A DNA stretch of 64,000 bases from Sessilibacter corallicola (GTDB lineage Bacteria > Pseudomonadota > Gammaproteobacteria > Pseudomonadales > Cellvibrionaceae). The stretch covers positions 186,001-250,000 of the forward strand of contig NZ_JAJSLX010000003.1 of assembly GCF_021290925.1 (NCBI RefSeq), in the 5' to 3' direction. The notes beneath the pieces are model-generated. The model was given only the letters and a program-made list of their open reading frames with translations. It was not told the origin of the DNA and searched no databases. Within the stretch, counting starts at the first letter, position 1; each line of letters begins with the position of its first letter. Shown here piece after piece: positions 1 through 64,000 of this stretch. The position numbers were made by a program, and so were the translations under genes.

Positions 1-257
1 GTTTTAAACGCGGCTGTCATATCCCCTTCATTTAAACGGCACCAAGCAAGCAGCCTTGAATTCAAACCCAGCGAAGCAATACTTCGCATGACATCACGTT
101 CTTCATTTCCCATCGCGGGTATGCCAATTTCTAGTTCAGGAACACCGGCATCTGACAAGTGACTCGCAATTGCGATTTTTTCTTCAGCAGTGAACGATAC
201 GCCCGCACTTTGTTCACCGTCTCGAAGCGTTGTATCGTCAATCGTTACTGTTTTCAT
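1..257 (-). CDS. nifV: Homocitrate synthase NifV (5' part, runs off the left edge)
   Basis: NifV condenses acetyl-CoA with 2-oxoglutarate to homocitrate, the organic ligand of FeMo-co. Translating the minus strand from the ATG at 255-257 gives an N-terminus with the [14 protein letters not shown] signature of the homocitrate/isopropylmalate synthase (DRE-TIM metallolyase) family. It is followed by [13 protein letters not shown], which is typical of NifV. Only about 85 codons lie in the window. It is downstream of nifS on the same strand, but a terminator-like hairpin and a separate sigma-54 promoter with a NifA site separate the two, so nifV probably has its own transcript. Confidence 0.93.
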
Positions 258-324
258 AAAACGTGCCCGGTAGATATTCTGCCCAGCCAAAGCATTTGAT
301 TCGCTGTGGTATTTATATTTGGTT

Positions 325-342
325 TAGCAATCGCTATACCTT
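325..342 (-). promoter_or_regulatory. Candidate sigma-54 promoter for nifV
   Basis: Read on the minus strand, GG at 339-340 and GC at 327-328 are separated by exactly 10 bases, with ATTGCT at the -12 element. The -24 side (AGGTATA) is a weak match to TGGCACG. The predicted start of transcription is about 55-60 bp upstream of the nifV ATG. A TGT-N10-ACA site lies about 100 bp further upstream. Confidence 0.55.
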
Positions 343-434
343 TTTTTTTACGAAATTATTTTTTAATAAATTCAATGACCTATCTGTATTTGAAATTTAA
401 ACTCGTTGGTAAGCATTTGGTTTTGTGACATTTT

Positions 435-450
435 TGTCGCAAATCCGACA
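435..450. promoter_or_regulatory. NifA upstream activator site (nifV)
   Basis: Exact TGT-N10-ACA (TGTCGCAAATCCGACA), the consensus NifA site. It lies about 95-110 bp upstream of the candidate nifV sigma-54 promoter. Confidence 0.65.
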
Positions 451-488
451 TCGGGTTCTGGAGAAATAAATTAAAATTTCTTAAAAAC

Positions 489-515
489 GAAAAAAAAGGC
501 CGCAAATTGCGGCCT
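489..515 (-). terminator. Rho-independent terminator after nifS
   Basis: A perfect 9-bp inverted repeat (AGGCCGCAA / TTGCGGCCT, 497-515) is followed in the minus direction by a run of eight T (490-497 read as the complement, the last base shared with the stem). It sits 47 bp beyond the nifS stop codon and would end the iscA-nifU-nifS transcript. Confidence 0.85.
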
Positions 516-561
516 AAATGCTCTTCGGAGCGCTTATAAAAGGAAATTTTTTCGTTTAGAT

Positions 562-1770
562 TTACGCGTATACCGGAGCGAAGGATTTCTCCGGTTCTTC
601 TACTGGGCCATTTTCATCCCAGTAAGGTGACAGTTTACGTAATTTCGCAACAATCGGCGGAATGGCTTGAATAACACGTTCAACTTCTTCTTCAGTATTG
701 TAACGCGACAGTGAAAACCGCACTGTGCCATGTGCTGCCGTATAAGGAATACCCATCGCTCTCATTACATGGGACGGTTCCAAAGAACCCGAGGTGCAAG
801 CTGAGCCACTTGAGGCCGCGATGCCCTGCTTGTTCATCAGCAGTAATATGGCTTCCCCTTCGATATATTCAAAAGCGATATTTAACGTGTTTGGCAGCCG
901 ATTTTCTGGGTCGCCCGTGACAAAAGAGTTTGGCACAGTTGCAAGAATGCCTTCCTGAAGACGGTCACGCAAAGCACGTACATAAGTATTTTCATGCGCC
1001 ATGTTGTCCATCGCTAATTGTGCCGCTTTTCCTAAGCCGACAATTGCCGCGGCATTTTCAGTTCCAGCACGGCGTCCTCGCTCTTGATGGCCGCCTCTTA
1101 ATAAGGGACGAAAGCGTGTTCCGCGGCGCAGATATAAAACGCCGACCCCTTTGGGAGCATGTAACTTGTGCCCAGAAAGCGAAAGCATATGAATATTGGA
1201 ATCTTGTAAATTTATAGGTAATTTTCCAACCGCCTGAACGGCATCGGTATGAAACATGACCCCAGCTTCTTGTGCCATTGCCGCCATCTCTTCGACCGGA
1301 AAAATAGTCCCGGTCTCGTTGTTGGCCCACATGACGGAAACAACAGCTACATTTTCAGATAGCAACGCCTTATATTCATCTAGGCTCAAACGACCTTTTT
1401 CATCGACTTCTAATCGATGCACTGTGTAGCCTTGCGTTTCGAGATTGTCGCAAAGCGTTAAGACGGCTGGATGCTCGACTTCGGTTGTAATGATTTCTTT
1501 GCGATCCGGCAGCGCTCTCAATGCCGATAAAATGGCCGTTGAATCAGACTCTGTGCCACAAGATGTGAAAATAATTTCGGAGTCGTGCTCGGCACCCAAT
1601 AAGGTTTGAATGGTTTTACGGGCATTTTTTAACGCAAAACCAACTTTATTGCCAAAGCTGTGTAATGATGAAGGATTACCGAATTGCTCAGTGAAAAAAG
1701 GCAACATTTCTGACACGACTTCTGGGTCGACCATCGTTGTTGCATTGTTATCCATATAGACATCGTTCAT
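562..1770 (-). CDS. nifS: Cysteine desulfurase NifS
   Basis: PLP enzyme that takes sulfur from L-cysteine and passes it as persulfide to NifU for nitrogenase Fe-S clusters. The 402-residue protein starts MNDVYMDNNATT, as NifS does. It has the aminotransferase class V PLP-lysine motif SLSGHKLHAPKGVG and the persulfide-forming cysteine in the loop SSGSACTSGSLEPSHVM. The length is normal for NifS. It follows nifU with only one base between the genes, so the two are co-transcribed and probably translationally coupled. The NifS-type active-site loop separates it from SufS-like desulfurases. Confidence 0.97.
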   Translation of the reverse strand: MNDVYMDNNATTMVDPEVVSEMLPFFTEQFGNPSSLHSFGNKVGFALKNARKTIQTLLGAEHDSEIIFTSCGTESDSTAILSALRALPDRKEIITTEVEHPAVLTLCDNLETQGYTVHRLEVDEKGRLSLDEYKALLSENVAVVSVMWANNETGTIFPVEEMAAMAQEAGVMFHTDAVQAVGKLPINLQDSNIHMLSLSGHKLHAPKGVGVLYLRRGTRFRPLLRGGHQERGRRAGTENAAAIVGLGKAAQLAMDNMAHENTYVRALRDRLQEGILATVPNSFVTGDPENRLPNTLNIAFEYIEGEAILLLMNKQGIAASSGSACTSGSLEPSHVMRAMGIPYTAAHGTVRFSLSRYNTEEEVERVIQAIPPIVAKLRKLSPYWDENGPVEEPEKSFAPVYA

Positions 1771-1771
1771 C

Positions 1772-2746
1772 TTAAGCCTCCGCGATTTCGCTTAATTGCT
1801 GTTCGGTCACAGGAAGTACTTTGACAAATTCGCCCAGGGCTTCTATCAGCTTCTGCTGTATGCCACCGACTGTTGCAGTTGCCAATTGACAACCCACACA
1901 GGCTCCAATGAGCTTGACGTAAATATTTTTGCCGTCAACGTCGATAAGCTCAACATCACCGTGGTCACGCTGCAAAGAAGGCCGAATCTCTTCTAAGGTT
2001 TTTTCAATGAGATGAATTCTTTGAACACTCGTCAGCTTAGTTTTTGCTTTTTTCTTAGTTTCAACAGGCTTTTCTTCGGTAGCTTTTTTTGCTTCAGGTA
2101 TAACAAGTTCGTCGCTGTTGAGCGTTACTACATTTTTTTGCTTAGCAGCAATCGGCGCGGGAACAAACTTTTCTCCACGCGCTTCCATTTCTTCAGCAAG
2201 GATCTGTTCGATGCCTTCATGACAAGAAGAACACCCGCCTCCAGCCTTGGTGAAATTAGTAACATCTTCAACGCTGCTCAAAGAATTACTTTTGATGGTG
2301 TCTCTGATCATCACGGCATCGATTGCGAAACACTTACAAATCAACGCACCTTCTTCGTGGTCGTCTTCAATTTCTTCACCACGGTAATCGGCAACAGCGG
2401 CCTGTAAAGCTTCACGTCCCATCACTGAGCAATGCATTTTTTCTGGCGGCAAACCATCTAAGTAATCGGCAATATCTTGATTGCTAATTTTTAATGCATC
2501 ATCCAAGGTAAGCCCTTTAACCATTTCTGTTAGCGCCGAAGAAGACGCAATTGCAGAGCCACAACCAAACGTTTGAAAGCCAGCATCTAAAATAATGTCT
2601 GTCGCGGGTTCTACTTTAAGGGTTAAACGTAAAGCGTCACCACAGCTTAAAGAACCAACATCGCCAACAGCGTTTGCCTCATTAACAGCGCCAGCGTTTT
2701 TTGGGTCATAAAAATGTTCTTTTACTTTTTCAGAATAATCCCACAT
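1772..2746 (-). CDS. nifU: Fe-S cluster scaffold NifU
   Basis: Modular scaffold on which [2Fe-2S] and [4Fe-4S] clusters are built for nitrogenase proteins. The 324 residues show the three NifU modules in order. The N-terminal IscU-like domain starts [19 protein letters not shown] and has the scaffold cysteines in SLSCGDALR and [13 protein letters not shown] central Bfd-like [2Fe-2S] domain has CKCF and GGCSSC. The C-terminal Nfu domain has [14 protein letters not shown] Lys/Glu-rich linker joins the last two domains. It lies between iscA-nif and nifS in one minus-strand operon. Confidence 0.97.
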
Positions 2747-2783
2747 AGCTTATTCCTCTCCTAAAACAGGAATTGATCAACGC

Positions 2784-3107
2784 TTAACACGTGAATGAAT
2801 TACCACAACCGCAAGTGCCGGTTGCGTTTGGATTTTCGAATTTAAACCCGCTACCTTCGAGGTTTTCAACGAAGTCAACGGTCACGCCTTCTAGCAGCTG
2901 AGCGCTATTTTCATCGACAACAACGGTGACGCCACCGCAATCAATATGTTGATCGGTTTCTGAAGTTTCTTCTTCCAGCTTCATTGTGTACTTAAATCCT
3001 GAACATCCACCACCCTCAACTTGAATTCTTAATCCGGCGACAGGCTTATCGACACTAGTAATAAATCGATCAACGGCTTCAACTGCTTTTCCCGTTAGAG
3101 AAATCAT
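2784..3107 (-). CDS. iscA: Nif-type IscA/HesB Fe-S carrier protein
   Basis: A-type Fe-S carrier of 107 residues (HesB/IscA/Erp family). The three conserved cysteines are visible: one in GGGCSGFKYTM and two in the C-terminal CGCGNSF. It is the first gene of the iscA-nifU-nifS operon, so it probably relays clusters made by NifU/NifS; this matches the nif-specific IscA of Azotobacter. A strong candidate sigma-54 promoter and a NifA site lie upstream. Confidence 0.93.
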   Translation of the reverse strand: MISLTGKAVEAVDRFITSVDKPVAGLRIQVEGGGCSGFKYTMKLEEETSETDQHIDCGGVTVVVDENSAQLLEGVTVDFVENLEGSGFKFENPNATGTCGCGNSFTC

Positions 3108-3122
3108 GGACTCTCTCCTAAA

Positions 3123-3139
3123 TTGGCAAATTCATTGCA
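3123..3139 (+). promoter_or_regulatory. Candidate sigma-54 promoter for nifZ
   Basis: GG (3125-3126) and GC (3137-3138) are 10 bases apart in TTGGCAAATTCATTGCAA, a good match to TGGCACG-N4-TTGCA. It would give a leader of about 190 bases before nifZ. It lies inside the leader of the oppositely directed iscA transcript. A weaker GG-N10-GC alternative lies at 3168-3181. No NifA site is seen upstream of it; the nearest is downstream at 3308-3323. Confidence 0.5.
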
Positions 3140-3196
3140 ATCAACAATCATGTAACACCAAGCGAATGGCGACTTACACGCTTTTCATATGACAAA

Positions 3197-3214
3197 TTGC
3201 AATGCTTATGCCAC
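3197..3214 (-). promoter_or_regulatory. Sigma-54 promoter for iscA-nifU-nifS
   Basis: The minus strand reads GTGGCATAAGCATTGCAA, with GG and GC 10 bases apart and a perfect TTGCA -12 element. The predicted leader is about 80 bases. An exact NifA-type site lies about 100 bp upstream at 3308-3323. Confidence 0.75.
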
Positions 3215-3307
3215 GGGCTTTAGATAATATTTTTCCCTTTTTTTCAGTGACTTGGAGAGCCCGCGGTGATTTATGCTGCTGTCATAAAGTCAACCGCATA
3301 GGACTTT

Positions 3308-3323
3308 TGTCAGATTTACTACA
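3308..3323. promoter_or_regulatory. NifA upstream activator site (iscA/nifZ region)
   Basis: Exact TGT-N10-ACA (TGTCAGATTTACTACA). It is about 96-111 bp upstream of the iscA sigma-54 promoter and ends 18 bases before the nifZ ATG, so it would lie within the nifZ leader. Confidence 0.65.
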
Positions 3324-3341
3324 AAGCGATGGAGCAATGAT

Positions 3342-3602
3342 ATGCATGTGTATGAATTAGAACCTGGCGATACCATATTCGCCGCCGACACTTTAAAAAA
3401 TGATGGAACGCTTCCTGGTTTTTCAACGGACGAGGTTGTCGCTACCAAAGGTCAGCGCGGCGTTGTAATTAATACCGGGCACCTGGAAGGTCAACAGAAT
3501 AAAATTCTTTTTTTAGTAAGATTTGAAACAGGTGACTCAAGCAATCCGCTTGGACCCGCAGTTGCGTGCTGGCCGGAGGAGCTTAGTCTTCCAAAGGAAT
3601 GA
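3342..3602 (+). CDS. nifZ: NifZ family protein (short form)
   Basis: The 86-residue protein has the core of the NifZ domain: ELEPGDTIFA, then KNDGTLPG, RGVVINTGH and the C-terminal CWPEELS. NifZ takes part in maturation of the nitrogenase MoFe protein, in particular formation of the second P-cluster. The protein is about half the length of the longer Azotobacter-type NifZ, so it is essentially the domain alone. It is transcribed away from iscA-nifUS. GGAG lies about 10 bases upstream of the ATG. Its family is clear; whether it does the full NifZ job is not. Confidence 0.8.
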   Translation: MHVYELEPGDTIFAADTLKNDGTLPGFSTDEVVATKGQRGVVINTGHLEGQQNKILFLVRFETGDSSNPLGPAVACWPEELSLPKE

Positions 3603-3622
3603 GTGAATTAATCAAGAATGTT

Positions 3623-3654
3623 GTTCGCACCCAGTAATAGATTGGGTGCTGAAC
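3623..3654. terminator. Hairpin between convergent nifZ and the nifE operon end
   Basis: Inverted repeat GCACCCA / TGGGTGC (3627-3633 and 3643-3649), extended by GTTC/GAAC with one bulge. There is no strong T run on either side. It lies between the nifZ stop and the end of the minus-strand nifEN operon, so a bidirectional terminator is likely but not proven. Confidence 0.5.
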
Positions 3655-3679
3655 AGTCTGGAAATAAAGAGTTATTAAT

Positions 3680-4180
3680 TTAACTGTCGTTAGAAAAAAA
3701 GGAGCAGGCAATTTCGTAGAAAGCCAAGCCGCCAATTTCATCATGGGTATCTAACTCACGCAGCTTGGCTAATACTGTTTTCGCCGCGAGTACGCGTCCG
3801 CGTCTTAACCGGCAAACACCGAGTGCTTTTAAACTAAAAAGGTATAATCTTTCAGGGCCATTTTTTAGCTGCCAATCAGCCGATTTTTTGGATAGCCGCC
3901 GATAATTTCGAGTGCAGCCTATTTGCTTAGCGCCTTGAGCTAGAGAGGCCCACACGGCAGCCTCTGCCTGGTCATAACGTGCTTGCACAAAATAGAATTT
4001 GTACAGTGAAATATGAACATCTATTTGCCCTACCCAATTTTCACGCGCCTGCAAAAGCAAGTTTTCGCGTTTATTGGTGTCTTTAACTTGCAGAGCTTTA
4101 TCCAGTAAGGCTTTTAAGCTAGGCGGAAGTGACTGAGAAAAGTAGGCGCTTTCGCTGGAAAATTGTAATAAATTAGACAT
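3680..4180 (-). CDS. Nif-associated TPR-like protein of unknown function
   Basis: About 166 residues, mostly helical, with TPR-like pairs of helices (for example YKFYFVQARYDQAEAAVWAS and LFSLKALGVCRLRRGRVLAA). It is the last gene of the nifE-N-X operon and lies 33 bases beyond the FeSI-type ferredoxin gene, so it is probably co-expressed with cofactor assembly. The ATG at 4178-4180 was chosen. A GTG at 4201 in the same frame would add seven residues, and neither start has a clear ribosome site. No catalytic motif is visible, so a protein-interaction role is only an inference. Confidence 0.7.
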   Translation of the reverse strand: MSNLLQFSSESAYFSQSLPPSLKALLDKALQVKDTNKRENLLLQARENWVGQIDVHISLYKFYFVQARYDQAEAAVWASLAQGAKQIGCTRNYRRLSKKSADWQLKNGPERLYLFSLKALGVCRLRRGRVLAAKTVLAKLRELDTHDEIGGLAFYEIACSFFSNDS

Positions 4181-4213
4181 TGATACAATGCACTCGGTCA
4201 CATCTAAAACGGC

Positions 4214-4534
4214 TTACCAGAATTCCTCAGGTGCTAATTTATCGCTATAGAGTTTGCCATCTATAATATGTTGATCAATTATTTTCTCAGCATCTTCTGC
4301 CTCAACTGAACCGTACATTGTACCACCAGGATAGATCAGTACGTTCGAGCCTGTTTGACAAGGACCTAAGCAACCGGTTTGAGTCAGTGCGACGTTTTGC
4401 AGATTTTTTTGAATCAGTATTTTTGAAAAAGCGTTAAATACATCGGCACAACCTTTTTGCGCACAACTGCCGCGGGGGTGCCCTGGTTGCCTATTTTGAG
4501 CACAGATAAAAATATGATGATCTGGTTTTGGCAT
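4214..4534 (-). CDS. Thioredoxin-fold [2Fe-2S] ferredoxin (Shethna protein I type)
   Basis: The 106-residue protein starts [15 protein letters not shown] and has cysteines at about 11, 24 and 29, then [19 protein letters not shown]. This is the ligand pattern of the Azotobacter FeSI-type (2Fe-2S, thioredoxin-like) ferredoxins. Such proteins are nif-associated electron carriers in the cytoplasm, though their exact partner is not fixed. It lies between fdxB and the TPR-like gene in the nifEN operon. The ATG follows a GAGA-type ribosome site. Confidence 0.9.
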
Positions 4535-4586
4535 AATTATATTCTCTCATTAAAGACTTGCTCCAGGGTTACCTGGAAAAGCAAAT

Positions 4587-4895
4587 TTAGGCGGCTGCTT
4601 GTTCGTGTGTATGACAATTTTTTGGGCAAACTCGAGAACAAGACTTACAACCGATACAATCTAAGGCATCTTTAATTGCCATTACCTTAAGCTCGTCATC
4701 ATCATCGTAATCGTCTTCATCATACTCATCGTCTACGTCAACCAGATCAGACTTATCGACCAATTCAAACACATCTCTCGGACAAACTTTGTAACAACGA
4801 CCACAACCAATACACGTATTAGCATTCAGCTCAGTTACAAATTCGGGAACCCATTGTGTCCCACCACGCGTTTTACCGACGATCGTCGCTGTCAT
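4587..4895 (-). CDS. fdxB: Nif-specific ferredoxin III, 2[4Fe-4S]
   Basis: Electron carrier with two Cys4 motifs, CIGCGRCYKVCP and CIGCKSCSRVCP, separated by a very acidic segment (an Asp/Glu stretch at about residues 55-70). The start at 4893-4895 (MTATIVGKTRGG) gives 102 residues. It has a GGAGG ribosome site 8 bases upstream and avoids the overlap with the upstream DUF683 gene that a longer start would cause. An acidic inter-cluster insert is normal for nif ferredoxin III. It probably feeds electrons to FeMo-co assembly by NifEN. Confidence 0.92.
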   Translation of the reverse strand: MTATIVGKTRGGTQWVPEFVTELNANTCIGCGRCYKVCPRDVFELVDKSDLVDVDDEYDEDDYDDDDELKVMAIKDALDCIGCKSCSRVCPKNCHTHEQAAA

Positions 4896-4939
4896 TGTTT
4901 TTAACCTCCAAAGTTTTCGACCTCCAAAGAAAAGTGAGC

Positions 4940-5152
4940 CTAAGCTGTTGTTGCCTGATCCAGCTTCGCTTGCGCTTCTTTCCAAGCTTCACACGCTAAA
5001 ATCGTGTTTGAAGCAAGCTCAGTTAATTGCTCGTAATCGCTCCATAGTGTGTCTTCAACTACGTCATGAATTTTGGATGCCCACTCAGTAGCGATACGCT
5101 TTTTCTTTTTAGCGTCTTTATTTAACGCTTTTAATTCTTCTTCGTTCATCAT
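4940..5152 (-). CDS. DUF683/CCE_0567-type nif small protein
   Basis: Seventy residues, almost entirely helical and rich in Lys and Glu, with the LKALNKDAKKKKRIATEW...KIHDVVEDTLWSDYEQL core of the CCE_0567/DUF683 family. This family nearly always sits between the nifX-associated DUF269 gene and ferredoxin III, as here. Members have been reported as small metal-binding helical-hairpin proteins. Two adjacent ATG codons are available. The second (5147-5149) has better spacing to the GAGAGGG ribosome site. Confidence 0.88.
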   Translation of the reverse strand: MMNEEELKALNKDAKKKKRIATEWASKIHDVVEDTLWSDYEQLTELASNTILACEAWKEAQAKLDQATTA

Positions 5153-5241
5153 ACCCTCTCGTTATCAGCTTGAGCCCAAACGTTAAATTGAATAAATCAT
5201 TTAAAGTTTTTCTACTAACGTTTTACTGCTAAAATTTTCCA

Positions 5242-5754
5242 CTACAGCTTTGCTACTTCTCGATGGTTGTTGACCAACTCCACGGCTTTGGCGAGTAATT
5301 TTTGAACATCGGCAATCATCTTTTCTGGAGAGTCAAAACCAAAGCGATGGACATCTCTCAAGGTTTTGTCTAGGGCTACGAGTTTGCCTACTGTAATAAA
5401 TACCCGGCCAAAACCCTCGTGTGTTAAATTAATGACTGGCACCGCCATTAGACCGGTTTCTTTTTCAATCATTTGTGCAACGCCATTGTAAAACGCTTTT
5501 ACTCGGGAGATAACGATCTCATCGGGATCACCGACAACTGGAATTTCTCTACGTCGTGCTTTGGTTAATATGAGTGGATCCAAAACTTTAGCATCGGACC
5601 AATTATCGTATGTGCCGTAACTGTCTACTGCGCGCAATTGCACCACCATCTGTTTTAAAAATGGGTGCTCTAATAATTCATTGCCATCTTCAAGCACTGG
5701 AGTATCTGATTCTTCAATCATGTTGAACCTCGTCTTATTCGAGTTATCTGTCAT
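5242..5754 (-). CDS. NifX-associated protein (DUF269)
   Basis: The 170-residue protein matches the NifX-associated DUF269 family: FLKQMVVQLRAVDSYGTYDNW, then a GDPDEIVI segment and a conserved YNGVAQMIEKETGL region. Its gene overlaps the end of nifX by 11 bases, so the two are translationally coupled. The family is found only in diazotrophs, next to nifX. Its biochemical role is not settled. A part in FeMo-co handling is inferred from context. Confidence 0.9.
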   Translation of the reverse strand: MTDNSNKTRFNMIEESDTPVLEDGNELLEHPFLKQMVVQLRAVDSYGTYDNWSDAKVLDPLILTKARRREIPVVGDPDEIVISRVKAFYNGVAQMIEKETGLMAVPVINLTHEGFGRVFITVGKLVALDKTLRDVHRFGFDSPEKMIADVQKLLAKAVELVNNHREVAKL

Positions 5755-6217
5755 TCATTCCATCGCTTTCAATGCGATATTCGTTGAGATCGTGTTGGCG
5801 TTGAATCGCTCTCGCTAACCAACTAGAGGGGCCCTCACTTAATTCTTTTTGAAACGCCGATATCAAGTTTTTAATCAAGGTATCGTCTACAACCTTTAAC
5901 GGCTGCACGTGCTGATCTAAGAGCTGTTTAACCGCGGATGCACCACAGGCGCGACAATAAACGGCAACACAATCAGTTAAAAAATCCAGTTTTGCAGCTA
6001 ATTTATCATCGGTTTGTTCTTTGGTTTGATCGTCGAATTGCGCCGCTTCTAACAAGGTGTATGAGTCCGGTTGCACACCGTAAATAGCCAATGACTCAGT
6101 GGTGCCAAAATGCTGATTGACGTGTTCACCGTTGTCTGTCGCAAATGCGATTCTTAGCCATGCTTGCTCCGGCTCATCACTAATAACGCGAAGTTGTCTT
6201 CGCAGCCCCGAATTCAT
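5744..6217 (-). CDS. nifX: FeMo-co/NifB-co carrier NifX
   Basis: NifX binds NifB-co and FeMo-co precursors and hands them to NifEN. The 157 residues hold one NifX/NafY-type domain (about residues 20-130) with the motif VNQHFGTTESLAIY, in which the His is the candidate cofactor ligand, then CVAVYCRACGASAVKQLL. The C-terminal GPSSWLARAIQRQ is typical of NifX. Its ATG overlaps the nifN stop by one base (TAATG), and its end overlaps DUF269. Confidence 0.95.
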   Translation of the reverse strand: MNSGLRRQLRVISDEPEQAWLRIAFATDNGEHVNQHFGTTESLAIYGVQPDSYTLLEAAQFDDQTKEQTDDKLAAKLDFLTDCVAVYCRACGASAVKQLLDQHVQPLKVVDDTLIKNLISAFQKELSEGPSSWLARAIQRQHDLNEYRIESDGMNDR

Positions 6218-7590
6218 TAGGCTACATCATCTCTTTTTTGTGCCAGCGGTGAGTGATACGGCTGCATACCCCGATGATGATTCTGTAGTAAATTGGCTAG
6301 ATCAAATAAAGTTTGCTGCGTCCCTCGGTAACCAAACCAGCAACGTTGGAAACCACCGACTAAATCATATTGTGGGAAACCAATTCGTAAGATGGGAATG
6401 CCTAGGCGCTCAGCGCTTTCCACTGCGTGACTGTTGCCAAGAAACAATTCAGCCCCACCCTCTTTCGCAAGTTGTTCTGCGTCTTCTAAATCGCCAATTT
6501 TTACGCGTTCTATATTCACGCTCTCTAGCGCTGGATTTTTTAACGCCATTTTTGCAGGTACAACGGCAGCTACCGTTGTAGCCCCCATGCTTGTCAATAA
6601 TGCGTCGAAGCCAAGCAAAAGATCGGGGTCTGAAGCAATGGCCACTTTGGCATCACCAATCATAAAATGGGTGTCGAGCATGGCGTCTTGCAGTTGACTG
6701 CGCTGGCGTCGCCATTTTTCAGGAACCGGTTGCTCGCTTATTTCCGACAACGTCATAAACCAGCGATCACATTCTTCTTGGCCCATTAAATGTCCAAAAC
6801 GAAAATCCGGTACGTGAGTGCGTTCCAATAAGGAATCAGCTGCACCGAGTAAACTGTGGCCGATAACTAGAGTTGCGGCGTTTTCTCCGGCCTGTCTAAT
6901 ATCGTTTAAGCCGGTGCCTCCCGTGGTTAATGCGCTAAACTCTGTGCGCTCTAAATGGCCATCTAACGAGCCCGAAAGATCGGGAATTAACATCGGCCGC
7001 AAACCAAAGCTCTCAATACTTTCGCAAACAAATTCCAAATCGCCTGGCGTAAGATTACCGCCGCAAAGCACATTTACTTGTTTTTTTCTCAATCCGACCT
7101 TCGTGTGGTCTACAGGCACTAAAGCCTCGACGATAGATTTGAGCGCAAGCGCAAAACCACTTTCAAAACTACCCGAAAAATCCGGTGTGTTAACACAAAC
7201 AACTTCGACTTCAGAGAAATCAGGGTATTTTTTTCTAAACGTTTTAAGCGCGGCATTAATATCGCAGCCTTGCGTTTCCGCTAACCCTGTAGTGACTAAA
7301 CCGATTATTTCTGGCTTGTTTTTCTCGGCAATTGTTTTTAATGCCTCAATAATATTCTCGTCTGCCCCCATTACGGAGCTTACTTGATCCATCGCCGTCG
7401 TTTGCAAAGGTATCGGTTCGCGAAAATGTCTGACAAAAAATACTTTTGCAAAGGCCGTGCAACCCTGTGAACCATGCATTAATGGCATGGCACGATTAAG
7501 ACCAAGAAACGCAAGTGCGCCACCGATTGTTTGACTGGTTTTCAGTGGACTGACCGAGAGTGCTTTGTTTCGTTTGACAAGTTCAGCCAT
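6217..7590 (-). CDS. nifN: FeMo-co assembly scaffold subunit NifN
   Basis: NifN is the beta-like subunit of the NifEN scaffold on which NifB-co is turned into FeMo-co. The 457 residues belong to the nitrogenase component 1 family. They show the N-terminal [34 protein letters not shown] segment in NifK-like alignment, with the GSQGC cysteine, and later [27 protein letters not shown]. The gene is four bases downstream of nifE and is coupled to nifX. Confidence 0.96.
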
Positions 7591-7594
7591 AAAA

Positions 7595-9010
7595 TTACCT
7601 ATTAACCGTCATTGGCGTAGCGAGTGTGTCTGTGGCACTGTCCCACGGCGCGGCTTTTCGCACAGCAGGCCAGACGGGACTTTCTATTGTTAAACAGAGT
7701 TGCCGTACAAGTTCGACCATGCCGTCGTATCCGGCATAAGCGAATTCGCGTTCTTGATTAATATCTAAAAAAGGAATTTTCGCTTTCAAGGCCGTGTACA
7801 TGTTTCGACCACCGGCAATTAAAATATCGGCTTTGTAATCTCGAACGGTTTGCAGTAAAACTTTAGGGCTGCCTTCGTCCAGCATTTTTACGTCGTCGCC
7901 CATCAGTTCACGAATTCGCGCTTTGTCTTCTTCGGTGGATTTTTTTGTACCGGTAGCCACAACTTGCATGCCCAAGTCTTGAAGAGCCGATATTACCGAC
8001 CAAGACTTAACGCCCCCGGTATACAGCAGAACGCGCTTACCGGCGAGGCGAGGCTTCCACTCGTCTAACTTACTTTTAATTTTAATTTCTTCACGTGCAA
8101 TAAGTGCTTCGGTGCGAGCAATTAAATCATCGTTACCAATTAATCTGGCAATATCACGAAGCGCCTGGGAAGTATCGGTGATGCCATAAAAACTTCCTTC
8201 AAACCACGGTGTTCCAAAGCGATCTTGTAGCTTACGGGCAACGTTCAACATCGCTTTGGAGCAAACCATCATATTAACTTGCGCTGCGTGCATGGTTTGC
8301 ACTTCTCTAAAACGAGCGTCCCCAGAAAGCGTGCACAGAATTCGCAAACCCAGTTCGTCAAATAAAGGCAGTACATGCCAAAATTCACCGGCAATGTTGT
8401 ATTCGCCTATTAAGTTAATATCGAAAATAGGAATGTTTGGATTTTTTTCGAGCTTGGGTACGGGATCGGGTTCACGCGTGCCGATGACATATTTCACCAT
8501 CGCTTCGCCAGCTATTCGATTACCTAGATTTTTAGTACCGTAAAACCCCGCCGCGTCGATCGAAACCACCGGTACTCCAAATTGCTCCTCAGCCGTTCGA
8601 CACACAGCATCTACATCGTCACCAATAAGCGCTGGCACACAAGTGTTATACACAAATACTGCCGGCGGCGAATAGGATTCGATGGCTTGTTTTATAGAGT
8701 GGAAGAGTCGCTTCTCACCCCGCCCCATAATCACATCTTGCTCGGTCAAGTCAGTGGTCATGCCAATACGATAAAGAGTCGGCCCGCTTGATCTTGTACC
8801 TCTGTTATCCCAAGAACTGCCTGCACATGCGATGGGGCCATGAACAATGTGAGCAACATCAGCAATAGGCAACAACGCGATTTGGGCACCGTCAAACGCA
8901 CAGCCGCCTGCCGCAGAACCCGGTTTGGGTTTCGCACAGCCCGACTTTTCCTTCTTGTTATGGGAGCAAGCGGGTTCGTCTAGCAGTTCGGCAATTTCGT
9001 TTGCTTTCAT
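7595..9010 (-). CDS. nifE: FeMo-co assembly scaffold subunit NifE
   Basis: NifE is the alpha-like subunit of NifEN. The 471 residues show the cysteines expected for the NifEN P-cluster-like [4Fe-4S] site ([23 protein letters not shown] and [16 protein letters not shown]). Later come the [10 protein letters not shown] and [10 protein letters not shown] segments of this family. It is the first gene of a long minus-strand operon. Its candidate sigma-54 promoter is at 9118-9135, with a NifA site at 9206-9221. Confidence 0.97.
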
Positions 9011-9117
9011 AGGAATAAACTCGTTAATACGTTAACCGTTCGCCTTTTACTTTTACTTTAGAGAACCCAATCTAGGGCTTCTCTTTTTAGATTTAGAGTC
9101 TTCTCTGATAGAGCAAA

Positions 9118-9135
9118 TAGCAAAGCGCATTCCAA
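9118..9135 (-). promoter_or_regulatory. Sigma-54 promoter for the nifEN operon
   Basis: The minus strand reads TTGGAATGCGCTTTGCTA, with GG (9132-9133) and GC (9120-9121) 10 bases apart and a perfect TTGCT -12 element. The leader to nifE would be about 100 bases. Confidence 0.7.
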
Positions 9136-9205
9136 TCAATGTGCCTTTGATTTTATTGATATTTTTTCAGTCTTTGTTCATTTTATGTCGAGTTTTTTGT
9201 TCGAT

Positions 9206-9221
9206 TGTCGTACTTCAAACA
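9206..9221. promoter_or_regulatory. NifA upstream activator site (nifEN)
   Basis: Exact TGT-N10-ACA (TGTCGTACTTCAAACA), 75-90 bp upstream of the nifE sigma-54 promoter. Confidence 0.65.
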
Positions 9222-9250
9222 ATAACTTTGATCAATGCCTTGTTACTGTG

Positions 9251-9505
9251 TTAGTCACTTTCACCCCAAAGGAAGTCATCGATTTCTTTCATCAGATAGG
9301 CGTTTTCTTTAAAATTTTTGACAATATTTTCCGCTTCTTCTTGGTTGTAGCCTTGTAAGGTGAAACTCGTTGTTCCAACCTCTTTGCCTTCGTAAAACAG
9401 CTTGACGTTAATCAGCCAATAACCGGCATTCAGCTCCCGACTTTGCAACGATATAAAAGCGCTTAGCTCGCCGTCTAAGGGTGTCATGTAGTTTAGGTTG
9501 TCCAT
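9251..9505 (-). CDS. Small unknown protein coupled to a NifX-like gene
   Basis: I do not recognise this 84-residue protein. It reads as a compact alpha/beta domain (GYWLINVKLFYEGKEVGTTS strand pair, then helix EEAENIVKNFKENAYLMKEIDDFL). It is acidic, with no cysteines and no signal peptide. The start ATG at 9503-9505 lies just after the stop of the NifX-like gene, so the two are one unit. A TTG at 9517 would overlap that stop and is less likely. A role in cofactor handling is only a guess from its partner. Confidence 0.7.
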   Translation of the reverse strand: MDNLNYMTPLDGELSAFISLQSRELNAGYWLINVKLFYEGKEVGTTSFTLQGYNQEEAENIVKNFKENAYLMKEIDDFLWGESD

Positions 9506-9507
9506 CG

Positions 9508-10011
9508 TTAACCCCAATCTTCCTCGCCTTCGGAAAAAGCAAACGCAGGTTTATTGTTATTTTGAATCGATGCATCGAGGATTTTGCTTTGCTTGGATTT
9601 TTTTCGAATAATATTTGCCAACCAAAACTCCGGCTCTCCCTGCAGCTGGCTTTGAAGCTCTTCTATTAACTCCTCGACATCTGGCCCGCCAGTTACTTTT
9701 TTTGGCGTGATACCCAAAGATATAAGCTGCCGTGTTGCAGACCCACCGATTGAGCCGCAATAGACAAGATCGCAACCCACAAGCCAGCTCAATTTAGGCT
9801 TCAATTTGTCTTCATTGCCATCTTTTGCCTCTCTAGCAAATTTTTTCTGAATGAGAAGATTGGCTTCATCTTGACTCACGTCGTAAACGTAAAAGCCCTG
9901 ACTGGATCCAAAATGCTGATCAACCATGTCGCCTTCCAATGAAGCAAATGCGACAACCAGGTTTGTATTATTCGGTAAACAATCCGCGATACAATCGATA
10001 GAGCTCGACAT
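9508..10011 (-). CDS. NifX/NafY-family cofactor-binding protein (second NifX-like copy)
   Basis: The 167 residues hold one dinitrogenase cofactor-binding domain (about residues 17-125). The motif is VDQHFGSSQGFYVY, followed by CDLVYCGSIGGSATRQL and a C-terminal GEPEFWLANIIRKKS resembling NifX/NafY ends. About 35 extra residues follow. It is a paralogue of nifX (5744-6217) and lies upstream of the nifEN operon on the same strand. The ribosome site AGGAGG is excellent. I see no sigma-54 promoter upstream, unlike the other nif units here. Confidence 0.85.
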   Translation of the reverse strand: MSSSIDCIADCLPNNTNLVVAFASLEGDMVDQHFGSSQGFYVYDVSQDEANLLIQKKFAREAKDGNEDKLKPKLSWLVGCDLVYCGSIGGSATRQLISLGITPKKVTGGPDVEELIEELQSQLQGEPEFWLANIIRKKSKQSKILDASIQNNNKPAFAFSEGEEDWG

Positions 10012-10475
10012 ACGGAGCCTCCTATGACCATTTGTAGTTGTATATCAATAAGCTTTTTCTGTAACGCCCTAGATAGTTGATCAAAACACAGACCAATATA
10101 TTGTGGGGACACGTGCTTTTAAAATTTTGAGCAATAAAGCGTTATTTACAAAGAACGATTAGAAAGAACTATTTCTAAAAACCGATTGTAAAGAACCATT
10201 AAAAGAGCCCATTGTAAAGGTCAATTGCAAAGACCAGTCCACCCAAAAAATATAATTTTTATGCCTATAATTCATCGTGTTACGAGATAATGTCTATTTA
10301 AAAAGCGTGTAATTGTAGTAAAAACGACAATGTGATGAATTAAAAATAAACTAAAAGATGAACTAAAAGAGGAACATTATTTGAAAGTTATTTAATCAAG
10401 TGGTTTTTTTCAAACAAGTGATTATCAAATAGATGACCTAAAACGTAATTATCTGAAAAAACAAGATGGAAAACT
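10012..10475. other. 464-bp AT-rich intergenic region with degenerate repeats
   Basis: No gene is seen. The region separates the minus-strand NifX-like gene from a plus-strand unknown gene, so it must hold promoters for both. I find no GG-N10-GC match reading toward the NifX-like gene. A 13-bp degenerate tandem array lies at 10150-10240 and a pair of 12-bp repeats (AACTAAAAGATG / AACTAAAAGAGG) lies near 10350-10373. Confidence 0.7.
10150..10240. repeat. Degenerate 13-bp tandem repeat, seven copies
   Basis: Successive units such as AAAGAACGATTAG, AAAAACCGATTGT, AAAGAACCATTAA and AAAGGTCAATTGC follow each other with a 13-14 bp period from 10150 to 10240. No coding function is visible. Confidence 0.65.
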
Positions 10476-10835
10476 GTGTCTGATATGAACGCGATTAAAC
10501 AAAATATTTGGGCTATGAACAAAACTCAAGACATAAAGTCTTGTGTCTTGTTGCTGGATACTATGTACGACAACAGCCAATATATTTTGGATGAAGGACA
10601 CGAGGCTGACCTTCAATCGATTTATATACGTAACGCCGATTGCATTGATCTAGCTGCTTACATATATACCTATGGACAAAACCGCTCAAGATACGGTGTG
10701 GAGCTTCTATTACCGATAAATTTACCCGAAAATTCTAATTGGTTTTCAATGACCGAAAAATATGAAAACCAAAGTGATGTACAGCTTATGACAAAAATCT
10801 CTTCCCACCTTAATTTAAACAGTCGACTTGTGTGA
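10476..10835 (+). CDS. Unknown 119-residue protein
   Basis: I do not recognise this protein. It is soluble, with no signal peptide or membrane segment and two cysteines (about 23 and 56). It starts at a GTG (10476). An in-frame ATG three codons on (10485) is an alternative, and both have only weak ribosome sites. Its 3' part contains an exact NifA-type TGT-N10-ACA site that fits the next gene's promoter. It may be nif-associated through position only. A complete, uninterrupted frame in an otherwise AT-rich gap supports it being real. Confidence 0.55.
   Translation: MSDMNAIKQNIWAMNKTQDIKSCVLLLDTMYDNSQYILDEGHEADLQSIYIRNADCIDLAAYIYTYGQNRSRYGVELLLPINLPENSNWFSMTEKYENQSDVQLMTKISSHLNLNSRLV
10778..10793. 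promoter_or_regulatory. NifA-type site inside the unknown gene
   Basis: Exact TGT-N10-ACA (TGTACAGCTTATGACA), 80-95 bp upstream of the sigma-54 promoter at 10871-10887. Because it lies in coding sequence, a chance match is possible. Confidence 0.45.
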
Positions 10836-10870
10836 TCAAACAAAAGCGAGTGATGTAAATCATTAAACTA

Positions 10871-10887
10871 TTGGTAAGCAACTTGCA
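10871..10887 (+). promoter_or_regulatory. Candidate sigma-54 promoter for the small gene at 11062
   Basis: TTGGTAAGCAACTTGCA has GG (10873-10874) and GC (10885-10886) 10 bases apart and a perfect TTGCA -12 element. The predicted leader of about 165 bases runs through the 16-bp repeat array. Confidence 0.6.
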
Positions 10888-10964
10888 ATCGTAATAATCA
10901 AAGAAGCCAGCTTTGTTTGATTAGCGTCAAAATTTAAAAGACTGGCTTACTTTTGGTAAAGCAT

Positions 10965-11044
10965 AGTTGTTTTAAATTTTAGTTATTTTAAATATTAGTT
11001 ATCTAAATTCTTGGTTGTTTAGATTTTTAGCTATTTAAATTCTT
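10965..11044. repeat. Degenerate 16-bp tandem repeat, five copies
   Basis: Five head-to-tail 16-bp units: AGTTGTTTTAAATTTT, AGTTATTTTAAATATT, AGTTATCTAAATTCTT, GGTTGTTTAGATTTTT and AGCTATTTAAATTCTT. They end seven bases before the ribosome site of the next gene. Confidence 0.8.
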
Positions 11045-11061
11045 AAATCGGGAGATATTTG

Positions 11062-11265
11062 ATGTCTGAGTACTATATCAACAAAGAAACTGATGAAAGC
11101 AACGCTCGCCAAATCCATAGAGACGATTGCAGCTTATTGCCTAAAACACCCGCTTATAACGAAGGTTTAAAGTATCTTGGCTCTTACGGAAGTAAGGATG
11201 CAGCATATGCCAAAGCTCGCGGATATTTTGAATCGGTGGCTTTTTGTCCGTCATGCCTGGGCTAG
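11062..11265 (+). CDS. Small Cys/His protein of unknown function, putative NifA target
   Basis: The 67 residues start MSEYYINKETDESNARQIHR. Conserved-looking His and Cys positions (HRDDCSLLP) and a C-terminal FCPSCLG suggest a small metal-binding fold, H-x3-C with CxxC. The family is not known to me. The ATG at 11062 has GGAG at 11051-11054. The same frame could open one codon earlier with TTG. A candidate sigma-54 promoter with a NifA-type site lies upstream and a good terminator downstream, so it is probably a single-gene transcript expressed with nif. Confidence 0.7.
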   Translation: MSEYYINKETDESNARQIHRDDCSLLPKTPAYNEGLKYLGSYGSKDAAYAKARGYFESVAFCPSCLG

Positions 11266-11298
11266 CACTCCGCTTGAGCTTATGGTGATAAAAAAAGG

Positions 11299-11332
11299 AA
11301 AACTCTGGAACGACTGAGCCCTCCAGAGTTTT
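11299..11332 (+). terminator. Rho-independent terminator after the small gene
   Basis: Perfect 11-bp stem AAAACTCTGGA / TCCAGAGTTTT with a 12-base loop. A run of seven A at 11290-11296 on the left would let it work in the minus direction as well. Confidence 0.85.
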
Positions 11333-11428
11333 CTGTTATTTCCGATAATAAATATTTATAACAACCTCCAACAGTTCAGATTATCTAAATTAATTGACCG
11401 GTTGGCTAAGAGCTAGTCGTTGTCGCAG

Positions 11429-11482
11429 ATTAACTGCTCTACGAATATTAATTGTTCTGCGAATATTAACTGCTCTGTGGCT
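11429..11482. repeat. 18-bp tandem repeat, three copies
   Basis: Units ATTAACTGCTCTACGAAT, ATTAATTGTTCTGCGAAT and ATTAACTGCTCTGTGGCT follow directly one after another. There are no spacers, so this is not a CRISPR array. Confidence 0.75.
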
Positions 11483-11538
11483 TCTAACCGTTTGTCGAAT
11501 ACTTCCCACCACTCCACGTCGTACTTACAATCAGATGT

Positions 11539-11554
11539 TGTAGTAAAACAAACA
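11539..11554. promoter_or_regulatory. NifA-type site upstream of the DUF364 gene
   Basis: Exact TGT-N10-ACA (TGTAGTAAAACAAACA). It is about 180-195 bp upstream of the sigma-54 promoter at 11734-11750, at the far end of the usual range. Confidence 0.5.
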
Positions 11555-11733
11555 ATCACCATACAATTGATTTGTTTTAAGTTTCAGCTACAAAAACTGA
11601 TTTGTTATAAAAGTTCTTGTCTGTTCGAAGTCTGACGATAATGAGGTCTTTCGTGCTCAGAAAAATCTGACGTAATCGGTTTTGTTGGTTCATAATCCCA
11701 ATTTGTAATAACTCGCTCAAAACAAATAAGCAG

Positions 11734-11750
11734 TTGGCAATAGGATTGCT
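11734..11750 (+). promoter_or_regulatory. Sigma-54 promoter for the DUF364 gene pair
   Basis: GTTGGCAATAGGATTGC has GG (11736-11737) and GC (11748-11749) 10 bases apart, with TTGGCA and TTGCT close to consensus. The predicted start of transcription is about 50 bases before the ATG. Confidence 0.7.
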
Positions 11751-11810
11751 AACGTATCAGAACATCTTTATTTATTTTTATCTATGATATGAAATGCAAT
11801 TATAAGGATA

Positions 11811-12851
11811 ATGTTTGTGGTTCTAGCAACAGAACAAAAAACATCTTCTGTACGTGATTTTAATGATCTTACGCCGGGTGAGCGTTCGGCAGACGTACTA
11901 GACATAATCGAAAACCAGGCTTTAAAAACCCCTGCTACGATCGATCAGTTTGTTTCTGGGCTGACTTGGAGTTATGCCAAAATAAAATTTGATGATACAA
12001 AAACATCAAATATTGGTCTTGCTATGAGTCCGATGACCTACACACGAACATTGCGTTGGCCTGGAACAATAGCCGGGCAAAAAGTTTCTGATTTTGCCCG
12101 TTGGCTAAATTCTTGGGACGCGCACGAAGCAACGCTTGGGCTCAGTTGTTGTAACGCAGTGATAAACAGGGCAAATAACGTATTGATTCAATCTGCAACT
12201 CCCCTACCTACGGAGCACGACCCTAACCTTGCGGTTTTTCTTCATTTTAAAGCCAAGCTCAAAAATAAAAAAATTGCCGTGATCGGTCGTTACCCAGGCA
12301 TGGACGATGTACTTAGCGGACTGGATTACACGGTGATTGAAAGACATCCGGAGAAAAACGACCTACCGGATCCAGCGGCGGAGTTTGTGTTGCCTGAGAT
12401 GGATTGGGTATTTATCTCGGCTACAACACTTTTAAATAAAACCTTCACTAGATTAAGCAAGCTGTCTTCATCTGCAGTTACTGTTTTGATGGGTCCGAGT
12501 ACACCATGGTTACGTGAATTTGAGCACTTCGGTATCGATTTTATTGCCGGGGTGATTATTGATGATGCGTACCAGACTGAAAAAATCGTCTGTGAAGGTG
12601 GAGGAAAACGTTTATTTGAAGGCGGTGTTAGTTATGCAATTAACAATATCAGTACAAGACGTTTATCGAAATTAAAAATAGCCATCGCTGATGTTGCTGA
12701 CCGGCGCATATTGCTGCGAGCCGAAATGGACGCATGGTATCAGCAATCTAGTACGACCAGATTTCCCAAATGGGCCAAGCTAGAAGCCCTTGATCAAGAA
12801 CTATCACTTTTAGACACAGCCTATAAACGACTGTGGGATGCGAACCAGTAA
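11811..12851 (+). CDS. DUF4213/DUF364 (heavy-metal chelatase-like) protein
   Basis: The 346 residues fit the DUF4213-DUF364 architecture. An N-terminal enolase-like part (about 30-140) has GLTWSYAKIKFDDTKTSNIGLAM. A C-terminal Rossmann-like DUF364 part (about 150-275) has KKIAVIGRYPGMDD, WVFISATTLLNKTFTRL and TVLMGPSTPWL. DUF364 proteins are predicted to handle metals or tetrapyrrole-like compounds, but their reaction is not known. An AAGGA ribosome site precedes the ATG. The strong sigma-54 promoter places it in the nif regulon, so a role in metal supply for nitrogenase is a reasonable inference. Confidence 0.8.
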   Translation: MFVVLATEQKTSSVRDFNDLTPGERSADVLDIIENQALKTPATIDQFVSGLTWSYAKIKFDDTKTSNIGLAMSPMTYTRTLRWPGTIAGQKVSDFARWLNSWDAHEATLGLSCCNAVINRANNVLIQSATPLPTEHDPNLAVFLHFKAKLKNKKIAVIGRYPGMDDVLSGLDYTVIERHPEKNDLPDPAAEFVLPEMDWVFISATTLLNKTFTRLSKLSSSAVTVLMGPSTPWLREFEHFGIDFIAGVIIDDAYQTEKIVCEGGGKRLFEGGVSYAINNISTRRLSKLKIAIADVADRRILLRAEMDAWYQQSSTTRFPKWAKLEALDQELSLLDTAYKRLWDANQ

Positions 12852-13281
12852 ACGAGGAATTAAATTGTCTGTATCGTTGAGCGTGTTTTATCCAGACCTT
12901 TCACAAAAAGAAAGTATTTTCTATGAAGCAGCAACCCGAGTTGCAATGTGCTTGGCCAGACAAGCCGGTGACCTAGCTCAGAAAACGCCGCCTGATATTG
13001 ATGTGCATTTTTTATTGAGCGGTAAATTCGATGCGCCAGACTTCAAAGGAATGCGAATTAGAAGCTACGACTCCAAAGCAGCGATGCTTCGTGTTGAAAC
13101 GGCGGTGCCCTCACACATTGTTAATAGCAGCAATGCGATCGACTACGTGGTTGCTGCTATTGAAGACGCGCTCGAAAATGCCAGCGAATTTTTGGACGAA
13201 ATTGAAATGCCGTTCGAGCTCGAGTTACATTTTAGCTTAATAAACAAGATCAAATCTCAGCTAAAAAACAGTGAAAATTAA
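12838..13281 (+). CDS. Unknown protein coupled to the DUF364 gene
   Basis: I do not recognise this 147-residue protein. It has strand-rich segments (ELELHFSLINK near the end) and a central helix, and no motif that names it. Its frame overlaps the end of the DUF364 gene by 14 bases from an ATG at 12838. A TTG at 12865, seven bases after GAGG, is an alternative start giving MSVSLSVFYPD. Either way the two genes are translationally coupled and likely act together. Confidence 0.7.
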   Translation: MRTSKRGIKLSVSLSVFYPDLSQKESIFYEAATRVAMCLARQAGDLAQKTPPDIDVHFLLSGKFDAPDFKGMRIRSYDSKAAMLRVETAVPSHIVNSSNAIDYVVAAIEDALENASEFLDEIEMPFELELHFSLINKIKSQLKNSEN

Positions 13282-13309
13282 ACTCGTCCTTCATCGAGAT
13301 GATTTCGAA

Positions 13310-13516
13310 TTAGGCCTCTCTCACACTCATTTGACGGTGTAATTCATCTGATTCTGTAAGCAGTTTTTCTAAACCAATTCTGGCGCAAGATCGACATCGG
13401 CCACAGGTGTCGGCTACTTTGAGTGTGGAACTGAGATCATCCAAACAACTTGCGCCATTATCAACCGCCTCAGCAATCTGTTTTTCGGTTACGGAATGAC
13501 ATAAACAGACATACAT
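13310..13516 (-). CDS. Bfd-type (2Fe-2S)-binding protein
   Basis: The 68-residue Bfd domain has the ligand pattern C-x-C near the N-terminus (MYVCLCHSVTEKQIAEAV) and C-x2-C in CGRCRSC. It resembles bacterioferritin-associated ferredoxin, which reduces the iron in bacterioferritin to release it, and the central domain of NifU. It is convergent with the DUF364 pair and divergent from the GreA-like gene. Its own candidate sigma-54 promoter (13611-13629) suggests a nif-linked job, for example iron release during nitrogenase synthesis. Confidence 0.9.
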   Translation of the reverse strand: MYVCLCHSVTEKQIAEAVDNGASCLDDLSSTLKVADTCGRCRSCARIGLEKLLTESDELHRQMSVREA

Positions 13517-13610
13517 AGATCTAAGCCTCTTGGTCCAAACCTGATATTTGTTTACAACAACGTAGGGAAGCTGACAAAAATACTGCCAATTCCATGTTTA
13601 CCCAAGACTA

Positions 13611-13629
13611 ATTGCAAGGCAGAGGCCAA
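13611..13629 (-). promoter_or_regulatory. Candidate sigma-54 promoter for the Bfd-type gene
   Basis: The minus strand reads TTGGCCTCTGCCTTGCAA, with GG (13626-13627) and GC (13614-13615) 10 bases apart and a perfect TTGCA -12 element. A second, weaker register lies five bases further. No exact TGT-N10-ACA was found nearby. Confidence 0.6.
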
Positions 13630-13670
13630 GCCACATCAATAATTCAGCGAATCTTAAGAAAAATTATTAT

Positions 13671-13687
13671 TTGGATTGAGTTTTGCA
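13671..13687 (+). promoter_or_regulatory. Candidate sigma-54 promoter for the GreA-like and LRR genes
   Basis: TTGGATTGAGTTTTGCA has GG (13673-13674) and GC (13685-13686) 10 bases apart, with TTTGCA at -12. It faces away from the Bfd promoter, about 42 bp off. No exact NifA site is seen between them. Confidence 0.5.
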
Positions 13688-13804
13688 CTAACCTTTTATA
13701 AGTTTTTTATCGATGGTTTTGGTTGCGAGACGGATTATCCCAAGTCTCAAATAAATCCAACGTGGTAAAGACATCAATGGCTATTTAGTGAGTACAAGAA
13801 AACT

Positions 13805-14197
13805 ATGCCTCTCGTGAATTATGAAAATTGGATCACCTCGAACTGGCGTGATGAATTAATTCAGCAAAAACAAATCGCGACAAATAAATCCGATGCGGCT
13901 GAAATCCAAAACCGAATTGATCAAGCGGTGATTGTAAGCCAAGAGGACCTACTGGAGAGTCGTGTTCAATTTGCCTCTTATGTCACAGTGTTTGCGCTTG
14001 AGGAAGAGGAAGAACAATCATTTAGGATTGTAAGTGAAGACGAGTCATTAACTCGACCGGGCAGCCTCGCTTGGAGCACGCCTCTGGCAAGGGCTCTTTT
14101 GGGTGGGAAAGAAGGTCAGATTGTGACCGTCATTTTAGAAAACGGCTCTAACTGTGAATATGAGATAACACACATTCGAACCGCGAGCAGCTATTGA
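13805..14197 (+). CDS. GreA/GreB C-terminal domain-like protein
   Basis: The 130 residues have an N-terminal helical part (about 1-50) and a C-terminal FKBP-like GreA/B domain. The segments ASYVTVFALEEEEEQSFRIV, LAWSTPLARALLGGKEGQIV and a final beta strand match transcription-elongation-factor C-termini. Such domains bind the RNA polymerase secondary channel rim or serve as Rnk-like regulators. It lacks the full coiled-coil of true GreA, so cleavage-factor activity is doubtful. It is probably co-transcribed with the LRR gene 75 bases downstream. Confidence 0.75.
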   Translation: MPLVNYENWITSNWRDELIQQKQIATNKSDAAEIQNRIDQAVIVSQEDLLESRVQFASYVTVFALEEEEEQSFRIVSEDESLTRPGSLAWSTPLARALLGGKEGQIVTVILENGSNCEYEITHIRTASSY

Positions 14198-14272
14198 CTG
14201 TAAAAACCTGTGAGAAAAGCCTGAAACGGTATTTAAAGCAAAAACTAATCACTATCATTAGGAGAAGATATT

Positions 14273-14827
14273 ATGAAACTGAGTGACATTTCTTTTAAAG
14301 ATTCATCATTCGAAGAATGTATTCTTGCCACTGGTATTGAGGATACCGAAGAACTTATCGAGCTGCGCGCAAGAAATAAAAGCATTCAATCGGTTACCGA
14401 ATTAAAGTACTTTCCAAACTTAAAGCTACTCGATTTAACCCGTAACCAAATAACTGAGATCGATCTATTCGATAACCCAGAATTGGAAGAACTCTATTTG
14501 GGCAGTAACGAAATCGAAGAGCTGGATTTATCTTGTAATACAAAACTTAGACATTTGGAAATATTCATCAATGATATTTCTTACATAGACTTAACTAACT
14601 TAAGCGAACTCGAAAATATATACGCCAGTAAGAACGACCTCGTTTCTCTAAATTTGGAAAACAATCCTCGTATCGAGGAAGTTCAACTGAGCAACAATGA
14701 ACTCGAAGAACTGGTGTTACCAAACGATTGTGAGCTATTTTCAGTTAAAGTTGAAAATACCAAACTCAATGAAGAAACCATTGAGCTATTAAAATCCAAA
14801 GTATCGGCTCACAATTTTAAATCTTAG
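14273..14827 (+). CDS. Leucine-rich repeat protein
   Basis: The 184 residues contain about five consecutive 20-21-residue leucine-rich repeats (about 45-150), such as LKLLDLTRNQITEIDLFDN, LEELYLGSNEIEELDLSCN and RIEEVQLSNNELEELVLPN. There is no signal peptide or anchor, so it is likely cytoplasmic and protein-binding. AGGAGA lies just upstream of the ATG. It follows the GreA-like gene with no terminator between them. The function is unknown. It converges with the LRV gene across a MITE-like element. Confidence 0.85.
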   Translation: MKLSDISFKDSSFEECILATGIEDTEELIELRARNKSIQSVTELKYFPNLKLLDLTRNQITEIDLFDNPELEELYLGSNEIEELDLSCNTKLRHLEIFINDISYIDLTNLSELENIYASKNDLVSLNLENNPRIEEVQLSNNELEELVLPNDCELFSVKVENTKLNEETIELLKSKVSAHNFKS

Positions 14828-14838
14828 GTGTTAGGCTA

Positions 14839-15101
14839 GGGCCTGTTCACACTAATTTAATCACACCTGCTGGAGCGTATTTTTTCCGTATTTTAGGCGC
14901 AGTGAGTGTGATTTGGTTGTTCCAAATGAACGAGCTGCAACACGAAATACGGGAAAAATACGCCGAGCCCCTAGGGTCGCCCCTAAAACACGCCATTCGT
15001 TGTTGTTCGTCGCTTATTTAGCGCGCTAAACTGCACTCCTCACGCCTAGACTGACGCGTTTTAGGGGCGACAGGTGCGGTTAAATTAGTATGAACAGGCC
15101 C
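14839..15101. mobile_element. MITE-like palindromic element with 31-bp terminal inverted repeats
   Basis: The 263-bp element starts GGGCCTGTTCACACTAATTT and ends with the near-perfect inverse (28 of 31 bases). It is flanked by TA on both sides (14837-14838 and 15102-15103), as expected for a TA target duplication of the IS630/Tc1 type. Nested inverted repeats lie inside: GCGTATTTTTTCCGTATTT against GAAATACGGGAAAAATACGC, and GTCGCCCCTAAAACACGC against GCGTTTTAGGGGCGAC. It has no open frame. It lies between the convergent LRR and LRV genes and could also stop transcription from both. Confidence 0.8.
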
Positions 15102-15241
15102 TAGTTAACTTGGTAATAAAATAAAGAGCAAGCAGTTTGGTAAAATGCAAGGATGCTTTGATTAACGATCAGGGACGACGAACGCGTCCCGCACAGCCTT
15201 TTTAGTTATATTAACGGAACAGATCGGAACAAATCAAAACA

Positions 15242-16009
15242 CTAAGATTGCGAATGCCGCTGTGCCAATAAGGCTAATACCTCTTCATCGTCTTCTTCGG
15301 TCATAGAATCCAATGCAGCGAGCGGTGCATTTGCCACGGCTTCTAACCTAACGGTCCAATCGGGGTCTTGAAGCAAAGGTACAACGTCGTCACCGCTAAG
15401 TCGCGAAGCCACTATTCGCCTAACTTCTGGCTCGGAATCAACCGCCATTAACCCCAGGCTTTCAACAGGAAGACGTTTAGCGACGATTTTTCTAACCTGT
15501 AAATCCGGATCTCGAATAAAGCGGAAAAGTCGGCCAAATGCGATGCGTTGCGCAACATACGCTCTAACAAGATAGTCGACATCGTCGGCCATTTTTTCCA
15601 GTTCTGTTTCGGCAATTCGATCTGCAACCGTAATGCGAACCTCGCGATCTTTGTCATTCATTAATTGAGGAAGCTGCTCACGGGGTAATCGGTAAGCGAC
15701 CGCGCGGCGCACTGCTTCATCATTATCTGCGATCATCCGATCGAGGGCGTCCACCGGCGCGTAACGCACGGCGATGGCACGGCGTTCCCAAAAGTCGTCT
15801 CTAAGATAGACTTCCGCGTATTGCGGATTAATTCGAAAAAAACGGTCAATTTGTCGGCCGCTTTCCGCCTTAACACAAATATCGCCCGGCGAGCACCGGC
15901 CACTCAATAACAAAGACATTCTATAACTGCAGTATCGGCAATCAGCGGTAGGTGTTTGATCTTGGCTATTCGAGTCGTTTATTGTTTTATCGTCCACGTT
16001 TGACCTCAT
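15242..16009 (-). CDS. lrv: Leucine-rich repeat variant (LRV) 4Fe-4S protein
   Basis: The 255 residues have an N-terminal cysteine cluster (CRYCSYRMSLLLSGRCSPGDIC) of the LRV_FeS type that binds a [4Fe-4S] cluster. It is followed by about eight 24-residue LRV repeats with the pattern xxVRRAVAYRLPREQLPQLMND. This is the protein known from the Azotobacter nif region. Its role is unknown. Its start overlaps the DUF6129 gene by four bases, so it belongs to the nifHDKTY operon as the last gene. Confidence 0.93.
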   Translation of the reverse strand: MRSNVDDKTINDSNSQDQTPTADCRYCSYRMSLLLSGRCSPGDICVKAESGRQIDRFFRINPQYAEVYLRDDFWERRAIAVRYAPVDALDRMIADNDEAVRRAVAYRLPREQLPQLMNDKDREVRITVADRIAETELEKMADDVDYLVRAYVAQRIAFGRLFRFIRDPDLQVRKIVAKRLPVESLGLMAVDSEPEVRRIVASRLSGDDVVPLLQDPDWTVRLEAVANAPLAALDSMTEEDDEEVLALLAQRHSQS

Positions 16010-16275
16010 TCATCGTCTATGAATTCAGCAAAAACGTAGCCAGATGCGCTGTCAAGATCGTTTGTTAAAACGGAACAATGGTCTTGAGAGTTGACTAAAT
16101 ATATTGCGTAAGCGTCTCGCTCAAGTATCGGTTTACCCGAGTGAATATCATCTTCCATACACCAAGTAAAATGGTGATCGGAATACTGATTTCGTAGCTG
16201 AGTCAAGGTTTGTTCAGAAAGACCATTTCTATCGACAAATTCAGCAACTTGATTTAATTGTTCACTTGCAATCAC
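16006..16275 (-). CDS. DUF6129 nif-cluster protein
   Basis: The 89 residues have a helical N-terminus (about 1-30) and the segment HFTWCMEDDIHSGKPILERDAYAIYLVNSQDHCSVLT typical of the nif-associated DUF6129 family (given here by its key residues W38, C39, EDD, KP and HC). The gene overlaps nifY by four bases at its start and lrv by four at its end. This is tight coupling and points to a shared job. No function is established. Confidence 0.85.
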   Translation of the reverse strand: MIASEQLNQVAEFVDRNGLSEQTLTQLRNQYSDHHFTWCMEDDIHSGKPILERDAYAIYLVNSQDHCSVLTNDLDSASGYVFAEFIDDE

Positions 16276-16991
16276 GATACACGTTCTCCGTATAGCTTGA
16301 CACCCAAATTCGGTTTACCAATAGCTTTAGCGAGCCATGGCGGAGGATTAGCTTTAGAAAGCACAGTTTGCAAACGTTTAAGTACCTCCGCAGACTGATA
16401 ATTTTGCTCAAGTTTAATTGGGTGTAAACCCAATTTAACAACTTGCGCTGCGGCCAAGGCACCGATCGACCGCGTGTACAGTAACGAACAGTCTTCGATT
16501 AAAGTAGCGCGGGCACGATTTTTTTCGCTGTTTTTAAAGGCTTTGGAGGTAAGGGTTTTCGATGGCTCGCGAATGTCGATCAGGCGTATGTAGTCAGGCG
16601 AGACTTGATAAATCAAATACCTTTGGCAGTCACTGAATAAACCATCAACTAACTCGCCCCGGTCAGATGCACAGGCGACGCGCAACGAACCGCTAATCTC
16701 GCAAAAAGTTCCCAGTTCGTACTCCGGCTTCGGGTTTAAATAGTGACGCACTCCCCTGCCTTTGAGTAACGCAAAGGCTTTTTCAAATTGCTCAGAACTG
16801 ACCGAATCAAAAAGGCCAGCGCCTTCACTTTTCAGTTTTTTTGCGCGTAGCCTGGTAATTTTAGCAACGGTTATCGGCTCACCAATTATTTGAATCAATA
16901 AACCTAACAACGTTTTTGCATCGATGTACTTTAATTCCTTGGCAGCTAAAGCGATTCGAAGTGCCAGCTCATCGCTGAGTGGCGCAGTCAT
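16272..16991 (-). CDS. nifY: Nitrogenase accessory protein NifY
   Basis: NifY associates with apo-dinitrogenase (NifDK) until FeMo-co is inserted. The 239 residues show an N-terminal helical NafY/NifY-type domain (LSDELALRIALAAKEL) and a C-terminal NifX-like domain (about 105-220) ending in PPPWLAKAIGKP. In place of the usual HFG motif it reads VDGLFSDCQRYLIY, so the histidine that ligates FeMo-co in NafY is missing here. It lies two bases downstream of nifT. Its end overlaps DUF6129. Confidence 0.92.
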   Translation of the reverse strand: MTAPLSDELALRIALAAKELKYIDAKTLLGLLIQIIGEPITVAKITRLRAKKLKSEGAGLFDSVSSEQFEKAFALLKGRGVRHYLNPKPEYELGTFCEISGSLRVACASDRGELVDGLFSDCQRYLIYQVSPDYIRLIDIREPSKTLTSKAFKNSEKNRARATLIEDCSLLYTRSIGALAAAQVVKLGLHPIKLEQNYQSAEVLKRLQTVLSKANPPPWLAKAIGKPNLGVKLYGERVS

Positions 16992-16993
16992 TT

Positions 16994-17215
16994 TTACTGC
17001 GCCTCAACCAAGCGTTTTACTCGAACAGTCATGGGCAATTTCGGTAACGCTATGGGCTCTAAATAATAACTAGAGCCGTCAGCCAGCTTTAATTCACCAC
17101 CCCACTTTTCGTCAGAGTCAAACTCTAATGAAACAATCTCATCTTCTAAATCGCGCTTTGGAACATAAAGGGTAAGCTTGCCTTCAGGATCTTTTCTTAA
17201 CATTACACTGGGCAT
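16994..17215 (-). CDS. nifT: NifT/FixU protein
   Basis: Small beta-rich protein of about 73 residues with the NifT start MPSVMLRKDPEGKLTLYVPK and the segment SSYYLEPIALPKLPMTVRVK. The start at 17215 matches family N-termini and has GGAG 10 bases upstream. An ATG three codons earlier (17224) is too close to that site. Its function is unknown and loss is usually mild. It is separated from nifK by a strong hairpin. Confidence 0.93.
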   Translation of the reverse strand: MPSVMLRKDPEGKLTLYVPKRDLEDEIVSLEFDSDEKWGGELKLADGSSYYLEPIALPKLPMTVRVKRLVEAQ

Positions 17216-17252
17216 ACAAGTCATTCTCCACGTTAAGTGATTAAAATAAAAT

Positions 17253-17278
17253 GAATGGCACCTAGATAGGTGCCATTC
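17253..17278 (-). terminator. Intercistronic hairpin between nifK and nifT
   Basis: Perfect 12-bp inverted repeat GAATGGCACCTA / TAGGTGCCATTC with a two-base centre. In the minus direction it is followed by a T-rich stretch. It probably lowers read-through into nifTY or protects the 3' end of nifHDK mRNA. Confidence 0.7.
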
Positions 17279-17290
17279 TTAGATAACCAA

Positions 17291-18862
17291 TTAACGAACG
17301 AGGTCGTAATTGTAGTCAGTGGTTTGCATACCACGGGTTTCGTCATCCAAACGCTCAAGTACCGAGTTAACAAGCGTGGTGAGCATTTGCATAGCGCCTT
17401 CATAACCCAGTGTTGTTTGACGGTGTAAATGGTGACGGTCAAAAATTGGGAAGCCAATACGAATTAGTGGTACTTCATGCTCTTCACCTTTGTACAAGGT
17501 GTCGCGCTGAATAAATTTACCGTAGGAGTTACCAATCATGAAGTCAGGTTTATTAGTAAATACCAGCGAGCGCATGTGCCACAAGTCTTTACCAATGTGT
17601 ACTTCACAGTTTTTACCGTAAGGATTTTCATCCAGAATAGCGTCCATTGCTTTTTTCCAACGCTTATTCGCGTTGTTGCAAAGAATGTGCGTTGGCTCAG
17701 CACCAAGCTCAAGCAAGAATTTACTGAGCCCCATAACGAAATCTGGATCACCCCAAAGCGCAAACTTTTTACCGTGCAACCAAGCGTGCGAGTCTGTCAT
17801 CATATCGACTAAACGACCTCGCTCTTTCGTGAGGCTATCAGGGATTGGTTGACCAGTGACTTCGCTGACTTTCATTAAGAATTCGTCTGTACCATCAAGA
17901 CCCATAGGAAGACTGATGCGTGGTGCTTCGTGCTTCCAGGTATTCTTAACGAATTTTTCAGTTTTAACCGACTGCCAACGTTGAAGTAAAAACGTCTCTT
18001 TGGCATTAGGCGCGTCTTTGATTTCGTCTTGCGTTGTGCCGCCGGCGTACATACGGAATTCACCGTCAGCAGGTGTGTCCAATACTTCTTCGGGATCGGA
18101 AAGCATGGTAAAAGGCACGTCCATTTCGTTAAGCATGCGCTTAATGACACGATAGTTACCTAAATAAGTTTCGAAACCGGGAACGATATTAATCTTTCCG
18201 TTCTTGCCGACTTCCTTACCTTCCATATGATTTAACGTGAAGTAACGCGCAATGCCTTCAAACATGTTGTCCCAACCGGTTGTATGGCTACCAACAAAAC
18301 TGGGTGTATGAGCGAAAGGAACAGGATATTCCTCTGGCACGTGTCCTTCGTTTTTAGAGTTATTAATAAACGCATTTAAGTCGTCACCAATAACTTCGGC
18401 CATACATGTTGTTGATACAGCGATCATGTCTGGTTTGTAAGTGGCCTTACAGTTTTCCAAACCGTCTTTCATGTTTTGTTGGCCACCAAATACCGCCGCG
18501 TCTTCCGTCATGGAGTCAGACACGCACGCAATTGGCTCTTTAAAATGACGATTAAAGTAAGTGCGGAAATAAGCAACACATCCTTGCGAACCGTGAACAT
18601 AAGGCATGGTTTTTTCAAAGCCGAGTGAACACAATACCGCGCCAAGGGGTTGGCATGCTTTCGCTGGATTAACGGTCATTGCTTCGCGAGAAAAATTTAA
18701 TTCTTTATATTCCTCAGTCGTAGTCCACTGGAAAATTTCATCGATTTTTTCTTGAGAGTGCTTTTCTTCAAAGTTATCACGCTTTTCAGCAAGTGAATCC
18801 CGATACTCTTGTTCGCGGAATAAAGGGTAACTAGGTTTGATGTTGTCGACATCTTGACTCAT
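17291..18862 (-). CDS. nifK: Nitrogenase MoFe protein beta subunit NifK
   Basis: Beta subunit of the MoFe protein, which carries half of the P-cluster. The 523 residues match the family length. P-cluster cysteines are visible in GAVLCSLGFEKTMPYVHG, GSQGCVAYFRTYFNRHFKEP and STTCMAEVIGDDL. The N-terminus (WTTTEEYKELNFSREAMTVNPAKACQPLG region) is typical. It lies 110 bases downstream of nifD with a hairpin between. An AGGAGA ribosome site precedes the ATG. Confidence 0.98.
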   Translation of the reverse strand: MSQDVDNIKPSYPLFREQEYRDSLAEKRDNFEEKHSQEKIDEIFQWTTTEEYKELNFSREAMTVNPAKACQPLGAVLCSLGFEKTMPYVHGSQGCVAYFRTYFNRHFKEPIACVSDSMTEDAAVFGGQQNMKDGLENCKATYKPDMIAVSTTCMAEVIGDDLNAFINNSKNEGHVPEEYPVPFAHTPSFVGSHTTGWDNMFEGIARYFTLNHMEGKEVGKNGKINIVPGFETYLGNYRVIKRMLNEMDVPFTMLSDPEEVLDTPADGEFRMYAGGTTQDEIKDAPNAKETFLLQRWQSVKTEKFVKNTWKHEAPRISLPMGLDGTDEFLMKVSEVTGQPIPDSLTKERGRLVDMMTDSHAWLHGKKFALWGDPDFVMGLSKFLLELGAEPTHILCNNANKRWKKAMDAILDENPYGKNCEVHIGKDLWHMRSLVFTNKPDFMIGNSYGKFIQRDTLYKGEEHEVPLIRIGFPIFDRHHLHRQTTLGYEGAMQMLTTLVNSVLERLDDETRGMQTTDYNYDLVR

Positions 18863-18910
18863 AACATTTCTCCTTCCGTGCCACTAATTTGTGAACAAAC
18901 GGACTTGGAT

Positions 18911-18959
18911 TTCTACTAAGCCTTACTTCATCGCGTAAGACTCTGTCGGCTTAGCAGAA
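18911..18959 (-). promoter_or_regulatory. Intercistronic hairpin between nifD and nifK
   Basis: Inverted repeat TTCTACTAAGCC / GGCTTAGCAGAA (12 bp with one G-U pair in the RNA). An inner CTTAC/GTAAG stem extends it. It lies in the 110-base gap between nifD and nifK and is probably an mRNA stability or processing element. Confidence 0.6.
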
Positions 18960-18972
18960 AAGTTTTTAAAAA

Positions 18973-20454
18973 TTAAGCGCTTGCTGCGATTGCTTCATCA
19001 GCAGACTCTGGCTTTTTCCACGGTGCAGCCAATTTAGACCAGCACGGATTATTCAAAGTCATATCCATATCTTTAGCGAAGATGGCAAAGCCATCAAAGC
19101 CGTGATAAGGACCGGAATAATCCCAGGAGTGCATTTGACGGAAAGGCACGCCCATTTTTTGGAAAATGTATTTTTCCTTAATGCCGGAGCCGATAAGATC
19201 AGGCTTAACTTTTTTGACGAATTCTTCGAATTCGTAACCGGTTACGTCATCGTATAACAAGGTCGCGTTACCCATTTCCTTGATGGTACGATCGTAGTCA
19301 TCGTTGTGGCCGAACTCGTAACCGGTTCCCACCACTTCCATGCCAAGATCTTCGTAAGCGCCGATAACGTGACGTGGACGCAAACCGCCGATATAAAGCA
19401 TGACGCGCTTGCCTTCCAAACGAGGGCGATATTTGTCAATCACTGACTGCCATTCAGGCTGATATTTTGCGAGTACTTCTTCGCATTTAGCCTGAATACT
19501 CTCGTCAAATTGAGCCGCAATTTTTCGCAGTGATTCAGCGGTTTTAGTTGGACCAAAGAAGTTGTACTCCATCCAAGGAATACCGTACTTCTCTTCCATA
19601 TGACGCGAAATATAATTCATCGAGCGGTAGCAATGGACCAGGTTCAATTTAACTTTTGGTGTCAGTTCCATTTCGGATAAGGTACCATCGCCCGACCACT
19701 GAGCAACAACACGCAAGCCCATTTCTTCGAGTAGAATACGCGAGGACCAAGCATCACCACCGATGTTGTAGTCACCAATTATCGCTACGTCGTAATCCGT
19801 TTGTTCGAAACTGTTATCGTCGTCGCGAGCACCCAAGACCCAGTCACGAACGGAGTCGTTCGCAATATGGTGACCTAGAGATTGTGACACGCCTCTGAAA
19901 CCTTCACAGCGCACAGGCACAACGGTCTTGCCGTGTTCTTTTTGTTTGGTTTTTGCAACCGCTTCGATATCGTCTCCGATAAGACCAATCGGGCATTCCG
20001 ACTGAATGGTGATACCTTTGTTTAATGGGAAAAGGGTTTCGATTTCGTCGATCATTTTTGCCAGCTTTTTATCGCCACCAAAAACGATGTCTTTTTCTTG
20101 GAAGTCGGAAGTAAAGTTCATTGTTACAAAGGCATTTACGCCGGTTGTACCAATGTAATAATTACGTCGACCCGCGCGAGAATATTGTCCGCAACCGACA
20201 GGACCGTGAGAGATATGAATCATATCTTTAACCGGACCCCAAACCACACCTTTTGAACCGGCGTAAGCACAACCGCGAATGGTCATAACACCAGGCAATG
20301 ATTTTTTGTTTGACGTAATACATTTTTTACTTTGTTCGAGCGAAGTATCATTCGGTGTTAAATGCTTAGAGCGATCTTTTTTCGCTTTTTCTGGATAAAC
20401 CTCTAATACTTCTGATATGAGGGCTTCAACCTCTTCACGTGACATTTCAGACAT
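18973..20454 (-). CDS. nifD: Nitrogenase MoFe protein alpha subunit NifD
   Basis: Alpha subunit of the MoFe protein, which holds FeMo-co and the other half of the P-cluster. With the start at 20452-20454 ([20 protein letters not shown]) it is 493 residues, about the length of Azotobacter NifD. P-cluster cysteines lie in [22 protein letters not shown] and [11 protein letters not shown]. FeMo-co ligands lie in the VHCYRSMNY cysteine and the [12 protein letters not shown] histidine. A frame opening 20 codons earlier has no support. AGGAG lies 7-11 bases before the chosen ATG. Confidence 0.98.
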
Positions 20455-20488
20455 GACTTTGTCTCCTGAATGTGGGTTTTCGGGTAAT

Positions 20489-20516
20489 AGGTGTGCGCTC
20501 GTAAAAACGCACACCT
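20489..20516 (-). promoter_or_regulatory. Intercistronic hairpin between nifH and nifD
   Basis: 9-bp inverted repeat AGGTGTGCG / CGCACACCT around a 10-base loop in the nifH-nifD gap. Stem-loops at this place are thought to stabilise the abundant nifH message in other diazotrophs. Confidence 0.65.
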
Positions 20517-20566
20517 AGCTAGGCAAATTCGCCCGCCCCGCCGTTCACTTCATCAGGACCAACAGC

Positions 20567-21487
<921 letters not shown>

Positions 21488-21522
21488 TTAACTTGCGGTA
21501 GGACAAGCACACGCCGATACAA

Positions 21523-21540
21523 GAGCAGTGGTTGTGCCAA
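21523..21540 (-). promoter_or_regulatory. Sigma-54 promoter for nifHDKTY
   Basis: The minus strand reads TTGGCACAACCACTGCTC, with GG (21537-21538) and GC (21525-21526) 10 bases apart and a perfect TGGCAC -24 element. The leader to nifH would be about 75 bases. Confidence 0.8.
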
Positions 21541-21639
21541 GCACAGAAAGAAGTGCCTAAGTCTATGTAATTGTTGGATAAATTAATTTGTGACGGCTTA
21601 TTAAATATCGTTTTGTAGGCAACAAAAACATTTAAGTGT

Positions 21640-21655
21640 TGTGTTAATAACGACA
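21640..21655. promoter_or_regulatory. NifA upstream activator site 1 (nifH / SIR2-like)
   Basis: Exact TGT-N10-ACA (TGTGTTAATAACGACA), about 100-120 bp upstream of the nifH promoter and about 130-145 bp upstream of the divergent one. Confidence 0.7.
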
Positions 21656-21696
21656 ATGCGACAAATTAATTTTTAAGCCCGAAACAAATTTTTATT

Positions 21697-21712
21697 TGTA
21701 GCAAAGCCGACA
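21697..21712. promoter_or_regulatory. NifA upstream activator site 2 (nifH / SIR2-like)
   Basis: Exact TGT-N10-ACA (TGTAGCAAAGCCGACA), 57 bp from site 1. It is about 73-88 bp upstream of the divergent SIR2-like promoter. Confidence 0.7.
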
Positions 21713-21782
21713 ATTTGTCATTGATATTGGCAGTTACACAAAGCATTTTTAAAAAAATTAAGCAAAATCAATAGTGTTTTTG

Positions 21783-21799
21783 CTGGCGCAGTATTTGCT
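21783..21799 (+). promoter_or_regulatory. Sigma-54 promoter for the SIR2-like gene pair
   Basis: CTGGCGCAGTATTTGCT has GG (21785-21786) and GC (21797-21798) 10 bases apart, with TGGCGC at -24 and TTTGCT at -12, close to consensus. Confidence 0.75.
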
Positions 21800-22013
21800 C
21801 TGATACAGCAAGTAGGCATTAGACATTAAATGTATTTGTCATTTGCTGTTTTTTAGTCTGAAAACATTTTCTTATAAATGCGGTTTATCTTAATTGATTA
21901 AAATTAAATGATGAACAAACGCTTTTATATACCTTAAATTAATTTTTAGTTGGGCTAAAAATAAAATCTAGAAAACGAAACGCTGAATATATCAGTTCGG
22001 GGAGGACTCTATA

Positions 22014-22865
22014 GTGGCAATTCCGGAAAAGTCAGAATTAATTGCAAAAATGAAATCGGGCGAGCTTATTCCCTATCTGGGAGCTGGCGCGCTCGAAGGC
22101 GTTAAAAATGTAGCTGATGGAACGTCTATCCCTGCAGATAGCGAGAGCCTAATTCTTGCTATGACCGGCGGTACGCCAATGGCGCCTAGATTAATGTATG
22201 AATTTCCGCGTGCTGCAATGCACCTCGAAAATAAAAAAGGACGTAGCTTTTTAGAAAGATTTTTAAAGAAAACCTACGCTGAAACAGACTGGAGTGACGC
22301 TGCCCTTCACACATGGCTGCACTCTGTAGAAACGCCGTTTATTATCGATTCCAACCGTGACTTAAAAATGCAAACGCTGTTAAAAGACAGAGCGCATAAC
22401 CTTATCGTTGGTGCCGCGCGCCTTGCTGCGCATCCTCACCGCTTCGATATTTATGAATGGGTAGACGGCAAATACCAACTGCGACCACAGGATTTAGTCA
22501 ATACAGCCCTCCCTACACTGTTTAAACCACTTGGCAGCCCAGAGCCAAAACCGAGTTTTGTCGCCTCAGATGCCGATTTTGTTGATTACATAACAGAACT
22601 TATGGGTGGGTTTGCGATTCCCGCGTGGATTAAAGAAAAACGTATCAATAAACAATATTTATTTTTAGGCATGCGTTTTACACGAGACACCGAGCGCATG
22701 GTGATGAGCGATATGATCTACGGTGCATCGGAAGACTGTGCAGGTTGGGCGTTGATCCCAGAGCCAACAGACAAAGAAAAGCGTTTTCTAACGAAGAAAA
22801 ACGTCGTAATTATCGAACAAGACTGGACCTCATTTTTAAAAAATGAAGTCCTACAAGCCGCTTAA
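22014..22865 (+). CDS. SIR2-like (SIR2_2-type) protein divergent from nifH
   Basis: The 283 residues show the layout of SIR2-like NAD-binding domains. An N-terminal glycine-rich loop IPYLGAGAL is followed by PFIIDSNRDLKMQ, in the place of the usual TTNYD motif. KPLGSPEPKPSFVASDADF stands in the place of K-x-HGS, and YLFLGMRFTRDTERM lies near the end. The histidine expected before GS in active SIR2 enzymes is replaced by leucine. NAD hydrolysis is therefore doubtful and nucleotide binding more likely. The start codon is GTG at 22014 with GGGGAGGA upstream. It has a sigma-54 promoter and NifA sites shared with nifH. Confidence 0.75.
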   Translation: MAIPEKSELIAKMKSGELIPYLGAGALEGVKNVADGTSIPADSESLILAMTGGTPMAPRLMYEFPRAAMHLENKKGRSFLERFLKKTYAETDWSDAALHTWLHSVETPFIIDSNRDLKMQTLLKDRAHNLIVGAARLAAHPHRFDIYEWVDGKYQLRPQDLVNTALPTLFKPLGSPEPKPSFVASDADFVDYITELMGGFAIPAWIKEKRINKQYLFLGMRFTRDTERMVMSDMIYGASEDCAGWALIPEPTDKEKRFLTKKNVVIIEQDWTSFLKNEVLQAA

Positions 22866-22888
22866 TTTTAAATTTATGGAGACAAGGT

Positions 22889-23452
22889 ATGTTGTTAAAT
22901 CAATACGCGGAGAAATCGCTTTTGTGTAACGTAAGCGTGAACGGTAAAACAAGCGAAGACAATGTGTATGTTTACCGAGGCGACATGGTGATCGAAGAAG
23001 GCGAAATCGCGGATTCCCAAGGCCGCCGTCATCCGCCCAAGTCAGTCGTTAAACAAGCCGTAACTATGGGCTCGGAGTCGAAGTTAGACGTTGTTGCCGG
23101 TGCTGTCGATAATCTCGAATTTATACCTGACTTTATCGCCAAATACGGCACTGATTTCAGCGAGAAAATTAATTGTCTTTTTTATGTCTCGAACATTAAG
23201 AAGCCGATGGTTGTTGATGTAGATGGTATCAGCACGACGGTTCTTCCTCACGATGAAGGCGCGGTATGGACAATGCTTATGGATGATTTACGGTTGGAGA
23301 AAAGCGACTTTAAAGGTCAAAGTGCTGAGGATAAAGTCATCACTATGTTTGAGGCACTCAGCGATTACAAACCCGGTGCTGAGGTATTGCCTTTTGATCA
23401 AGCAATAAAAAATACCGTGGAAATAAAAAAGGAAGCTAGAGGTCCGGTTTAA
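22889..23452 (+). CDS. Unknown protein coupled to the SIR2-like gene
   Basis: I do not recognise this 187-residue protein. It looks soluble and mixed alpha/beta, with an early strand-rich part (about 10-35, LLCNVSVNGKTSEDNVYVYRG region) and a middle segment NCLFYVSNIKKPMVVDVDG. It starts 23 bases after the SIR2-like stop with GGAGAC upstream, so the two form a two-gene operon ending at the terminator at 23567. Its co-regulation with nifH suggests a nitrogenase-related role. Nothing in the sequence names it. Confidence 0.75.
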   Translation: MLLNQYAEKSLLCNVSVNGKTSEDNVYVYRGDMVIEEGEIADSQGRRHPPKSVVKQAVTMGSESKLDVVAGAVDNLEFIPDFIAKYGTDFSEKINCLFYVSNIKKPMVVDVDGISTTVLPHDEGAVWTMLMDDLRLEKSDFKGQSAEDKVITMFEALSDYKPGAEVLPFDQAIKNTVEIKKEARGPV

Positions 23453-23566
23453 ACCGCTATGCCGGTGGTCCAATGCTGGATTAACCATTCCCTATTCAGA
23501 TTAGCTGTGTTCCCTTTTATTGCCCTGGTTTATGTTACCCATGTTACTCAGTTTCAGTGTTGATTT

Positions 23567-23590
23567 GGTGGCCCATTGGCCGCCTTTTTT
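23567..23590 (+). terminator. Rho-independent terminator after the SIR2-like operon
   Basis: 7-bp stem GGTGGCC / GGCCGCC (one U-G pair) with a CATT loop, followed by six T. Confidence 0.8.
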
Positions 23591-23642
23591 ATGGTAACTA
23601 TTTTATTAAACTATTTTATTGTAACGCTGCTTTATTATAACG

Positions 23643-23672
23643 TTGCGACAGATGAACATACGACTGTCGCAA
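23643..23672 (-). terminator. Possible terminator after nafY
   Basis: Perfect 9-bp stem TTGCGACAG / CTGTCGCAA with a 12-base loop. There is no clear T run in the minus direction, so it is only a candidate for the end of the rnf-nafY transcript. Confidence 0.4.
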
Positions 23673-23727
23673 TCGTTAATTAACAATAAATTGAAAAATT
23701 AATTATCTAAATAGATTTATTCCTAAA

Positions 23728-24453
23728 TCAGCTTGCTAGCTCTTCGTCACTTCGGCCAAAGCGTACGCGTTTTTCCGCGTCATCACCCAAGTGTTTGGCT
23801 AACCACGGCGGTGGCGATCCGCGCATGACTTCCTGTAATTGAGCGATAATTTCTGATGCCTCGCCACCATCCACTTTTTTAATGGGATAAACGCCGGCAC
23901 GTACAATTTTTGCCGCAGCGGGACCACCAACGGAAACAACATACGCAACCTGGCAGTCTTCAATGAGCTTAGCTCTAAACGCGTTTCTATCGTCTGAGAG
24001 ATCGGCTTCGATTGCCGATCTCACATCAATAAGTTGGCTTAAATCTTCACTCACTTGGTAAATAAGAAAACGCAAGCACGAACCAAAATGACCGTCGAGT
24101 TTTTCTTCCGTGTTCGAGGCGATGGCCACTCTAACCGATCGAGGAGGAATATTGTCCAAAGGTTTAGCCTCAGGCAGTGACGCCAAATCGGTTTCCCCCC
24201 AAAGAATTCTTACGGCCTCTTTCATTTCTGCGAGGCCAATCCCAATATCTTCACCATCCTCTTCGCCATCAGCGCTCGCAAAACTTGTTTTCAAATGAGT
24301 TACCGTTACGACACCGAGACTTTCTTCATTGATTTCACCGTCGATACATTGTGCAAGAATATCGAGTAATTGACTTACGCTTATGCCTGGTAGGATACGT
24401 GAAGCTAATGCGATCCTCAGTGCTGTTTCTCTATTTAAATTTGGAGTTTCCAT
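23728..24453 (-). CDS. nafY: FeMo-co chaperone NafY (gamma protein)
   Basis: NafY binds FeMo-co and apo-dinitrogenase and helps cofactor insertion. The 241 residues have an N-terminal helical domain (LNRETALRIALASRILPGISV, about 1-95) and a C-terminal NifX-like domain with LDGHFGSCLRFLIYQVS, in which the His corresponds to the FeMo-co ligand of Azotobacter NafY. It ends in GSPPPWLAKHLG. The ATG at 24451-24453 has GAGG six bases upstream. Its place at the end of the rnf operon after rnfH is the same as in Azotobacter. Confidence 0.93.
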   Translation of the reverse strand: METPNLNRETALRIALASRILPGISVSQLLDILAQCIDGEINEESLGVVTVTHLKTSFASADGEEDGEDIGIGLAEMKEAVRILWGETDLASLPEAKPLDNIPPRSVRVAIASNTEEKLDGHFGSCLRFLIYQVSEDLSQLIDVRSAIEADLSDDRNAFRAKLIEDCQVAYVVSVGGPAAAKIVRAGVYPIKKVDGGEASEIIAQLQEVMRGSPPPWLAKHLGDDAEKRVRFGRSDEELAS

Positions 24454-24518
24454 ATAAAACCTCAATTTTACTTGGCTAACAAAAACGACACTGGATTTAC
24501 AACGACACTGGATCGACC

Positions 24519-24791
24519 TTAATCGTCGTCATCATCATCGTCGTCGATTTCACGGATAATTTTTCGGTAAATTTCTATTCGGTCGCCATCCGTTAGCGGA
24601 GTCTCTAACTTCACAAATCGTCCGAAAATACCTATTTTTTGTGTGTTTAGATCGATGTCTTGGCACATCTTTAATATGCCTGAGCCCTCAATAACCTGCC
24701 CTACTGTCGCACCCTCTTCGACTTTGCAGGAAAGTTGAACCTGACTGAGGCCAGAATAAATAACGGCTATTTGCACTTGTATTTCCTCCAA
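24519..24791 (-). CDS. rnfH: RnfH ubiquitin-like protein with poly-Asp tail
   Basis: The 90-residue RnfH-family (UPF0125, ubiquitin-fold) protein starts with a strand (IQVQIAVIYSGLSQVQL) and has the conserved KIGIFGRFVKLETPLTDGDRIEIYRK (key residues G, F, G, R, L, GDR). It ends in eight aspartates encoded by a GAC/GAT triplet run. RnfH accompanies Rnf complexes. Its exact role is unknown. It lies 49 bases after rnfE. Confidence 0.92.
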   Translation of the reverse strand: MEEIQVQIAVIYSGLSQVQLSCKVEEGATVGQVIEGSGILKMCQDIDLNTQKIGIFGRFVKLETPLTDGDRIEIYRKIIREIDDDDDDDD

Positions 24792-24840
24792 TACCCTCTA
24801 ATACCCAAGAAGCTCTTAATAAAAATATTCTTTCTTAGGG

Positions 24841-25569
24841 CTAGGTCTGCAACTCAACCAGAGGTGGAGCAGAATTGTCCGCTTTTCTTTTTGCAATGTA
24901 TTCGTCTATGACGCGTTTAAGCGCGATCATAATACCCAGGACGATAAAACCCCCTGGCGGAAGGATTGCCAGTAAAACACCGCCGTCGGCATCGATCAGC
25001 GTTAATTCAAGCCACTCAAATTGCTTGCCAAGCAGCAGTGAGGCGTGCGCAAACAACGTACCGCTTCCCAAGATTTCTCTCGCCGCGCCAAGAAAGACCA
25101 GTGCCCAGGTAAAACCCAGTCCCATTCCGATCGCATCAACCAGTGACGCCAGCGGTGGTTGCTTCATAGCGAATGCTTCGGTTCGACCGAGGATGGCACA
25201 ATTAGTAACAATGAGCGCGATGAACAAGCCGAGCACTTTGTAGAGTTCATGCATCCACGCATTCATTGCTAAATCCACTAACGTAACGGTGCCGGCTATT
25301 ATCGCGATCATAACCGGGTTTCGAATTTCAGCAGGAATACTGTGACGCAATATTGAGATAAGTACGCTAGAAATAACCAATACCGCTGTCGTAGCGATAC
25401 CCATGCCCAAGCCGTTTGTTGCGGAAGTTGTAACAGCCATCACCGGGCATAAGCCGAGCAGTTGAACGAGCGCAATATTATTTTCCCAAATACCAAAACC
25501 AAAATATTCTCGATAGCTCTTTGCGGGTTTAATATCCGTGCTTCTACAGCTATTACAATTTTCATCCAT
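24841..25569 (-). CDS. rnfE: Rnf electron transport complex subunit E
   Basis: Integral membrane subunit of the Rnf complex, which drives low-potential electron flow toward ferredoxin for nitrogenase using an ion gradient. The 242 residues hold about six transmembrane segments. They have the RnfE/NqrD signature NIALVQLLGLCPVMAVTTS and later TNCAILGRTEAFAM. The N-terminus has an extra cytoplasmic part with two cysteines (ENCNSCRS). The start overlaps the rnfG stop. Confidence 0.96.
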   Translation of the reverse strand: MDENCNSCRSTDIKPAKSYREYFGFGIWENNIALVQLLGLCPVMAVTTSATNGLGMGIATTAVLVISSVLISILRHSIPAEIRNPVMIAIIAGTVTLVDLAMNAWMHELYKVLGLFIALIVTNCAILGRTEAFAMKQPPLASLVDAIGMGLGFTWALVFLGAAREILGSGTLFAHASLLLGKQFEWLELTLIDADGGVLLAILPPGGFIVLGIMIALKRVIDEYIAKRKADNSAPPLVELQT

Positions 25570-26251
25570 CTTTTTTAACCTCCTGGTTTGTATTCACCAA
25601 GGTTTCATTGTTATGTTCGTAAAAGTTATATTCATAAAAGTTACGTGCGTAAAAATCCAAACCACCCACGACGACTTTAACAATGGCACGAGGGGTAATT
25701 GTCGCACCGGTAAATTGATCGAATTCACCGCCGTCTTTTTTAACCAACCAGGCGCTTCTCGGTGTGTTTTTTAGCGATTTCCCATCAAAGCTTTTGATCC
25801 AATCACTTTTGTGAATTTCTATTTTATCCGCCAAGCCCGGCGTTTCTTTATGACTGAGTACGCGCAGCCCCAATACTTCCGCATCCGTATTCATCGCCAT
25901 AATCAGTGTAATGGTTCCGCCATAGCCCCCGACATTTAACTCAAATACAAAGGCAGAAACTTGATTATTCTTACGTGCAATAAACACTTGCACGGGCTCA
26001 TCAGAAAATAAATCATCCGTGATTGTTATTGAATCTTCGAGGGGATTGTTATCATAAATGCTTTTGGGTAAAACCTGCTGCAAGACAGCCAGACGATCCT
26101 CGGCGAGACGTTCTGCAATGGGTGCCGCAGTTTTTTGTTGCCCGAACATAAGCAAGGTAGTAACAACGGCGCATACCATGGCAAGTAACGTTGTCTGATA
26201 ATCAACTCTATTGCGCCAAACGTGCAGTTTTTCACTCAGCGAGATATTCAT
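25562..26251 (-). CDS. rnfG: Rnf electron transport complex subunit G
   Basis: FMN-carrying Rnf subunit with one N-terminal membrane anchor (about residues 20-38, LLAMVCAVVTTLLMF) and a periplasmic FMN-binding domain. The covalent FMN site is the threonine in the motif FTGATITPRA. The 229-residue length is usual. It overlaps rnfE and is coupled to rnfD by a four-base overlap. Confidence 0.96.
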   Translation of the reverse strand: MNISLSEKLHVWRNRVDYQTTLLAMVCAVVTTLLMFGQQKTAAPIAERLAEDRLAVLQQVLPKSIYDNNPLEDSITITDDLFSDEPVQVFIARKNNQVSAFVFELNVGGYGGTITLIMAMNTDAEVLGLRVLSHKETPGLADKIEIHKSDWIKSFDGKSLKNTPRSAWLVKKDGGEFDQFTGATITPRAIVKVVVGGLDFYARNFYEYNFYEHNNETLVNTNQEVKKDG

Positions 26252-27327
26252 AGTGTTTTTTGAGACTCTCGTACAAGTTCAATCCCACTGAGTTCTGGCA
26301 GAGGTTTGCCAGAATTATCTCGGCCGTAAATACGTGGGCGAAAGTAACGGTCAATTAATGGGGTTAATGCATTCATAAAGAGCACGGCAAATGCGACCGC
26401 TTCTGGGAAAGAGCCCCACTGTCGAATAATAAAAATAACGCTCGCGCAACCAATACCAAAGATCAATTTTCCGCTGCGACTAATGGGAGATGTCACCGGA
26501 TCTGTCGCAATAAAAAATGCTGCGAAAAAAACGCCGCCAGAGGTGAGGTGAAATATAGAATCGGCAAACTGTGCGCTGTTTGCGTAATACGCTATCGCCG
26601 TCAACAGAAATAGCGACGACAACATGGCGAGAGGAATTTCCCAACTAATAATCTTGCGCCAAAACAAAAAAGCAGCGCCCAGTAATATTAATAGCTCTGA
26701 GGTCTCACCCATGCTTCCAGCTTGTTGCCCAGAGAAGGCAAGCCACAACGATGGTTTGTTTTCAACGGCATTATCCAGACTCAACGATGTTTTAAACTCG
26801 CCGAGGTAAGTGGCTCCGGTATACGCGTCTGGAATTGATGCACCTAAAAAAATGTAATCTATCGACTCTTTAACGCTAACGGCACTCGCGCTGTCTGGCA
26901 AAGTCCAAAGTGTCATTTGTACCGGAAAAGTAATTAACAGCGCCGTTCTAGCAAGCATTGCCGGATTAAAAATATTTTGACCAATCCCACCGTACAGCTG
27001 TTTACCAACTGCAATTGCAAAGAAACCGCCGAGTGCTCCTATCCACCAAGGCGCCCAGGGCGGCAAGCAAAGCGCTAACAGCCAACCCGTTAATAATGCG
27101 GAACCATCTAGAACTCGATACCAAGGTTGTTTAAGCCAAAGCAAACACAGTAGCTCGGTTGCCAAGGCGGAGGCACAGGTTATTAAAAATAAAAATGCTG
27201 CCGGAAGGCCGAATATATAGATGCCGAATAAAGTGCAAGGTATAAGTGCAACACAGACTTGAAGCATTACGTTGCTAACTGAGGCGCCTGCATGAGCAAA
27301 AGGTGACGATGCGGGCTGTGCATTCAT
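26248..27327 (-). CDS. rnfD: Rnf electron transport complex subunit D
   Basis: Polytopic membrane subunit of 359 residues, with about nine hydrophobic segments and the RnfD/NqrB motif NPAMLARTALLITFP. The flavin attachment site lies in DAYTGATYLGEF. It overlaps both neighbours (rnfC and rnfG) by four bases. Confidence 0.96.
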   Translation of the reverse strand: MNAQPASSPFAHAGASVSNVMLQVCVALIPCTLFGIYIFGLPAAFLFLITCASALATELLCLLWLKQPWYRVLDGSALLTGWLLALCLPPWAPWWIGALGGFFAIAVGKQLYGGIGQNIFNPAMLARTALLITFPVQMTLWTLPDSASAVSVKESIDYIFLGASIPDAYTGATYLGEFKTSLSLDNAVENKPSLWLAFSGQQAGSMGETSELLILLGAAFLFWRKIISWEIPLAMLSSLFLLTAIAYYANSAQFADSIFHLTSGGVFFAAFFIATDPVTSPISRSGKLIFGIGCASVIFIIRQWGSFPEAVAFAVLFMNALTPLIDRYFRPRIYGRDNSGKPLPELSGIELVRESQKTL

Positions 27328-28877
27328 AGCGCTTGATCCTCCGTTTTAACCTCAACATTACTGTCCGCAGACGCTGACTTTTCGGTATCGCTTAGTGTGT
27401 TCGGTGTGTTTGCCGTAGGTTTAACACGTTTTGTTTTCTTCGCTTTTTTCGCAGCTTTTGCTGCTGCCTTCGCGGCTTTTTCAGCGTCGACTCGTTGCTG
27501 CTTGGCCAAACTTAACTGGACTGTGTAATCCATTTTTTTAGCTGCAGTCCGTTTGGCGTCTTGCTGGCCTTTACCGTATTGAAAATACTGCACGAGAGGA
27601 ATGTGGGAAGGACAAACGAATGAACATGAGCCGCACAAAATACAGTCCTTCAGACCGTATTCGTCGGCACCGTCAAAATCATCGATTCGAGTACGGGACG
27701 CCATTTCCAACGGCAGTAAACCCATGGGGCATGCATCAACGCAGCTCGTACAACGAATACACGGTGATTCCTCGGCGCGAGGAACTTCTGCTTTTGACAG
27801 CGCAAGAACGCCGGTTGCACCTTTCATAGTCGGCACATCAAGCGAGGCTAAAGATACGCCCATCATTGGTCCGCCGAGAACCAGTCGTTTGGGGTCAGCG
27901 GTCAAGCCGCCACAGGCATCAATCAAATTTTTAACGGGGGTGCCGAGTGCAACTTCAATATTCCTTGGGTTCGCAACGCAATCGCCCGCTACGGTCACCA
28001 CTCTTGATATCAAAGGTCTACCGAAACTCAACGCCTCATAGATGGCGTAAACAGTACCCACGTTGTGAACGAGTACGCCCACTGAAGTGCTGCGACTTCC
28101 GGCCGGAACTTCGCTACCGGTGACAGTTTGAATGAGCTGTTTCGCCGAGCCCATTGGATAGCGAGTCGGTACAACTTGCACCTCGACCATTCCAAAGGGC
28201 GCGGCAGCTTCACGCATCGCTGCGATGGCGTCTGGCTTGTTATCCTCGATAGCGACAACAATACGGTATGCCTGCAGGATATGGCGGATAAGTCGAGCAC
28301 CTTCGATAATATCCGCCGCGCGCTCTCGCATAAGCCTGTCATCGCAGGTTAAATAGGGTTCACACTCAGCACCGTTAACCAACACGGTTTTTATTTCGTG
28401 CTTTGCGCCTTGCTTTAACTTTACCGCCGCAGGAAAAATCGCACCGCCCATGCCGACGATACCTGCCTGCGCAACTCTATCTGCCAGTGTTAAAGGGTCT
28501 ACATCGTAGGGGCTGCCGCTTACACCTGTTTCAAGCCAACGATCTTCGCCATCCGGCTCAATAACGATCGCGTGCGCTGGGAGGCCAGATGGATGCGGCG
28601 CAGTAACCAGCGCGATTTCCCGGACCACACCTGAACTTGATGCGTGCACAGGCGCCGAGATTTCAGAGGGCGCGAGTGCGAGAAGTTGACCTTTGAGTAC
28701 TTTGTCTCCGGGTTTTACTATGGGTATTGCATCCGCACCTGCGTGCTGCCGTAGCGGTAAATATAAGCGCTCGGGCAAAGGAAGCTTTTCTATCGCCATC
28801 GTTGACGAGTCAGATTTAAAGCCTTTAGGGTGAACGCCCCCTTGAACTCGCGGCAATCTCAAAAAGCTGCGTAACAT
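27324..28877 (-). CDS. rnfC: Rnf electron transport complex subunit C
   Basis: Soluble flavin/NADH-side subunit of Rnf, with two [4Fe-4S] motifs, CIRCTSCVDACP and CILCGSCSFVCP, at about residues 375-425. The N-terminal RnfC barrel has GGVHPKGFK and LPLRQHAGADAIP. A glycine-rich NADH/FMN loop reads GMGGAIFPAAVK. The last ~90 residues are an Ala/Lys-rich tail. The 517-residue length fits the short RnfC form. Confidence 0.96.
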   Translation of the reverse strand: MLRSFLRLPRVQGGVHPKGFKSDSSTMAIEKLPLPERLYLPLRQHAGADAIPIVKPGDKVLKGQLLALAPSEISAPVHASSSGVVREIALVTAPHPSGLPAHAIVIEPDGEDRWLETGVSGSPYDVDPLTLADRVAQAGIVGMGGAIFPAAVKLKQGAKHEIKTVLVNGAECEPYLTCDDRLMRERAADIIEGARLIRHILQAYRIVVAIEDNKPDAIAAMREAAAPFGMVEVQVVPTRYPMGSAKQLIQTVTGSEVPAGSRSTSVGVLVHNVGTVYAIYEALSFGRPLISRVVTVAGDCVANPRNIEVALGTPVKNLIDACGGLTADPKRLVLGGPMMGVSLASLDVPTMKGATGVLALSKAEVPRAEESPCIRCTSCVDACPMGLLPLEMASRTRIDDFDGADEYGLKDCILCGSCSFVCPSHIPLVQYFQYGKGQQDAKRTAAKKMDYTVQLSLAKQQRVDAEKAAKAAAKAAKKAKKTKRVKPTANTPNTLSDTEKSASADSNVEVKTEDQAL

Positions 28878-28911
28878 CGTATTGCCTCCGTATGCGATTG
28901 CAGATTATTCA

Positions 28912-29439
28912 CTAGGCGGCCGAAGGTTTAGGCCAGTGCCATGCATTTAACGACTCGGGTTCTGGAGCCATATCGATACAGTTTTCAGGGCACACATCAA
29001 AGCATTTTTTGCACCCGGTACAGGCGGCCGTGACCACAAAATGTATTTGGCCGTTAGCACCGACCACTGCATCTGTAGGGCAAGCCTTGAGGCATTTCGT
29101 GCAACCCACACACTGTGTCTCGTTAATTGCAGCAACCACAGGCTTGGCTACATCACCGACAGTACTTGGGTCGATATCTAAAAGATCCGCCAAGCTTTCA
29201 ACTAACGCTCTGCCCCCTGGCGGACAAAAATTAAGTGAAACCTCACCGTCTACAACGGCTTTGGCCGCCGGCGAACAGCCGGGAAAACCGCACTGGCCGC
29301 ACTGGCTTCCGGGCAACATATCCTCGACGCCTTTTACTAGCGGATTTTCGTCTTCAATGGCAAAAAATTTTCCAGCAAGCCCTAGCAACAGGCCAAGAAA
29401 TGCGCCAAGTGCTGTGATTGAAAGTACGGCAACTATCAT
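28912..29439 (-). CDS. rnfB: Rnf electron transport complex subunit B
   Basis: Ferredoxin-like subunit of 175 residues. It has an N-terminal membrane anchor (about 2-25), then the RnfB CGQCGFPGC cluster motif, and a C-terminal domain with two Cys4 motifs (CVGCTKCLKACP and CTGCKKCFDVCP). It passes electrons from Rnf to soluble ferredoxins. It lies between rnfA and rnfC in the operon. Confidence 0.96.
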   Translation of the reverse strand: MIVAVLSITALGAFLGLLLGLAGKFFAIEDENPLVKGVEDMLPGSQCGQCGFPGCSPAAKAVVDGEVSLNFCPPGGRALVESLADLLDIDPSTVGDVAKPVVAAINETQCVGCTKCLKACPTDAVVGANGQIHFVVTAACTGCKKCFDVCPENCIDMAPEPESLNAWHWPKPSAA

Positions 29440-29453
29440 TGATTAATCCTCGC

Positions 29454-30035
29454 TTAAACCGCTTGAACCAAGCCACCAAAACCTAAAAAAGTCATTGCTA
29501 AGAGTCCCGCTGTTACCAGCGCAACCGGTGGTCCCTCGAATGCGCGCGGCACACTCGCTAATTGCAAACGCTCTCGAATGCCGGCAAAAATAACCATGAT
29601 TAAACAAAAGCCGAGTGCGGAACCAAAACCAAAAGTCAGTGCTTCACTGAAACTCTGTTGCTCACGAACACTGATGAGTGGCACGCCAAGGACTGCGCAA
29701 TTTGTCGTAATAAGCGGTAAATAAATACCCAAAGATCGGTAAAGAGCTGGGCTTGTTTTTTTTAAGACCGTTTCAGTAAATTGAACGACTGCGGCGATAA
29801 CCAGTATGTACCCCAGTATACGAAGAAAACCGATATTTAAAGGTTGAAGTACTAAAAATTCCAACAGCCAACTACAACCTGATGCGAGTGTCATCACAAA
29901 AGTTGTTGCCGCACTCATACCGACAGAAGTTGACAGTTTTCCCGACACACCCATAAAGGGACACAAACCAAGAAAGCGCACAAGAACAACGTTGTTAACG
30001 AGCACTGTTCCTATTAACAGGCTTATGTAATCCAT
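29454..30035 (-). CDS. rnfA: Rnf electron transport complex subunit A
   Basis: The 193-residue membrane subunit starts [18 protein letters not shown] and has [17 protein letters not shown], the mirror of RnfE and typical of RnfA/NqrE. It has six hydrophobic segments. The ATG at 30033-30035 has GGGGA at a good distance. A GTG/ATG five codons earlier is less suited. It is the first gene of rnfABCDGEH-nafY and follows a sigma-54 promoter with paired NifA sites. Confidence 0.96.
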
Positions 30036-30132
30036 ATTCGAAGTCCCCATTTAAAAATTCCGCGAGTGATTGTCAAAATAAATAACTCAACAAAGAATGA
30101 AGTCGCGCAATAAATAATTTGTTCGATCAGCG

Positions 30133-30150
30133 GTGCATCGAACATGCCAC
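30133..30150 (-). promoter_or_regulatory. Sigma-54 promoter for the rnf operon
   Basis: The minus strand reads GTGGCATGTTCGATGCAC, with GG (30147-30148) and GC (30135-30136) 10 bases apart and TGGCAT at -24. Confidence 0.7.
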
Positions 30151-30258
30151 AGCTCCACACTTATGGTTAGCTGCGTGAAATTCAAAGAAGTTTTTTGATA
30201 TAGAACAGTTTCTGAACTTAAAACGCTTATTCGCTAAGGCGTTATGTTGTTTTTTCTA

Positions 30259-30274
30259 TGTAGGGTTTACGACA
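30259..30274. promoter_or_regulatory. NifA upstream activator site 1 (rnfA / nifL)
   Basis: Exact TGT-N10-ACA (TGTAGGGTTTACGACA), about 110-125 bp upstream of the rnfA promoter and about 85-100 bp upstream of the nifL one. Confidence 0.65.
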
Positions 30275-30302
30275 AAACTAAGTAATGCGACACGCTACCC
30301 AT

Positions 30303-30318
30303 TGTAGTATTTGGTACA
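30303..30318. promoter_or_regulatory. NifA upstream activator site 2 (rnfA / nifL)
   Basis: Exact TGT-N10-ACA (TGTAGTATTTGGTACA), 44 bp from site 1 and only about 42-57 bp upstream of the nifL promoter. Confidence 0.65.
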
Positions 30319-30358
30319 AATGTGTAGTTTCAAACAAGGTTTAATGGGGTTTTACACG

Positions 30359-30374
30359 CGGCACGTGTTTTGCT
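30359..30374 (+). promoter_or_regulatory. Sigma-54 promoter for nifLA
   Basis: CGGCACGTGTTTTGCT has GG (30360-30361) and GC (30372-30373) 10 bases apart, a perfect GGCACG -24 and a perfect TTGCT -12. Confidence 0.75.
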
Positions 30375-30596
30375 GAATTAATATTTAGCGATGTCATTGC
30401 AGGTTAAATAAATCGGAGACTCTCACCTAAATCTTTGAGGCAAAAACCTTGAAACGCCAAAATTTTTGAGATGAGTTTTTCTAGATGCTTAACTTTATTT
30501 TATAAGTAATGGCCTAGCTTATACGATAAAACTCGTTTATGGGATAAAACTTGGTCCCCTTCAAAATCTAATGTTGACGGAAAAATTTTATCTTGA

Positions 30597-32270
<1,674 letters not shown>

Positions 32271-32355
32271 ACCCGCTGTCGATTTTGCTTTTGAAATTAA
32301 ATGTAATCGAAATATATCGATATGAAACCGTGGTTCAATCGAGATTAGCGTGCCT

Positions 32356-33933
32356 ATGAATACAAATGATCGTTTATTCAGTACCGTCACACCAGTAAGC
32401 CGAACTGAACTCCTTGAGCGGGAAATTAAGGCGCTTAGTAAAATCTCTCAAATTATTTGTCATTCAGAAACTATAGAAAAAACGTTTCAAGATGTGCTTG
32501 CAGTCCTGCACGATACAGCCGGAATGAAACACGGGCTTATCTCGATTACGGACTCGGAATACACCTCCGTTCAAGTCTCAACAATCCATTCGGGTACGGA
32601 CGAAAATTTTAAAGGTGGAAGAATAAAATATCGTAGCGGAGAAGGCATAATTGGACGCATATTAAGTCACGGTAATCCCATTGTATTAGGTAGAATTTCT
32701 TCAGAGCCGAACTTCTTAGACAGGTTAGAGCTTTATAACTTTGAGTTGCCTTTTGTTGGTGTTCCTATTGAAAATGTATCCGGTAAAACGATCGGTGTTT
32801 TAGCGGCGCAGCCCGAAAGTCCGGCCGACGACCTGTTAGCGGAACGCACTCAGTTTATGGAAACCGTTGCTCACCTACTTTCTCAAACGGTTAGATTGCT
32901 AGTTAATGAGGAAAAAGGTCAGGAAATCGCAACCGAGCGAGATGAATTGCGACGTGAAGTACGCGCAACGTTTAGTTTTGAAAACATGGTTATCGGCCAT
33001 ACCTCACTGATGCGCCGAGTGTTTGATCAAGCACGCCGAGTTGCCAAGTGGGACAGCACAGTACTTGTTCTCGGCGAATCCGGTACGGGCAAAGAATTAA
33101 TTTCAAGCGCAATACATTACAATTCACCGAGAGCCAAACAACCTTATATTCGTCTAAATTGCGCGGCCTTGCCAGAAACACTGCTTGAGTCAGAACTGTT
33201 TGGCCACGAAAAAGGCGCATTCACCGGTGCAGTTAAGCAAAGAAAAGGACGCTTCGAACAAGCCGATGGCGGAACTTTATTTCTTGATGAAATCGGCGAA
33301 ATTTCTCCGATGTTCCAAGCGAAATTACTCAGAATATTACAAGAAGGTGAGTTTGAAAGAGTCGGTGGAACCCAAACAATTCGTGTAGATTTAAGAATAG
33401 TCGCGGCGACAAATCGTCATTTGGAAACAGAAGTCGAAAAAGGCAATTTTCGTGAAGACTTGTATTATCGTTTAAATGTTATGACGATTAAAATTCCTCC
33501 ACTGCGTGAACGCCGGGCGGATATTCCCGAATTAGCGGAGTTTTTACTTTCTAAACTCGCCAAGAAACAAAGTCGAGAACTTAGCTTGACCAACACAGCC
33601 GTTAGAATGCTGATGAACTACAGTTGGCCAGGAAATGTTAGAGAACTTGAGAACTGTCTTGAGCGTGCCTCGATCATGAGCGAAGGAGGCACTGTAGATT
33701 GCGATGCAATTTCAATGACAGGCTTAAATCAAGAAGTTCCACCCCACCCTGCTCATATCGATTTACCCCCCACTGATCTAAGCGACGATAATTTAGATGA
33801 ACGAGAAAAAGTGATTGCCGCATTAGAACAAGCGGGCTGGGTTCAAGCTAAAGCTGCGCGTTTGCTGGGAATGACACCACGACAAATCGCCTATCGAATT
33901 CAAACCCTAAATATCAATGTGCGAAGAATTTAA
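32356..33933 (+). CDS. nifA: Nif-specific sigma-54 activator NifA
   Basis: Enhancer-binding protein that turns on nif promoters. About 525 residues with an N-terminal GAF domain (about 25-180) and a central AAA+ domain (Walker A GESGTGKE, sigma-54 contact loop GAFTGA, Walker B LFLDEIGE). The C-terminal Fis-type helix-turn-helix reads [18 protein letters not shown] in effect (key residues [13 protein letters not shown]). The ATG at 32356 gives MNTNDRL. A GTG two codons earlier is an alternative. It lacks the inter-domain cysteine pair of oxygen-sensitive NifA, which fits control by NifL. Confidence 0.95.
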
Positions 33934-34030
33934 ATATTTAGAGAAATACGTCTTCGAAATTATTTCTGATTTTTCTATCTAAATTTCTATACTGGTTTTC
34001 TATCTAGAACAGTTAACTTTGTGGCTGGTT

Positions 34031-34130
34031 ATTTAAAATTTATGATTAGATATTTAGAATTATGATTTGATATTTAAGAATTGTGATTTGATATTTAAAT
34101 TTATAGTCAGCCATTTAAAATTTAAAGCCC
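34031..34130. repeat. Degenerate 20-21 bp tandem repeat, five copies
   Basis: Units starting ATTTA at 34031, 34052, 34072, 34093 and 34113, for example ATTTAGAATTATGATTTGAT. It lies between nifA and the NifA sites of nifB. Confidence 0.8.
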
Positions 34131-34213
34131 ACCCATTTACCCTGCTCCACTCAACCGATTATTAATCTTTGTTAATTAGAAGTTCCTTTAATAATCTCTG
34201 GCTTAAAAAACTG

Positions 34214-34229
34214 TGTCACGACCACGACA
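34214..34229. promoter_or_regulatory. NifA upstream activator site 1 (nifB)
   Basis: Exact TGT-N10-ACA (TGTCACGACCACGACA), about 85-100 bp upstream of the nifB sigma-54 promoter. Confidence 0.7.
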
Positions 34230-34246
34230 TTTTGGCAGCATTTTAT

Positions 34247-34262
34247 TGTATGGTCAGCAACA
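34247..34262. promoter_or_regulatory. NifA upstream activator site 2 (nifB)
   Basis: Exact TGT-N10-ACA (TGTATGGTCAGCAACA), 33 bp (three helical turns) downstream of site 1 and about 52-67 bp upstream of the promoter. Confidence 0.65.
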
Positions 34263-34311
34263 AAACCGAATCACATAATAATTTTTATCAATAAATTCAA
34301 GAGCTTAAAAT

Positions 34312-34328
34312 TGGGCACACGCGTTGCA
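34312..34328 (+). promoter_or_regulatory. Sigma-54 promoter for the nifB operon
   Basis: TGGGCACACGCGTTGCA has GG (34314-34315) and GC (34326-34327) 10 bases apart, GGCAC at -24 and a perfect TTGCA at -12. The leader to nifB is about 80 bases. Confidence 0.75.
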
Positions 34329-34418
34329 CTTAGTTTGGTATTCCTCCGAAGATTATTGATCTTTGGACTACAACTAAACAATGCGCCTGGTATACGCGCG
34401 TGATTTGGAGACACCAAA

Positions 34419-35906
34419 ATGGAACTCGAAGTAATTGACGAAACTCAAGCCAGTGGTTGTTCTTCCAGCGGATGTGGCAGTACTGAAGATCAGTTAGCTC
34501 ACCTCCCTGAATCTATTCAAAATAAAGTTCAAAACCACCCCTGCTACTCTGAAGATGCTCACCATTATTTCGCACGTATGCACGTAGCTGTAGCTCCAGC
34601 TTGTAATATCCAATGCCACTACTGCAACAGAAAATACGATTGCTCAAATGAATCAAGACCCGGTGTTGTCTCTGAGTTATTGACTCCAGATCAGGCAGTA
34701 AAAAAAGTAAAAGCAGTAGCTGCAAATATCCCGCAAATGACCGTACTGGGTATTGCCGGCCCCGGTGACCCGTTAGCAAATCCAGAGAGAACGTTCGATA
34801 CCTTTAGAATGCTTAGCGAACAAACGCCTGATATTAAATTGTGCGTATCGACAAACGGGCTCGCCTTACCCGATGCCGTGGAAGAATTATCAAAACACAA
34901 CATCGACCATGTAACGATTACGATTAATTGCGTCGACCCAGAAATTGGCGCGAAGATTTATCCCTGGATATATTGGAACGGACGCCGAATTAGAGGTGTT
35001 AAAGGCGCAAAGATTCTTATTGAGCAGCAACAAAAAGGTCTGCAAATGCTGACCGACCGCGGCATTTTGGTGAAAGTAAATTCTGTCATGATTCCTGGTG
35101 TAAATGATTCACACCTCAAAGAAGTCAGTCAGATCGTAAAGTCTAAAGGCGCGTTTTTACATAATGTAATGCCGCTTATCGCCGAAGCAGAACACGGAAC
35201 ATTTTACGGCGTCATGGGCCAGCGCAGCCCAGAGCCAGAAGAACTGCAAAACCTACAAGACGAATGCTCAGGCGACATGAATATGATGCGTCACTGCAGA
35301 CAGTGCCGTGCTGACGCCGTGGGTTTGCTCGGTGAAGATCGCGGCGAAGAATTCACAATGGAAAAAATTGAAGAAATGGAAATCGATTATGAAGCGGCCA
35401 TGGAAAAACGTGCCGTGATACACGAAGGTATTATTGAGGAACTCGAAGAAAAACGCGCGCGCATTGCGGGTGTGAGTATTCCAAGCGATGAACCTTCAAT
35501 TCCGCAAGATACTCGACCCGTCCTTATGGCAGTGGCAACAGCCGGAGGCGGCATTATTAATCAACACTTCGGCCACGCGACAGAGTTCTTAGTTTATGAA
35601 GCGTCACCGCAGGGTGTTCGGTTTATTAGCCATCGTAAAGTTGATCAGTACTGCATCGGTAATGACACCTGCGGCGAAAAAGAAAGCGCACTTGACGGTT
35701 CTATTCGAGCGTTAAAAGGTTGTGAATCTGTTCTTTGTTCAAAAATTGGTTTTGAACCTTGGGGCATGCTTGAGGAAGCTGGCATCCAGCCTAACGGCGA
35801 ACACGCTATGGAGCCGATCGAAGAAGCTGTGATGGCTGTTTACGAAGAAATGATTTTGTCCGGTGCCATTAAAAATGAAAACAATGATTTATCAGCGTTA
35901 GCGTAG
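34419..35906 (+). CDS. nifB: Radical SAM FeMo-co precursor synthase NifB
   Basis: NifB makes NifB-co, the carbide-containing [8Fe-9S-C] core of FeMo-co. The 495 residues have a cysteine-bearing N-terminus and the radical SAM motif CNIQCHYC (with the following NRKYDCSNESRPG). GIAGPGDPLANP follows, then the later cysteines MRHCRQCRADAVGLLGED. A C-terminal NifX-like domain (about 365-470) carries INQHFGHATEFLVY. It is therefore the two-domain NifB form. It is the first gene of a seven-gene operon. Confidence 0.97.
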   Translation: MELEVIDETQASGCSSSGCGSTEDQLAHLPESIQNKVQNHPCYSEDAHHYFARMHVAVAPACNIQCHYCNRKYDCSNESRPGVVSELLTPDQAVKKVKAVAANIPQMTVLGIAGPGDPLANPERTFDTFRMLSEQTPDIKLCVSTNGLALPDAVEELSKHNIDHVTITINCVDPEIGAKIYPWIYWNGRRIRGVKGAKILIEQQQKGLQMLTDRGILVKVNSVMIPGVNDSHLKEVSQIVKSKGAFLHNVMPLIAEAEHGTFYGVMGQRSPEPEELQNLQDECSGDMNMMRHCRQCRADAVGLLGEDRGEEFTMEKIEEMEIDYEAAMEKRAVIHEGIIEELEEKRARIAGVSIPSDEPSIPQDTRPVLMAVATAGGGIINQHFGHATEFLVYEASPQGVRFISHRKVDQYCIGNDTCGEKESALDGSIRALKGCESVLCSKIGFEPWGMLEEAGIQPNGEHAMEPIEEAVMAVYEEMILSGAIKNENNDLSALA

Positions 35907-35925
35907 CTATCTAGGAGCGAACCTT

Positions 35926-36204
35926 ATGTCGGTTGAAATTGTTGATCTCTGTGTAAATTGTTGGGCATGCGTTGACGTGTGCCCAAGCGATGCGATCTCT
36001 GCATCAAACACACACATGTTAGTAAATGCAAAGAAATGCACGGAATGTGAGGGAGATTACGCAGACCCACAGTGTGCAAGCATATGCCCTATCGAATCAG
36101 CCATACTCGATTCAGGAGGTTTTGCCATCAACCCACCAGGGTCGCTAACCGGCATTCCTCCAGAAACTCTGGCTGAAGCGATGAACGAAATACAAGCGCG
36201 ATAA
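35926..36204 (+). CDS. fdxN: Nif ferredoxin FdxN, 2[4Fe-4S]
   Basis: The 92-residue ferredoxin has an N-terminal CVNCWACVDVCP and a second motif with a long insert, CTECEGDYADPQCASICP, typical of FdxN from the nifB operon. In Azotobacter FdxN supports NifB-co synthesis, probably as electron donor to NifB. It lies 19 bases after nifB with AGGAG upstream. Confidence 0.94.
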   Translation: MSVEIVDLCVNCWACVDVCPSDAISASNTHMLVNAKKCTECEGDYADPQCASICPIESAILDSGGFAINPPGSLTGIPPETLAEAMNEIQAR

Positions 36205-36217
36205 CACCGAGGTACGC

Positions 36218-36637
36218 ATGACGACGGTGGTGTTTTACGAAAAGCCAGGTTGTATTTCAAATCAAAAACAAAAAAACATGCTTCGTAATTTAGGTCTCGA
36301 TGTCGAGGCAAGAGATTTACTTAAGTCTGCCTGGGATAAGCAAAGCTTGAGAGCATTTTTCTCGGACGACCACATAGCAAACTGGTTCAATAAAAATGCA
36401 CCACAGGTCAAGCGCGGAGAGATTAAGATCGAAGCATTAAATGAAGAAAAAGCGCTGTCGTTGTTGATTGATAACCCAATACTTATTCGACGCCCTCTCA
36501 TAGAGTTGAATGCATTAAAGATGTGTGGGTTTGAATTAAATTCAATCCTTATCGAATTGGGTTTAGAGCAACGTAATGAAATAACAGCTGACTTAGAACG
36601 CTGTTCTGTCAATGGCTCGAAAGGAATTTGCTCATGA
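36218..36637 (+). CDS. nifO: ArsC-like nitrogenase-associated protein NifO
   Basis: The 139 residues resemble arsenate reductase (ArsC/Spx thioredoxin fold): VVFYEKPGCISNQKQKNML with the Cys in a CxxN setting, and IRRPLIELN in place of the ArsC RRPI/LL loop. NifO is the nif-cluster member of this family and in Azotobacter affects molybdenum partition between nitrogenase and nitrate reductase. It has a C-terminal cysteine-bearing tail. Its stop overlaps the nifQ ATG (ATGA). Confidence 0.9.
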   Translation: MTTVVFYEKPGCISNQKQKNMLRNLGLDVEARDLLKSAWDKQSLRAFFSDDHIANWFNKNAPQVKRGEIKIEALNEEKALSLLIDNPILIRRPLIELNALKMCGFELNSILIELGLEQRNEITADLERCSVNGSKGICS

Positions 36638-37296
36638 CTCTGGAGGCGACCCAATTAGTGCAGGCTTTTGACGATGTTGGATCGATATCGACGATAGAGA
36701 GCCAACAGGAAAGAGAATTTATATCTCAAATTTTGAAATCGAGATCGGAAAATACAAGTTCGTTGCCGGACAAGCTTGGTTTAAACGAAAACGAATACGC
36801 AGACTTTATCGATCACTATCAACAGTTGGGGCTCTCTTTTGATGACGTGGTTTTTGATGAAGAGACTTTCGATAAAGTAAATCTCGATAAAGCAACTTTC
36901 GATAAAGTAAAAATAGACAAAAACCGCGCTAGCAAGATCGAAGTACGACAGGAGCTTTTTGAACTTCGCGAGGAAGAATGGTATGAGCTAGTTACACTGA
37001 TGCTCTCATATTCTAAAAATAATTCAATTCAAGAAGTTTGGATGGCAAAAATACTCGCGGCCGCGTGCCTTGGCGACAACCATTTATGGCGAGATATTGG
37101 TATGGAAAGCCGATCAATGCTTAGAGATTTAATTGAATATTATTTTCCAACACTCGCCATAAAAAATACGCAAAATATGCGTTGGAAAAAGTTTTTTTAC
37201 AAGCAGCTTTGCGAGGCAGAAGGACACTATGTTTGCCGTGCTCCGAGCTGTGATATCTGTCCGACCTACAACGATTGTTTTGGAGTCGAAGAATGA
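36634..37296 (+). CDS. nifQ: Molybdenum donor NifQ with an in-frame repeat insert
   Basis: NifQ supplies molybdenum to FeMo-co synthesis on NifEN through a Mo-Fe-S cluster. The C-terminal cysteine motif CRAPSCDICPTYNDC is present, as are the LMLSYSKN and MAKILAAACLGDNHLWRDIGM helices. The 220-residue protein is a little longer than usual. A run of six 5-residue units (about 70-99: DDVVF, DEETF, DKVNL, DKATF, DKVKI, DKNRA) comes from a 15-bp tandem repeat. The ATG at 36634 overlaps the nifO stop, and its own stop overlaps the rhdN ATG. Confidence 0.93.
   Translation: MTLEATQLVQAFDDVGSISTIESQQEREFISQILKSRSENTSSLPDKLGLNENEYADFIDHYQQLGLSFDDVVFDEETFDKVNLDKATFDKVKIDKNRASKIEVRQELFELREEEWYELVTLMLSYSKNNSIQEVWMAKILAAACLGDNHLWRDIGMESRSMLRDLIEYYFPTLAIKNTQNMRWKKFFYKQLCEAEGHYVCRAPSCDICPTYNDCFGVEE
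36841..36930 (+). repeat. In-frame 15-bp tandem repeat inside nifQ
   Basis: Six 15-base units, best seen as GATGAAGAGACTTTC, GATAAAGTAAATCTC, GATAAAGCAACTTTC and GATAAAGTAAAAATA. Each encodes a pentapeptide that starts with Asp. The array keeps the reading frame. Confidence 0.85.
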
Positions 37297-38039
37297 GCTA
37301 TTTCAAACGAATTTCAGTAAAAGATGCAGACCATATCCTAGCCACCCGTTCGGATGTATTACTTTTAGACATTCGATCTGAATCTCACTATCGAGAGGGA
37401 CACCATCCAAAAGCAATTTTATTGGATGAATTAGGCTTACAAAAGCTGATACGAAAAACCAGCAAATCAACCGCATTGATTATTTATTGCTACCACGGAA
37501 ACAGCAGTCAAGACATCGCAAGACTGCTTTCTGATTTTGGCTTTAATGACTGTTATAGCGTTGACGGTGGTTATTCTGCGTGGTGCCACCAAATCGACAG
37601 CGAATTTCCCATAAGTGATAGCGTGAACAAATGGATGAGCGAAAAAGGTATCGAAAATAGCGACGTTGATGCGCGACTTAATTCTCAATATGAAACGGCA
37701 TTGATGCTGGCAGCCAGACGCGGGAACACCGATCTCGTCCGCGATTTTATTTTATGTGGTGCCGACCCTAATTTGAAAGACAGCCGAGGCAACAACGCAC
37801 TTTGGTACGCCTGCCTAAGCCAAAACATCGAATGTGTGCGCACACTGATAAATGCCGATGTTGAGGTCGACAATACCAATATCTACGGTTTTACTGCGCT
37901 GAATTATTCCATTGGCATGGACGACATCTTTGAACTCCTGACCGATTACATGTTTCATGACTCAATTTTAAGACTGAGTATGTACGACAAAAATGGGTCG
38001 AGTTCTTCTCGCAGTCGGACAAATGAAGCTGTTGCTTAA
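37293..38039 (+). CDS. rhdN: Rhodanese-ankyrin protein RhdN
   Basis: The 248 residues join an N-terminal rhodanese domain (about 1-110) to ankyrin repeats (about 130-220). The rhodanese part has VLLLDIRSESHYREGHHPKA (key residues D, R, G, H) and the active-site loop with the catalytic cysteine in YCYHGNSSQ. The ankyrin part reads TALMLAARRGNTDLVRDFILCGADPN and a following repeat (key residues T, A, A, G, G, AD). Rhodaneses carry persulfide sulfur, so this may serve Fe-S or Mo-S cluster supply. The same gene position is known in Azotobacter. Confidence 0.9.
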   Translation: MSYFKRISVKDADHILATRSDVLLLDIRSESHYREGHHPKAILLDELGLQKLIRKTSKSTALIIYCYHGNSSQDIARLLSDFGFNDCYSVDGGYSAWCHQIDSEFPISDSVNKWMSEKGIENSDVDARLNSQYETALMLAARRGNTDLVRDFILCGADPNLKDSRGNNALWYACLSQNIECVRTLINADVEVDNTNIYGFTALNYSIGMDDIFELLTDYMFHDSILRLSMYDKNGSSSSRSRTNEAVA

Positions 38040-38056
38040 TATTATTGAGGAAAACA

Positions 38057-38383
38057 ATGAACACGACCGAGCAAAAAATCAGAGATCAAATCGCTAACAA
38101 CCCGATTTTATTGTATATGAAAGGCACGCCTGAGTCGCCGGAATGCGGATTTTCCGGCTCGACTGTGGCTGCGTTAAAAAAAACAGGCTACCCATTTAAT
38201 TATGTCAATGTGCTCGCCTCACCATTTATTCGGGAACGGCTACCTTCTGTGTCCAATTGGCCCACCTTCCCTCAGTTATTTGTTTCGGGTGAACTGGTCG
38301 GAGGTTGCGACATAGTTCTTGAAATGGTTGAAGACGGTTCACTACAACCCATGTTGAGCCAAGCATCTTCTGCGGAAGCCTAA
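38057..38383 (+). CDS. grx5: Monothiol glutaredoxin Grx5 (CGFS type)
   Basis: The 108-residue monothiol glutaredoxin has the active site ECGFSGSTVAAL (CGFS) and the glutathione-binding WPTFPQLFVSGELVGGCD (key residues W, P, T, P, GGCD). CGFS glutaredoxins carry [2Fe-2S] clusters, often with a BolA partner, and such a partner is the next gene. The ATG at 38057 follows GAGG. A TTG four codons earlier is less likely. It is nif-associated in the nifB operon, as in Azotobacter. Confidence 0.93.
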   Translation: MNTTEQKIRDQIANNPILLYMKGTPESPECGFSGSTVAALKKTGYPFNYVNVLASPFIRERLPSVSNWPTFPQLFVSGELVGGCDIVLEMVEDGSLQPMLSQASSAEA

Positions 38384-38386
38384 GGC

Positions 38387-38659
38387 ATGAATAAAGCTGA
38401 AATTATTACCGACCTGATTGCGAGCGCCATCGAGGGCGCCGAAATCTCTCTCGATGGAGAAGACTGTACTTTCACAGTATGGATCATTAGCCAATCTTTC
38501 GAAGGGCAAAAAACCATCGATCGACAAAAAACGGTTTTAGCCCTACTCGATCAAATGCTGAGAAGCGGTGATCTCCACGCTGTAACCGTTAAAGCCTATA
38601 CGCCCGACGAATGGGCGAACAGAAGCGCCGCTTCGGTAGGTGTGCAAATTCAAATGTAG
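38387..38659 (+). CDS. BolA family protein
   Basis: The 90-residue BolA-like protein has a helix, then GAEISLDGEDCTFTVWIISQSFEGQKTIDRQKTV, which matches the BolA/IbaG core (key residues S, F, G, R, V). It ends with SGDLHAVTVKAYTPDEW. It starts three bases after the grx5 stop. BolA proteins pair with CGFS glutaredoxins to hand on [2Fe-2S] clusters, so a Grx5-BolA couple inside a nif operon is a sensible unit. It is likely the last gene of the nifB operon. Confidence 0.88.
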   Translation: MNKAEIITDLIASAIEGAEISLDGEDCTFTVWIISQSFEGQKTIDRQKTVLALLDQMLRSGDLHAVTVKAYTPDEWANRSAASVGVQIQM

Positions 38660-38683
38660 TCATTTGTTTATGTCTTCAAACTT

Positions 38684-38726
38684 CTAACACATAAAAACCG
38701 ATTGATGGACGGTTTTTATGTGTTAG
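38684..38726 (+). terminator. Long hairpin ending the nifB operon
   Basis: Perfect 17-bp inverted repeat, CTAACACATAAAAACCG with its inverse, around a 9-base loop. It probably ends the nifB-bolA transcript. As it lies just upstream of the BlaI-type gene, it might also act as an operator. Confidence 0.75.
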
Positions 38727-38759
38727 TATGTAGGCCATTCCATTTCAGCAAAGAATGCA

Positions 38760-39164
38760 ATGCAAATGATATTGGGTGACCTTGAAAAACGTGTATTACA
38801 CTACCTTTGGGCTACACCAGAGTCCGATGCCAAGCAGGTTCATAAAGCACTAACGATGTCTATGGGCGGTAAGCTCAATACCATTCAAAGTACTCTCGAC
38901 CGTCTGTTCAAGAAGAATTTACTTTCCCGCCAAAAAGTCGGACACGCTTATTATTACAGCGCGGCCGTTGGCCGTGAGGCGTTGATTGCGCAATTAATTC
39001 AAAGCGTTACCGGTGATTTTGTAAACGATAAAGAAGACGGTTTGATAGCCGCGTTCGCTTCGGTCTCTAAAGAGTTGGATGATGAACAGTTAACTCAGTT
39101 AGAAGATTTGATTCAGCAACAGAGACAAAAGTTGTCAAAGGATCGGAACGATGGAAATCAGTGA
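38760..39164 (+). CDS. BlaI/MecI/CopY family repressor
   Basis: The 134-residue winged-helix repressor has the BlaI/CopY layout: LGDLEKRVLHYLWATPESDAKQVHKALTM, then LNTIQSTLDRLFKKNLLSRQKVG (key residues T, Q, L, DRL, KNLL) and an aromatic YYYSA segment. A leucine-rich C-terminal dimerisation helix follows. It is the first gene of the metal-efflux operon, and its stop overlaps the M56 peptidase gene. It probably represses this operon. Confidence 0.9.
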   Translation: MQMILGDLEKRVLHYLWATPESDAKQVHKALTMSMGGKLNTIQSTLDRLFKKNLLSRQKVGHAYYYSAAVGREALIAQLIQSVTGDFVNDKEDGLIAAFASVSKELDDEQLTQLEDLIQQQRQKLSKDRNDGNQ

Positions 39165-40134
39165 AGGCGCCTTCGTTCTCAATCTTTTTAGTATCGGTTT
39201 ACTGAGTTTGCTAATAGCAACGGTACTATTAAGCACTGCAAGCCCTCTTTTAAATCGTTCATTAGCGTTGATTTCAGCGTCTAACAAAAAGAAGGTTCTT
39301 TGGGCATATGTCTTATCACCTTGGTTGATTGGCCTTGTTTCTGTCGGTTTAGTTGTATTATCCGAACGTGTTTCTAATTCTTTAATAGCACAAATTACTC
39401 ACTGGCATCATTTATATGTTTTTGATATTGCCAGTTGGCATGGTGCTACTTTAATTCTGTTTATAGTGATAACCGTTTACGTGATTTTTTCGCGGGCACA
39501 TTCTGCTGTGCGCCAATCACATAATCTGAGAGTTCTTGATAACTTTACTGAATCTGAATTAAATGAGCACCAAACAATAACATCTGATTTACCGTCGGAT
39601 GTGGTGTTAATCGATTCGAGATTACCCTCTGCATTTTCAGCGGGATTTTTTCAAGCTAAATGTTACTTAACCACGGGGTTAGTGGATCAAGTAACAACGC
39701 CTGAATTGGATATCATCATCGATCATGAAAGATCCCACAACCAAAACAAAGATTCTCTGCAAAAATGGATTTTCAGGATTTTTGCATCCCTCTTCCCAAA
39801 TAATTTAGCGAAACAATTAAATAAAAACTTTTCGACCAGTTGCGAATTATTGGCTGACGCGGAAGTTGCTAAATCTTATTGTTCTTTCGATATCGCACAA
39901 ACTTTGGTAAACGCAGCCAGAATACAACGTGTCTATTTTAAAACATCAAACTCTTTGGTCAGTCATTTTATTGATAATGACATTGATATTAGAGTTCGAG
40001 CATTGGTTGCGCCACAGGTTTACCGTTTGTATCCGTTGGCTTTTTATGGTTTAGCTTTTGTTACCGTTTCGGTGATTTCTTTTTCAGTGGTAGACACTCT
40101 CCATCACGTCGTCGATACCCTATTCTCACATTAA
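39151..40134 (+). CDS. BlaR1-like M56 family membrane metallopeptidase
   Basis: The 327 residues have three to four N-terminal membrane segments (about 10-120) and a cytoplasmic M56 peptidase domain with the zinc motif HERSH (about residue 194) in IIIDHERSHNQNK. A C-terminal membrane segment follows. It overlaps the repressor gene by 14 bases. By analogy with BlaR1/MecR1 it would sense a signal and cause removal of the BlaI-type repressor. It has no penicillin-binding sensor domain, so the signal is not a beta-lactam and may be metal stress. Confidence 0.85.
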   Translation: MEISEGAFVLNLFSIGLLSLLIATVLLSTASPLLNRSLALISASNKKKVLWAYVLSPWLIGLVSVGLVVLSERVSNSLIAQITHWHHLYVFDIASWHGATLILFIVITVYVIFSRAHSAVRQSHNLRVLDNFTESELNEHQTITSDLPSDVVLIDSRLPSAFSAGFFQAKCYLTTGLVDQVTTPELDIIIDHERSHNQNKDSLQKWIFRIFASLFPNNLAKQLNKNFSTSCELLADAEVAKSYCSFDIAQTLVNAARIQRVYFKTSNSLVSHFIDNDIDIRVRALVAPQVYRLYPLAFYGLAFVTVSVISFSVVDTLHHVVDTLFSH

Positions 40135-40159
40135 TTTAAGGTTTTAAACGAGCTGATTT

Positions 40160-41467
40160 ATGAATTTCAGTTATTTACGTATCTTTAAAAAACCGATTGC
40201 CGATCGGCTTTTTGTAAAACATCGGTTGGCTAAACTCACGGTAGGTGTGATTACCTGCTTTGTGTTTAGCGGTACTCATGTTTCTGCCTCTGAAAATACA
40301 GAGGTATTGTCTTTGTCTGAGGCCATTCAACTTACGCTAGAGCATCACCCAAAACTAACCACTTTTGTTCATAAGATAGAAGCCGCCAAAGGATTGATTG
40401 ATCAGGCGGGAGTGGGTGAACGCGCAAATATTCATTTAACGGTGGAAGATTTTGCCGGTTCTGGTGAATTCAGCAGTTTTGATGGGGCTCAAACCACCCT
40501 GTCTATCGATTGGCTTTTGCAAAGTCATGTTATTGCTGGTCGTGTAAGGAGTGCGAAAGTTGCTTCTGGGCAGCAAATTATAGAGCAGCAAATTACCGCG
40601 CTTGATTTATCGGCGCAAACCTCTCGTTTGTACATTCAAGGCTTGGTCGAGAAGCAACGGCTATTTTTAGCAGAGGAAGCTGTGCAGCAAGCGAAAGATA
40701 CCCTATCGGCCATTGGCAAACGTGTAACGTTGGGTAAAAGTCCGGAATTTGAGCGACTTCAGGCAGAAGTTACATTGGCGCAACGAGAGTTAGCAGTCGA
40801 AGATTTACATCACACGCTTTTAACAACATTTTATGCGCTGGGTGCTCAATGGAGTAATTTCGATGGCCGATATGATTTATCGGGTGATTTATTCAAAATT
40901 CCTCAATTGGTCGATGCCGACGAAAAATTCGAACAACTATTAACGCATCCTGCGCTGGATTTATTGGTAACGAAACAGCGAATTGCAGCTTCCAAAGCAG
41001 AACTTTCGCGTATTCAAGCGAAACCCCAATGGCAAATTTCTACGGGAATCCGTCGCTTCGAAGCAACGGATGATTTCGGCCTTGTTGCTGGTTTGTCAGT
41101 TCCTTTGGGGAAAGATCGATCCAGTGAAGGAAAAATTCGTCGCTTTTATGCCCAACAAGAAGAATATATTGCCGAATATACCACTCTCCACCAGCAGTTA
41201 AAAACGCAACTTTACACGTTATTACAAGAAATCAAACACAGTACCCATGTGATTAATTCGCTCGAACAAAAAATTATCCCTTCCCTTACTGATGCTGAAA
41301 ATCTTGCGTTAAGCGCTTATGAATCTGGAAAGCTTAGTTATACCCAGTGGTCAGATATCCTCAATAAAAAATTAATTTTTGAGCAGGAATTATTAACCGC
41401 CTATGAAACCATTCACATGCAACATATTGAACTACAGCGCCTAACCGGTACGTCGTTGTCTTTTTAA
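40160..41467 (+). CDS. TolC-family outer membrane efflux protein (CzcC-like)
   Basis: The 435 residues start with a hydrophobic export signal (about 25-48). LSLSEAIQLTLEHHPKLTTF then opens the first of the two OEP repeats. Long helices follow up to AYETIHMQHIELQRLTG at the end. It forms the outer-membrane channel of the tripartite pump whose adaptor and RND genes come next. CzcC-like membership is inferred from the operon. Confidence 0.9.
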   Translation: MNFSYLRIFKKPIADRLFVKHRLAKLTVGVITCFVFSGTHVSASENTEVLSLSEAIQLTLEHHPKLTTFVHKIEAAKGLIDQAGVGERANIHLTVEDFAGSGEFSSFDGAQTTLSIDWLLQSHVIAGRVRSAKVASGQQIIEQQITALDLSAQTSRLYIQGLVEKQRLFLAEEAVQQAKDTLSAIGKRVTLGKSPEFERLQAEVTLAQRELAVEDLHHTLLTTFYALGAQWSNFDGRYDLSGDLFKIPQLVDADEKFEQLLTHPALDLLVTKQRIAASKAELSRIQAKPQWQISTGIRRFEATDDFGLVAGLSVPLGKDRSSEGKIRRFYAQQEEYIAEYTTLHQQLKTQLYTLLQEIKHSTHVINSLEQKIIPSLTDAENLALSAYESGKLSYTQWSDILNKKLIFEQELLTAYETIHMQHIELQRLTGTSLSF

Positions 41468-41492
41468 AAAGAGCTTTTAGGAAAAAATTATT

Positions 41493-42731
41493 ATGAACAT
41501 TCAGTGCATTTTACGTATTTTTCTGCTCAGCCAAATGTTGGTGATCGGTGTAATTTCAAGCGCCGGTTATGTGTTGGCATCTGAGACTCAAATGCAAGAA
41601 GCTGAACCCGAAAAAGGGCCGAATCGAGGCAGAATGTTACGCGACGGCAGCTTTGCGGTAGAACTGGCTATTGTTGAAACAGGCGTTCCTCCTGAATTTA
41701 GAGTTTGGGTAACTGATGACGGCAAGACAATCAATCCAAGCCAAGTCGATATTACAATTCAGTTGCAACGATTGGGGAACGTAACCGACAACATTAATTT
41801 TTCCGTCGAAAACGATTATTTACGCGGCGATACGGTGGTCTATGAACCGCACTCGTTTGTTGTACTTCTTACTGCCGACTATCAGGGAAAAAGTTATCAA
41901 TGGCAGTATGATAATTTTGAAGGACGCACGCGCATAGCAAATAATATTGCACAAGCATTAGATATTAAAACCGAAATTACCGGGCCTGCCACCTTACACG
42001 AAACCGTTCGTGTTTACGGACAACTAGCGTTACCGCCAAACGCAAAACGTAAGATTCAAGCCCGTTTTGATGGTGTGATTAAAAACATGCATGTGGCGTT
42101 AGGTGATTATGTTAAGAAAGGCCAAACGCTAATTACTGTTGAGAGTAATGAAAGTTTAAAAAGCTATCAAATTACGGCACCAATAGATGGTGTTATTAGC
42201 CAGCAATTGGCCAGTGAAGCTGAGCAAACTTCCGCTCGCACTCTGTTAGAACTTACCAGCCAAAAGGTATTAGTAGCAGAACTCGCCGTTTTCCCTACTG
42301 ATGTTCCTAGTATAAAAAAATTTGCGCCAGTAGAAATTAACATAAATGGATTCGATCATGGGATAACGTCGGTTGTTTCTGGTTCAAAGTCCACTTTAAG
42401 AAATGATCAAGCGCGTATTTTTTTAGCAGAAGTTAGGAACACCGATGCAACCTTAACTGAGGGTATGTTTGTTACCGCAGACATTGAAATTGCAACTGTA
42501 GATACGCCACTTGCGGTTAAGCGGGAAGGATTACAAGCCTTCCGTGACTTTACCGTAGTTTATGCCAAATTCGGCGAACAATACGAAGTACGGATGCTCG
42601 AATTAGGAATGCAAGCTGGTGAGTGGGTTGAGGTATTGGGTGGAATTGACCCTGGTACTGAATACGTAACGGAAAATAGTTACATCATTAAAGCTGATAT
42701 CGAAAAATCCGGCGCCTCACACGATCACTAG
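41493..42731 (+). CDS. RND efflux periplasmic adaptor (CzcB/CusB-like)
   Basis: The 412 residues have a signal peptide (about 1-30) and a short N-terminal domain. The lipoyl-type adaptor core follows, with GVIKNMHVALGDYVKKGQTL (key residues G, V, GD, V, KG, L) and APIDGVISQQLAS. The C-terminus is ASHDH, weakly metal-binding. It links the inner-membrane pump to the TolC-like channel. It lies 25 bases after the TolC-family gene and 10 bases before the RND gene. Confidence 0.92.
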   Translation: MNIQCILRIFLLSQMLVIGVISSAGYVLASETQMQEAEPEKGPNRGRMLRDGSFAVELAIVETGVPPEFRVWVTDDGKTINPSQVDITIQLQRLGNVTDNINFSVENDYLRGDTVVYEPHSFVVLLTADYQGKSYQWQYDNFEGRTRIANNIAQALDIKTEITGPATLHETVRVYGQLALPPNAKRKIQARFDGVIKNMHVALGDYVKKGQTLITVESNESLKSYQITAPIDGVISQQLASEAEQTSARTLLELTSQKVLVAELAVFPTDVPSIKKFAPVEININGFDHGITSVVSGSKSTLRNDQARIFLAEVRNTDATLTEGMFVTADIEIATVDTPLAVKREGLQAFRDFTVVYAKFGEQYEVRMLELGMQAGEWVEVLGGIDPGTEYVTENSYIIKADIEKSGASHDH

Positions 42732-42741
42732 GAGTACTCTT

Positions 42742-45700
42742 ATGTTAGAAAAAATTCTGTATTTTTCGATTCAGCGCAGTGCCATTGTTATCGTATTAGT
42801 GTTGGCAGTCTCTGTTATTGGTGGTTGGAGTTTCACGAAACTTCCCATCGATGCAGTGCCAGATATTACTAATGTACAAGTAATGGTTAATACAGAAGCC
42901 CCGGGGTTCACGCCGCTTGAAATCGAACAAAGAATTTCATATCCACTTGAAAATGCGATGGCAGGGTTGCCAGGATTGGTACACACACGTTCAATATCCC
43001 GCTATGGTCTCTCTCAGGTTGTGGCGATATTTTCTGATGACACAGACATATATTTTGCTCGTCAGTTAATTAACGAGCGCCTTTCATCGTTACGTTCAAA
43101 GCTACCGAACGGCATTGAGCCAGAACTTGGACCCATTGCAACAGGTCTTGGCGAAATATTTATGTTTACCGTCGACGCAGAACCAGGCGCGGTCAACGAT
43201 GATGGAAGTCCCGTGACACCGACCGATCTACGATCCGTACACGATTGGATTATTCGGCCTCAATTAATGAGAGTGCCAGGTGTGGTTGAAGTTAATCCCA
43301 TTGGCGGTTATGAAAAAGAAATTCTTGTTGCTTTCGACCCTGCTAAGTTGCTTGCAATTGGGTTAACTCAGGAAGATGTTGTTACCGCGATAGAAGCCAA
43401 CAACGCTAATCGTGGCGCGGGATTTATAGAGCGTAACGGTGCGCAATGGTTAATGCGGGTTACCGGTCAGATTGATGCGATCGAAAAAATTCAATTAATT
43501 CCGTTAATGACTCAAGACGGTTCAAGCGTAACTATCGCTGATGTCGCCCGCGTAAGTGAAGGACAAGCGTTACGAACCGGCGCGGCAACGCAAAATGGCC
43601 ACGAAGTGGTTATGAGTACTGTTTTTATGTTAATTGGCGAAAACAGTCGTACTGTTGCAAACGCTACTGCACAAAAACTAAAAGAAATTAATCAATCGCT
43701 TCCTGAAGGTATTATTGCTACTGCGGTTTACGATCGCACTAAATTAGTGGATAAAACATTAAAAACCGTGCAAACAAACCTGTTAGAAGGTGCATTGCTA
43801 GTTATTGTGATTTTATTTCTGCTATTAGGAAATATTCGAGCTGCAATTGTTACGGCGTTGGTTATTCCCTTTGCAATGCTGATGACAATTACTGGTATGG
43901 TTCAAACGCGTGTTAGTGCAAACTTAATGAGCCTTGGTGCCTTAGATTTTGGCCTTTTGGTCGACGGGGCAATTATTATTGTTGAAAACTGTCTGCGCAG
44001 ATTAAGCAATACGCATTCAACCTCGAAAACTCTACCCTTAAACGAGCGTTTACAAATAGTTTTTGAGGCCACAAAAGAAGTTATTCGCCCTGCTCTTTTC
44101 GGTGTGTTTATTATCACGGCCGTCTACCTACCTATTTTTGCGCTTGAAGGTACCGAAGGCAAAATGTTTCATCCTATGGCTATTACGGTGGTGATTGCCC
44201 TGTTGTGCGCAATGGTACTATCGGTAACGTTTGTGCCTGCTTGTGTCGCCTTGTTATTTAAAAAGCCGGTTAAAGAAAAAAAGAACATTATTATTTCTTC
44301 GGCGATATCCGTTTACAAACCAGCATTATCTTGGGTATTGAAACATCGCATGTCAGTGGTTTGTGCAGCCACGGTACTAGTTATTTACAGCGCTTTTACC
44401 GCTATGCGTATGGGCAGTGAATTCGCTCCTAACCTCGATGAAGGCGATATCGCCATGCATGCCTTGCGTATTCCCGGAACCTCGCTGTCACAAGCCATAT
44501 CAATGCAAGAAGTGTTAGAAGAACGCATTAAGGAGCAGCCAGAAGTAGAATTGGTTTTTGCAAAAATTGGCACAGCCGACGTTGCCACTGACGCTGTACC
44601 TCCGAGCGTTGCAGACAATTTTATTATTCTTAAACCTCGCTCACAATGGCCGGACCCTAGCAAACCCAAAGCGCAAGTAGTTGCTGAGTTAGAAGCGTTA
44701 GTTACTGATATTCCGGGCAATCGCTATGAATTTCTTCAGCCTATTCAAATGCGCTTCAACGAGCTCCTGTCAGGCGTGCGGGCAGAATTGGCGATCAAAG
44801 TTTTCGGCGACGACTTAGAGAATTTAGCGAATCTGGGCAGTGAAATTGAAGCGGCAATTGAATCTGTAAACGGTATTGCTGATGTACAAGTTGAACAAAC
44901 TACAGGTTTGCCTATGTTAGTGATGGAGCCTAAAACCGAGAAACTTCGGCAGTATGGCGTCACAAAGCAGCATATTCAGGAACAGCTAGCGACTGCTTTT
45001 GGTGGCCGTATTTCCGGTCAGTATTACGAGGGTGATCGCCGTGCGGATATTGTGGTTAGGTTGGAAGAAAACTTGCGCAACAATGTCGATGCAATGACAC
45101 ACCTTCCCATTCATATCGGCGACGGTATCAGCGTGCCACTGCAAGAATTGGTTTATTTGGAATCCGTGCAAGGTTACAACCAAGTAAATCGTGAAAATGG
45201 TAAACGTCGTGTGGTGGTTACTGCTAATGTTCGAGGAAGAGATTTAGGCAGCTTCGTCAATGATATACAAAATGCCATCGCCAATACTGTAGAAATACCG
45301 AGCGGCTATTGGATTGAATACGGCGGTACCTATCAAAAATTGCAGTCGGCGTCGCAACGATTATTGGTTGTTGTGCCATTAACACTGGCAATGATCATTG
45401 GCCTATTAATATTAGCACTGGGATCATTCAAAGACGCCATGATTATATTCACTGGTGTGCCACTTGCCCTGACTGGCGGAGTGGCTGCATTGATTTTACG
45501 TGATATTCCATTTTCTATTTCTGCTGCGGTTGGTTTTATTGCGCTGTCTGGTATCGCAATTTTAAATGGCCTTGTTATGGTGTCGTTTATTCGTGAACTA
45601 GTCCGAGAAAAGTTACCGTTAGATAAAGCAATTATCGAAGGTGCTTTAACACGCTTAAGGCCGGTATTAACGACAGCGCTGGTTGCATCTTTGGGTTTTG

Positions 45701-45873
45701 TTCCTATGGCTCTCAACACGGGTATTGGCTCAGAAGTACAAAGACCGTTAGCAACGGTAGTCATTGGTGGAATACTATCATCAACATTGTTGACTCTTTT
45801 TGTGATACCAGCGCTTTATCGACTGTTACACAGAGAAACTCATGAATACGAGCGAGAACTAGTCAATGCGTAA
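42742..45873 (+). CDS. Heavy-metal efflux RND transporter (CzcA/CusA-like)
   Basis: Inner-membrane proton-driven metal pump of 1043 residues, a normal length. The HME-RND signature in transmembrane segment 4 is seen as GALDFGLLVDGAIIIVEN, with the proton-relay acidic residues. The porter domain has the metal-pump segment LVFAKIGTADVATDAVPPS. The pattern (DFG...DG...EN) is that of divalent-cation (Zn/Co/Cd/Ni) exporters rather than of Cu/Ag ones, but the exact metal is not certain. Its stop overlaps the HupE/UreJ gene. Confidence 0.94.
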   Translation: MLEKILYFSIQRSAIVIVLVLAVSVIGGWSFTKLPIDAVPDITNVQVMVNTEAPGFTPLEIEQRISYPLENAMAGLPGLVHTRSISRYGLSQVVAIFSDDTDIYFARQLINERLSSLRSKLPNGIEPELGPIATGLGEIFMFTVDAEPGAVNDDGSPVTPTDLRSVHDWIIRPQLMRVPGVVEVNPIGGYEKEILVAFDPAKLLAIGLTQEDVVTAIEANNANRGAGFIERNGAQWLMRVTGQIDAIEKIQLIPLMTQDGSSVTIADVARVSEGQALRTGAATQNGHEVVMSTVFMLIGENSRTVANATAQKLKEINQSLPEGIIATAVYDRTKLVDKTLKTVQTNLLEGALLVIVILFLLLGNIRAAIVTALVIPFAMLMTITGMVQTRVSANLMSLGALDFGLLVDGAIIIVENCLRRLSNTHSTSKTLPLNERLQIVFEATKEVIRPALFGVFIITAVYLPIFALEGTEGKMFHPMAITVVIALLCAMVLSVTFVPACVALLFKKPVKEKKNIIISSAISVYKPALSWVLKHRMSVVCAATVLVIYSAFTAMRMGSEFAPNLDEGDIAMHALRIPGTSLSQAISMQEVLEERIKEQPEVELVFAKIGTADVATDAVPPSVADNFIILKPRSQWPDPSKPKAQVVAELEALVTDIPGNRYEFLQPIQMRFNELLSGVRAELAIKVFGDDLENLANLGSEIEAAIESVNGIADVQVEQTTGLPMLVMEPKTEKLRQYGVTKQHIQEQLATAFGGRISGQYYEGDRRADIVVRLEENLRNNVDAMTHLPIHIGDGISVPLQELVYLESVQGYNQVNRENGKRRVVVTANVRGRDLGSFVNDIQNAIANTVEIPSGYWIEYGGTYQKLQSASQRLLVVVPLTLAMIIGLLILALGSFKDAMIIFTGVPLALTGGVAALILRDIPFSISAAVGFIALSGIAILNGLVMVSFIRELVREKLPLDKAIIEGALTRLRPVLTTALVASLGFVPMALNTGIGSEVQRPLATVVIGGILSSTLLTLFVIPALYRLLHRETHEYERELVNA

Positions 45874-46564
45874 GAGTTTAAAATTTAAGTCTGTATTAAC
45901 AATTTTACTGTCGGTACTTTCGGTATGTGTTTTTGCTCATGGGGTTGATGATAATACCCGCAGCTTTCTCGAAAGTAATACCGGCGTTCAATTGATTCCT
46001 TTTATGTACATTGGCGCAAAGCATATGGTAACGGGATACGACCATTTACTCTTTTTGGTAGGTGTTGTCTTCTTCTTATATAAAAGTAAAGACATTTTGC
46101 TTTATGTGACGATGTTTACCATGGGTCATAGCATCACCTTGATGTGGGGAGTGCTCGGTAATATCAATGTTAATGCTTACTTGATTGATGCCATCATTGG
46201 TTTGTCGGTAGTGTATAAAGGATTCGATAATCTGGGCGGATTCAAAAGACTATTGGGCTACCAACCTAATGTAAAATGGGCAATTTTAGTTTTTGGATTA
46301 TTCCACGGTTTTGGTTTGGCCACCAAATTACAAGAGTTTAAGTTACCCGAGGCTGGCTTATTGGAAAATCTAATTGCTTTTAATATAGGTGTAGAACTAG
46401 GTCAATTTATCGCGTTAGCAATTATTTTGATTGCCATTAATTTTTGGCGTCATTCAAACACTTATGAACGATTTGCAACAGTCACAAATACCGCATTAAT
46501 GAGCGCTGGTTTTATATTGATTGGTTTTCAAATCACAGACTTACTAATTTCAAACAACGGTTAA
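45866..46564 (+). CDS. HupE/UreJ-like membrane protein
   Basis: The 232 residues have a signal-like N-terminus and about six membrane segments. The HupE/UreJ-2 motif is YIGAKHMVTGYDHLLFLVGV (with conserved H, G, D, H), and FGLFHGFGLATKL follows. HupE/UreJ proteins are linked to nickel or other metal transport. It overlaps the RND gene by eight bases, so it acts with the pump. Confidence 0.88.
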   Translation: MRKSLKFKSVLTILLSVLSVCVFAHGVDDNTRSFLESNTGVQLIPFMYIGAKHMVTGYDHLLFLVGVVFFLYKSKDILLYVTMFTMGHSITLMWGVLGNINVNAYLIDAIIGLSVVYKGFDNLGGFKRLLGYQPNVKWAILVFGLFHGFGLATKLQEFKLPEAGLLENLIAFNIGVELGQFIALAIILIAINFWRHSNTYERFATVTNTALMSAGFILIGFQITDLLISNNG

Positions 46565-46574
46565 AATACAAGTA

Positions 46575-47096
46575 ATGGAACAGTTAACGAGTTTATCGCA
46601 ATTAATAAAATCGACAGTAGTGGCAATTACTGTCGCTGTAGCAATATTGGTGTTATTTGTTTTGCCCGCCGAATACGGTGTTGATCCTACCGGAATTGGT
46701 CAGCGATTAGGTTTAACTCAGCTTACTTTAACCAATAAAACGAATGATACAGGTTCAGAAGTATCATCGAATTCATACGTTGAAAAAGTAGTAGAAATTA
46801 CTGTTCCAGCGAACAGAGGCATCGAATACAAAGTTAACATGAATCAACATGATAAATTAAACTATGAATGGGTAACGAACGGTACCCCTTTGTACTTCGA
46901 TTTACATGGGGAGCCTAAAGGAGATACAACCGGTTATTTCGAAAGCTACGCCATAGCAACCGCTCACACCATGCAAGGTAGTTTTACCACACCTTTTGAA
47001 GGAACACACGGTTGGTACTGGAAAAATAACACTAGTCAATCTGTTGTTGTACGATTAATAATGAATGGTACTTTTGAAGTTATTGATGGACATTAA
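46575..47096 (+). CDS. Membrane-anchored periplasmic protein of the metal-efflux operon
   Basis: The 173 residues have one N-terminal membrane segment (about 15-35, VAITVAVAILVLFVLPAEYG) and an extracytoplasmic beta-rich domain with several His and Tyr positions (GDTTGYFESYAIATAHTMQG). Proteins of this type often close CzcCBA operons and are named transmembrane anchor proteins. A cupredoxin-like fold is a guess. It follows HupE/UreJ by 10 bases and is the last gene of the operon. Confidence 0.8.
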   Translation: MEQLTSLSQLIKSTVVAITVAVAILVLFVLPAEYGVDPTGIGQRLGLTQLTLTNKTNDTGSEVSSNSYVEKVVEITVPANRGIEYKVNMNQHDKLNYEWVTNGTPLYFDLHGEPKGDTTGYFESYAIATAHTMQGSFTTPFEGTHGWYWKNNTSQSVVVRLIMNGTFEVIDGH

Positions 47097-47108
47097 CTTT
47101 CAACTTTC

Positions 47109-47307
47109 CTAAAGGGCTTGCTTATTAACAAAGCGTTTAACTGCTCGAATTAATTCTTTCGGTTTTTCTCTGTGCGGTACATGACCGCACTCTTCTATAA
47201 TTAACATGCTGGCTTCGCCATTGGTGCGTGACGAGATGAATTCAGGAAAAGCAATGGAGCCGTATTCATCGTCGTCACCATGAATTACCAATGTCGGAAA
47301 CTACAAA
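47109..47307 (-). pseudogene. Remnant of an alpha/beta hydrolase (C-terminal part only)
   Basis: The minus strand encodes FPTLVIHGDDDEYG and then CGHVPHREKPKELIRAVKRFV, which are the catalytic Asp and His regions of an alpha/beta hydrolase. The nucleophile elbow and the whole N-terminal part are absent. Upstream the frame is cut by unrelated DNA just before the molybdopterin oxidoreductase stop. It is therefore a truncated gene, not a functional one. Confidence 0.75.
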
Positions 47308-47336
47308 CTTAATGTGCTGATAGCTGCTCTCAATTA

Positions 47337-49613
47337 TCACGCCGGTACTTTTTCCAGTTTCACCGGAACGTATTTATGATAAGGCGTTTTGGTGAATGGA
47401 TCGCAATGGTTCCCCAAGGTTAATTCATTTAGCGCAGGTCCATTTTGCTCACCTTTGTATTTGTTTCCATAACCGTGTGGCAAGGTTACCATGCCAATTC
47501 TCACTGAGTCATCGATATCAATAATCACATCCTGTTGACCATTTTTTGACATCACTCGGACAGTATCGCCTTCACAAAGGTCGAGTTTTTCTGCGTCTTG
47601 AGGATGAATTCGGAGTGCTCCGTGTTTATCTATTTTTCGCCATTGTGGGTTGCGAAATATTTGGTTTGCGTTGTAGGCTCGTCTCTCCCCTGCCATTAGG
47701 ATGAACGGATAACCATCCATTAAATCTTTAGCATTTTTTAAGTTTCTTAATTCATCAAGTGCTCGGTCAATTTTGAGATGAATTTTTTTGTCTTTATTTT
47801 TTATAAAATGCCATAAGTCTTTGAATTCATGTTTGCTGATGATGGTTCCAGATTTGCTGGTGATTATTTTGTTAAATAAATTACCGCCAAGCGTAAATTT
47901 GTTTCCGTTAATGCCGCATCGTTTGACAGCTTCTGCGTGTTTGCTTGCGTAGTCTAACGCTAAAGGCAGTAATAAGGCTGCAGATTGCGCGCTTTTGGGT
48001 AATGCTTTACCCAATGTTTGATGAAGTATTGATGCACCATAAGGTGCTAATTTTTTGTTGGCTTGCACGGTTAGCATCAATGCCATCAAAAAAGGTTGAT
48101 AACCAGCAACGGAGCCATACTTAGCAGCTTTCTCTAAAACCGGAAATCTCTTTGGCAATATACGCATTTTTATCAGTAACCGAGTATAAATTTCAGGCTC
48201 CGTCAAGCACTCCCCTATGGGATCTAAAAAGCCGTGACGAAAGTGAAAGAAATTCTCGGGGAATTCAGCGTTAAACCCTGTGGCTTCGCCTTTTTCAAAT
48301 TGCGATGCCGCAGGCAGAATATAGTCGGCCAGTCGGGCTGTTTCAGTCATGGCCACGTCAACAACCACAAGAAGATCTAACTTTTCGAATGCTCTTGTGT
48401 ATGCCTTTGAGTCTGCCATAGTTACAACGGGATTACTTGAATCAACCCATACCGATCGTATTCGATCATCGCCTTGGTGTTCAATTTCGTCAGGAAGAAT
48501 ATTCGGAGGATACATTCCTGAGATGGGTAACATTTTATGATGAGCCGTGAGTTTTAAATCTTTTTTGCGTTCATCAGTATTACCGAGCAATGGAATAAAA
48601 AGGGTGTGAAGATTATTCACACCTGGGCGACCAAAATTGCCGGTCACTAAGTAAAGTAATTTTTCAAGATAACCTGTGAGGGTTGAATGCAACGATTGCT
48701 GTAAACCCAAATCAATTCTAACGCAGCCTCTTTCGGCGGCGGCAAAATCACGAGCCACGGTTTGAACCAACGCCATTGGCACGTCTGCTTTTTCAATATG
48801 ATCGGCAATGGGTATTTTTTGCAGTTCAGCTTCTAAAGCGTCAAAACCGGTGCAGTGCTTTGATAAAAACTCGGTATCGTGCAAATTTTCTTGTACGATA
48901 ATCGCGAGTATTGCCGACATTAAATAGGCGTCCATACCCGGTTTTACCTGCAAGTGAATATCCGCCATTTTGGCGGTTTCAGATACTCGGGGGTCTACCA
49001 CCACCATTGTGCGTGATGAATCTTTTTTGATGTGTTTTAACGTATCGCGGGCGTTGGGAATACCGTGAGCTTGGAATGGGTTACAGCCAATAAAAATAAC
49101 GTAGTCGGCGTGTTCGACATCTTCGGTACAATGAATTCGTTGGTCACCGAACATTCTGCCATTTATCCAGAAGTCCATGGTTTTTTCTTGAGCTAATGAT
49201 GTATAACGATACCGGCTCCCCATGGCTCTTAGAATTTGCTGACCAAATGCGCCACCTAAATGATTTCCCTGGCCTCCTCCACCGACAAACGCAAATGCGT
49301 CGCCACCGAAATCTGCCTTTATTCTTAATAATTTCTCAGCAATTTCTGAAAGCGCTTGATCCCAACTTATTTTTTCAAACGAGCCATTTGGTGTTTTCTT
49401 TAACGGATGAGTAAGACGGTCTGCGTGATTTTGATAGTGATCTAATCGAGCGGCTTTTTGACAAATATAACCTTTGGTCATGGGGTGTTTAGGATCACCC
49501 TTGATTTTAGCGAATTTGCCTTCGTCAACATCAATGGTAATGCCGCAATTTCTCGAACATAAAATACACGCTGAAGAATGGGTGTTTGCGCTGGTGGCCG
49601 CTTTCGCATTCAT
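47337..49613 (-). CDS. Molybdopterin-dependent oxidoreductase (catalytic subunit type)
   Basis: The 758 residues match the DMSO-reductase family. A N-terminal [4Fe-4S] motif (CILCSRNCGITIDV, then a Cys in GYICQKAARLDHY) precedes the Moco-binding part with GNHLGGAFGQQ, CNPFQAHGIPNARDTL and VVDPRVSETAKMADIHLQVKPG. The C-terminal molydopterin dinucleotide domain ends with LPHGYGNKYKGEQNG. No Tat signal is seen, so it is likely cytoplasmic. No partner subunit is next to it and the substrate is unknown. It is divergent from the acyl-CoA dehydrogenase-like gene. Confidence 0.9.
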   Translation of the reverse strand: MNAKAATSANTHSSACILCSRNCGITIDVDEGKFAKIKGDPKHPMTKGYICQKAARLDHYQNHADRLTHPLKKTPNGSFEKISWDQALSEIAEKLLRIKADFGGDAFAFVGGGGQGNHLGGAFGQQILRAMGSRYRYTSLAQEKTMDFWINGRMFGDQRIHCTEDVEHADYVIFIGCNPFQAHGIPNARDTLKHIKKDSSRTMVVVDPRVSETAKMADIHLQVKPGMDAYLMSAILAIIVQENLHDTEFLSKHCTGFDALEAELQKIPIADHIEKADVPMALVQTVARDFAAAERGCVRIDLGLQQSLHSTLTGYLEKLLYLVTGNFGRPGVNNLHTLFIPLLGNTDERKKDLKLTAHHKMLPISGMYPPNILPDEIEHQGDDRIRSVWVDSSNPVVTMADSKAYTRAFEKLDLLVVVDVAMTETARLADYILPAASQFEKGEATGFNAEFPENFFHFRHGFLDPIGECLTEPEIYTRLLIKMRILPKRFPVLEKAAKYGSVAGYQPFLMALMLTVQANKKLAPYGASILHQTLGKALPKSAQSAALLLPLALDYASKHAEAVKRCGINGNKFTLGGNLFNKIITSKSGTIISKHEFKDLWHFIKNKDKKIHLKIDRALDELRNLKNAKDLMDGYPFILMAGERRAYNANQIFRNPQWRKIDKHGALRIHPQDAEKLDLCEGDTVRVMSKNGQQDVIIDIDDSVRIGMVTLPHGYGNKYKGEQNGPALNELTLGNHCDPFTKTPYHKYVPVKLEKVPA

Positions 49614-49633
49614 TGATTACCTCAGAAATTTTT

Positions 49634-49713
49634 ATTGTGTTTATCGACTATTGTGTTTATCGACTATTGTGTTTATTGATTACAGTGTTTATCGATTACG
49701 GTGTTTATTAATT
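49634..49713. repeat. 16-bp tandem repeat, five copies
   Basis: Units ATTGTGTTTATCGACT (twice), ATTGTGTTTATTGATT, ACAGTGTTTATCGATT and ACGGTGTTTATTAATT. It lies just upstream of the molybdopterin oxidoreductase start. Confidence 0.85.
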
Positions 49714-49918
49714 TTGGTCGCTGGCGCCGATTTTTAAGATTAAGACAACCTAAACAAACTCCGAGTAATGACGGTATTAGGTGCCTGATTTTTATCAGCT
49801 AGGGCGTTTCTTGAATCAAAAAATTAAGGGATACGCCGTTGCTTTCGCAAATCATTAAAACTAATCATTGGTTAAGAAATGCTTAACCTATCGAAATAGC
49901 ATAGTCTGTTGACGATAG

Positions 49919-49951
49919 TTTGTATGTGAAGTATTGTAGTTCACATACAAA
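49919..49951. promoter_or_regulatory. Inverted repeat, probable MarR-type operator
   Basis: Perfect 12-bp palindrome arms TTTGTATGTGAA / TTCACATACAAA with a 9-base centre. The core TATGTGAAGTAT recurs in inverted form upstream of the MarR-type gene at 52035-52046. Confidence 0.6.
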
Positions 49952-50145
49952 GTATATTGCCAATGATTGCTGTATCGCGCTTAATCCGCGTCCTAGAGGC
50001 CAGTAGAGGGTTACGCTGAGGCAATCAAGATGACACGGGATTTGGTCGCTGAAAGTGTGTATCTGATGGTACCGAACGGCTTGGAATAAGCCATCAAATG
50101 CGTCAACTAACCGTTCTGATTGAATGCGGGAATGGTGAGAGAATA

Positions 50146-51081
50146 ATGTCTGATTACCAAAATTTAATGACGTTAATTACGTCAAGCAAGTCACTGAATA
50201 AACTGTCACTACAAGAGCAACCCGCTGCTTGGCTGACGACTTTAAGCCAATACTTCAATTCAACCAGCATTCAGTGTTCATTTATTGGTGGCTATTACGC
50301 TCACAGTGTGGGTTATGCGTTCTGCGCTGGGTATCAGAATGCGGTTAAGTCTTTGTTTGGTAACCAACGCAATGAGTTAGTGTCACTTTCAATAACGGAA
50401 AATGGCAACGCTCATCCAAGAAATATTCAAACAATCTACAATGTTGACAGTGGCACTCTTAATGGAGTCAAACATTTTGTGATGTTGGCAGATCAAGTTG
50501 ACGAGTTATACGTGCTTGCGAAAATCAGTAAACGCGAGCTTTCAGAAGACCAACGCTCTTCTTTTAAAATACTTCATATTCGTTCTGATCTTGAAGGGGT
50601 AACCATACAGACTCAACCGCCTCTTCCGATGATTTCTGATATCAAACAAGGCTTTGCGCATTTTAAAAACGTACCAATTACGCCAGATAATGTGCTCAAG
50701 GGCGATGCTTACACCAACTATGTAAAGCCCTTTCGCACTTACGAAGATGTTCATGTGATCAGTGCTCTGTTGGGATACCTTTTTTCAGTGGTTAATCGCA
50801 ACCCTTGGCCACAAGGTATAAATGTAAACATTACTGATTTGAAGATACGCCTTCAATCCATTAGCTCTTCAGATTTAACCGCAGCTGCTACGCACCTTGA
50901 GTTAGACGCAGTAATTTATAACTTTAAACAGCTCATCGAACAAATTGAAGAGCATTGGCAACGTTCTCAACCGCCGGAATACACGGCTTGGTTGCGAGAT
51001 AAAGCCATTTTAAAAATTGCTGAGTATACGAGACGAAAAAGAACAGAAAGGGCCAAAGCGTTAATGAAAACAGCACAATAA
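50146..51081 (+). CDS. Acyl-CoA dehydrogenase-like protein, short
   Basis: About 311 residues from the ATG at 50146 (MSDYQNLMTLITSSKSL), which has a ribosome-like GGTGAGAG upstream. A frame opening at 50098 is less likely. Segments GVKHFVMLADQVDELYVLAK and FAHFKNVPITPDNVLKGDAY resemble the middle beta domain of acyl-CoA dehydrogenases. It is shorter than a full enzyme (about 380 residues) and I see no clear catalytic Glu, so activity is uncertain. It is followed by a LysR gene. Confidence 0.6.
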   Translation: MSDYQNLMTLITSSKSLNKLSLQEQPAAWLTTLSQYFNSTSIQCSFIGGYYAHSVGYAFCAGYQNAVKSLFGNQRNELVSLSITENGNAHPRNIQTIYNVDSGTLNGVKHFVMLADQVDELYVLAKISKRELSEDQRSSFKILHIRSDLEGVTIQTQPPLPMISDIKQGFAHFKNVPITPDNVLKGDAYTNYVKPFRTYEDVHVISALLGYLFSVVNRNPWPQGINVNITDLKIRLQSISSSDLTAAATHLELDAVIYNFKQLIEQIEEHWQRSQPPEYTAWLRDKAILKIAEYTRRKRTERAKALMKTAQ

Positions 51082-51106
51082 TAAGATTTTATAAAGCGGA
51101 AATATA

Positions 51107-51991
51107 ATGCAAAAACCACCACCCATACAATGGCTGCCGGTGTTTGAAGCAGCGGCAAGATTATTGAATTTTAAAGAAGCATCAGAAGAATTGTGTGTTT
51201 CGCCATCGGCGGTGAGTCAACAAATAAAAATTCTAGAAGAATATCTTGGTGTTTCACTGTTTGATAGAAGCACAAGAAAACTCCGCTTAACGGATGCCGG
51301 TCAGTTTTATTATCAATACGTAGAAAAAATTATTAAAACCCACGTTAATGGCTATCGTCACTTTGAGCGGAAATACCGGCACCCTACTTTGCAGTTAAAC
51401 GCCCCCATATTTGCGGCACAGGAGTTACTCATACCGAATTATCCGTATTTTAGCCAGTACTCTCCTGGTATCGATTTGCGGATCACCACCGGCAATAAAA
51501 TTATTGATTTTGAAAGTGAACCCATTGATGCCGCACTGAGATTTGGTACCGGAAATTGGCCCGGTTTGGATTGTCGATTTATCATTGATGTAGAACCTAG
51601 ATTAATATGCAGCCCTCAATATTTACAGCAACACGCGTTAAATCCAGACTGTTTACTCACACAAGAAGACCTTGAACAGCATACGTTGCTCTCTGTTTTT
51701 GAGGATTTAAGCGATTGGCAAGATCTGTTAACTCATGTGGAGCCCAGCAAAAAAATTGTCTGTGACTCGTACTTGTCAGTTATCCGTGCAACCGAAGAAG
51801 GCCTTGGCCTTGGTATTGGCCTAAAGCCCGTGGTTAATCATTTGGTGGACAATCAACGTTTGGTCTTTCTAAATACAAATCCCATGAGCACAGATTATTC
51901 TTATTGGCTTGTGGCACCGCATAACCGTGCTAATCCCGATCAAATTAATGCCCTGTATAAGTGGCTTAAGTCTCTGTTCGATACACTCTAA
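51107..51991 (+). CDS. LysR family transcriptional regulator
   Basis: The 294 residues have an N-terminal winged helix (LPVFEAAARLLNFKEASEELCVSPSAVSQQIKILEEYLGVSLF in effect; key residues F, A, A, S, A, VS, Q, LE, LG, LF). A substrate-binding domain follows. The GcvA-like style (FEAAARL...FDRSTRKLRLTDAG) suggests control of metabolic genes. It lies 25 bases downstream of the acyl-CoA dehydrogenase-like gene. Confidence 0.9.
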   Translation: MQKPPPIQWLPVFEAAARLLNFKEASEELCVSPSAVSQQIKILEEYLGVSLFDRSTRKLRLTDAGQFYYQYVEKIIKTHVNGYRHFERKYRHPTLQLNAPIFAAQELLIPNYPYFSQYSPGIDLRITTGNKIIDFESEPIDAALRFGTGNWPGLDCRFIIDVEPRLICSPQYLQQHALNPDCLLTQEDLEQHTLLSVFEDLSDWQDLLTHVEPSKKIVCDSYLSVIRATEEGLGLGIGLKPVVNHLVDNQRLVFLNTNPMSTDYSYWLVAPHNRANPDQINALYKWLKSLFDTL

Positions 51992-52029
51992 ACCCTAACT
52001 TTAAAGGAGGATATTTTAATACTTGAATC

Positions 52030-52052
52030 TGTATATACTTCACATATAAACT
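52030..52052. promoter_or_regulatory. Operator-like site upstream of the MarR-type gene
   Basis: TGTATATACTTCACATATAA contains, in inverted form, the TATGTGAAGTAT core seen at 49923-49934. Outer TATAT/ATATA arms give it dyad symmetry. It ends about 40 bases before the gene, as expected for autoregulation. Confidence 0.5.
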
Positions 52053-52090
52053 TTATCCATAAAGCACATAAAGTTTGTTGAGAATTGATA

Positions 52091-52507
52091 ATGGAAAAAC
52101 GGCTATTCACTCTGATTAATGCAGCGCAACACCGCATGTTCAAATTTGCAGATCTAGAATGCGAAAACAGGCTTGGGTTGACTGTCACTCAGTCAGCCGC
52201 GCTGATGTTTATCGCAAAAAATGAAGGTTGCCAGCAAAAAGCGCTCGCAAACGCAACTGGACTTAACCAATCTGCGGTAACTGGGCTTATCAATCGCATG
52301 AAAAAAAATGGTCTTATTGAACGAAAAGCCTGTGCCGAAGACGGAAGAGCCTCAATGCTTTATTTATCAGAGAAAGGCCGTTTAAAACTTCCAGAGATTT
52401 TCCCACTGGTGGGTGAACTCAATGACAAATTAACAGCAAACTTTACCGACAAAGAAATCGATATTGTTACCCGATTTCTTAATAACGTTATCAGAGAATT
52501 TAAATAA
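52091..52507 (+). CDS. MarR family transcriptional regulator
   Basis: The 138-residue winged-helix protein has NQSAVTGLINRMKKNGLIERKACAEDGRASMLYLSEKGR, the recognition helix and wing of MarR (key residues S, V, I, M, G, R, D, R, L, G). The ATG at 52091 was chosen over a TTG two codons earlier. It shares an operator-like motif with the region before the acyl-CoA dehydrogenase-like gene and lies upstream of the hotdog protein. Confidence 0.9.
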   Translation: MEKRLFTLINAAQHRMFKFADLECENRLGLTVTQSAALMFIAKNEGCQQKALANATGLNQSAVTGLINRMKKNGLIERKACAEDGRASMLYLSEKGRLKLPEIFPLVGELNDKLTANFTDKEIDIVTRFLNNVIREFK

Positions 52508-52545
52508 TTTACGTTTTCTACGGGAAGCGTAAAAAGGTAGTTAAT

Positions 52546-52986
52546 ATGAGCCAATTTCTAGCAATGTTCAATCAAATGGGGTCTGAGGTATTTTCTCAAG
52601 GCGTTGGGCAAGTTGCCCCGTATTTTGCAACGATTGATCCTCAGGTAGTTGAATTAAAACCCGGTTATTGCGAAGTACACCTTAAAAACCAAAAGAAAGT
52701 ACACAATCACCTCAACACAATACACGCAATTGCAATGTGTAGCGCAGCAGAATTAGCCGGTGGAATGACCACAGACGTTTCTATTCCCAGCGGCTCACGT
52801 TGGATTCCGCAAGGCATGACGGTTCAGTATTTGGCGAAAGCTAAAACGGATTTAAAAGTTATTTGTGATGCTGCCGATGTCGATTTTTCTCAGCCAGGTG
52901 AAGTTATTGTTCATGTAGGTGCCTTTGATACCGACGGTACGAAAGTATTTTGCGCAGATATTACCATGAACGTTAAATCTGGCTGA
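52546..52986 (+). CDS. Hotdog-fold (DUF4442) thioesterase-like protein
   Basis: The 146 residues match the DUF4442/PaaI-like hotdog group: VHNHLNTIHAIAMCSAAELAGGM (with the HAIAMCSAAELAGG helix) and MTVQYLAKAKTDLKVIC. Such proteins hydrolyse acyl-CoA thioesters. No signal peptide. It lies 39 bases after the MarR gene and ends before a strong terminator, so it is probably co-transcribed with the regulator. Confidence 0.85.
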   Translation: MSQFLAMFNQMGSEVFSQGVGQVAPYFATIDPQVVELKPGYCEVHLKNQKKVHNHLNTIHAIAMCSAAELAGGMTTDVSIPSGSRWIPQGMTVQYLAKAKTDLKVICDAADVDFSQPGEVIVHVGAFDTDGTKVFCADITMNVKSG

Positions 52987-53017
52987 TTGTTACATTTACA
53001 TCACATATTGGTATTTT

Positions 53018-53052
53018 AAAAGCCGCTCTATGCTAAATGGAGCGGCTTTTTT
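53018..53052 (+). terminator. Rho-independent terminator after the hotdog gene
   Basis: 11-bp stem AAAAGCCGCTC / GAGCGGCTTTT followed by further T. Confidence 0.9.
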
Positions 53053-53306
53053 GTTGTTGATTTTGTTGGTTCGCCTCTTAGTTTCTTAGCAGTATTAGAA
53101 AAGTGATCTCCAATAAACGTTAATCAATGCGATTCATTAAATATGAATTAATGACAGATTAACTGTCGTAAATAAATACTAAATTTAGCGCCTAATTTTT
53201 ATAGATATAATAACTGCATTAAAAATAGTGCTGCTTAAATTGCAATTTTCATTTACAGATAAGCAGTTAAAGACATGCGATTACCCGTTTATTGAAGGAG
53301 TCCTTT
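53053..53306. other. Gap before the ferredoxin reductase gene
   Basis: About 250 bp with no gene, between the terminator and the fpr start. I see no sigma-54 promoter or NifA-type site in it, so the fpr-fdxA pair is probably not NifA-controlled. Confidence 0.5.
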
Positions 53307-54080
53307 ATGGCATTTAACACCGAAACCGTCGTCAGTGTTAAACATTGGAACGATACGTTATTTAGTTTTAAAACAACACGTGACCCAGGATTAAAGTTTC
53401 ATAACGGGCACTTTGTTATGATTGGCTTGCAGGTTGAGGGAAAACCTTTGATGCGAGCTTACAGTATTGCCAGTCCGAATTACGAAGAGCATCTGGAATT
53501 TTTAAGTATTAAGGTGCCTGATGGTCCACTGACCTCTCGCTTGCAACATTTAAAAGAAGGCGATGAAATTATTATCAGTAAAAAACCGGTGGGAACGCTG
53601 GTGGTGGGTGACTTAACCCCGGCTAAAAACCTATATTTGTTTTCTACCGGCACCGGTTTAGCACCGTTTATGAGTGTCATTAAAGATCCGGAAATCTATG
53701 AACGATTCGAAAAAGTTATTCTTGTGCACGGAGTACGGTATGTAAGCGAGCTTGCTTATAAAGATCATATTCTGAAAGAGTTACCCAATCATGAATACCT
53801 GGCCGAAGAAATTTCAGAAAAACTCATTTACTACCCCACCGTAACTCGGGAACCCTTTCAAAACAGCGGCCGCTTAACCGACTTGATTACCAGCGGCAAA
53901 CTTTGCTCCGATATTGGTCTTCCTCAACTTAACCCTAACACTGATCGAGCCATGATATGCGGCAGCCCGAGCATGTTACAAGATACTTGCAACATTCTGG
54001 ATAATTTAGGGTTTGTGGCTTCCAAGCACACGGGAGACCCGGCCGATTATGTCATCGAGCGGGCATTTGTAGAGCAGTAA
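53307..54080 (+). CDS. fpr: Ferredoxin--NADP+ reductase
   Basis: The 257-residue FAD enzyme exchanges electrons between NADPH and ferredoxin. FAD-binding RAYSIASPNYEE and the NADP part (LFSTGTGLAPFMSV and MICGSPSMLQD) are present, and it ends in VIERAFVEQ, like the bacterial subclass. The ATG at 53307 has AAGGAG nearby. A TTG five codons earlier is not needed. It is followed after 28 bases by a 7Fe ferredoxin gene, a pair also known from Azotobacter. Confidence 0.95.
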   Translation: MAFNTETVVSVKHWNDTLFSFKTTRDPGLKFHNGHFVMIGLQVEGKPLMRAYSIASPNYEEHLEFLSIKVPDGPLTSRLQHLKEGDEIIISKKPVGTLVVGDLTPAKNLYLFSTGTGLAPFMSVIKDPEIYERFEKVILVHGVRYVSELAYKDHILKELPNHEYLAEEISEKLIYYPTVTREPFQNSGRLTDLITSGKLCSDIGLPQLNPNTDRAMICGSPSMLQDTCNILDNLGFVASKHTGDPADYVIERAFVEQ

Positions 54081-54108
54081 CTCATAATAAATTATAGGAA
54101 GCTTATAG

Positions 54109-54432
54109 ATGACATTCGTTGTTACGGAAAATTGTATTAAATGCAAATACACCGATTGTGTTGAAGTTTGTCCGGTTGATTGCTTTTACGAAGGGCCTAA
54201 CTTTTTAGTGATTGACCCCGAAGAATGCATTGATTGTGCCCTTTGCGAACCCGAGTGCCCTGCCGAGGCAATTTTCTCGGAAGACGAGGTTCCTGAACAT
54301 CAACAACACTTTATTTCACTCAATGCAGAGCTGGCATCTCATTGGCCGGTGATAAACGAGAAAAAAGCGTCGTTGCCGGATGCGGCCGAATGGGATGGTA
54401 TTCCCAACAAGCTGCAACATTTAGAAAAATAA
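54109..54432 (+). CDS. fdxA: Seven-iron ferredoxin FdxA
   Basis: The 107-residue FdI-type ferredoxin has the [3Fe-4S]/[4Fe-4S] pattern: [18 protein letters not shown] and [19 protein letters not shown]-terminal extension ends in [11 protein letters not shown]. It is the likely redox partner of the reductase encoded just upstream. FdI of Azotobacter regulates the fpr gene and can serve nitrogenase. Confidence 0.95.
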
Positions 54433-54539
54433 GAATTATGAATTCTATGTTTTCTTGGTAAAGAAAATAAAATAATGACGACCACAAAAATACGAATAAT
54501 TTTTTAATTATATTAAATTAAAAAGTCAGTTCGCCCAGT

Positions 54540-54598
54540 GGTCGTCTGTATAAATGGTCGTCTATATAAGCGGTCGTCTGTATAAGCAGTTGCCTAAC
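54540..54598. repeat. 16-bp tandem repeat, three copies plus a partial one
   Basis: Units GGTCGTCTGTATAAAT, GGTCGTCTATATAAGC and GGTCGTCTGTATAAGC, then a partial AGTTGCCTAAC. It lies between the convergent fdxA and RidA genes. Confidence 0.8.
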
Positions 54599-54609
54599 AA
54601 ATAAAAATA

Positions 54610-55062
54610 CTAGTCTTCCATTTCAACCACTATTTCAACTTCTACTGCCCAATCGTTCGGAATCACCATACCTACAGCAGAACGCGCGTGATTATCGTCA
54701 AACAATTTATTGAAGAAGTCGGTTGCACCATTGATCACACCTGAGGTGTTGTGGAAACCTTCAGCCACGTTAACCATACCGAGTACTTTCACCACTCGTT
54801 TGATTTTGTTGACGTCGTCGATGGCTCCAACCGCTTGTAGACAACGATAAGCGCAAAGTTCGGCGGCTTTATACGCGGTTTCTAGATCCACCTCTTGGCC
54901 TACTTTACCCTGGAATTTAACGTCACCTAACGCGGACACCTGCCCGGAGGTGAAAATTAAATTACCCGTGCGAACAGCTTGATGAAAGCCGTGAACTTTT
55001 AGACCAGCAGGCTCATAGTCATAGCCAAGTTCTTTTAATTTTTCGGTTAAACACGTTGTCAT
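54610..55062 (-). CDS. RidA family protein
   Basis: The 150-residue YjgF/RidA-like protein has GNLIFTSGQVSALGDVKFQGKVG and CLQAVGAIDDVNKIKRVVKV, then RSAVGMVIPNDWAVEVEIVVEM. RidA removes reactive enamines or imines from PLP enzymes. This is the longer, RutC/YjgH-like subgroup, and the Arg of the active site is present in ARSAVG. The ATG at 55062 was chosen. A longer frame to 55101 runs into the terminator hairpin upstream. Confidence 0.9.
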   Translation of the reverse strand: MTTCLTEKLKELGYDYEPAGLKVHGFHQAVRTGNLIFTSGQVSALGDVKFQGKVGQEVDLETAYKAAELCAYRCLQAVGAIDDVNKIKRVVKVLGMVNVAEGFHNTSGVINGATDFFNKLFDDNHARSAVGMVIPNDWAVEVEIVVEMED

Positions 55063-55091
55063 AACAACACCTTTGATGATTACAAAAGAAT

Positions 55092-55125
55092 AAAAAAGCA
55101 CCTGAAAGCTTTAAGCTTTAGGTGC
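55092..55125 (-). terminator. Rho-independent terminator after the first gamma-glutamyltransferase
   Basis: Stem GCACCT-GAAAGCTT / AAGCTTTAGGTGC (one bulge), 55098-55125, followed in the minus direction by six T. Confidence 0.8.
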
Positions 55126-55185
55126 GAAAGGCAAACTCATTGCACAATAGAGTTTAAAAAGACAATCGTCGGATCAAGACCAGAT

Positions 55186-56898
55186 TTAATGCGCTAAGGT
55201 TTTGGCGCCCGGACGACGCGGATCTGACGCGCCGTAAAGTAGATTGTTGTCAATCATGATCGACTGAGTACTTCCAAGCACGCGAGTTTGCTCAAGAGCG
55301 TGACCTTTGTGCTCCAGCAGTTTTAGCGTGTCTGGGCTGATGCCGCGCTCAACGTTCAATACATCGGGATACCACTGGTGATGAATTCTCGGTACGGACG
55401 ACGCCTCAGCTATGTTCATGCCGTGATCCACCACGTTGAGAATCTGCTGCAAGACAACGTTAATGATCTTGCTGCCACCGGGGCTACCCACCACCAAATA
55501 AGGGTGGCCGTCTTTAAACACCAGCGTTGGCGTCATGGAACTTAATGGACGTTTTCGAGCTTCAATGGCATTAGCACTGCCACCGAGTAAACCAAAGGCG
55601 TTGGGTGATCCAGGTTTGGCCGAGAAATCGTCCATCTCGTTGTTTAATAAGAAACCCGCACCGGCAACGACAATGCCCGAGCCATAACTAAAATTGAGTG
55701 TGTAGGTGTTCGAAACCACATTACCGTGACTGTCGGCAATGGAGTAATGCGTGGTGTCGTGGCTTTCGTAAGGAATGTCTGCTCCTGGCTTAATCTCATC
55801 TGAGGGACGCGCCTGATTCGGATTAATTCGCTCTGCCAGACGTTTGCCATAGGCTTTGTCACTCAATAACGTCAAAGGAACGTCTACAAAATCGGGATCG
55901 CCAAGGTATTCACTGCGATCGGCGTAAGCGTACTTCATGGATTCCGCGAGCACGTGCAAATAGTCGCTGCTGTTGTGACCCATAGCGGCAAGGTCGTAGT
56001 TTTCGAGAATGTTCAGCATTTGTATGACATGAATACCGCCAGAACTCGGTGGCGGCATAGAGACCACCTCGACATTGCGATAATTGCTGCGCACAGGCTC
56101 ACGTTCTTTAACGACGTAATTGGCCATGTCTTCTTTCGTGATAATGCCGCCGTTTCGTTTTGAATCCTTAACGATTTTTTTGGCAATGGCGCCTTCATAA
56201 AATGCCTTGGAGCCGTGTTTAGCAATTTGTTTGAGTGACCAAGCCAGATCTTTCTGAACAAACCGCTCTCCGGCCTTATAAGCTGAGCCGTCGGCTTTAA
56301 AGAAGATGGCTTTTCCGGCTTTTGAACGTGACAGCTGGTTGCGACGACTTTTCAGTTCATCGGCGAGTTCGTGGCTTAAAACAAAGCCTTGATCAGCCAG
56401 TTTAATGGCGGGAGCAATCACCTCAGCAGGCGTCATGGTGCCGTATTTGCCAAGGGCGTGGAGCAATCCTGCAACTGTACCTGGCACACCCGCTGAGCGA
56501 AAGCTTTTGCGGGCAAGGTCAGTATTTACGTTGCCGTCACTGGCAATGAACATATCGCGACTGGCCGCCAGTGGCGCCATTTCTCGGTAATCAATTGCAA
56601 TGGTTTTTTGTTCTTCTGCCAAATGCAGCAACATAAAGCCGCCGCCGCCCAAATTACCAGCCTTGGGCAGGGTTACCGCTAAGGCAAAGCCAACGGCAAC
56701 GGCGGAGTCAACGGCATTGCCGCCCTGGCGCAAAATATCTAGGCCCACTTGGGTAGCCAAGGCCTCCTGCGACGAAACCATGCCCTTTTGACCAACTACC
56801 GGATGAAAAATACTTTGATGATCGATGATTGCCGCCGGTTCTGACCAGCTAACCGAGCAATACACAATCAACAACAACGACAACATTTTACGCAACAT
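55186..56898 (-). CDS. ggt: Gamma-glutamyltransferase (copy 1)
   Basis: N-terminal nucleophile enzyme that hydrolyses or transfers gamma-glutamyl groups from glutathione in the periplasm. The 570 residues have a signal peptide (about 1-18). The large subunit part holds QVGLDILRQGGNAVDSAVAVGFAL. The autoprocessing site lies at DTTHYSIADSHGNVVSNTYTLN (nucleophile Thr in the DTTHYS region). The C-terminal GSPGGSKIINVVLQ and SSMTPTLVFK are typical. It is similar to copy 2 at 60340-62100, and the two flank the sensor kinase gene. Confidence 0.94.
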   Translation of the reverse strand: MLRKMLSLLLIVYCSVSWSEPAAIIDHQSIFHPVVGQKGMVSSQEALATQVGLDILRQGGNAVDSAVAVGFALAVTLPKAGNLGGGGFMLLHLAEEQKTIAIDYREMAPLAASRDMFIASDGNVNTDLARKSFRSAGVPGTVAGLLHALGKYGTMTPAEVIAPAIKLADQGFVLSHELADELKSRRNQLSRSKAGKAIFFKADGSAYKAGERFVQKDLAWSLKQIAKHGSKAFYEGAIAKKIVKDSKRNGGIITKEDMANYVVKEREPVRSNYRNVEVVSMPPPSSGGIHVIQMLNILENYDLAAMGHNSSDYLHVLAESMKYAYADRSEYLGDPDFVDVPLTLLSDKAYGKRLAERINPNQARPSDEIKPGADIPYESHDTTHYSIADSHGNVVSNTYTLNFSYGSGIVVAGAGFLLNNEMDDFSAKPGSPNAFGLLGGSANAIEARKRPLSSMTPTLVFKDGHPYLVVGSPGGSKIINVVLQQILNVVDHGMNIAEASSVPRIHHQWYPDVLNVERGISPDTLKLLEHKGHALEQTRVLGSTQSIMIDNNLLYGASDPRRPGAKTLAH

Positions 56899-57121
56899 AA
56901 TACCTAACCTCTTGGCCTGGATCTTCAGGCTAATTTCTTATGTCACCAAATATACCGATGCCCTGTAACCGCACATTTAAAGCGAGGTCTATGAGTGCTA
57001 CAAATTGTTAATGGATTATTAATAAGCCTGTTTTCGATGTCTGGGCGGGCTATTATTGGCTCAATAAACCCAATTGGCACTCACAGCAAATCGCACACAC
57101 GCGACTTATTGAAGGCGAAAC

Positions 57122-59473
57122 ATGTCTTTACACCCATTTCCAGTTCGTAAAAGTCTGTCCTATCAGCAAGCGAAAAACACCGTTATCACCGCATTTTTGA
57201 TTGGCGTTGTTTTCAGCAGCTTTCAGATTGCTTTTGATTATTTCTCTTTGAACGAAGAAGTTAAAAGCTCGGTTGACGACATTCTGATTACGGCAAATCG
57301 CACCGCCTATCACGCGGCTTACAATCTGGATGATAACGGCGCTCAACAGATTGCACGTGGTTTGGTGAGTAACCCGGCAATTATCGAGGCGTTAATTGAA
57401 GATAATTTTGAAAACACGCTCGGCAGCGCCGCCAAAGAATACGATCACGAGGTCAGCCTTGTGTCTCGTTGGTTATTTGGCCCGCCCAAACAGATCGAAA
57501 CCGAGCTGACGGGATCTTCGCTGACCGATCCTTGGGTTGGCCGACTGTTGGTTACAATTGATCCCGCCACCAGTGCTGAACATTTTATCCGGCGAGCCAG
57601 TGTGGTGTTGATTTCGGGTATTTTTAAAAATTTTATATTAGCGCTAGCTCTGATCGCACTGTTTTATTTCACCTTAACCAAATCCATTGTCGCTGCCAGT
57701 AATAACATTACCAGTAAAGAGAAAGAACGCCGAATTCCCATTGATGACAACCACCGGCACGATGAATTTGGCATGTTACTGAGCGCGTTTAACAATCATC
57801 TCGACATTATTGAGCAACAACATAAGCAAATTGTTGAAACCAATAACAATTTAGAGCGACTGGTTGATCAACGCACTCAGCAATTGGACGAGAAAAATAA
57901 AGAGTTAGATAAAGAAAAGAATTCAGCATTAGAAGCAAGCCAGGCGAAGTCGGATTTTTTGGCCATGATGAGCCACGAAGTAAGAACGCCAATGAACGGT
58001 ATTATCGGAATGACCAATCTTTTGGATAAGGGACTTACTGACAATAACCTAGATCCCGAAAAAGAGCGGGAATACATCAGAGCTATTTTGGATTCCAGTA
58101 ACTCCTTGTTGAGCTTACTCAATAGCGTATTGGATTATTCCAAATACGAAAGCACAACGCTGGAATTCGAGCAGCGGGCATTTGATTTGTACCTCCTGGT
58201 TAACGGCATTGTATTTCTCCTTTCTGCCTCGGCAGAAAAAAGACAAAATCTGCTCAGCATTAATATGGATGATCAGGTTCCGCAATTTATTACTGGCGAT
58301 CCAGAAAAGCTTCGCCAAGTGTTATTAAATCTGATTACTAACGCCATTAAGTTCACCAGTAACGGTGAAATTTGCGTTTTGGTGCGTTGCAGTAATCACG
58401 TTGATGCCGCAGCTACCAGTCACTATCGTTTGCAGTTTGAGATTCGCGATACCGGTATTGGCATTAACAAAGATGATCAAAAGAAAATTTTTGAACCCTT
58501 TACTCAAGCCAGTTCCTCTATCAGCCGTCGCTATGGTGGCAGTGGTCTTGGTTTGGCCATTTGCCAACAGATTGTCGAACAACAAGGCGGTTGTATTAAC
58601 ATTCAAAGTGAAAAAGATTTGGGCAGTTCTTTTTTCTTTGAACTCGAATTTGAGGCGGCTGAACACAGCGAAGAACACCAGGAAGTTATCTGTAATGAAG
58701 TGGATCTTCCCGCGTTAAATATTTTGGTTGTCGATGACATTGCGATTAATCAAAAACTACTCAAAGGTCAGTTGGAGCGTGATAACCACCGAGTATTGAT
58801 CGCCAACAATGGCAGCGAAGCTCTAGAGATTTTGCAGCAACACCCCATCGATTTAGTGCTGATGGATTTAAACATGCCGATTATGGATGGCCTTGAGGCC
58901 ACTCGGGCAATACGCGCTAATCCGCTCATTGAAGCCACTGCTGTCATCGGCATTACTGCGCATCCGTCAAAGGAAAAGCAGCAAACATGTTTGGATGCGG
59001 GTATGGATTCGGTTATCAGTAAACCGCTTGATGCCAATAAGCTGCGCAATATCATGGCTCAGTTGCTGGATATCGATTTACGGCAGACAAAATCGGTGGA
59101 AAATAATCTGGCGGCTAATTTAGACAGCACGCTTATTGGCGAGCATAAAAACGCACTCGGTTTGGACCGCTGTACCACGCTTTACGAAGAAGCCATTTGT
59201 TCAGCCAAAGAGAGAATGGCGACGATAAAAGATTACTTGTCAAAAGTTGATCGAACTATGGCAGAGACGCACGCCCACGCCCTGGCGGGTCTGTCGGCTA
59301 ATTTCGGTTTTACGGCTTTATGCAAGGCATCAACACGATTTGAAAACAGTGCAAAAGAAGCGGAATTTTCTCAGTTAACGCAACTGCACAAGGAACTTGA
59401 AAAAATAGCGGAAACAACCTTTTCGAATGTGGTTGCTTTGCTTGAGGAGCAACGTTTGAGAAAAAACGCTTGA
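57122..59473 (+). CDS. Hybrid sensor histidine kinase
   Basis: The 783 residues show two membrane segments (about 18-40 and 168-190) with a periplasmic sensor between them. Then come a HAMP-like linker (to about 240) and a coiled coil (about 240-275). HisKA has the phosphorylated His in [16 protein letters not shown], and HATPase_c has [16 protein letters not shown] and [10 protein letters not shown] receiver domain has Asp in [14 protein letters not shown], and a C-terminal HPt domain has its His in [15 protein letters not shown]. No separate response regulator is next to it. The solute-binding protein gene downstream may give it its signal. Confidence 0.93.
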
Positions 59474-59485
59474 GGAGCAACAACA

Positions 59486-60319
59486 GTGATACTTAATACA
59501 CGGCTGCGTTACAGTAAAAACGTTTTTTTAGCTTTGATAATAAGTTGTTATCAATGTATTGCCTCGTACGAGGTTACTGCCAATGAACCGGTAATGGTTT
59601 TTACCGAAAACTTACCCATCACCTCTCCTACTGTGAATAATCCTTCCGGTGGTGAAGCCAGTCGTTTCGTAAAATTGCTGTTGGAAGAAGCTGGTATCGA
59701 CTATCAACTGCACATTCTTCCTTGGCGAAGATCGTACCTAAAAGTACAGACGCATCCCAATACCATGATCTACCCTATGGCTCGCACACCCACTCGTGAA
59801 GATCAGTTTCACTGGGTCGGTGAGCTATTGCCAATTCAATATTATTTGTATCGCTTAAAAACACGCACAGACATAAAAATGGAAACACTAGCCGATGCCC
59901 GAAATTATAAAATAGGCGTCGTTAATTACTACGCAATGCATGAATACCTGTTGGATAAAAACATTCACAGTGTTGAACCAGTCAACAGCTCGGAACAAAA
60001 CATTAAAAAATTATTGCTGGGTAGAATTGATTTGTTTGTTGCCAGCGACAGTGGCATTTTACCTATGTGCCGAAGAATAAACGTTGATTGTGAACTGATA
60101 ACACCCGCGTTCAAACTGGCGGATGAAATATCGGGTTTGTACCTCGCCTTTAGTCAAGGAACCGACCCAGAATTAATAGAAAAGGCTAAGTTAGCCGACG
60201 CTAAATTAAAAGAACAAGGCGTGCACAGAGAAATTTTTTCAAACCGTTTTAACGATTTGGAAGGTTTTTACAGTTTGTGGTCGGATGATATCGAGATGAC
60301 GATTCATCCGACCCAATAA
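59486..60319 (+). CDS. Periplasmic solute-binding protein (SBP_bac_3-like)
   Basis: The 277 residues have a signal peptide (about 1-34). The domain starts VMVFTENLPITSPT and has IDYQLHILPWRRSYLKVQ, IYPMARTPTREDQFHWVGEL and GRIDLFVASDSGI, the pattern of extracellular solute-binding family 3 proteins. The start codon is GTG (59486), with GAGGAG eight bases before. No transporter genes are near. Since it directly follows the hybrid kinase (12 bases), it may be a sensor-associated binding protein. Confidence 0.85.
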   Translation: MILNTRLRYSKNVFLALIISCYQCIASYEVTANEPVMVFTENLPITSPTVNNPSGGEASRFVKLLLEEAGIDYQLHILPWRRSYLKVQTHPNTMIYPMARTPTREDQFHWVGELLPIQYYLYRLKTRTDIKMETLADARNYKIGVVNYYAMHEYLLDKNIHSVEPVNSSEQNIKKLLLGRIDLFVASDSGILPMCRRINVDCELITPAFKLADEISGLYLAFSQGTDPELIEKAKLADAKLKEQGVHREIFSNRFNDLEGFYSLWSDDIEMTIHPTQ

Positions 60320-60339
60320 ATGATTGCGCTAAAAATTCC

Positions 60340-62100
60340 TTATTTATCGATTCCTTGAGTCAGCGCTCCCGGGCGACGAGGGTCCGAGGCGCCGAGAAGA
60401 TATTCACCTTTCACCATAATTGATTGAGTGCTGCCCATGGTTTGGGTGATTTCTACGTCGTGACCTTTTTGTCGCAACAGCTCTGCGGTATCGGCATTAA
60501 AGCCCGGTTCTAACTCCAAGCGATCGGGATACCATTGATGATGAATACGCCGTTCATTAGTAGCCTCGGCAATGTTCATGTTGTGGTCAATTACGTTGGT
60601 AATAATCTGCATAACGGCATTGATGATACGACTGCCGCCAGGACTGCCTACCACCAAATAAAGCTTACCCTCTTTTAATACCATCGTTGGCGACTGAGAG
60701 CTTACTGGACGTTTGAAGGTTTCTACTTTGTTGGCTTCGCTGGCAATAAAGCCGATGGCTCCGGGAATTCCCGCTCTCACAGAGAATGTGTGCAACTGGT
60801 TATTCATTAAAATTCCCGTGCCTTTAATTACTTTACCAGCACCAAAAGAGGCAGAGAGCGTGTAAGTATTAGAAACCGCGTTGCCGTGGCGATCGACAAT
60901 AGAATAATGCGTGGTTGAGGGGCTTTCGGGCGGTAGTACATCGCCTTCAATTTCGGTGGACGGAGTTGCGCGATTAAGGTCAATTCGATCGGCTAATTTC
61001 TTGGCTCGCTCTTTACTTACTAACCATTCGATCGGTACAGGATAGAAATCCGGGTCACCCATGTAGGTGCCGCGATCAGCAAAGCTCAGTTTCATTGCCT
61101 CAGCCATAACGTGCATGGTGTTGGCAGACCGACCCCACTGGGCCAACGGAAAGTGCTCGAGAATATTAAGCATCTCGATAATAGCGACGGCACCCGAGCT
61201 TGGCGGTGCCATAGAGACCACTTCGTAGCCACGGTAACTGCCCGTAACCGGTGGTTTTTCTTTTGCTTCATATTGCGCTAGGTCATCTGCGTCGATATGA
61301 CCGCCGTGACGTTCCATGTCGGCAATAATTTTTTCCGCAATGGCGCCTCGGTAAAAAGCATCAGGGCCGTGCTTTGCGATTTGTTTTAGCGACCAGGCCA
61401 AATCAGGAAGCACTAATTTGTCACCCGCCTGATAAACCTCGCCATCTTTTTTAAAATAGGTTTTCGCGGTTGAAGGGTTTTCTTTGAGCCACTCTTGTTT
61501 TAAACCCAACAATTGAGAAAGGTCATAATTAACGGCAAACCCTTTTTTCGCCAATCGATAAGCGGGATCAATCAACTTTTTCCAGCTGATGTTACCACTG
61601 CCGTATTGCTCCCAGGCTTTGTACAATCCGGCAACGGTGCCGGGTACTCCCATTGCGTGCCAAGAATCTCTGGATTCTGGATCTTTTTGCCCGTCTTCCA
61701 TTAAAAAATGCTGAGCGGTAAGACCTGTGGGTGCGGTTTCGCGATAATCGATGGTGGTAGTTAACGATTCATCGGCCAAGTGCAATACCATAAAGCCACC
61801 GCCGCCTAAATTTCCCGCGCGAGGTAACGTCACGGCCAACGCAAAACCCACGGCAACGGAGGCGTCTACGGCATTGCCGCCCTGCTCAAGAATTTCCAAA
61901 CCCACTTGGGTCGCAATGGTGTTTTGAGAGGAAACCATACCAGAGCGACCGACAACCGGGTGGAAAACATCTTCGTAACGAACGATGCCTTTATTGCCCA
62001 TATTGTAGGGACCACTATCGCTTTGTTGTGCCACGGTTGTGGCAGCGATTACAAAAGAGCAAGCAACGCTCGCTACTCGATTCAGAGAAAAAAGCTTCAT
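60340..62100 (-). CDS. ggt: Gamma-glutamyltransferase (copy 2)
   Basis: The 586-residue Ntn hydrolase has a signal peptide (about 1-24) and a mature start like copy 1 (VGRSGMVSSQNTIATQVGLEILEQGGNAVDASVAVGFAL region). The processing site lies in STTHYSIVDRHGNAVSNTYTLS, and the oxyanion/substrate region in SPTMVLKEGKLYLVVGSPGG. It probably works in the periplasm on glutathione or gamma-glutamyl peptides. A TonB-dependent receptor lies directly upstream. Confidence 0.94.
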   Translation of the reverse strand: MKLFSLNRVASVACSFVIAATTVAQQSDSGPYNMGNKGIVRYEDVFHPVVGRSGMVSSQNTIATQVGLEILEQGGNAVDASVAVGFALAVTLPRAGNLGGGGFMVLHLADESLTTTIDYRETAPTGLTAQHFLMEDGQKDPESRDSWHAMGVPGTVAGLYKAWEQYGSGNISWKKLIDPAYRLAKKGFAVNYDLSQLLGLKQEWLKENPSTAKTYFKKDGEVYQAGDKLVLPDLAWSLKQIAKHGPDAFYRGAIAEKIIADMERHGGHIDADDLAQYEAKEKPPVTGSYRGYEVVSMAPPSSGAVAIIEMLNILEHFPLAQWGRSANTMHVMAEAMKLSFADRGTYMGDPDFYPVPIEWLVSKERAKKLADRIDLNRATPSTEIEGDVLPPESPSTTHYSIVDRHGNAVSNTYTLSASFGAGKVIKGTGILMNNQLHTFSVRAGIPGAIGFIASEANKVETFKRPVSSQSPTMVLKEGKLYLVVGSPGGSRIINAVMQIITNVIDHNMNIAEATNERRIHHQWYPDRLELEPGFNADTAELLRQKGHDVEITQTMGSTQSIMVKGEYLLGASDPRRPGALTQGIDK

Positions 62101-62123
62101 GTTATTAATTGTCTGTATGCCTT

Positions 62124-62158
62124 AAAAAAAGAGCCTAATATCAATAATATTAGGCTCT
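62124..62158 (-). terminator. Rho-independent terminator after the TonB-dependent receptor
   Basis: Perfect 12-bp stem AGAGCCTAATAT / ATATTAGGCTCT with a 5-base loop (62130-62158), followed in the minus direction by seven T. It separates the receptor gene from copy 2 of ggt. Confidence 0.9.
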
Positions 62159-62191
62159 GGTTATCTTACTAACTAAATAACAATGTCTCTT

Positions 62192-64000
62192 TTAGAACGT
62201 GTATTTAGTGTCGAGATAAAAGTAACGAGAACGGTTAGAGTGCAACTCACCTTCAAAACCAAATGCTTCATTGGCAAATGGAGGATCTTCATCAAACACG
62301 TTATTGATGCCAAGCCGTATTGAACTGCCTTCACCAAACACACCGCGATAGATACCAAACAAATTAACGGTGGTGTGCGAATCCACTTTCAACGCGTCGC
62401 CCGCGGCATTTGTTACCGTCGGTTCGGTGACAGAGCCAACGTAATTCACAAAGGTACTTGCGCCCCAGCGGTCGTCAGCACTGTTCCAGTTAAGTGAAGC
62501 TGACGCTCGCCATTTGGGTACAAATTCGCCTTCGATTTGCGAACCTACGGCCGAACCAAGCACGGAAGGATCAGCCCCTGCGGCTACCAGTTGCGCTGCG
62601 GCGTTGCCTGGCTCTTGATCGAAGGTGAGAATTCTTGCGCCATTGAGTTTCAGGTCATAAGAGCCTGTGTCGTTGTAGAAGCTGTAGTTCACGCCCAAAT
62701 CAACGCCTTCAACGGTGCGCTTGTTGAGGTTTTCAAACCGGCGCGTAATGCGAAGAATCTCACCCAAAGGCTCGCCCTCTGCAGGTGCGGCGCGAATCAC
62801 GTTCGGGTTAGACAAACCTTGAGCGCGCAATACCGCGTCGAGACGAGACTCGTTTTCATCGCTGAGTACACCCACGGTATCGGTGGTTTCGATCTCCCAC
62901 CAATCGGCGGTAAGTACCAAATTATCGGTTGGTGTCACAACAATACCGAAGCTGAGGTTTTCGCTCTCTTCCGGTTTTAGATCTGCGTTACCCGAAGTTT
63001 CTAGAATGTAGTTACCGTTGGATGGCCCTTCATTGATGTCACCGGTGCCCAAGGCAATACCTTCGGCGTAATCGTCAACGCTGGTGGTAATTGAGGTTGC
63101 TGGGGAGTTCAATTGAATTAAATTTGGCGCGCGGAAGCCTTCTGAATAAGCACCTCTGAATTTCAGCCAATTGTTTACCTGCCAAGACAGTGCGAGTTTA
63201 GGACGGGTAATGTTACCGACATCGTCAAAGTCTTCGTAGCGAACCGCAACTTGAGCATCGAGGCTTTGAATCCCCGGTAGATCGGTTACTAGAGGGAGAA
63301 TTAATTCGCCGTACAGTGAGAACACCGTGCGATCAGCTGATACATCGGGACGAACGCTGCTGCCTTGCAAACTGCTGACGTTGGTGACTTCGCCGGGTGC
63401 TAAATCCGTATCGAGTGGATCAATGAACGGCTGTGAGCCATCAAAAATAGCGCTGTTGTTTTCATCCAGTTCTTCTTTGCGCCATTCAATACCAGTACCT
63501 AAGGCGGCATCACCTGCGGGTAAGCTGAAAATAGCGGGGTTGGAGATTTTAAAATCCACCAACGTTAAGGTGGTTTTTACGTCGCGGGTTGCATCGACGA
63601 TAAACGGGTCAATGCTGGATCTTGGGTTGACGGTTAAATCACGAATACTGGACGGATCAGCTGGATTAACACCGGTAAAAATATTGTAGGCGTCGGGGGT
63701 GTCTAGTGATAACTGAGCCTGTAGCAAAGGCGTGCTGATACGATTTTTTGCGGTATCTTCAACTTCGGCTTCACTGTAAAGCACCGCCGTATCCCAGCTC
63801 CAAACGCCCCAATCGCCGCGCAATCCGTTCAGGAAGCGATAGCTGGTGCTTTCCACTTCAATCCGTCTTGGTCCGGTATCGACTGGGCGAAAACTGTTTA
63901 GCTCAAAGCCCAGACCTTCTTCCGGCACAATGCTGGTATCTAGGCCAGGAAGACGATTTGGGTTGACGCGGCCATCGTCAAAAGTGACTGGACCGAATGG
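62192..64000 (-). CDS. TonB-dependent receptor (5' end beyond the window)
   Basis: C-terminal ~600 residues of an outer-membrane TonB-dependent receptor. Beta-barrel strands are seen throughout: RGDWGVWSWDTAVLYSE, KFRGAYSEGFRAPNLIQLNSP with the family GFRAPN motif, then LSFGIVVTPTDNLVLTADWW. The protein ends with the typical terminal aromatic residue (YFYLDTKYTF). The frame continues open to position 64000 with PFGPVTFDDGRVNPNR, so the plug domain is outside the window. It may import a peptide or carbohydrate. The substrate is unknown. Confidence 0.93.
   Translation of the reverse strand, partial: PFGPVTFDDGRVNPNRLPGLDTSIVPEEGLGFELNSFRPVDTGPRRIEVESTSYRFLNGLRGDWGVWSWDTAVLYSEAEVEDTAKNRISTPLLQAQLSLDTPDAYNIFTGVNPADPSSIRDLTVNPRSSIDPFIVDATRDVKTTLTLVDFKISNPAIFSLPAGDAALGTGIEWRKEELDENNSAIFDGSQPFIDPLDTDLAPGEVTNVSSLQGSSVRPDVSADRTVFSLYGELILPLVTDLPGIQSLDAQVAVRYEDFDDVGNITRPKLALSWQVNNWLKFRGAYSEGFRAPNLIQLNSPATSITTSVDDYAEGIALGTGDINEGPSNGNYILETSGNADLKPEESENLSFGIVVTPTDNLVLTADWWEIETTDTVGVLSDENESRLDAVLRAQGLSNPNVIRAAPAEGEPLGEILRITRRFENLNKRTVEGVDLGVNYSFYNDTGSYDLKLNGARILTFDQEPGNAAAQLVAAGADPSVLGSAVGSQIEGEFVPKWRASASLNWNSADDRWGASTFVNYVGSVTEPTVTNAAGDALKVDSHTTVNLFGIYRGVFGEGSSIRLGINNVFDEDPPFANEAFGFEGELHSNRSRYFYLDTKYTF

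Follow-up and report, generated by a model that had tools for sequence, protein, structure and literature searches.

The SIR2-fold protein encoded beside nifH in Sessilibacter corallicola is almost certainly PnfA and probably not an enzyme

We found that the SIR2-like gene adjoining nifH in Sessilibacter corallicola is, with near certainty, the orthologue of pnfA (PST1325). The first-pass annotation had presented this gene and its downstream neighbor as a possible new nitrogenase-linked NAD system, which is partly supported. The system is not new, since pnfA is a named nif-associated gene with a mutant published in 2010 (PMC2820453, accessible text). Its product is predicted to be SIR2-like but is probably non-catalytic, neither an NADase nor a deacetylase. 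Our best reading is that PnfA is a non-enzymatic accessory protein built on a dead SIR2 fold, with a protective or redox-coupling role. We give this reading a little better than an even chance, an estimate that includes the near-certain gene identity. The confidence that we attach to the various readings overlaps in part, and they do not form a strict partition.

The window, i.e. the whole 64-kb stretch of DNA analyzed (G000:C3:186001-250000), is part of a 4.70-Mb genome. Both open reading frames proposed for the pair were confirmed (Table 1). They are separated by 23 bp, and a GGAG-type ribosome-binding site precedes each. The sequences IPYLGAGAL and KPLGS, quoted in the first-pass annotation, are residues 19-27 and 171-175 of the window PnfA. 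Its nearest relative found is 66% identical.

Table 1. Features of the nifH-pnfA region, in positions of the window
Feature	Position	Strand	Remarks
nifH	20567..21436	-	NCBIfam nifH TIGR01287, 470 bits, above cut-off; divergent neighbor of the pnfA orthologue
Sigma-54 (-24/-12) type site toward nifH, TGGCACAACCACTGCT	21524..21539	-	10/11 consensus letters
NifA-type site TGT-N10-ACA	21640..21655		motif scan of nifH-pnfA intergenic region
NifA-type site TGT-N10-ACA	21697..21712		motif scan of nifH-pnfA intergenic region
Sigma-54 type site toward pnfA and B, TGGCGCAGTATTTGCT	21784..21799	+	10/11 consensus letters
pnfA orthologue	22014..22865	+	GTG start, 283 aa, 31.9 kDa; SIR2-fold protein (predicted); Leu173 replaces catalytic His; Gly23-x-Gly25, Asn114 and Asp116 retained
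Protein B gene	22889..23452	+	ATG start, 187 aa; occupies PST1324 position; confident alpha/beta model
Possible intrinsic terminator, T run after it	23567..23584	+	downstream of protein B gene

The gene is identified as pnfA because its position, its length, a named homologue and the promoter agree. In Pseudomonas stutzeri A1501, according to the accessible text of PMC2820453, pnfA also lies divergent from nifH, encodes a protein of 31.7 kDa and depends on NifA and RpoN (sigma54) for expression; PST1324, which comes after it, shows 26-fold induction. The window resembles A1501 in the divergent arrangement, in the NifA- and sigma-54-type intergenic sites, in protein size and in having a gene in the B position downstream. 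The sequence link to A1501 was made through Stutzerimonas azotifigens DSM 17556 (locus L075), rather than through A1501's own sequence; Yan et al. name the PnfA of P. azotifigens as a homologue, at 92% to that of A1501 (PMC2820453, accessible text). In L075 the orthologue is an open reading frame of 283 aa and 31.9 kDa with a GTG start that adjoins nifH, and a relative of gene B comes after it. The window protein is 61% identical to it, with the same length and mass.

A role in nitrogenase function, as the first-pass annotation had supposed, finds support in A1501. The available portions of PMC2820453 report that a non-polar pnfA mutant retained 23% of its nitrogenase activity under microaerobic conditions (0.5% oxygen), that nifH mRNA was unchanged and that nitrate-supported fixation was lost. 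Under plain anaerobiosis the mutant was about like the wild type, with activity low in both. The same portions report close homologues of PnfA in diazotrophs only. The phenotype was measured in A1501, whereas for the window it is presumed. From weak similarity to UspA and ETF-alpha, rather than from a comparison with SIR2, Yan et al. guessed at electron transfer or oxygen protection (PMC2820453, accessible text), and we found no biochemical idea for pnfA after 2010 in the open PMC literature.

The SIR2 kinship of PnfA-type proteins is already present in annotations. In the accessible parts of later papers, PST_1325 is called a SIR2 family protein of the nif cluster (PMC11332353), the figure legend of another study names a SIR2 family protein in the Rhodovulum nif operon (PMC9412634), and PST1325 was expressed in E. 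coli after transfer of the island (PMC6053447). Rcc03262 of Rhodobacter capsulatus is described as a nif-cluster SIR2 family protein that was not found in a nifA mutant (PMC6925177, in part). ZMO1821 of Zymomonas, also SIR2 family and in the nif cluster, is raised during N2 fixation and is a supposed deacetylase, and NifA, NifH and NifK are reported to be acetylated in that organism (PMC8594446 and PMC8600466, in part). Rcc03262 and ZMO1821 share their nif location with the window PnfA. However, they may belong to a distant clade with 25-29% identity and Trp in place of Asn. Our searches of the open PMC literature found no paper on the PnfA active site and its freely varying His position, on neighboring hemerythrin, draT or modABC-like genes, or on the unmatched model of protein B.

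A structure prediction and a search with the SIR2_2 profile had been proposed as checks of the SIR2 assignment, and both uphold it. The window PnfA matches SIR2_2 (PF13289) above the gathering threshold (27 versus 24.5 bits, E 5.4e-6). An AlphaFold model from an alignment of 25 sequences is confident (pLDDT 91.7, pTM 0.91) and has a SIR2 Rossmann fold. When this model was compared with the PDB by Foldseek, DSR2, KomC, AVAST5 and ThsA were among the first 25 rows (E 6e-9 to 1.2e-7). VIA-align gave Z 18.4 for ThsA, 17.9 for DSR2 and 17.6 for KomC over 234-242 residues at 3.3-3.5 A, and Z 12.3 for human SIRT3; sequence identity to the structural matches in the top ten rows is 13-18%. The PnfA family profile finds KomC by sequence too (E 6e-4). 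Because these structural and profile matches agree, PnfA is predicted to be SIR2-like over its entire chain, with NAD-cleaving defense proteins as the nearest known structures. PnfA shares with ThsA, DSR2 and KomC the fold across nearly the whole chain and the Asn and Asp of the TTNYD-type motif. It differs from them in the absent catalytic His, in the replaced Ser of the glycine loop and in its nif locus, and ThsA and DSR2 carry further domains. PADLOC matched no models to either PnfA or protein B up to E 10, and NCBIfam and PHROGs gave nothing for the SIR2 protein.

The first-pass annotation had noticed Leu at the place of the catalytic His, and this holds. In a sequence alignment, as opposed to a superposition, the His column contains His in 14/14 ordinary SIR2_2 proteins and Leu173 in the window PnfA; the profile-profile match behind it spans 236 columns (E 8.8e-13). 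The comparison set consists of 14 of the 21 SIR2_2 places in related genomes, with four excluded as pnfA itself and three as partial or weak. Within the PnfA family, the catalytic His is absent from 93 of 97 close-clade rows (which include two repeats, L099 and L138) and from all 8 distant rows. Residue 173 is L in 44 close rows, M in 44, H in 4, T in 3 and V in 2; the distant rows have L in 7 and W in 1. On a quick tree of 103 rows, with L099 and L138 left out and the His column kept in, this residue changes at least 12 times. The only close rows with His are L078 (Azotobacter beijerinckii) and L088, L092 and L095 (Marinobacterium), which amount to two changes by the tree count.

The claim that the SIR2 glycine loop is kept stands in part. 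Gly23-x-Gly25 is present in the window (GAGAL), but Leu or Val stands in place of the loop Ser in 105/105 family rows, and 7 of the 97 close rows no longer have the second Gly. The Ser is a soft criterion, as ordinary SIR2_2 proteins have it in 12 of 14 cases (8 of them GAGxS), with Leu in one and Pro in one. The Asn region was correctly described as kept, with the Asn and Asp of the TxNxD motif (N114, D116) both present. Gly23 and Asp116 occur in 105/105 rows and Asn114 in 97/97 close rows, while Trp takes its place in 8/8 distant rows; Gly174, Asn114 and Asp116 are invariant across the close clade. Thus, of the features of a catalytic SIR2 NADase or deacetylase, PnfA has the Asn and Asp and lacks both the His and the GxGxS Ser. 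It is because the catalytic position drifts, although much of the pocket frame stays, that we regard the protein as probably non-catalytic. The invariant Asn114 and Asp116 could reflect remaining chemistry or ligand binding.

A distant PnfA-like clade in nif-bearing genomes (L029-L036 and phylum-sample genomes) has 25-29% identity and Trp-Tyr-Asp for Asn-Arg-Asp; perhaps it is the family of Rcc03262. The Sessilibacter genome also has a second SIR2_2 domain (G000:C1:801664-802083, L165), within a 1282-aa frame and with the His present, which is probably an ordinary defense-type protein.

The reported linkage to nif is confirmed well beyond the divergent nifH of the window. A clear pnfA match was obtained in 41 sampled genomes, and every one of them has nitrogenase-type genes, 36 by nifH and 5 by PF00148. 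These genomes come from an even sample of the class, a sample of the phylum (two genomes being common to both) and G001, G023 and G051. The class sample (n=274) includes 23 genomes with a pnfA match, namely the window genome, 14 at 50-57% identity and 8 at 27-32%. Of its 26 genomes with nifH, 22 are among these 23, so that nifH occurs in 22/23 genomes with pnfA versus 4/251 without it (Fisher p 2e-27, uncorrected for kinship). The one genome of the 23 without nifH is G324, which has PF00148 genes. The four nifH genomes without a pnfA match are G114, G125, G233 and G250. In the phylum sample (n=398), there are 17 clear matches (E below 1e-70), 14 with nifH and the other 3 with PF00148 genes. 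At most six best candidates per genome were scored in the phylum searches, so some pnfA genes may be missed, and 26 of the 40 nifH genomes in that sample have no clear match. The function of PnfA is therefore dispensable or replaceable.

Five genomes with pnfA have no nifH at the threshold (G001, G324, G364, G388 and G566), and in G001 and G324 pnfA is located at a contig end. All five have PF00148 matches, but this family covers bacteriochlorophyll and related reductase subunits too, so the matches are support rather than proof. Three weak, partial matches in the phylum sample (G377, G425 and G500; E 2.4e-5 to 1.6e-4) were set aside as ordinary SIR2 proteins; G500 has a PF00148 match, and G377 and G425 have none. 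Of 449 confirmed pnfA loci, the best 80 were examined; these lean to close relatives and include several contig ends. Among these best 80 of 449, nifH was found in 60, divergent and upstream in 60/60; in the other 20 it lies outside the fetched stretch. Wide occurrence of the pair in non-diazotrophs without nif had been named as evidence that would count against the original proposal. The SIR2 gene was never in that situation among the clear matches sampled, but gene B was once (G028).

Each gene is faced by a sigma-54 type site in the 577-bp region between nifH and pnfA, which also contains two NifA-type sites (Table 1). At the window's own rate, 0.28 NifA-type sites are expected per 577 bp. 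Just seven sigma-54 type sites of such quality exist in the window on both strands. The site facing pnfA is 230 bp ahead of the start codon, a greater distance than in most relatives. We scanned the 52 loci with nifH within 1.4 kb among the 60 nifH-bearing loci (from the best 80 of 449). Toward nifH, a site with at least 9/11 consensus letters is present in 52/52. Toward pnfA, such a site is present in 28/52, compared with 2.4 expected from mononucleotide shuffles, and is absent from 24/52. We infer that pnfA and gene B form one two-gene NifA-sigma54 operon divergent from nifH. The terminator in Table 1 is of a kind seen twice in the region versus 2.3 expected from shuffles.

Protein B had been coupled to the SIR2 protein by the first-pass annotation as a partner without a name. 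The pairing exists in the window, and 22 of the best 80 of 449 loci, including Pseudomonas, Stutzerimonas, Azotobacter and Azomonas, have gene B on the same strand as pnfA and at most 200 bp beyond it, but B is not an obligatory partner. Pfam, NCBIfam and PADLOC contain no family that matches the protein significantly. NCBIfam and PHROGs each gave one chance-level match (E 0.054 and 0.12), and the best Pfam hit among 32 B proteins was E 0.0084 in a single member; the alignment of these proteins holds 32 of 33 rows, L106 being left out for unread bases. The model of protein B has a pLDDT of 92.3, and its best PDB results (sequence E 0.1, Foldseek E 0.02, Z 3.5) contain no convincing match, which means the lack of a match and not a new fold.

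Gene B is present in 9/274 class genomes, all with nifH, and in 4/58 relatives. One of these relatives, G028, has neither nifH above the cut-off nor a PF00148 match. There, B forms one co-directional run with a small uncharacterized protein, a hemerythrin and a modABC-like transporter (L062:12387-17095), outside any nif cluster seen. The order pnfA-B-modABC-like occurs in G023 (L037), L066 and L068, and in G001 gene B is divergent from modBC-like genes and adjoins a FeMo-cofactor-domain protein. Two of the loci have TOBE, permease and SBP_bac_11 domains, and on this ground, and by similarity to these loci, we call the transporters putatively molybdate-type. Protein B resembles an accessory on the molybdenum and nitrogenase side more than a constant partner of the SIR2 protein.

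Elsewhere in the window, positions 9251-9517 (minus strand) encode a small protein without a Pfam match, whose relative (52%) adjoins B in G028 and is found beside hemerythrins in L085 and L116. Perhaps this is a second uncharacterized nif-associated family.

Instead of B, a hemerythrin-like gene can follow pnfA. By raw count, 24 of the best 80 of 449 loci (L108, L110-L113, L115, L118, L119, L121, L123, L124, L130-L132, L134-L136 and L139-L145) have such an open reading frame in the same orientation and at most 400 bp downstream. Fourteen of the 24 are Gallionella, Sideroxyarcus or other Nitrosomonadales-type records, and the remainder include Thiorhodococcus, Sedimenticola and a zetaproteobacterium. 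All ten hemerythrin-like frames checked match PF01814, nine of them immediate pnfA neighbors in the 24 loci. The near downstream partner is thus of two kinds, B or hemerythrin, with both in that position in none of the best 80 of 449 loci; the order pnfA-B-hemerythrin occurs in L133 and L137. The window has no hemerythrin beside pnfA. We found no paper in the open PMC literature that mentions hemerythrin, nifH and SIR2 together. A hemerythrin is listed in a nif cluster in a figure legend of a 2024 Nature paper (PMC11208148, accessible part).

The first-pass annotation had noted that draT is absent here, and indeed the whole genome (G000) has no PF07357 match. However, its idea that the SIR2-like pair could stand in for DraT/DraG is not supported, and we rejected it. 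Nine of 12 draT-bearing diazotrophs also carry pnfA, versus 17 of 18 without draT (n=30, p 0.27), i.e. there is no association, and 10 of the best 80 of 449 loci have draT upstream of pnfA in the same orientation, at a distance of at most 600 bp. In G141 the order is nifH, draT, pnfA, hemerythrin, and in G182 and G240 draT is between nifH and pnfA. DraT/DraG ADP-ribosylation and PnfA are alike in apparently acting on nitrogenase after transcription, and their genes adjoin in some relatives, but the proteins belong to different families and draT is missing from the window genome.

O2 and the NO made from nitrate each inactivate nitrogenase, and hemerythrins are O2-binding proteins that can bind NO also. 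Our best reading, the non-enzymatic accessory protein, would combine the above observations as follows. NifA and sigma54 would drive pnfA and B as an operon. PnfA would share its ancestry with the NADase effectors of phage defense and would have lost their catalytic His. It would act post-transcriptionally, keeping nitrogenase active during O2 or nitrate respiration, and would probably do so as a binding or scaffold protein in O2/NO protection or redox coupling. Such a function would account for the frequent hemerythrin neighbor in relatives. We favor a protective or redox role because the phenotype is post-transcriptional and is seen where O2 or nitrate is respired, and hemerythrin points likewise. 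The operon structure, the non-enzymatic action and this role are inferred, as would be any ligand or direct contact of PnfA with B or hemerythrin. Only a single mutant of one species (A1501) has provided the phenotype, and the absence of hemerythrin beside the window pnfA, the 230-bp promoter distance and the His in 4/97 rows count against the reading. So do the skew of the hemerythrin loci to Nitrosomonadales-type records, the 24/52 loci without a 9/11 site toward pnfA, the invariant Asn114 and Asp116 and the nifH genomes without a clear pnfA match.

Another reading makes PnfA a structural chaperone or an assembly factor that serves nitrogenase or the supply of its metals, without an O2 or redox role and with B as a molybdenum-side partner. 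It would fit the unconstrained His site, the pnfA-B-modABC-like loci and the modABC-like genes near B in G028, a genome without a PF00148 match. We consider this explanation possible but unlikely: an assembly defect would be expected under plain anaerobiosis too, yet the mutant was like the wild type there, albeit with low activity in both. We are similarly doubtful about a nucleotide-sensing PnfA, a refinement of the idea in the first-pass annotation. Such a protein would bind NAD(H), ADP-ribose or a similar nucleotide, leave it unhydrolyzed and report the redox or energy state to nitrogenase, sometimes with DraT. NAD-bound structures of DSR2 and KomC are among the closest fold matches, Gly23, Asp116 and (in the close clade) Asn114 are invariant, and draT is near upstream in 10 of the best 80 of 449 loci. 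However, the loop Ser is always Leu or Val, the second Gly is sometimes lost, the distant clade has Trp at the Asn position, the window genome has no draT and draT shows no association with pnfA among the 30 diazotrophs. A more elaborate idea, to which we assign a distinctly low probability, is that of a defense-type SIR2 NADase turned nitrogenase guardian as its catalysis was lost. Here an NAD(H)- or ADP-ribose-binding pseudoenzyme would shield or switch nitrogenase during respiration. A hemerythrin that binds O2/NO would assist it, a part that protein B would take in Pseudomonas, Azotobacter and the window's group.

The retained Asn and Asp, the SIR2 family annotation in several nif clusters and the acetylation of NifA, NifH and NifK reported in Zymomonas (accessible text) would suit an active SIR2 enzyme, an NADase or lysine deacetylase working on nitrogenase proteins as supposed for ZMO1821. 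But the His is gone from nearly all close rows and every distant one and is freely replaced, and we rejected this very improbable reading for the missing residue. Least credible of all is the suggestion, also made by the first-pass annotation, of a phage-defense relic sitting by chance in the nif cluster. The closest solved folds are indeed defense NADases, but the gene is conserved (intact and 49-66% identical in the close clade), every sampled genome with a clear match has nif, NifA-type sites precede the gene, PADLOC has no match and the A1501 phenotype (accessible text) contradicts a relic. For a conserved gene with NifA-type sites that A1501 needs, the relic idea fits as fold kinship only.

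This analysis adds an assignment of structure and active site, a count of co-occurrence with nif and a description of the hemerythrin, draT and modABC-like neighborhoods. The confidently predicted SIR2 fold that lacks the catalytic residue, the restriction to nif in our samples and the recurrent hemerythrin and draT neighbors make pnfA testable as a nitrogenase-protection or redox-sensing protein. If ZMO1821 belongs to the PnfA family, the same findings speak against its supposed deacetylase role. Should the guardian idea be true, PnfA would be one more post-translational layer alongside DraT/DraG and conformational protection of the FeSII type. The transfer of nitrogenase into new hosts may require helpers like PnfA. 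More broadly, PnfA is a case of a defense-enzyme fold reused for metabolism.
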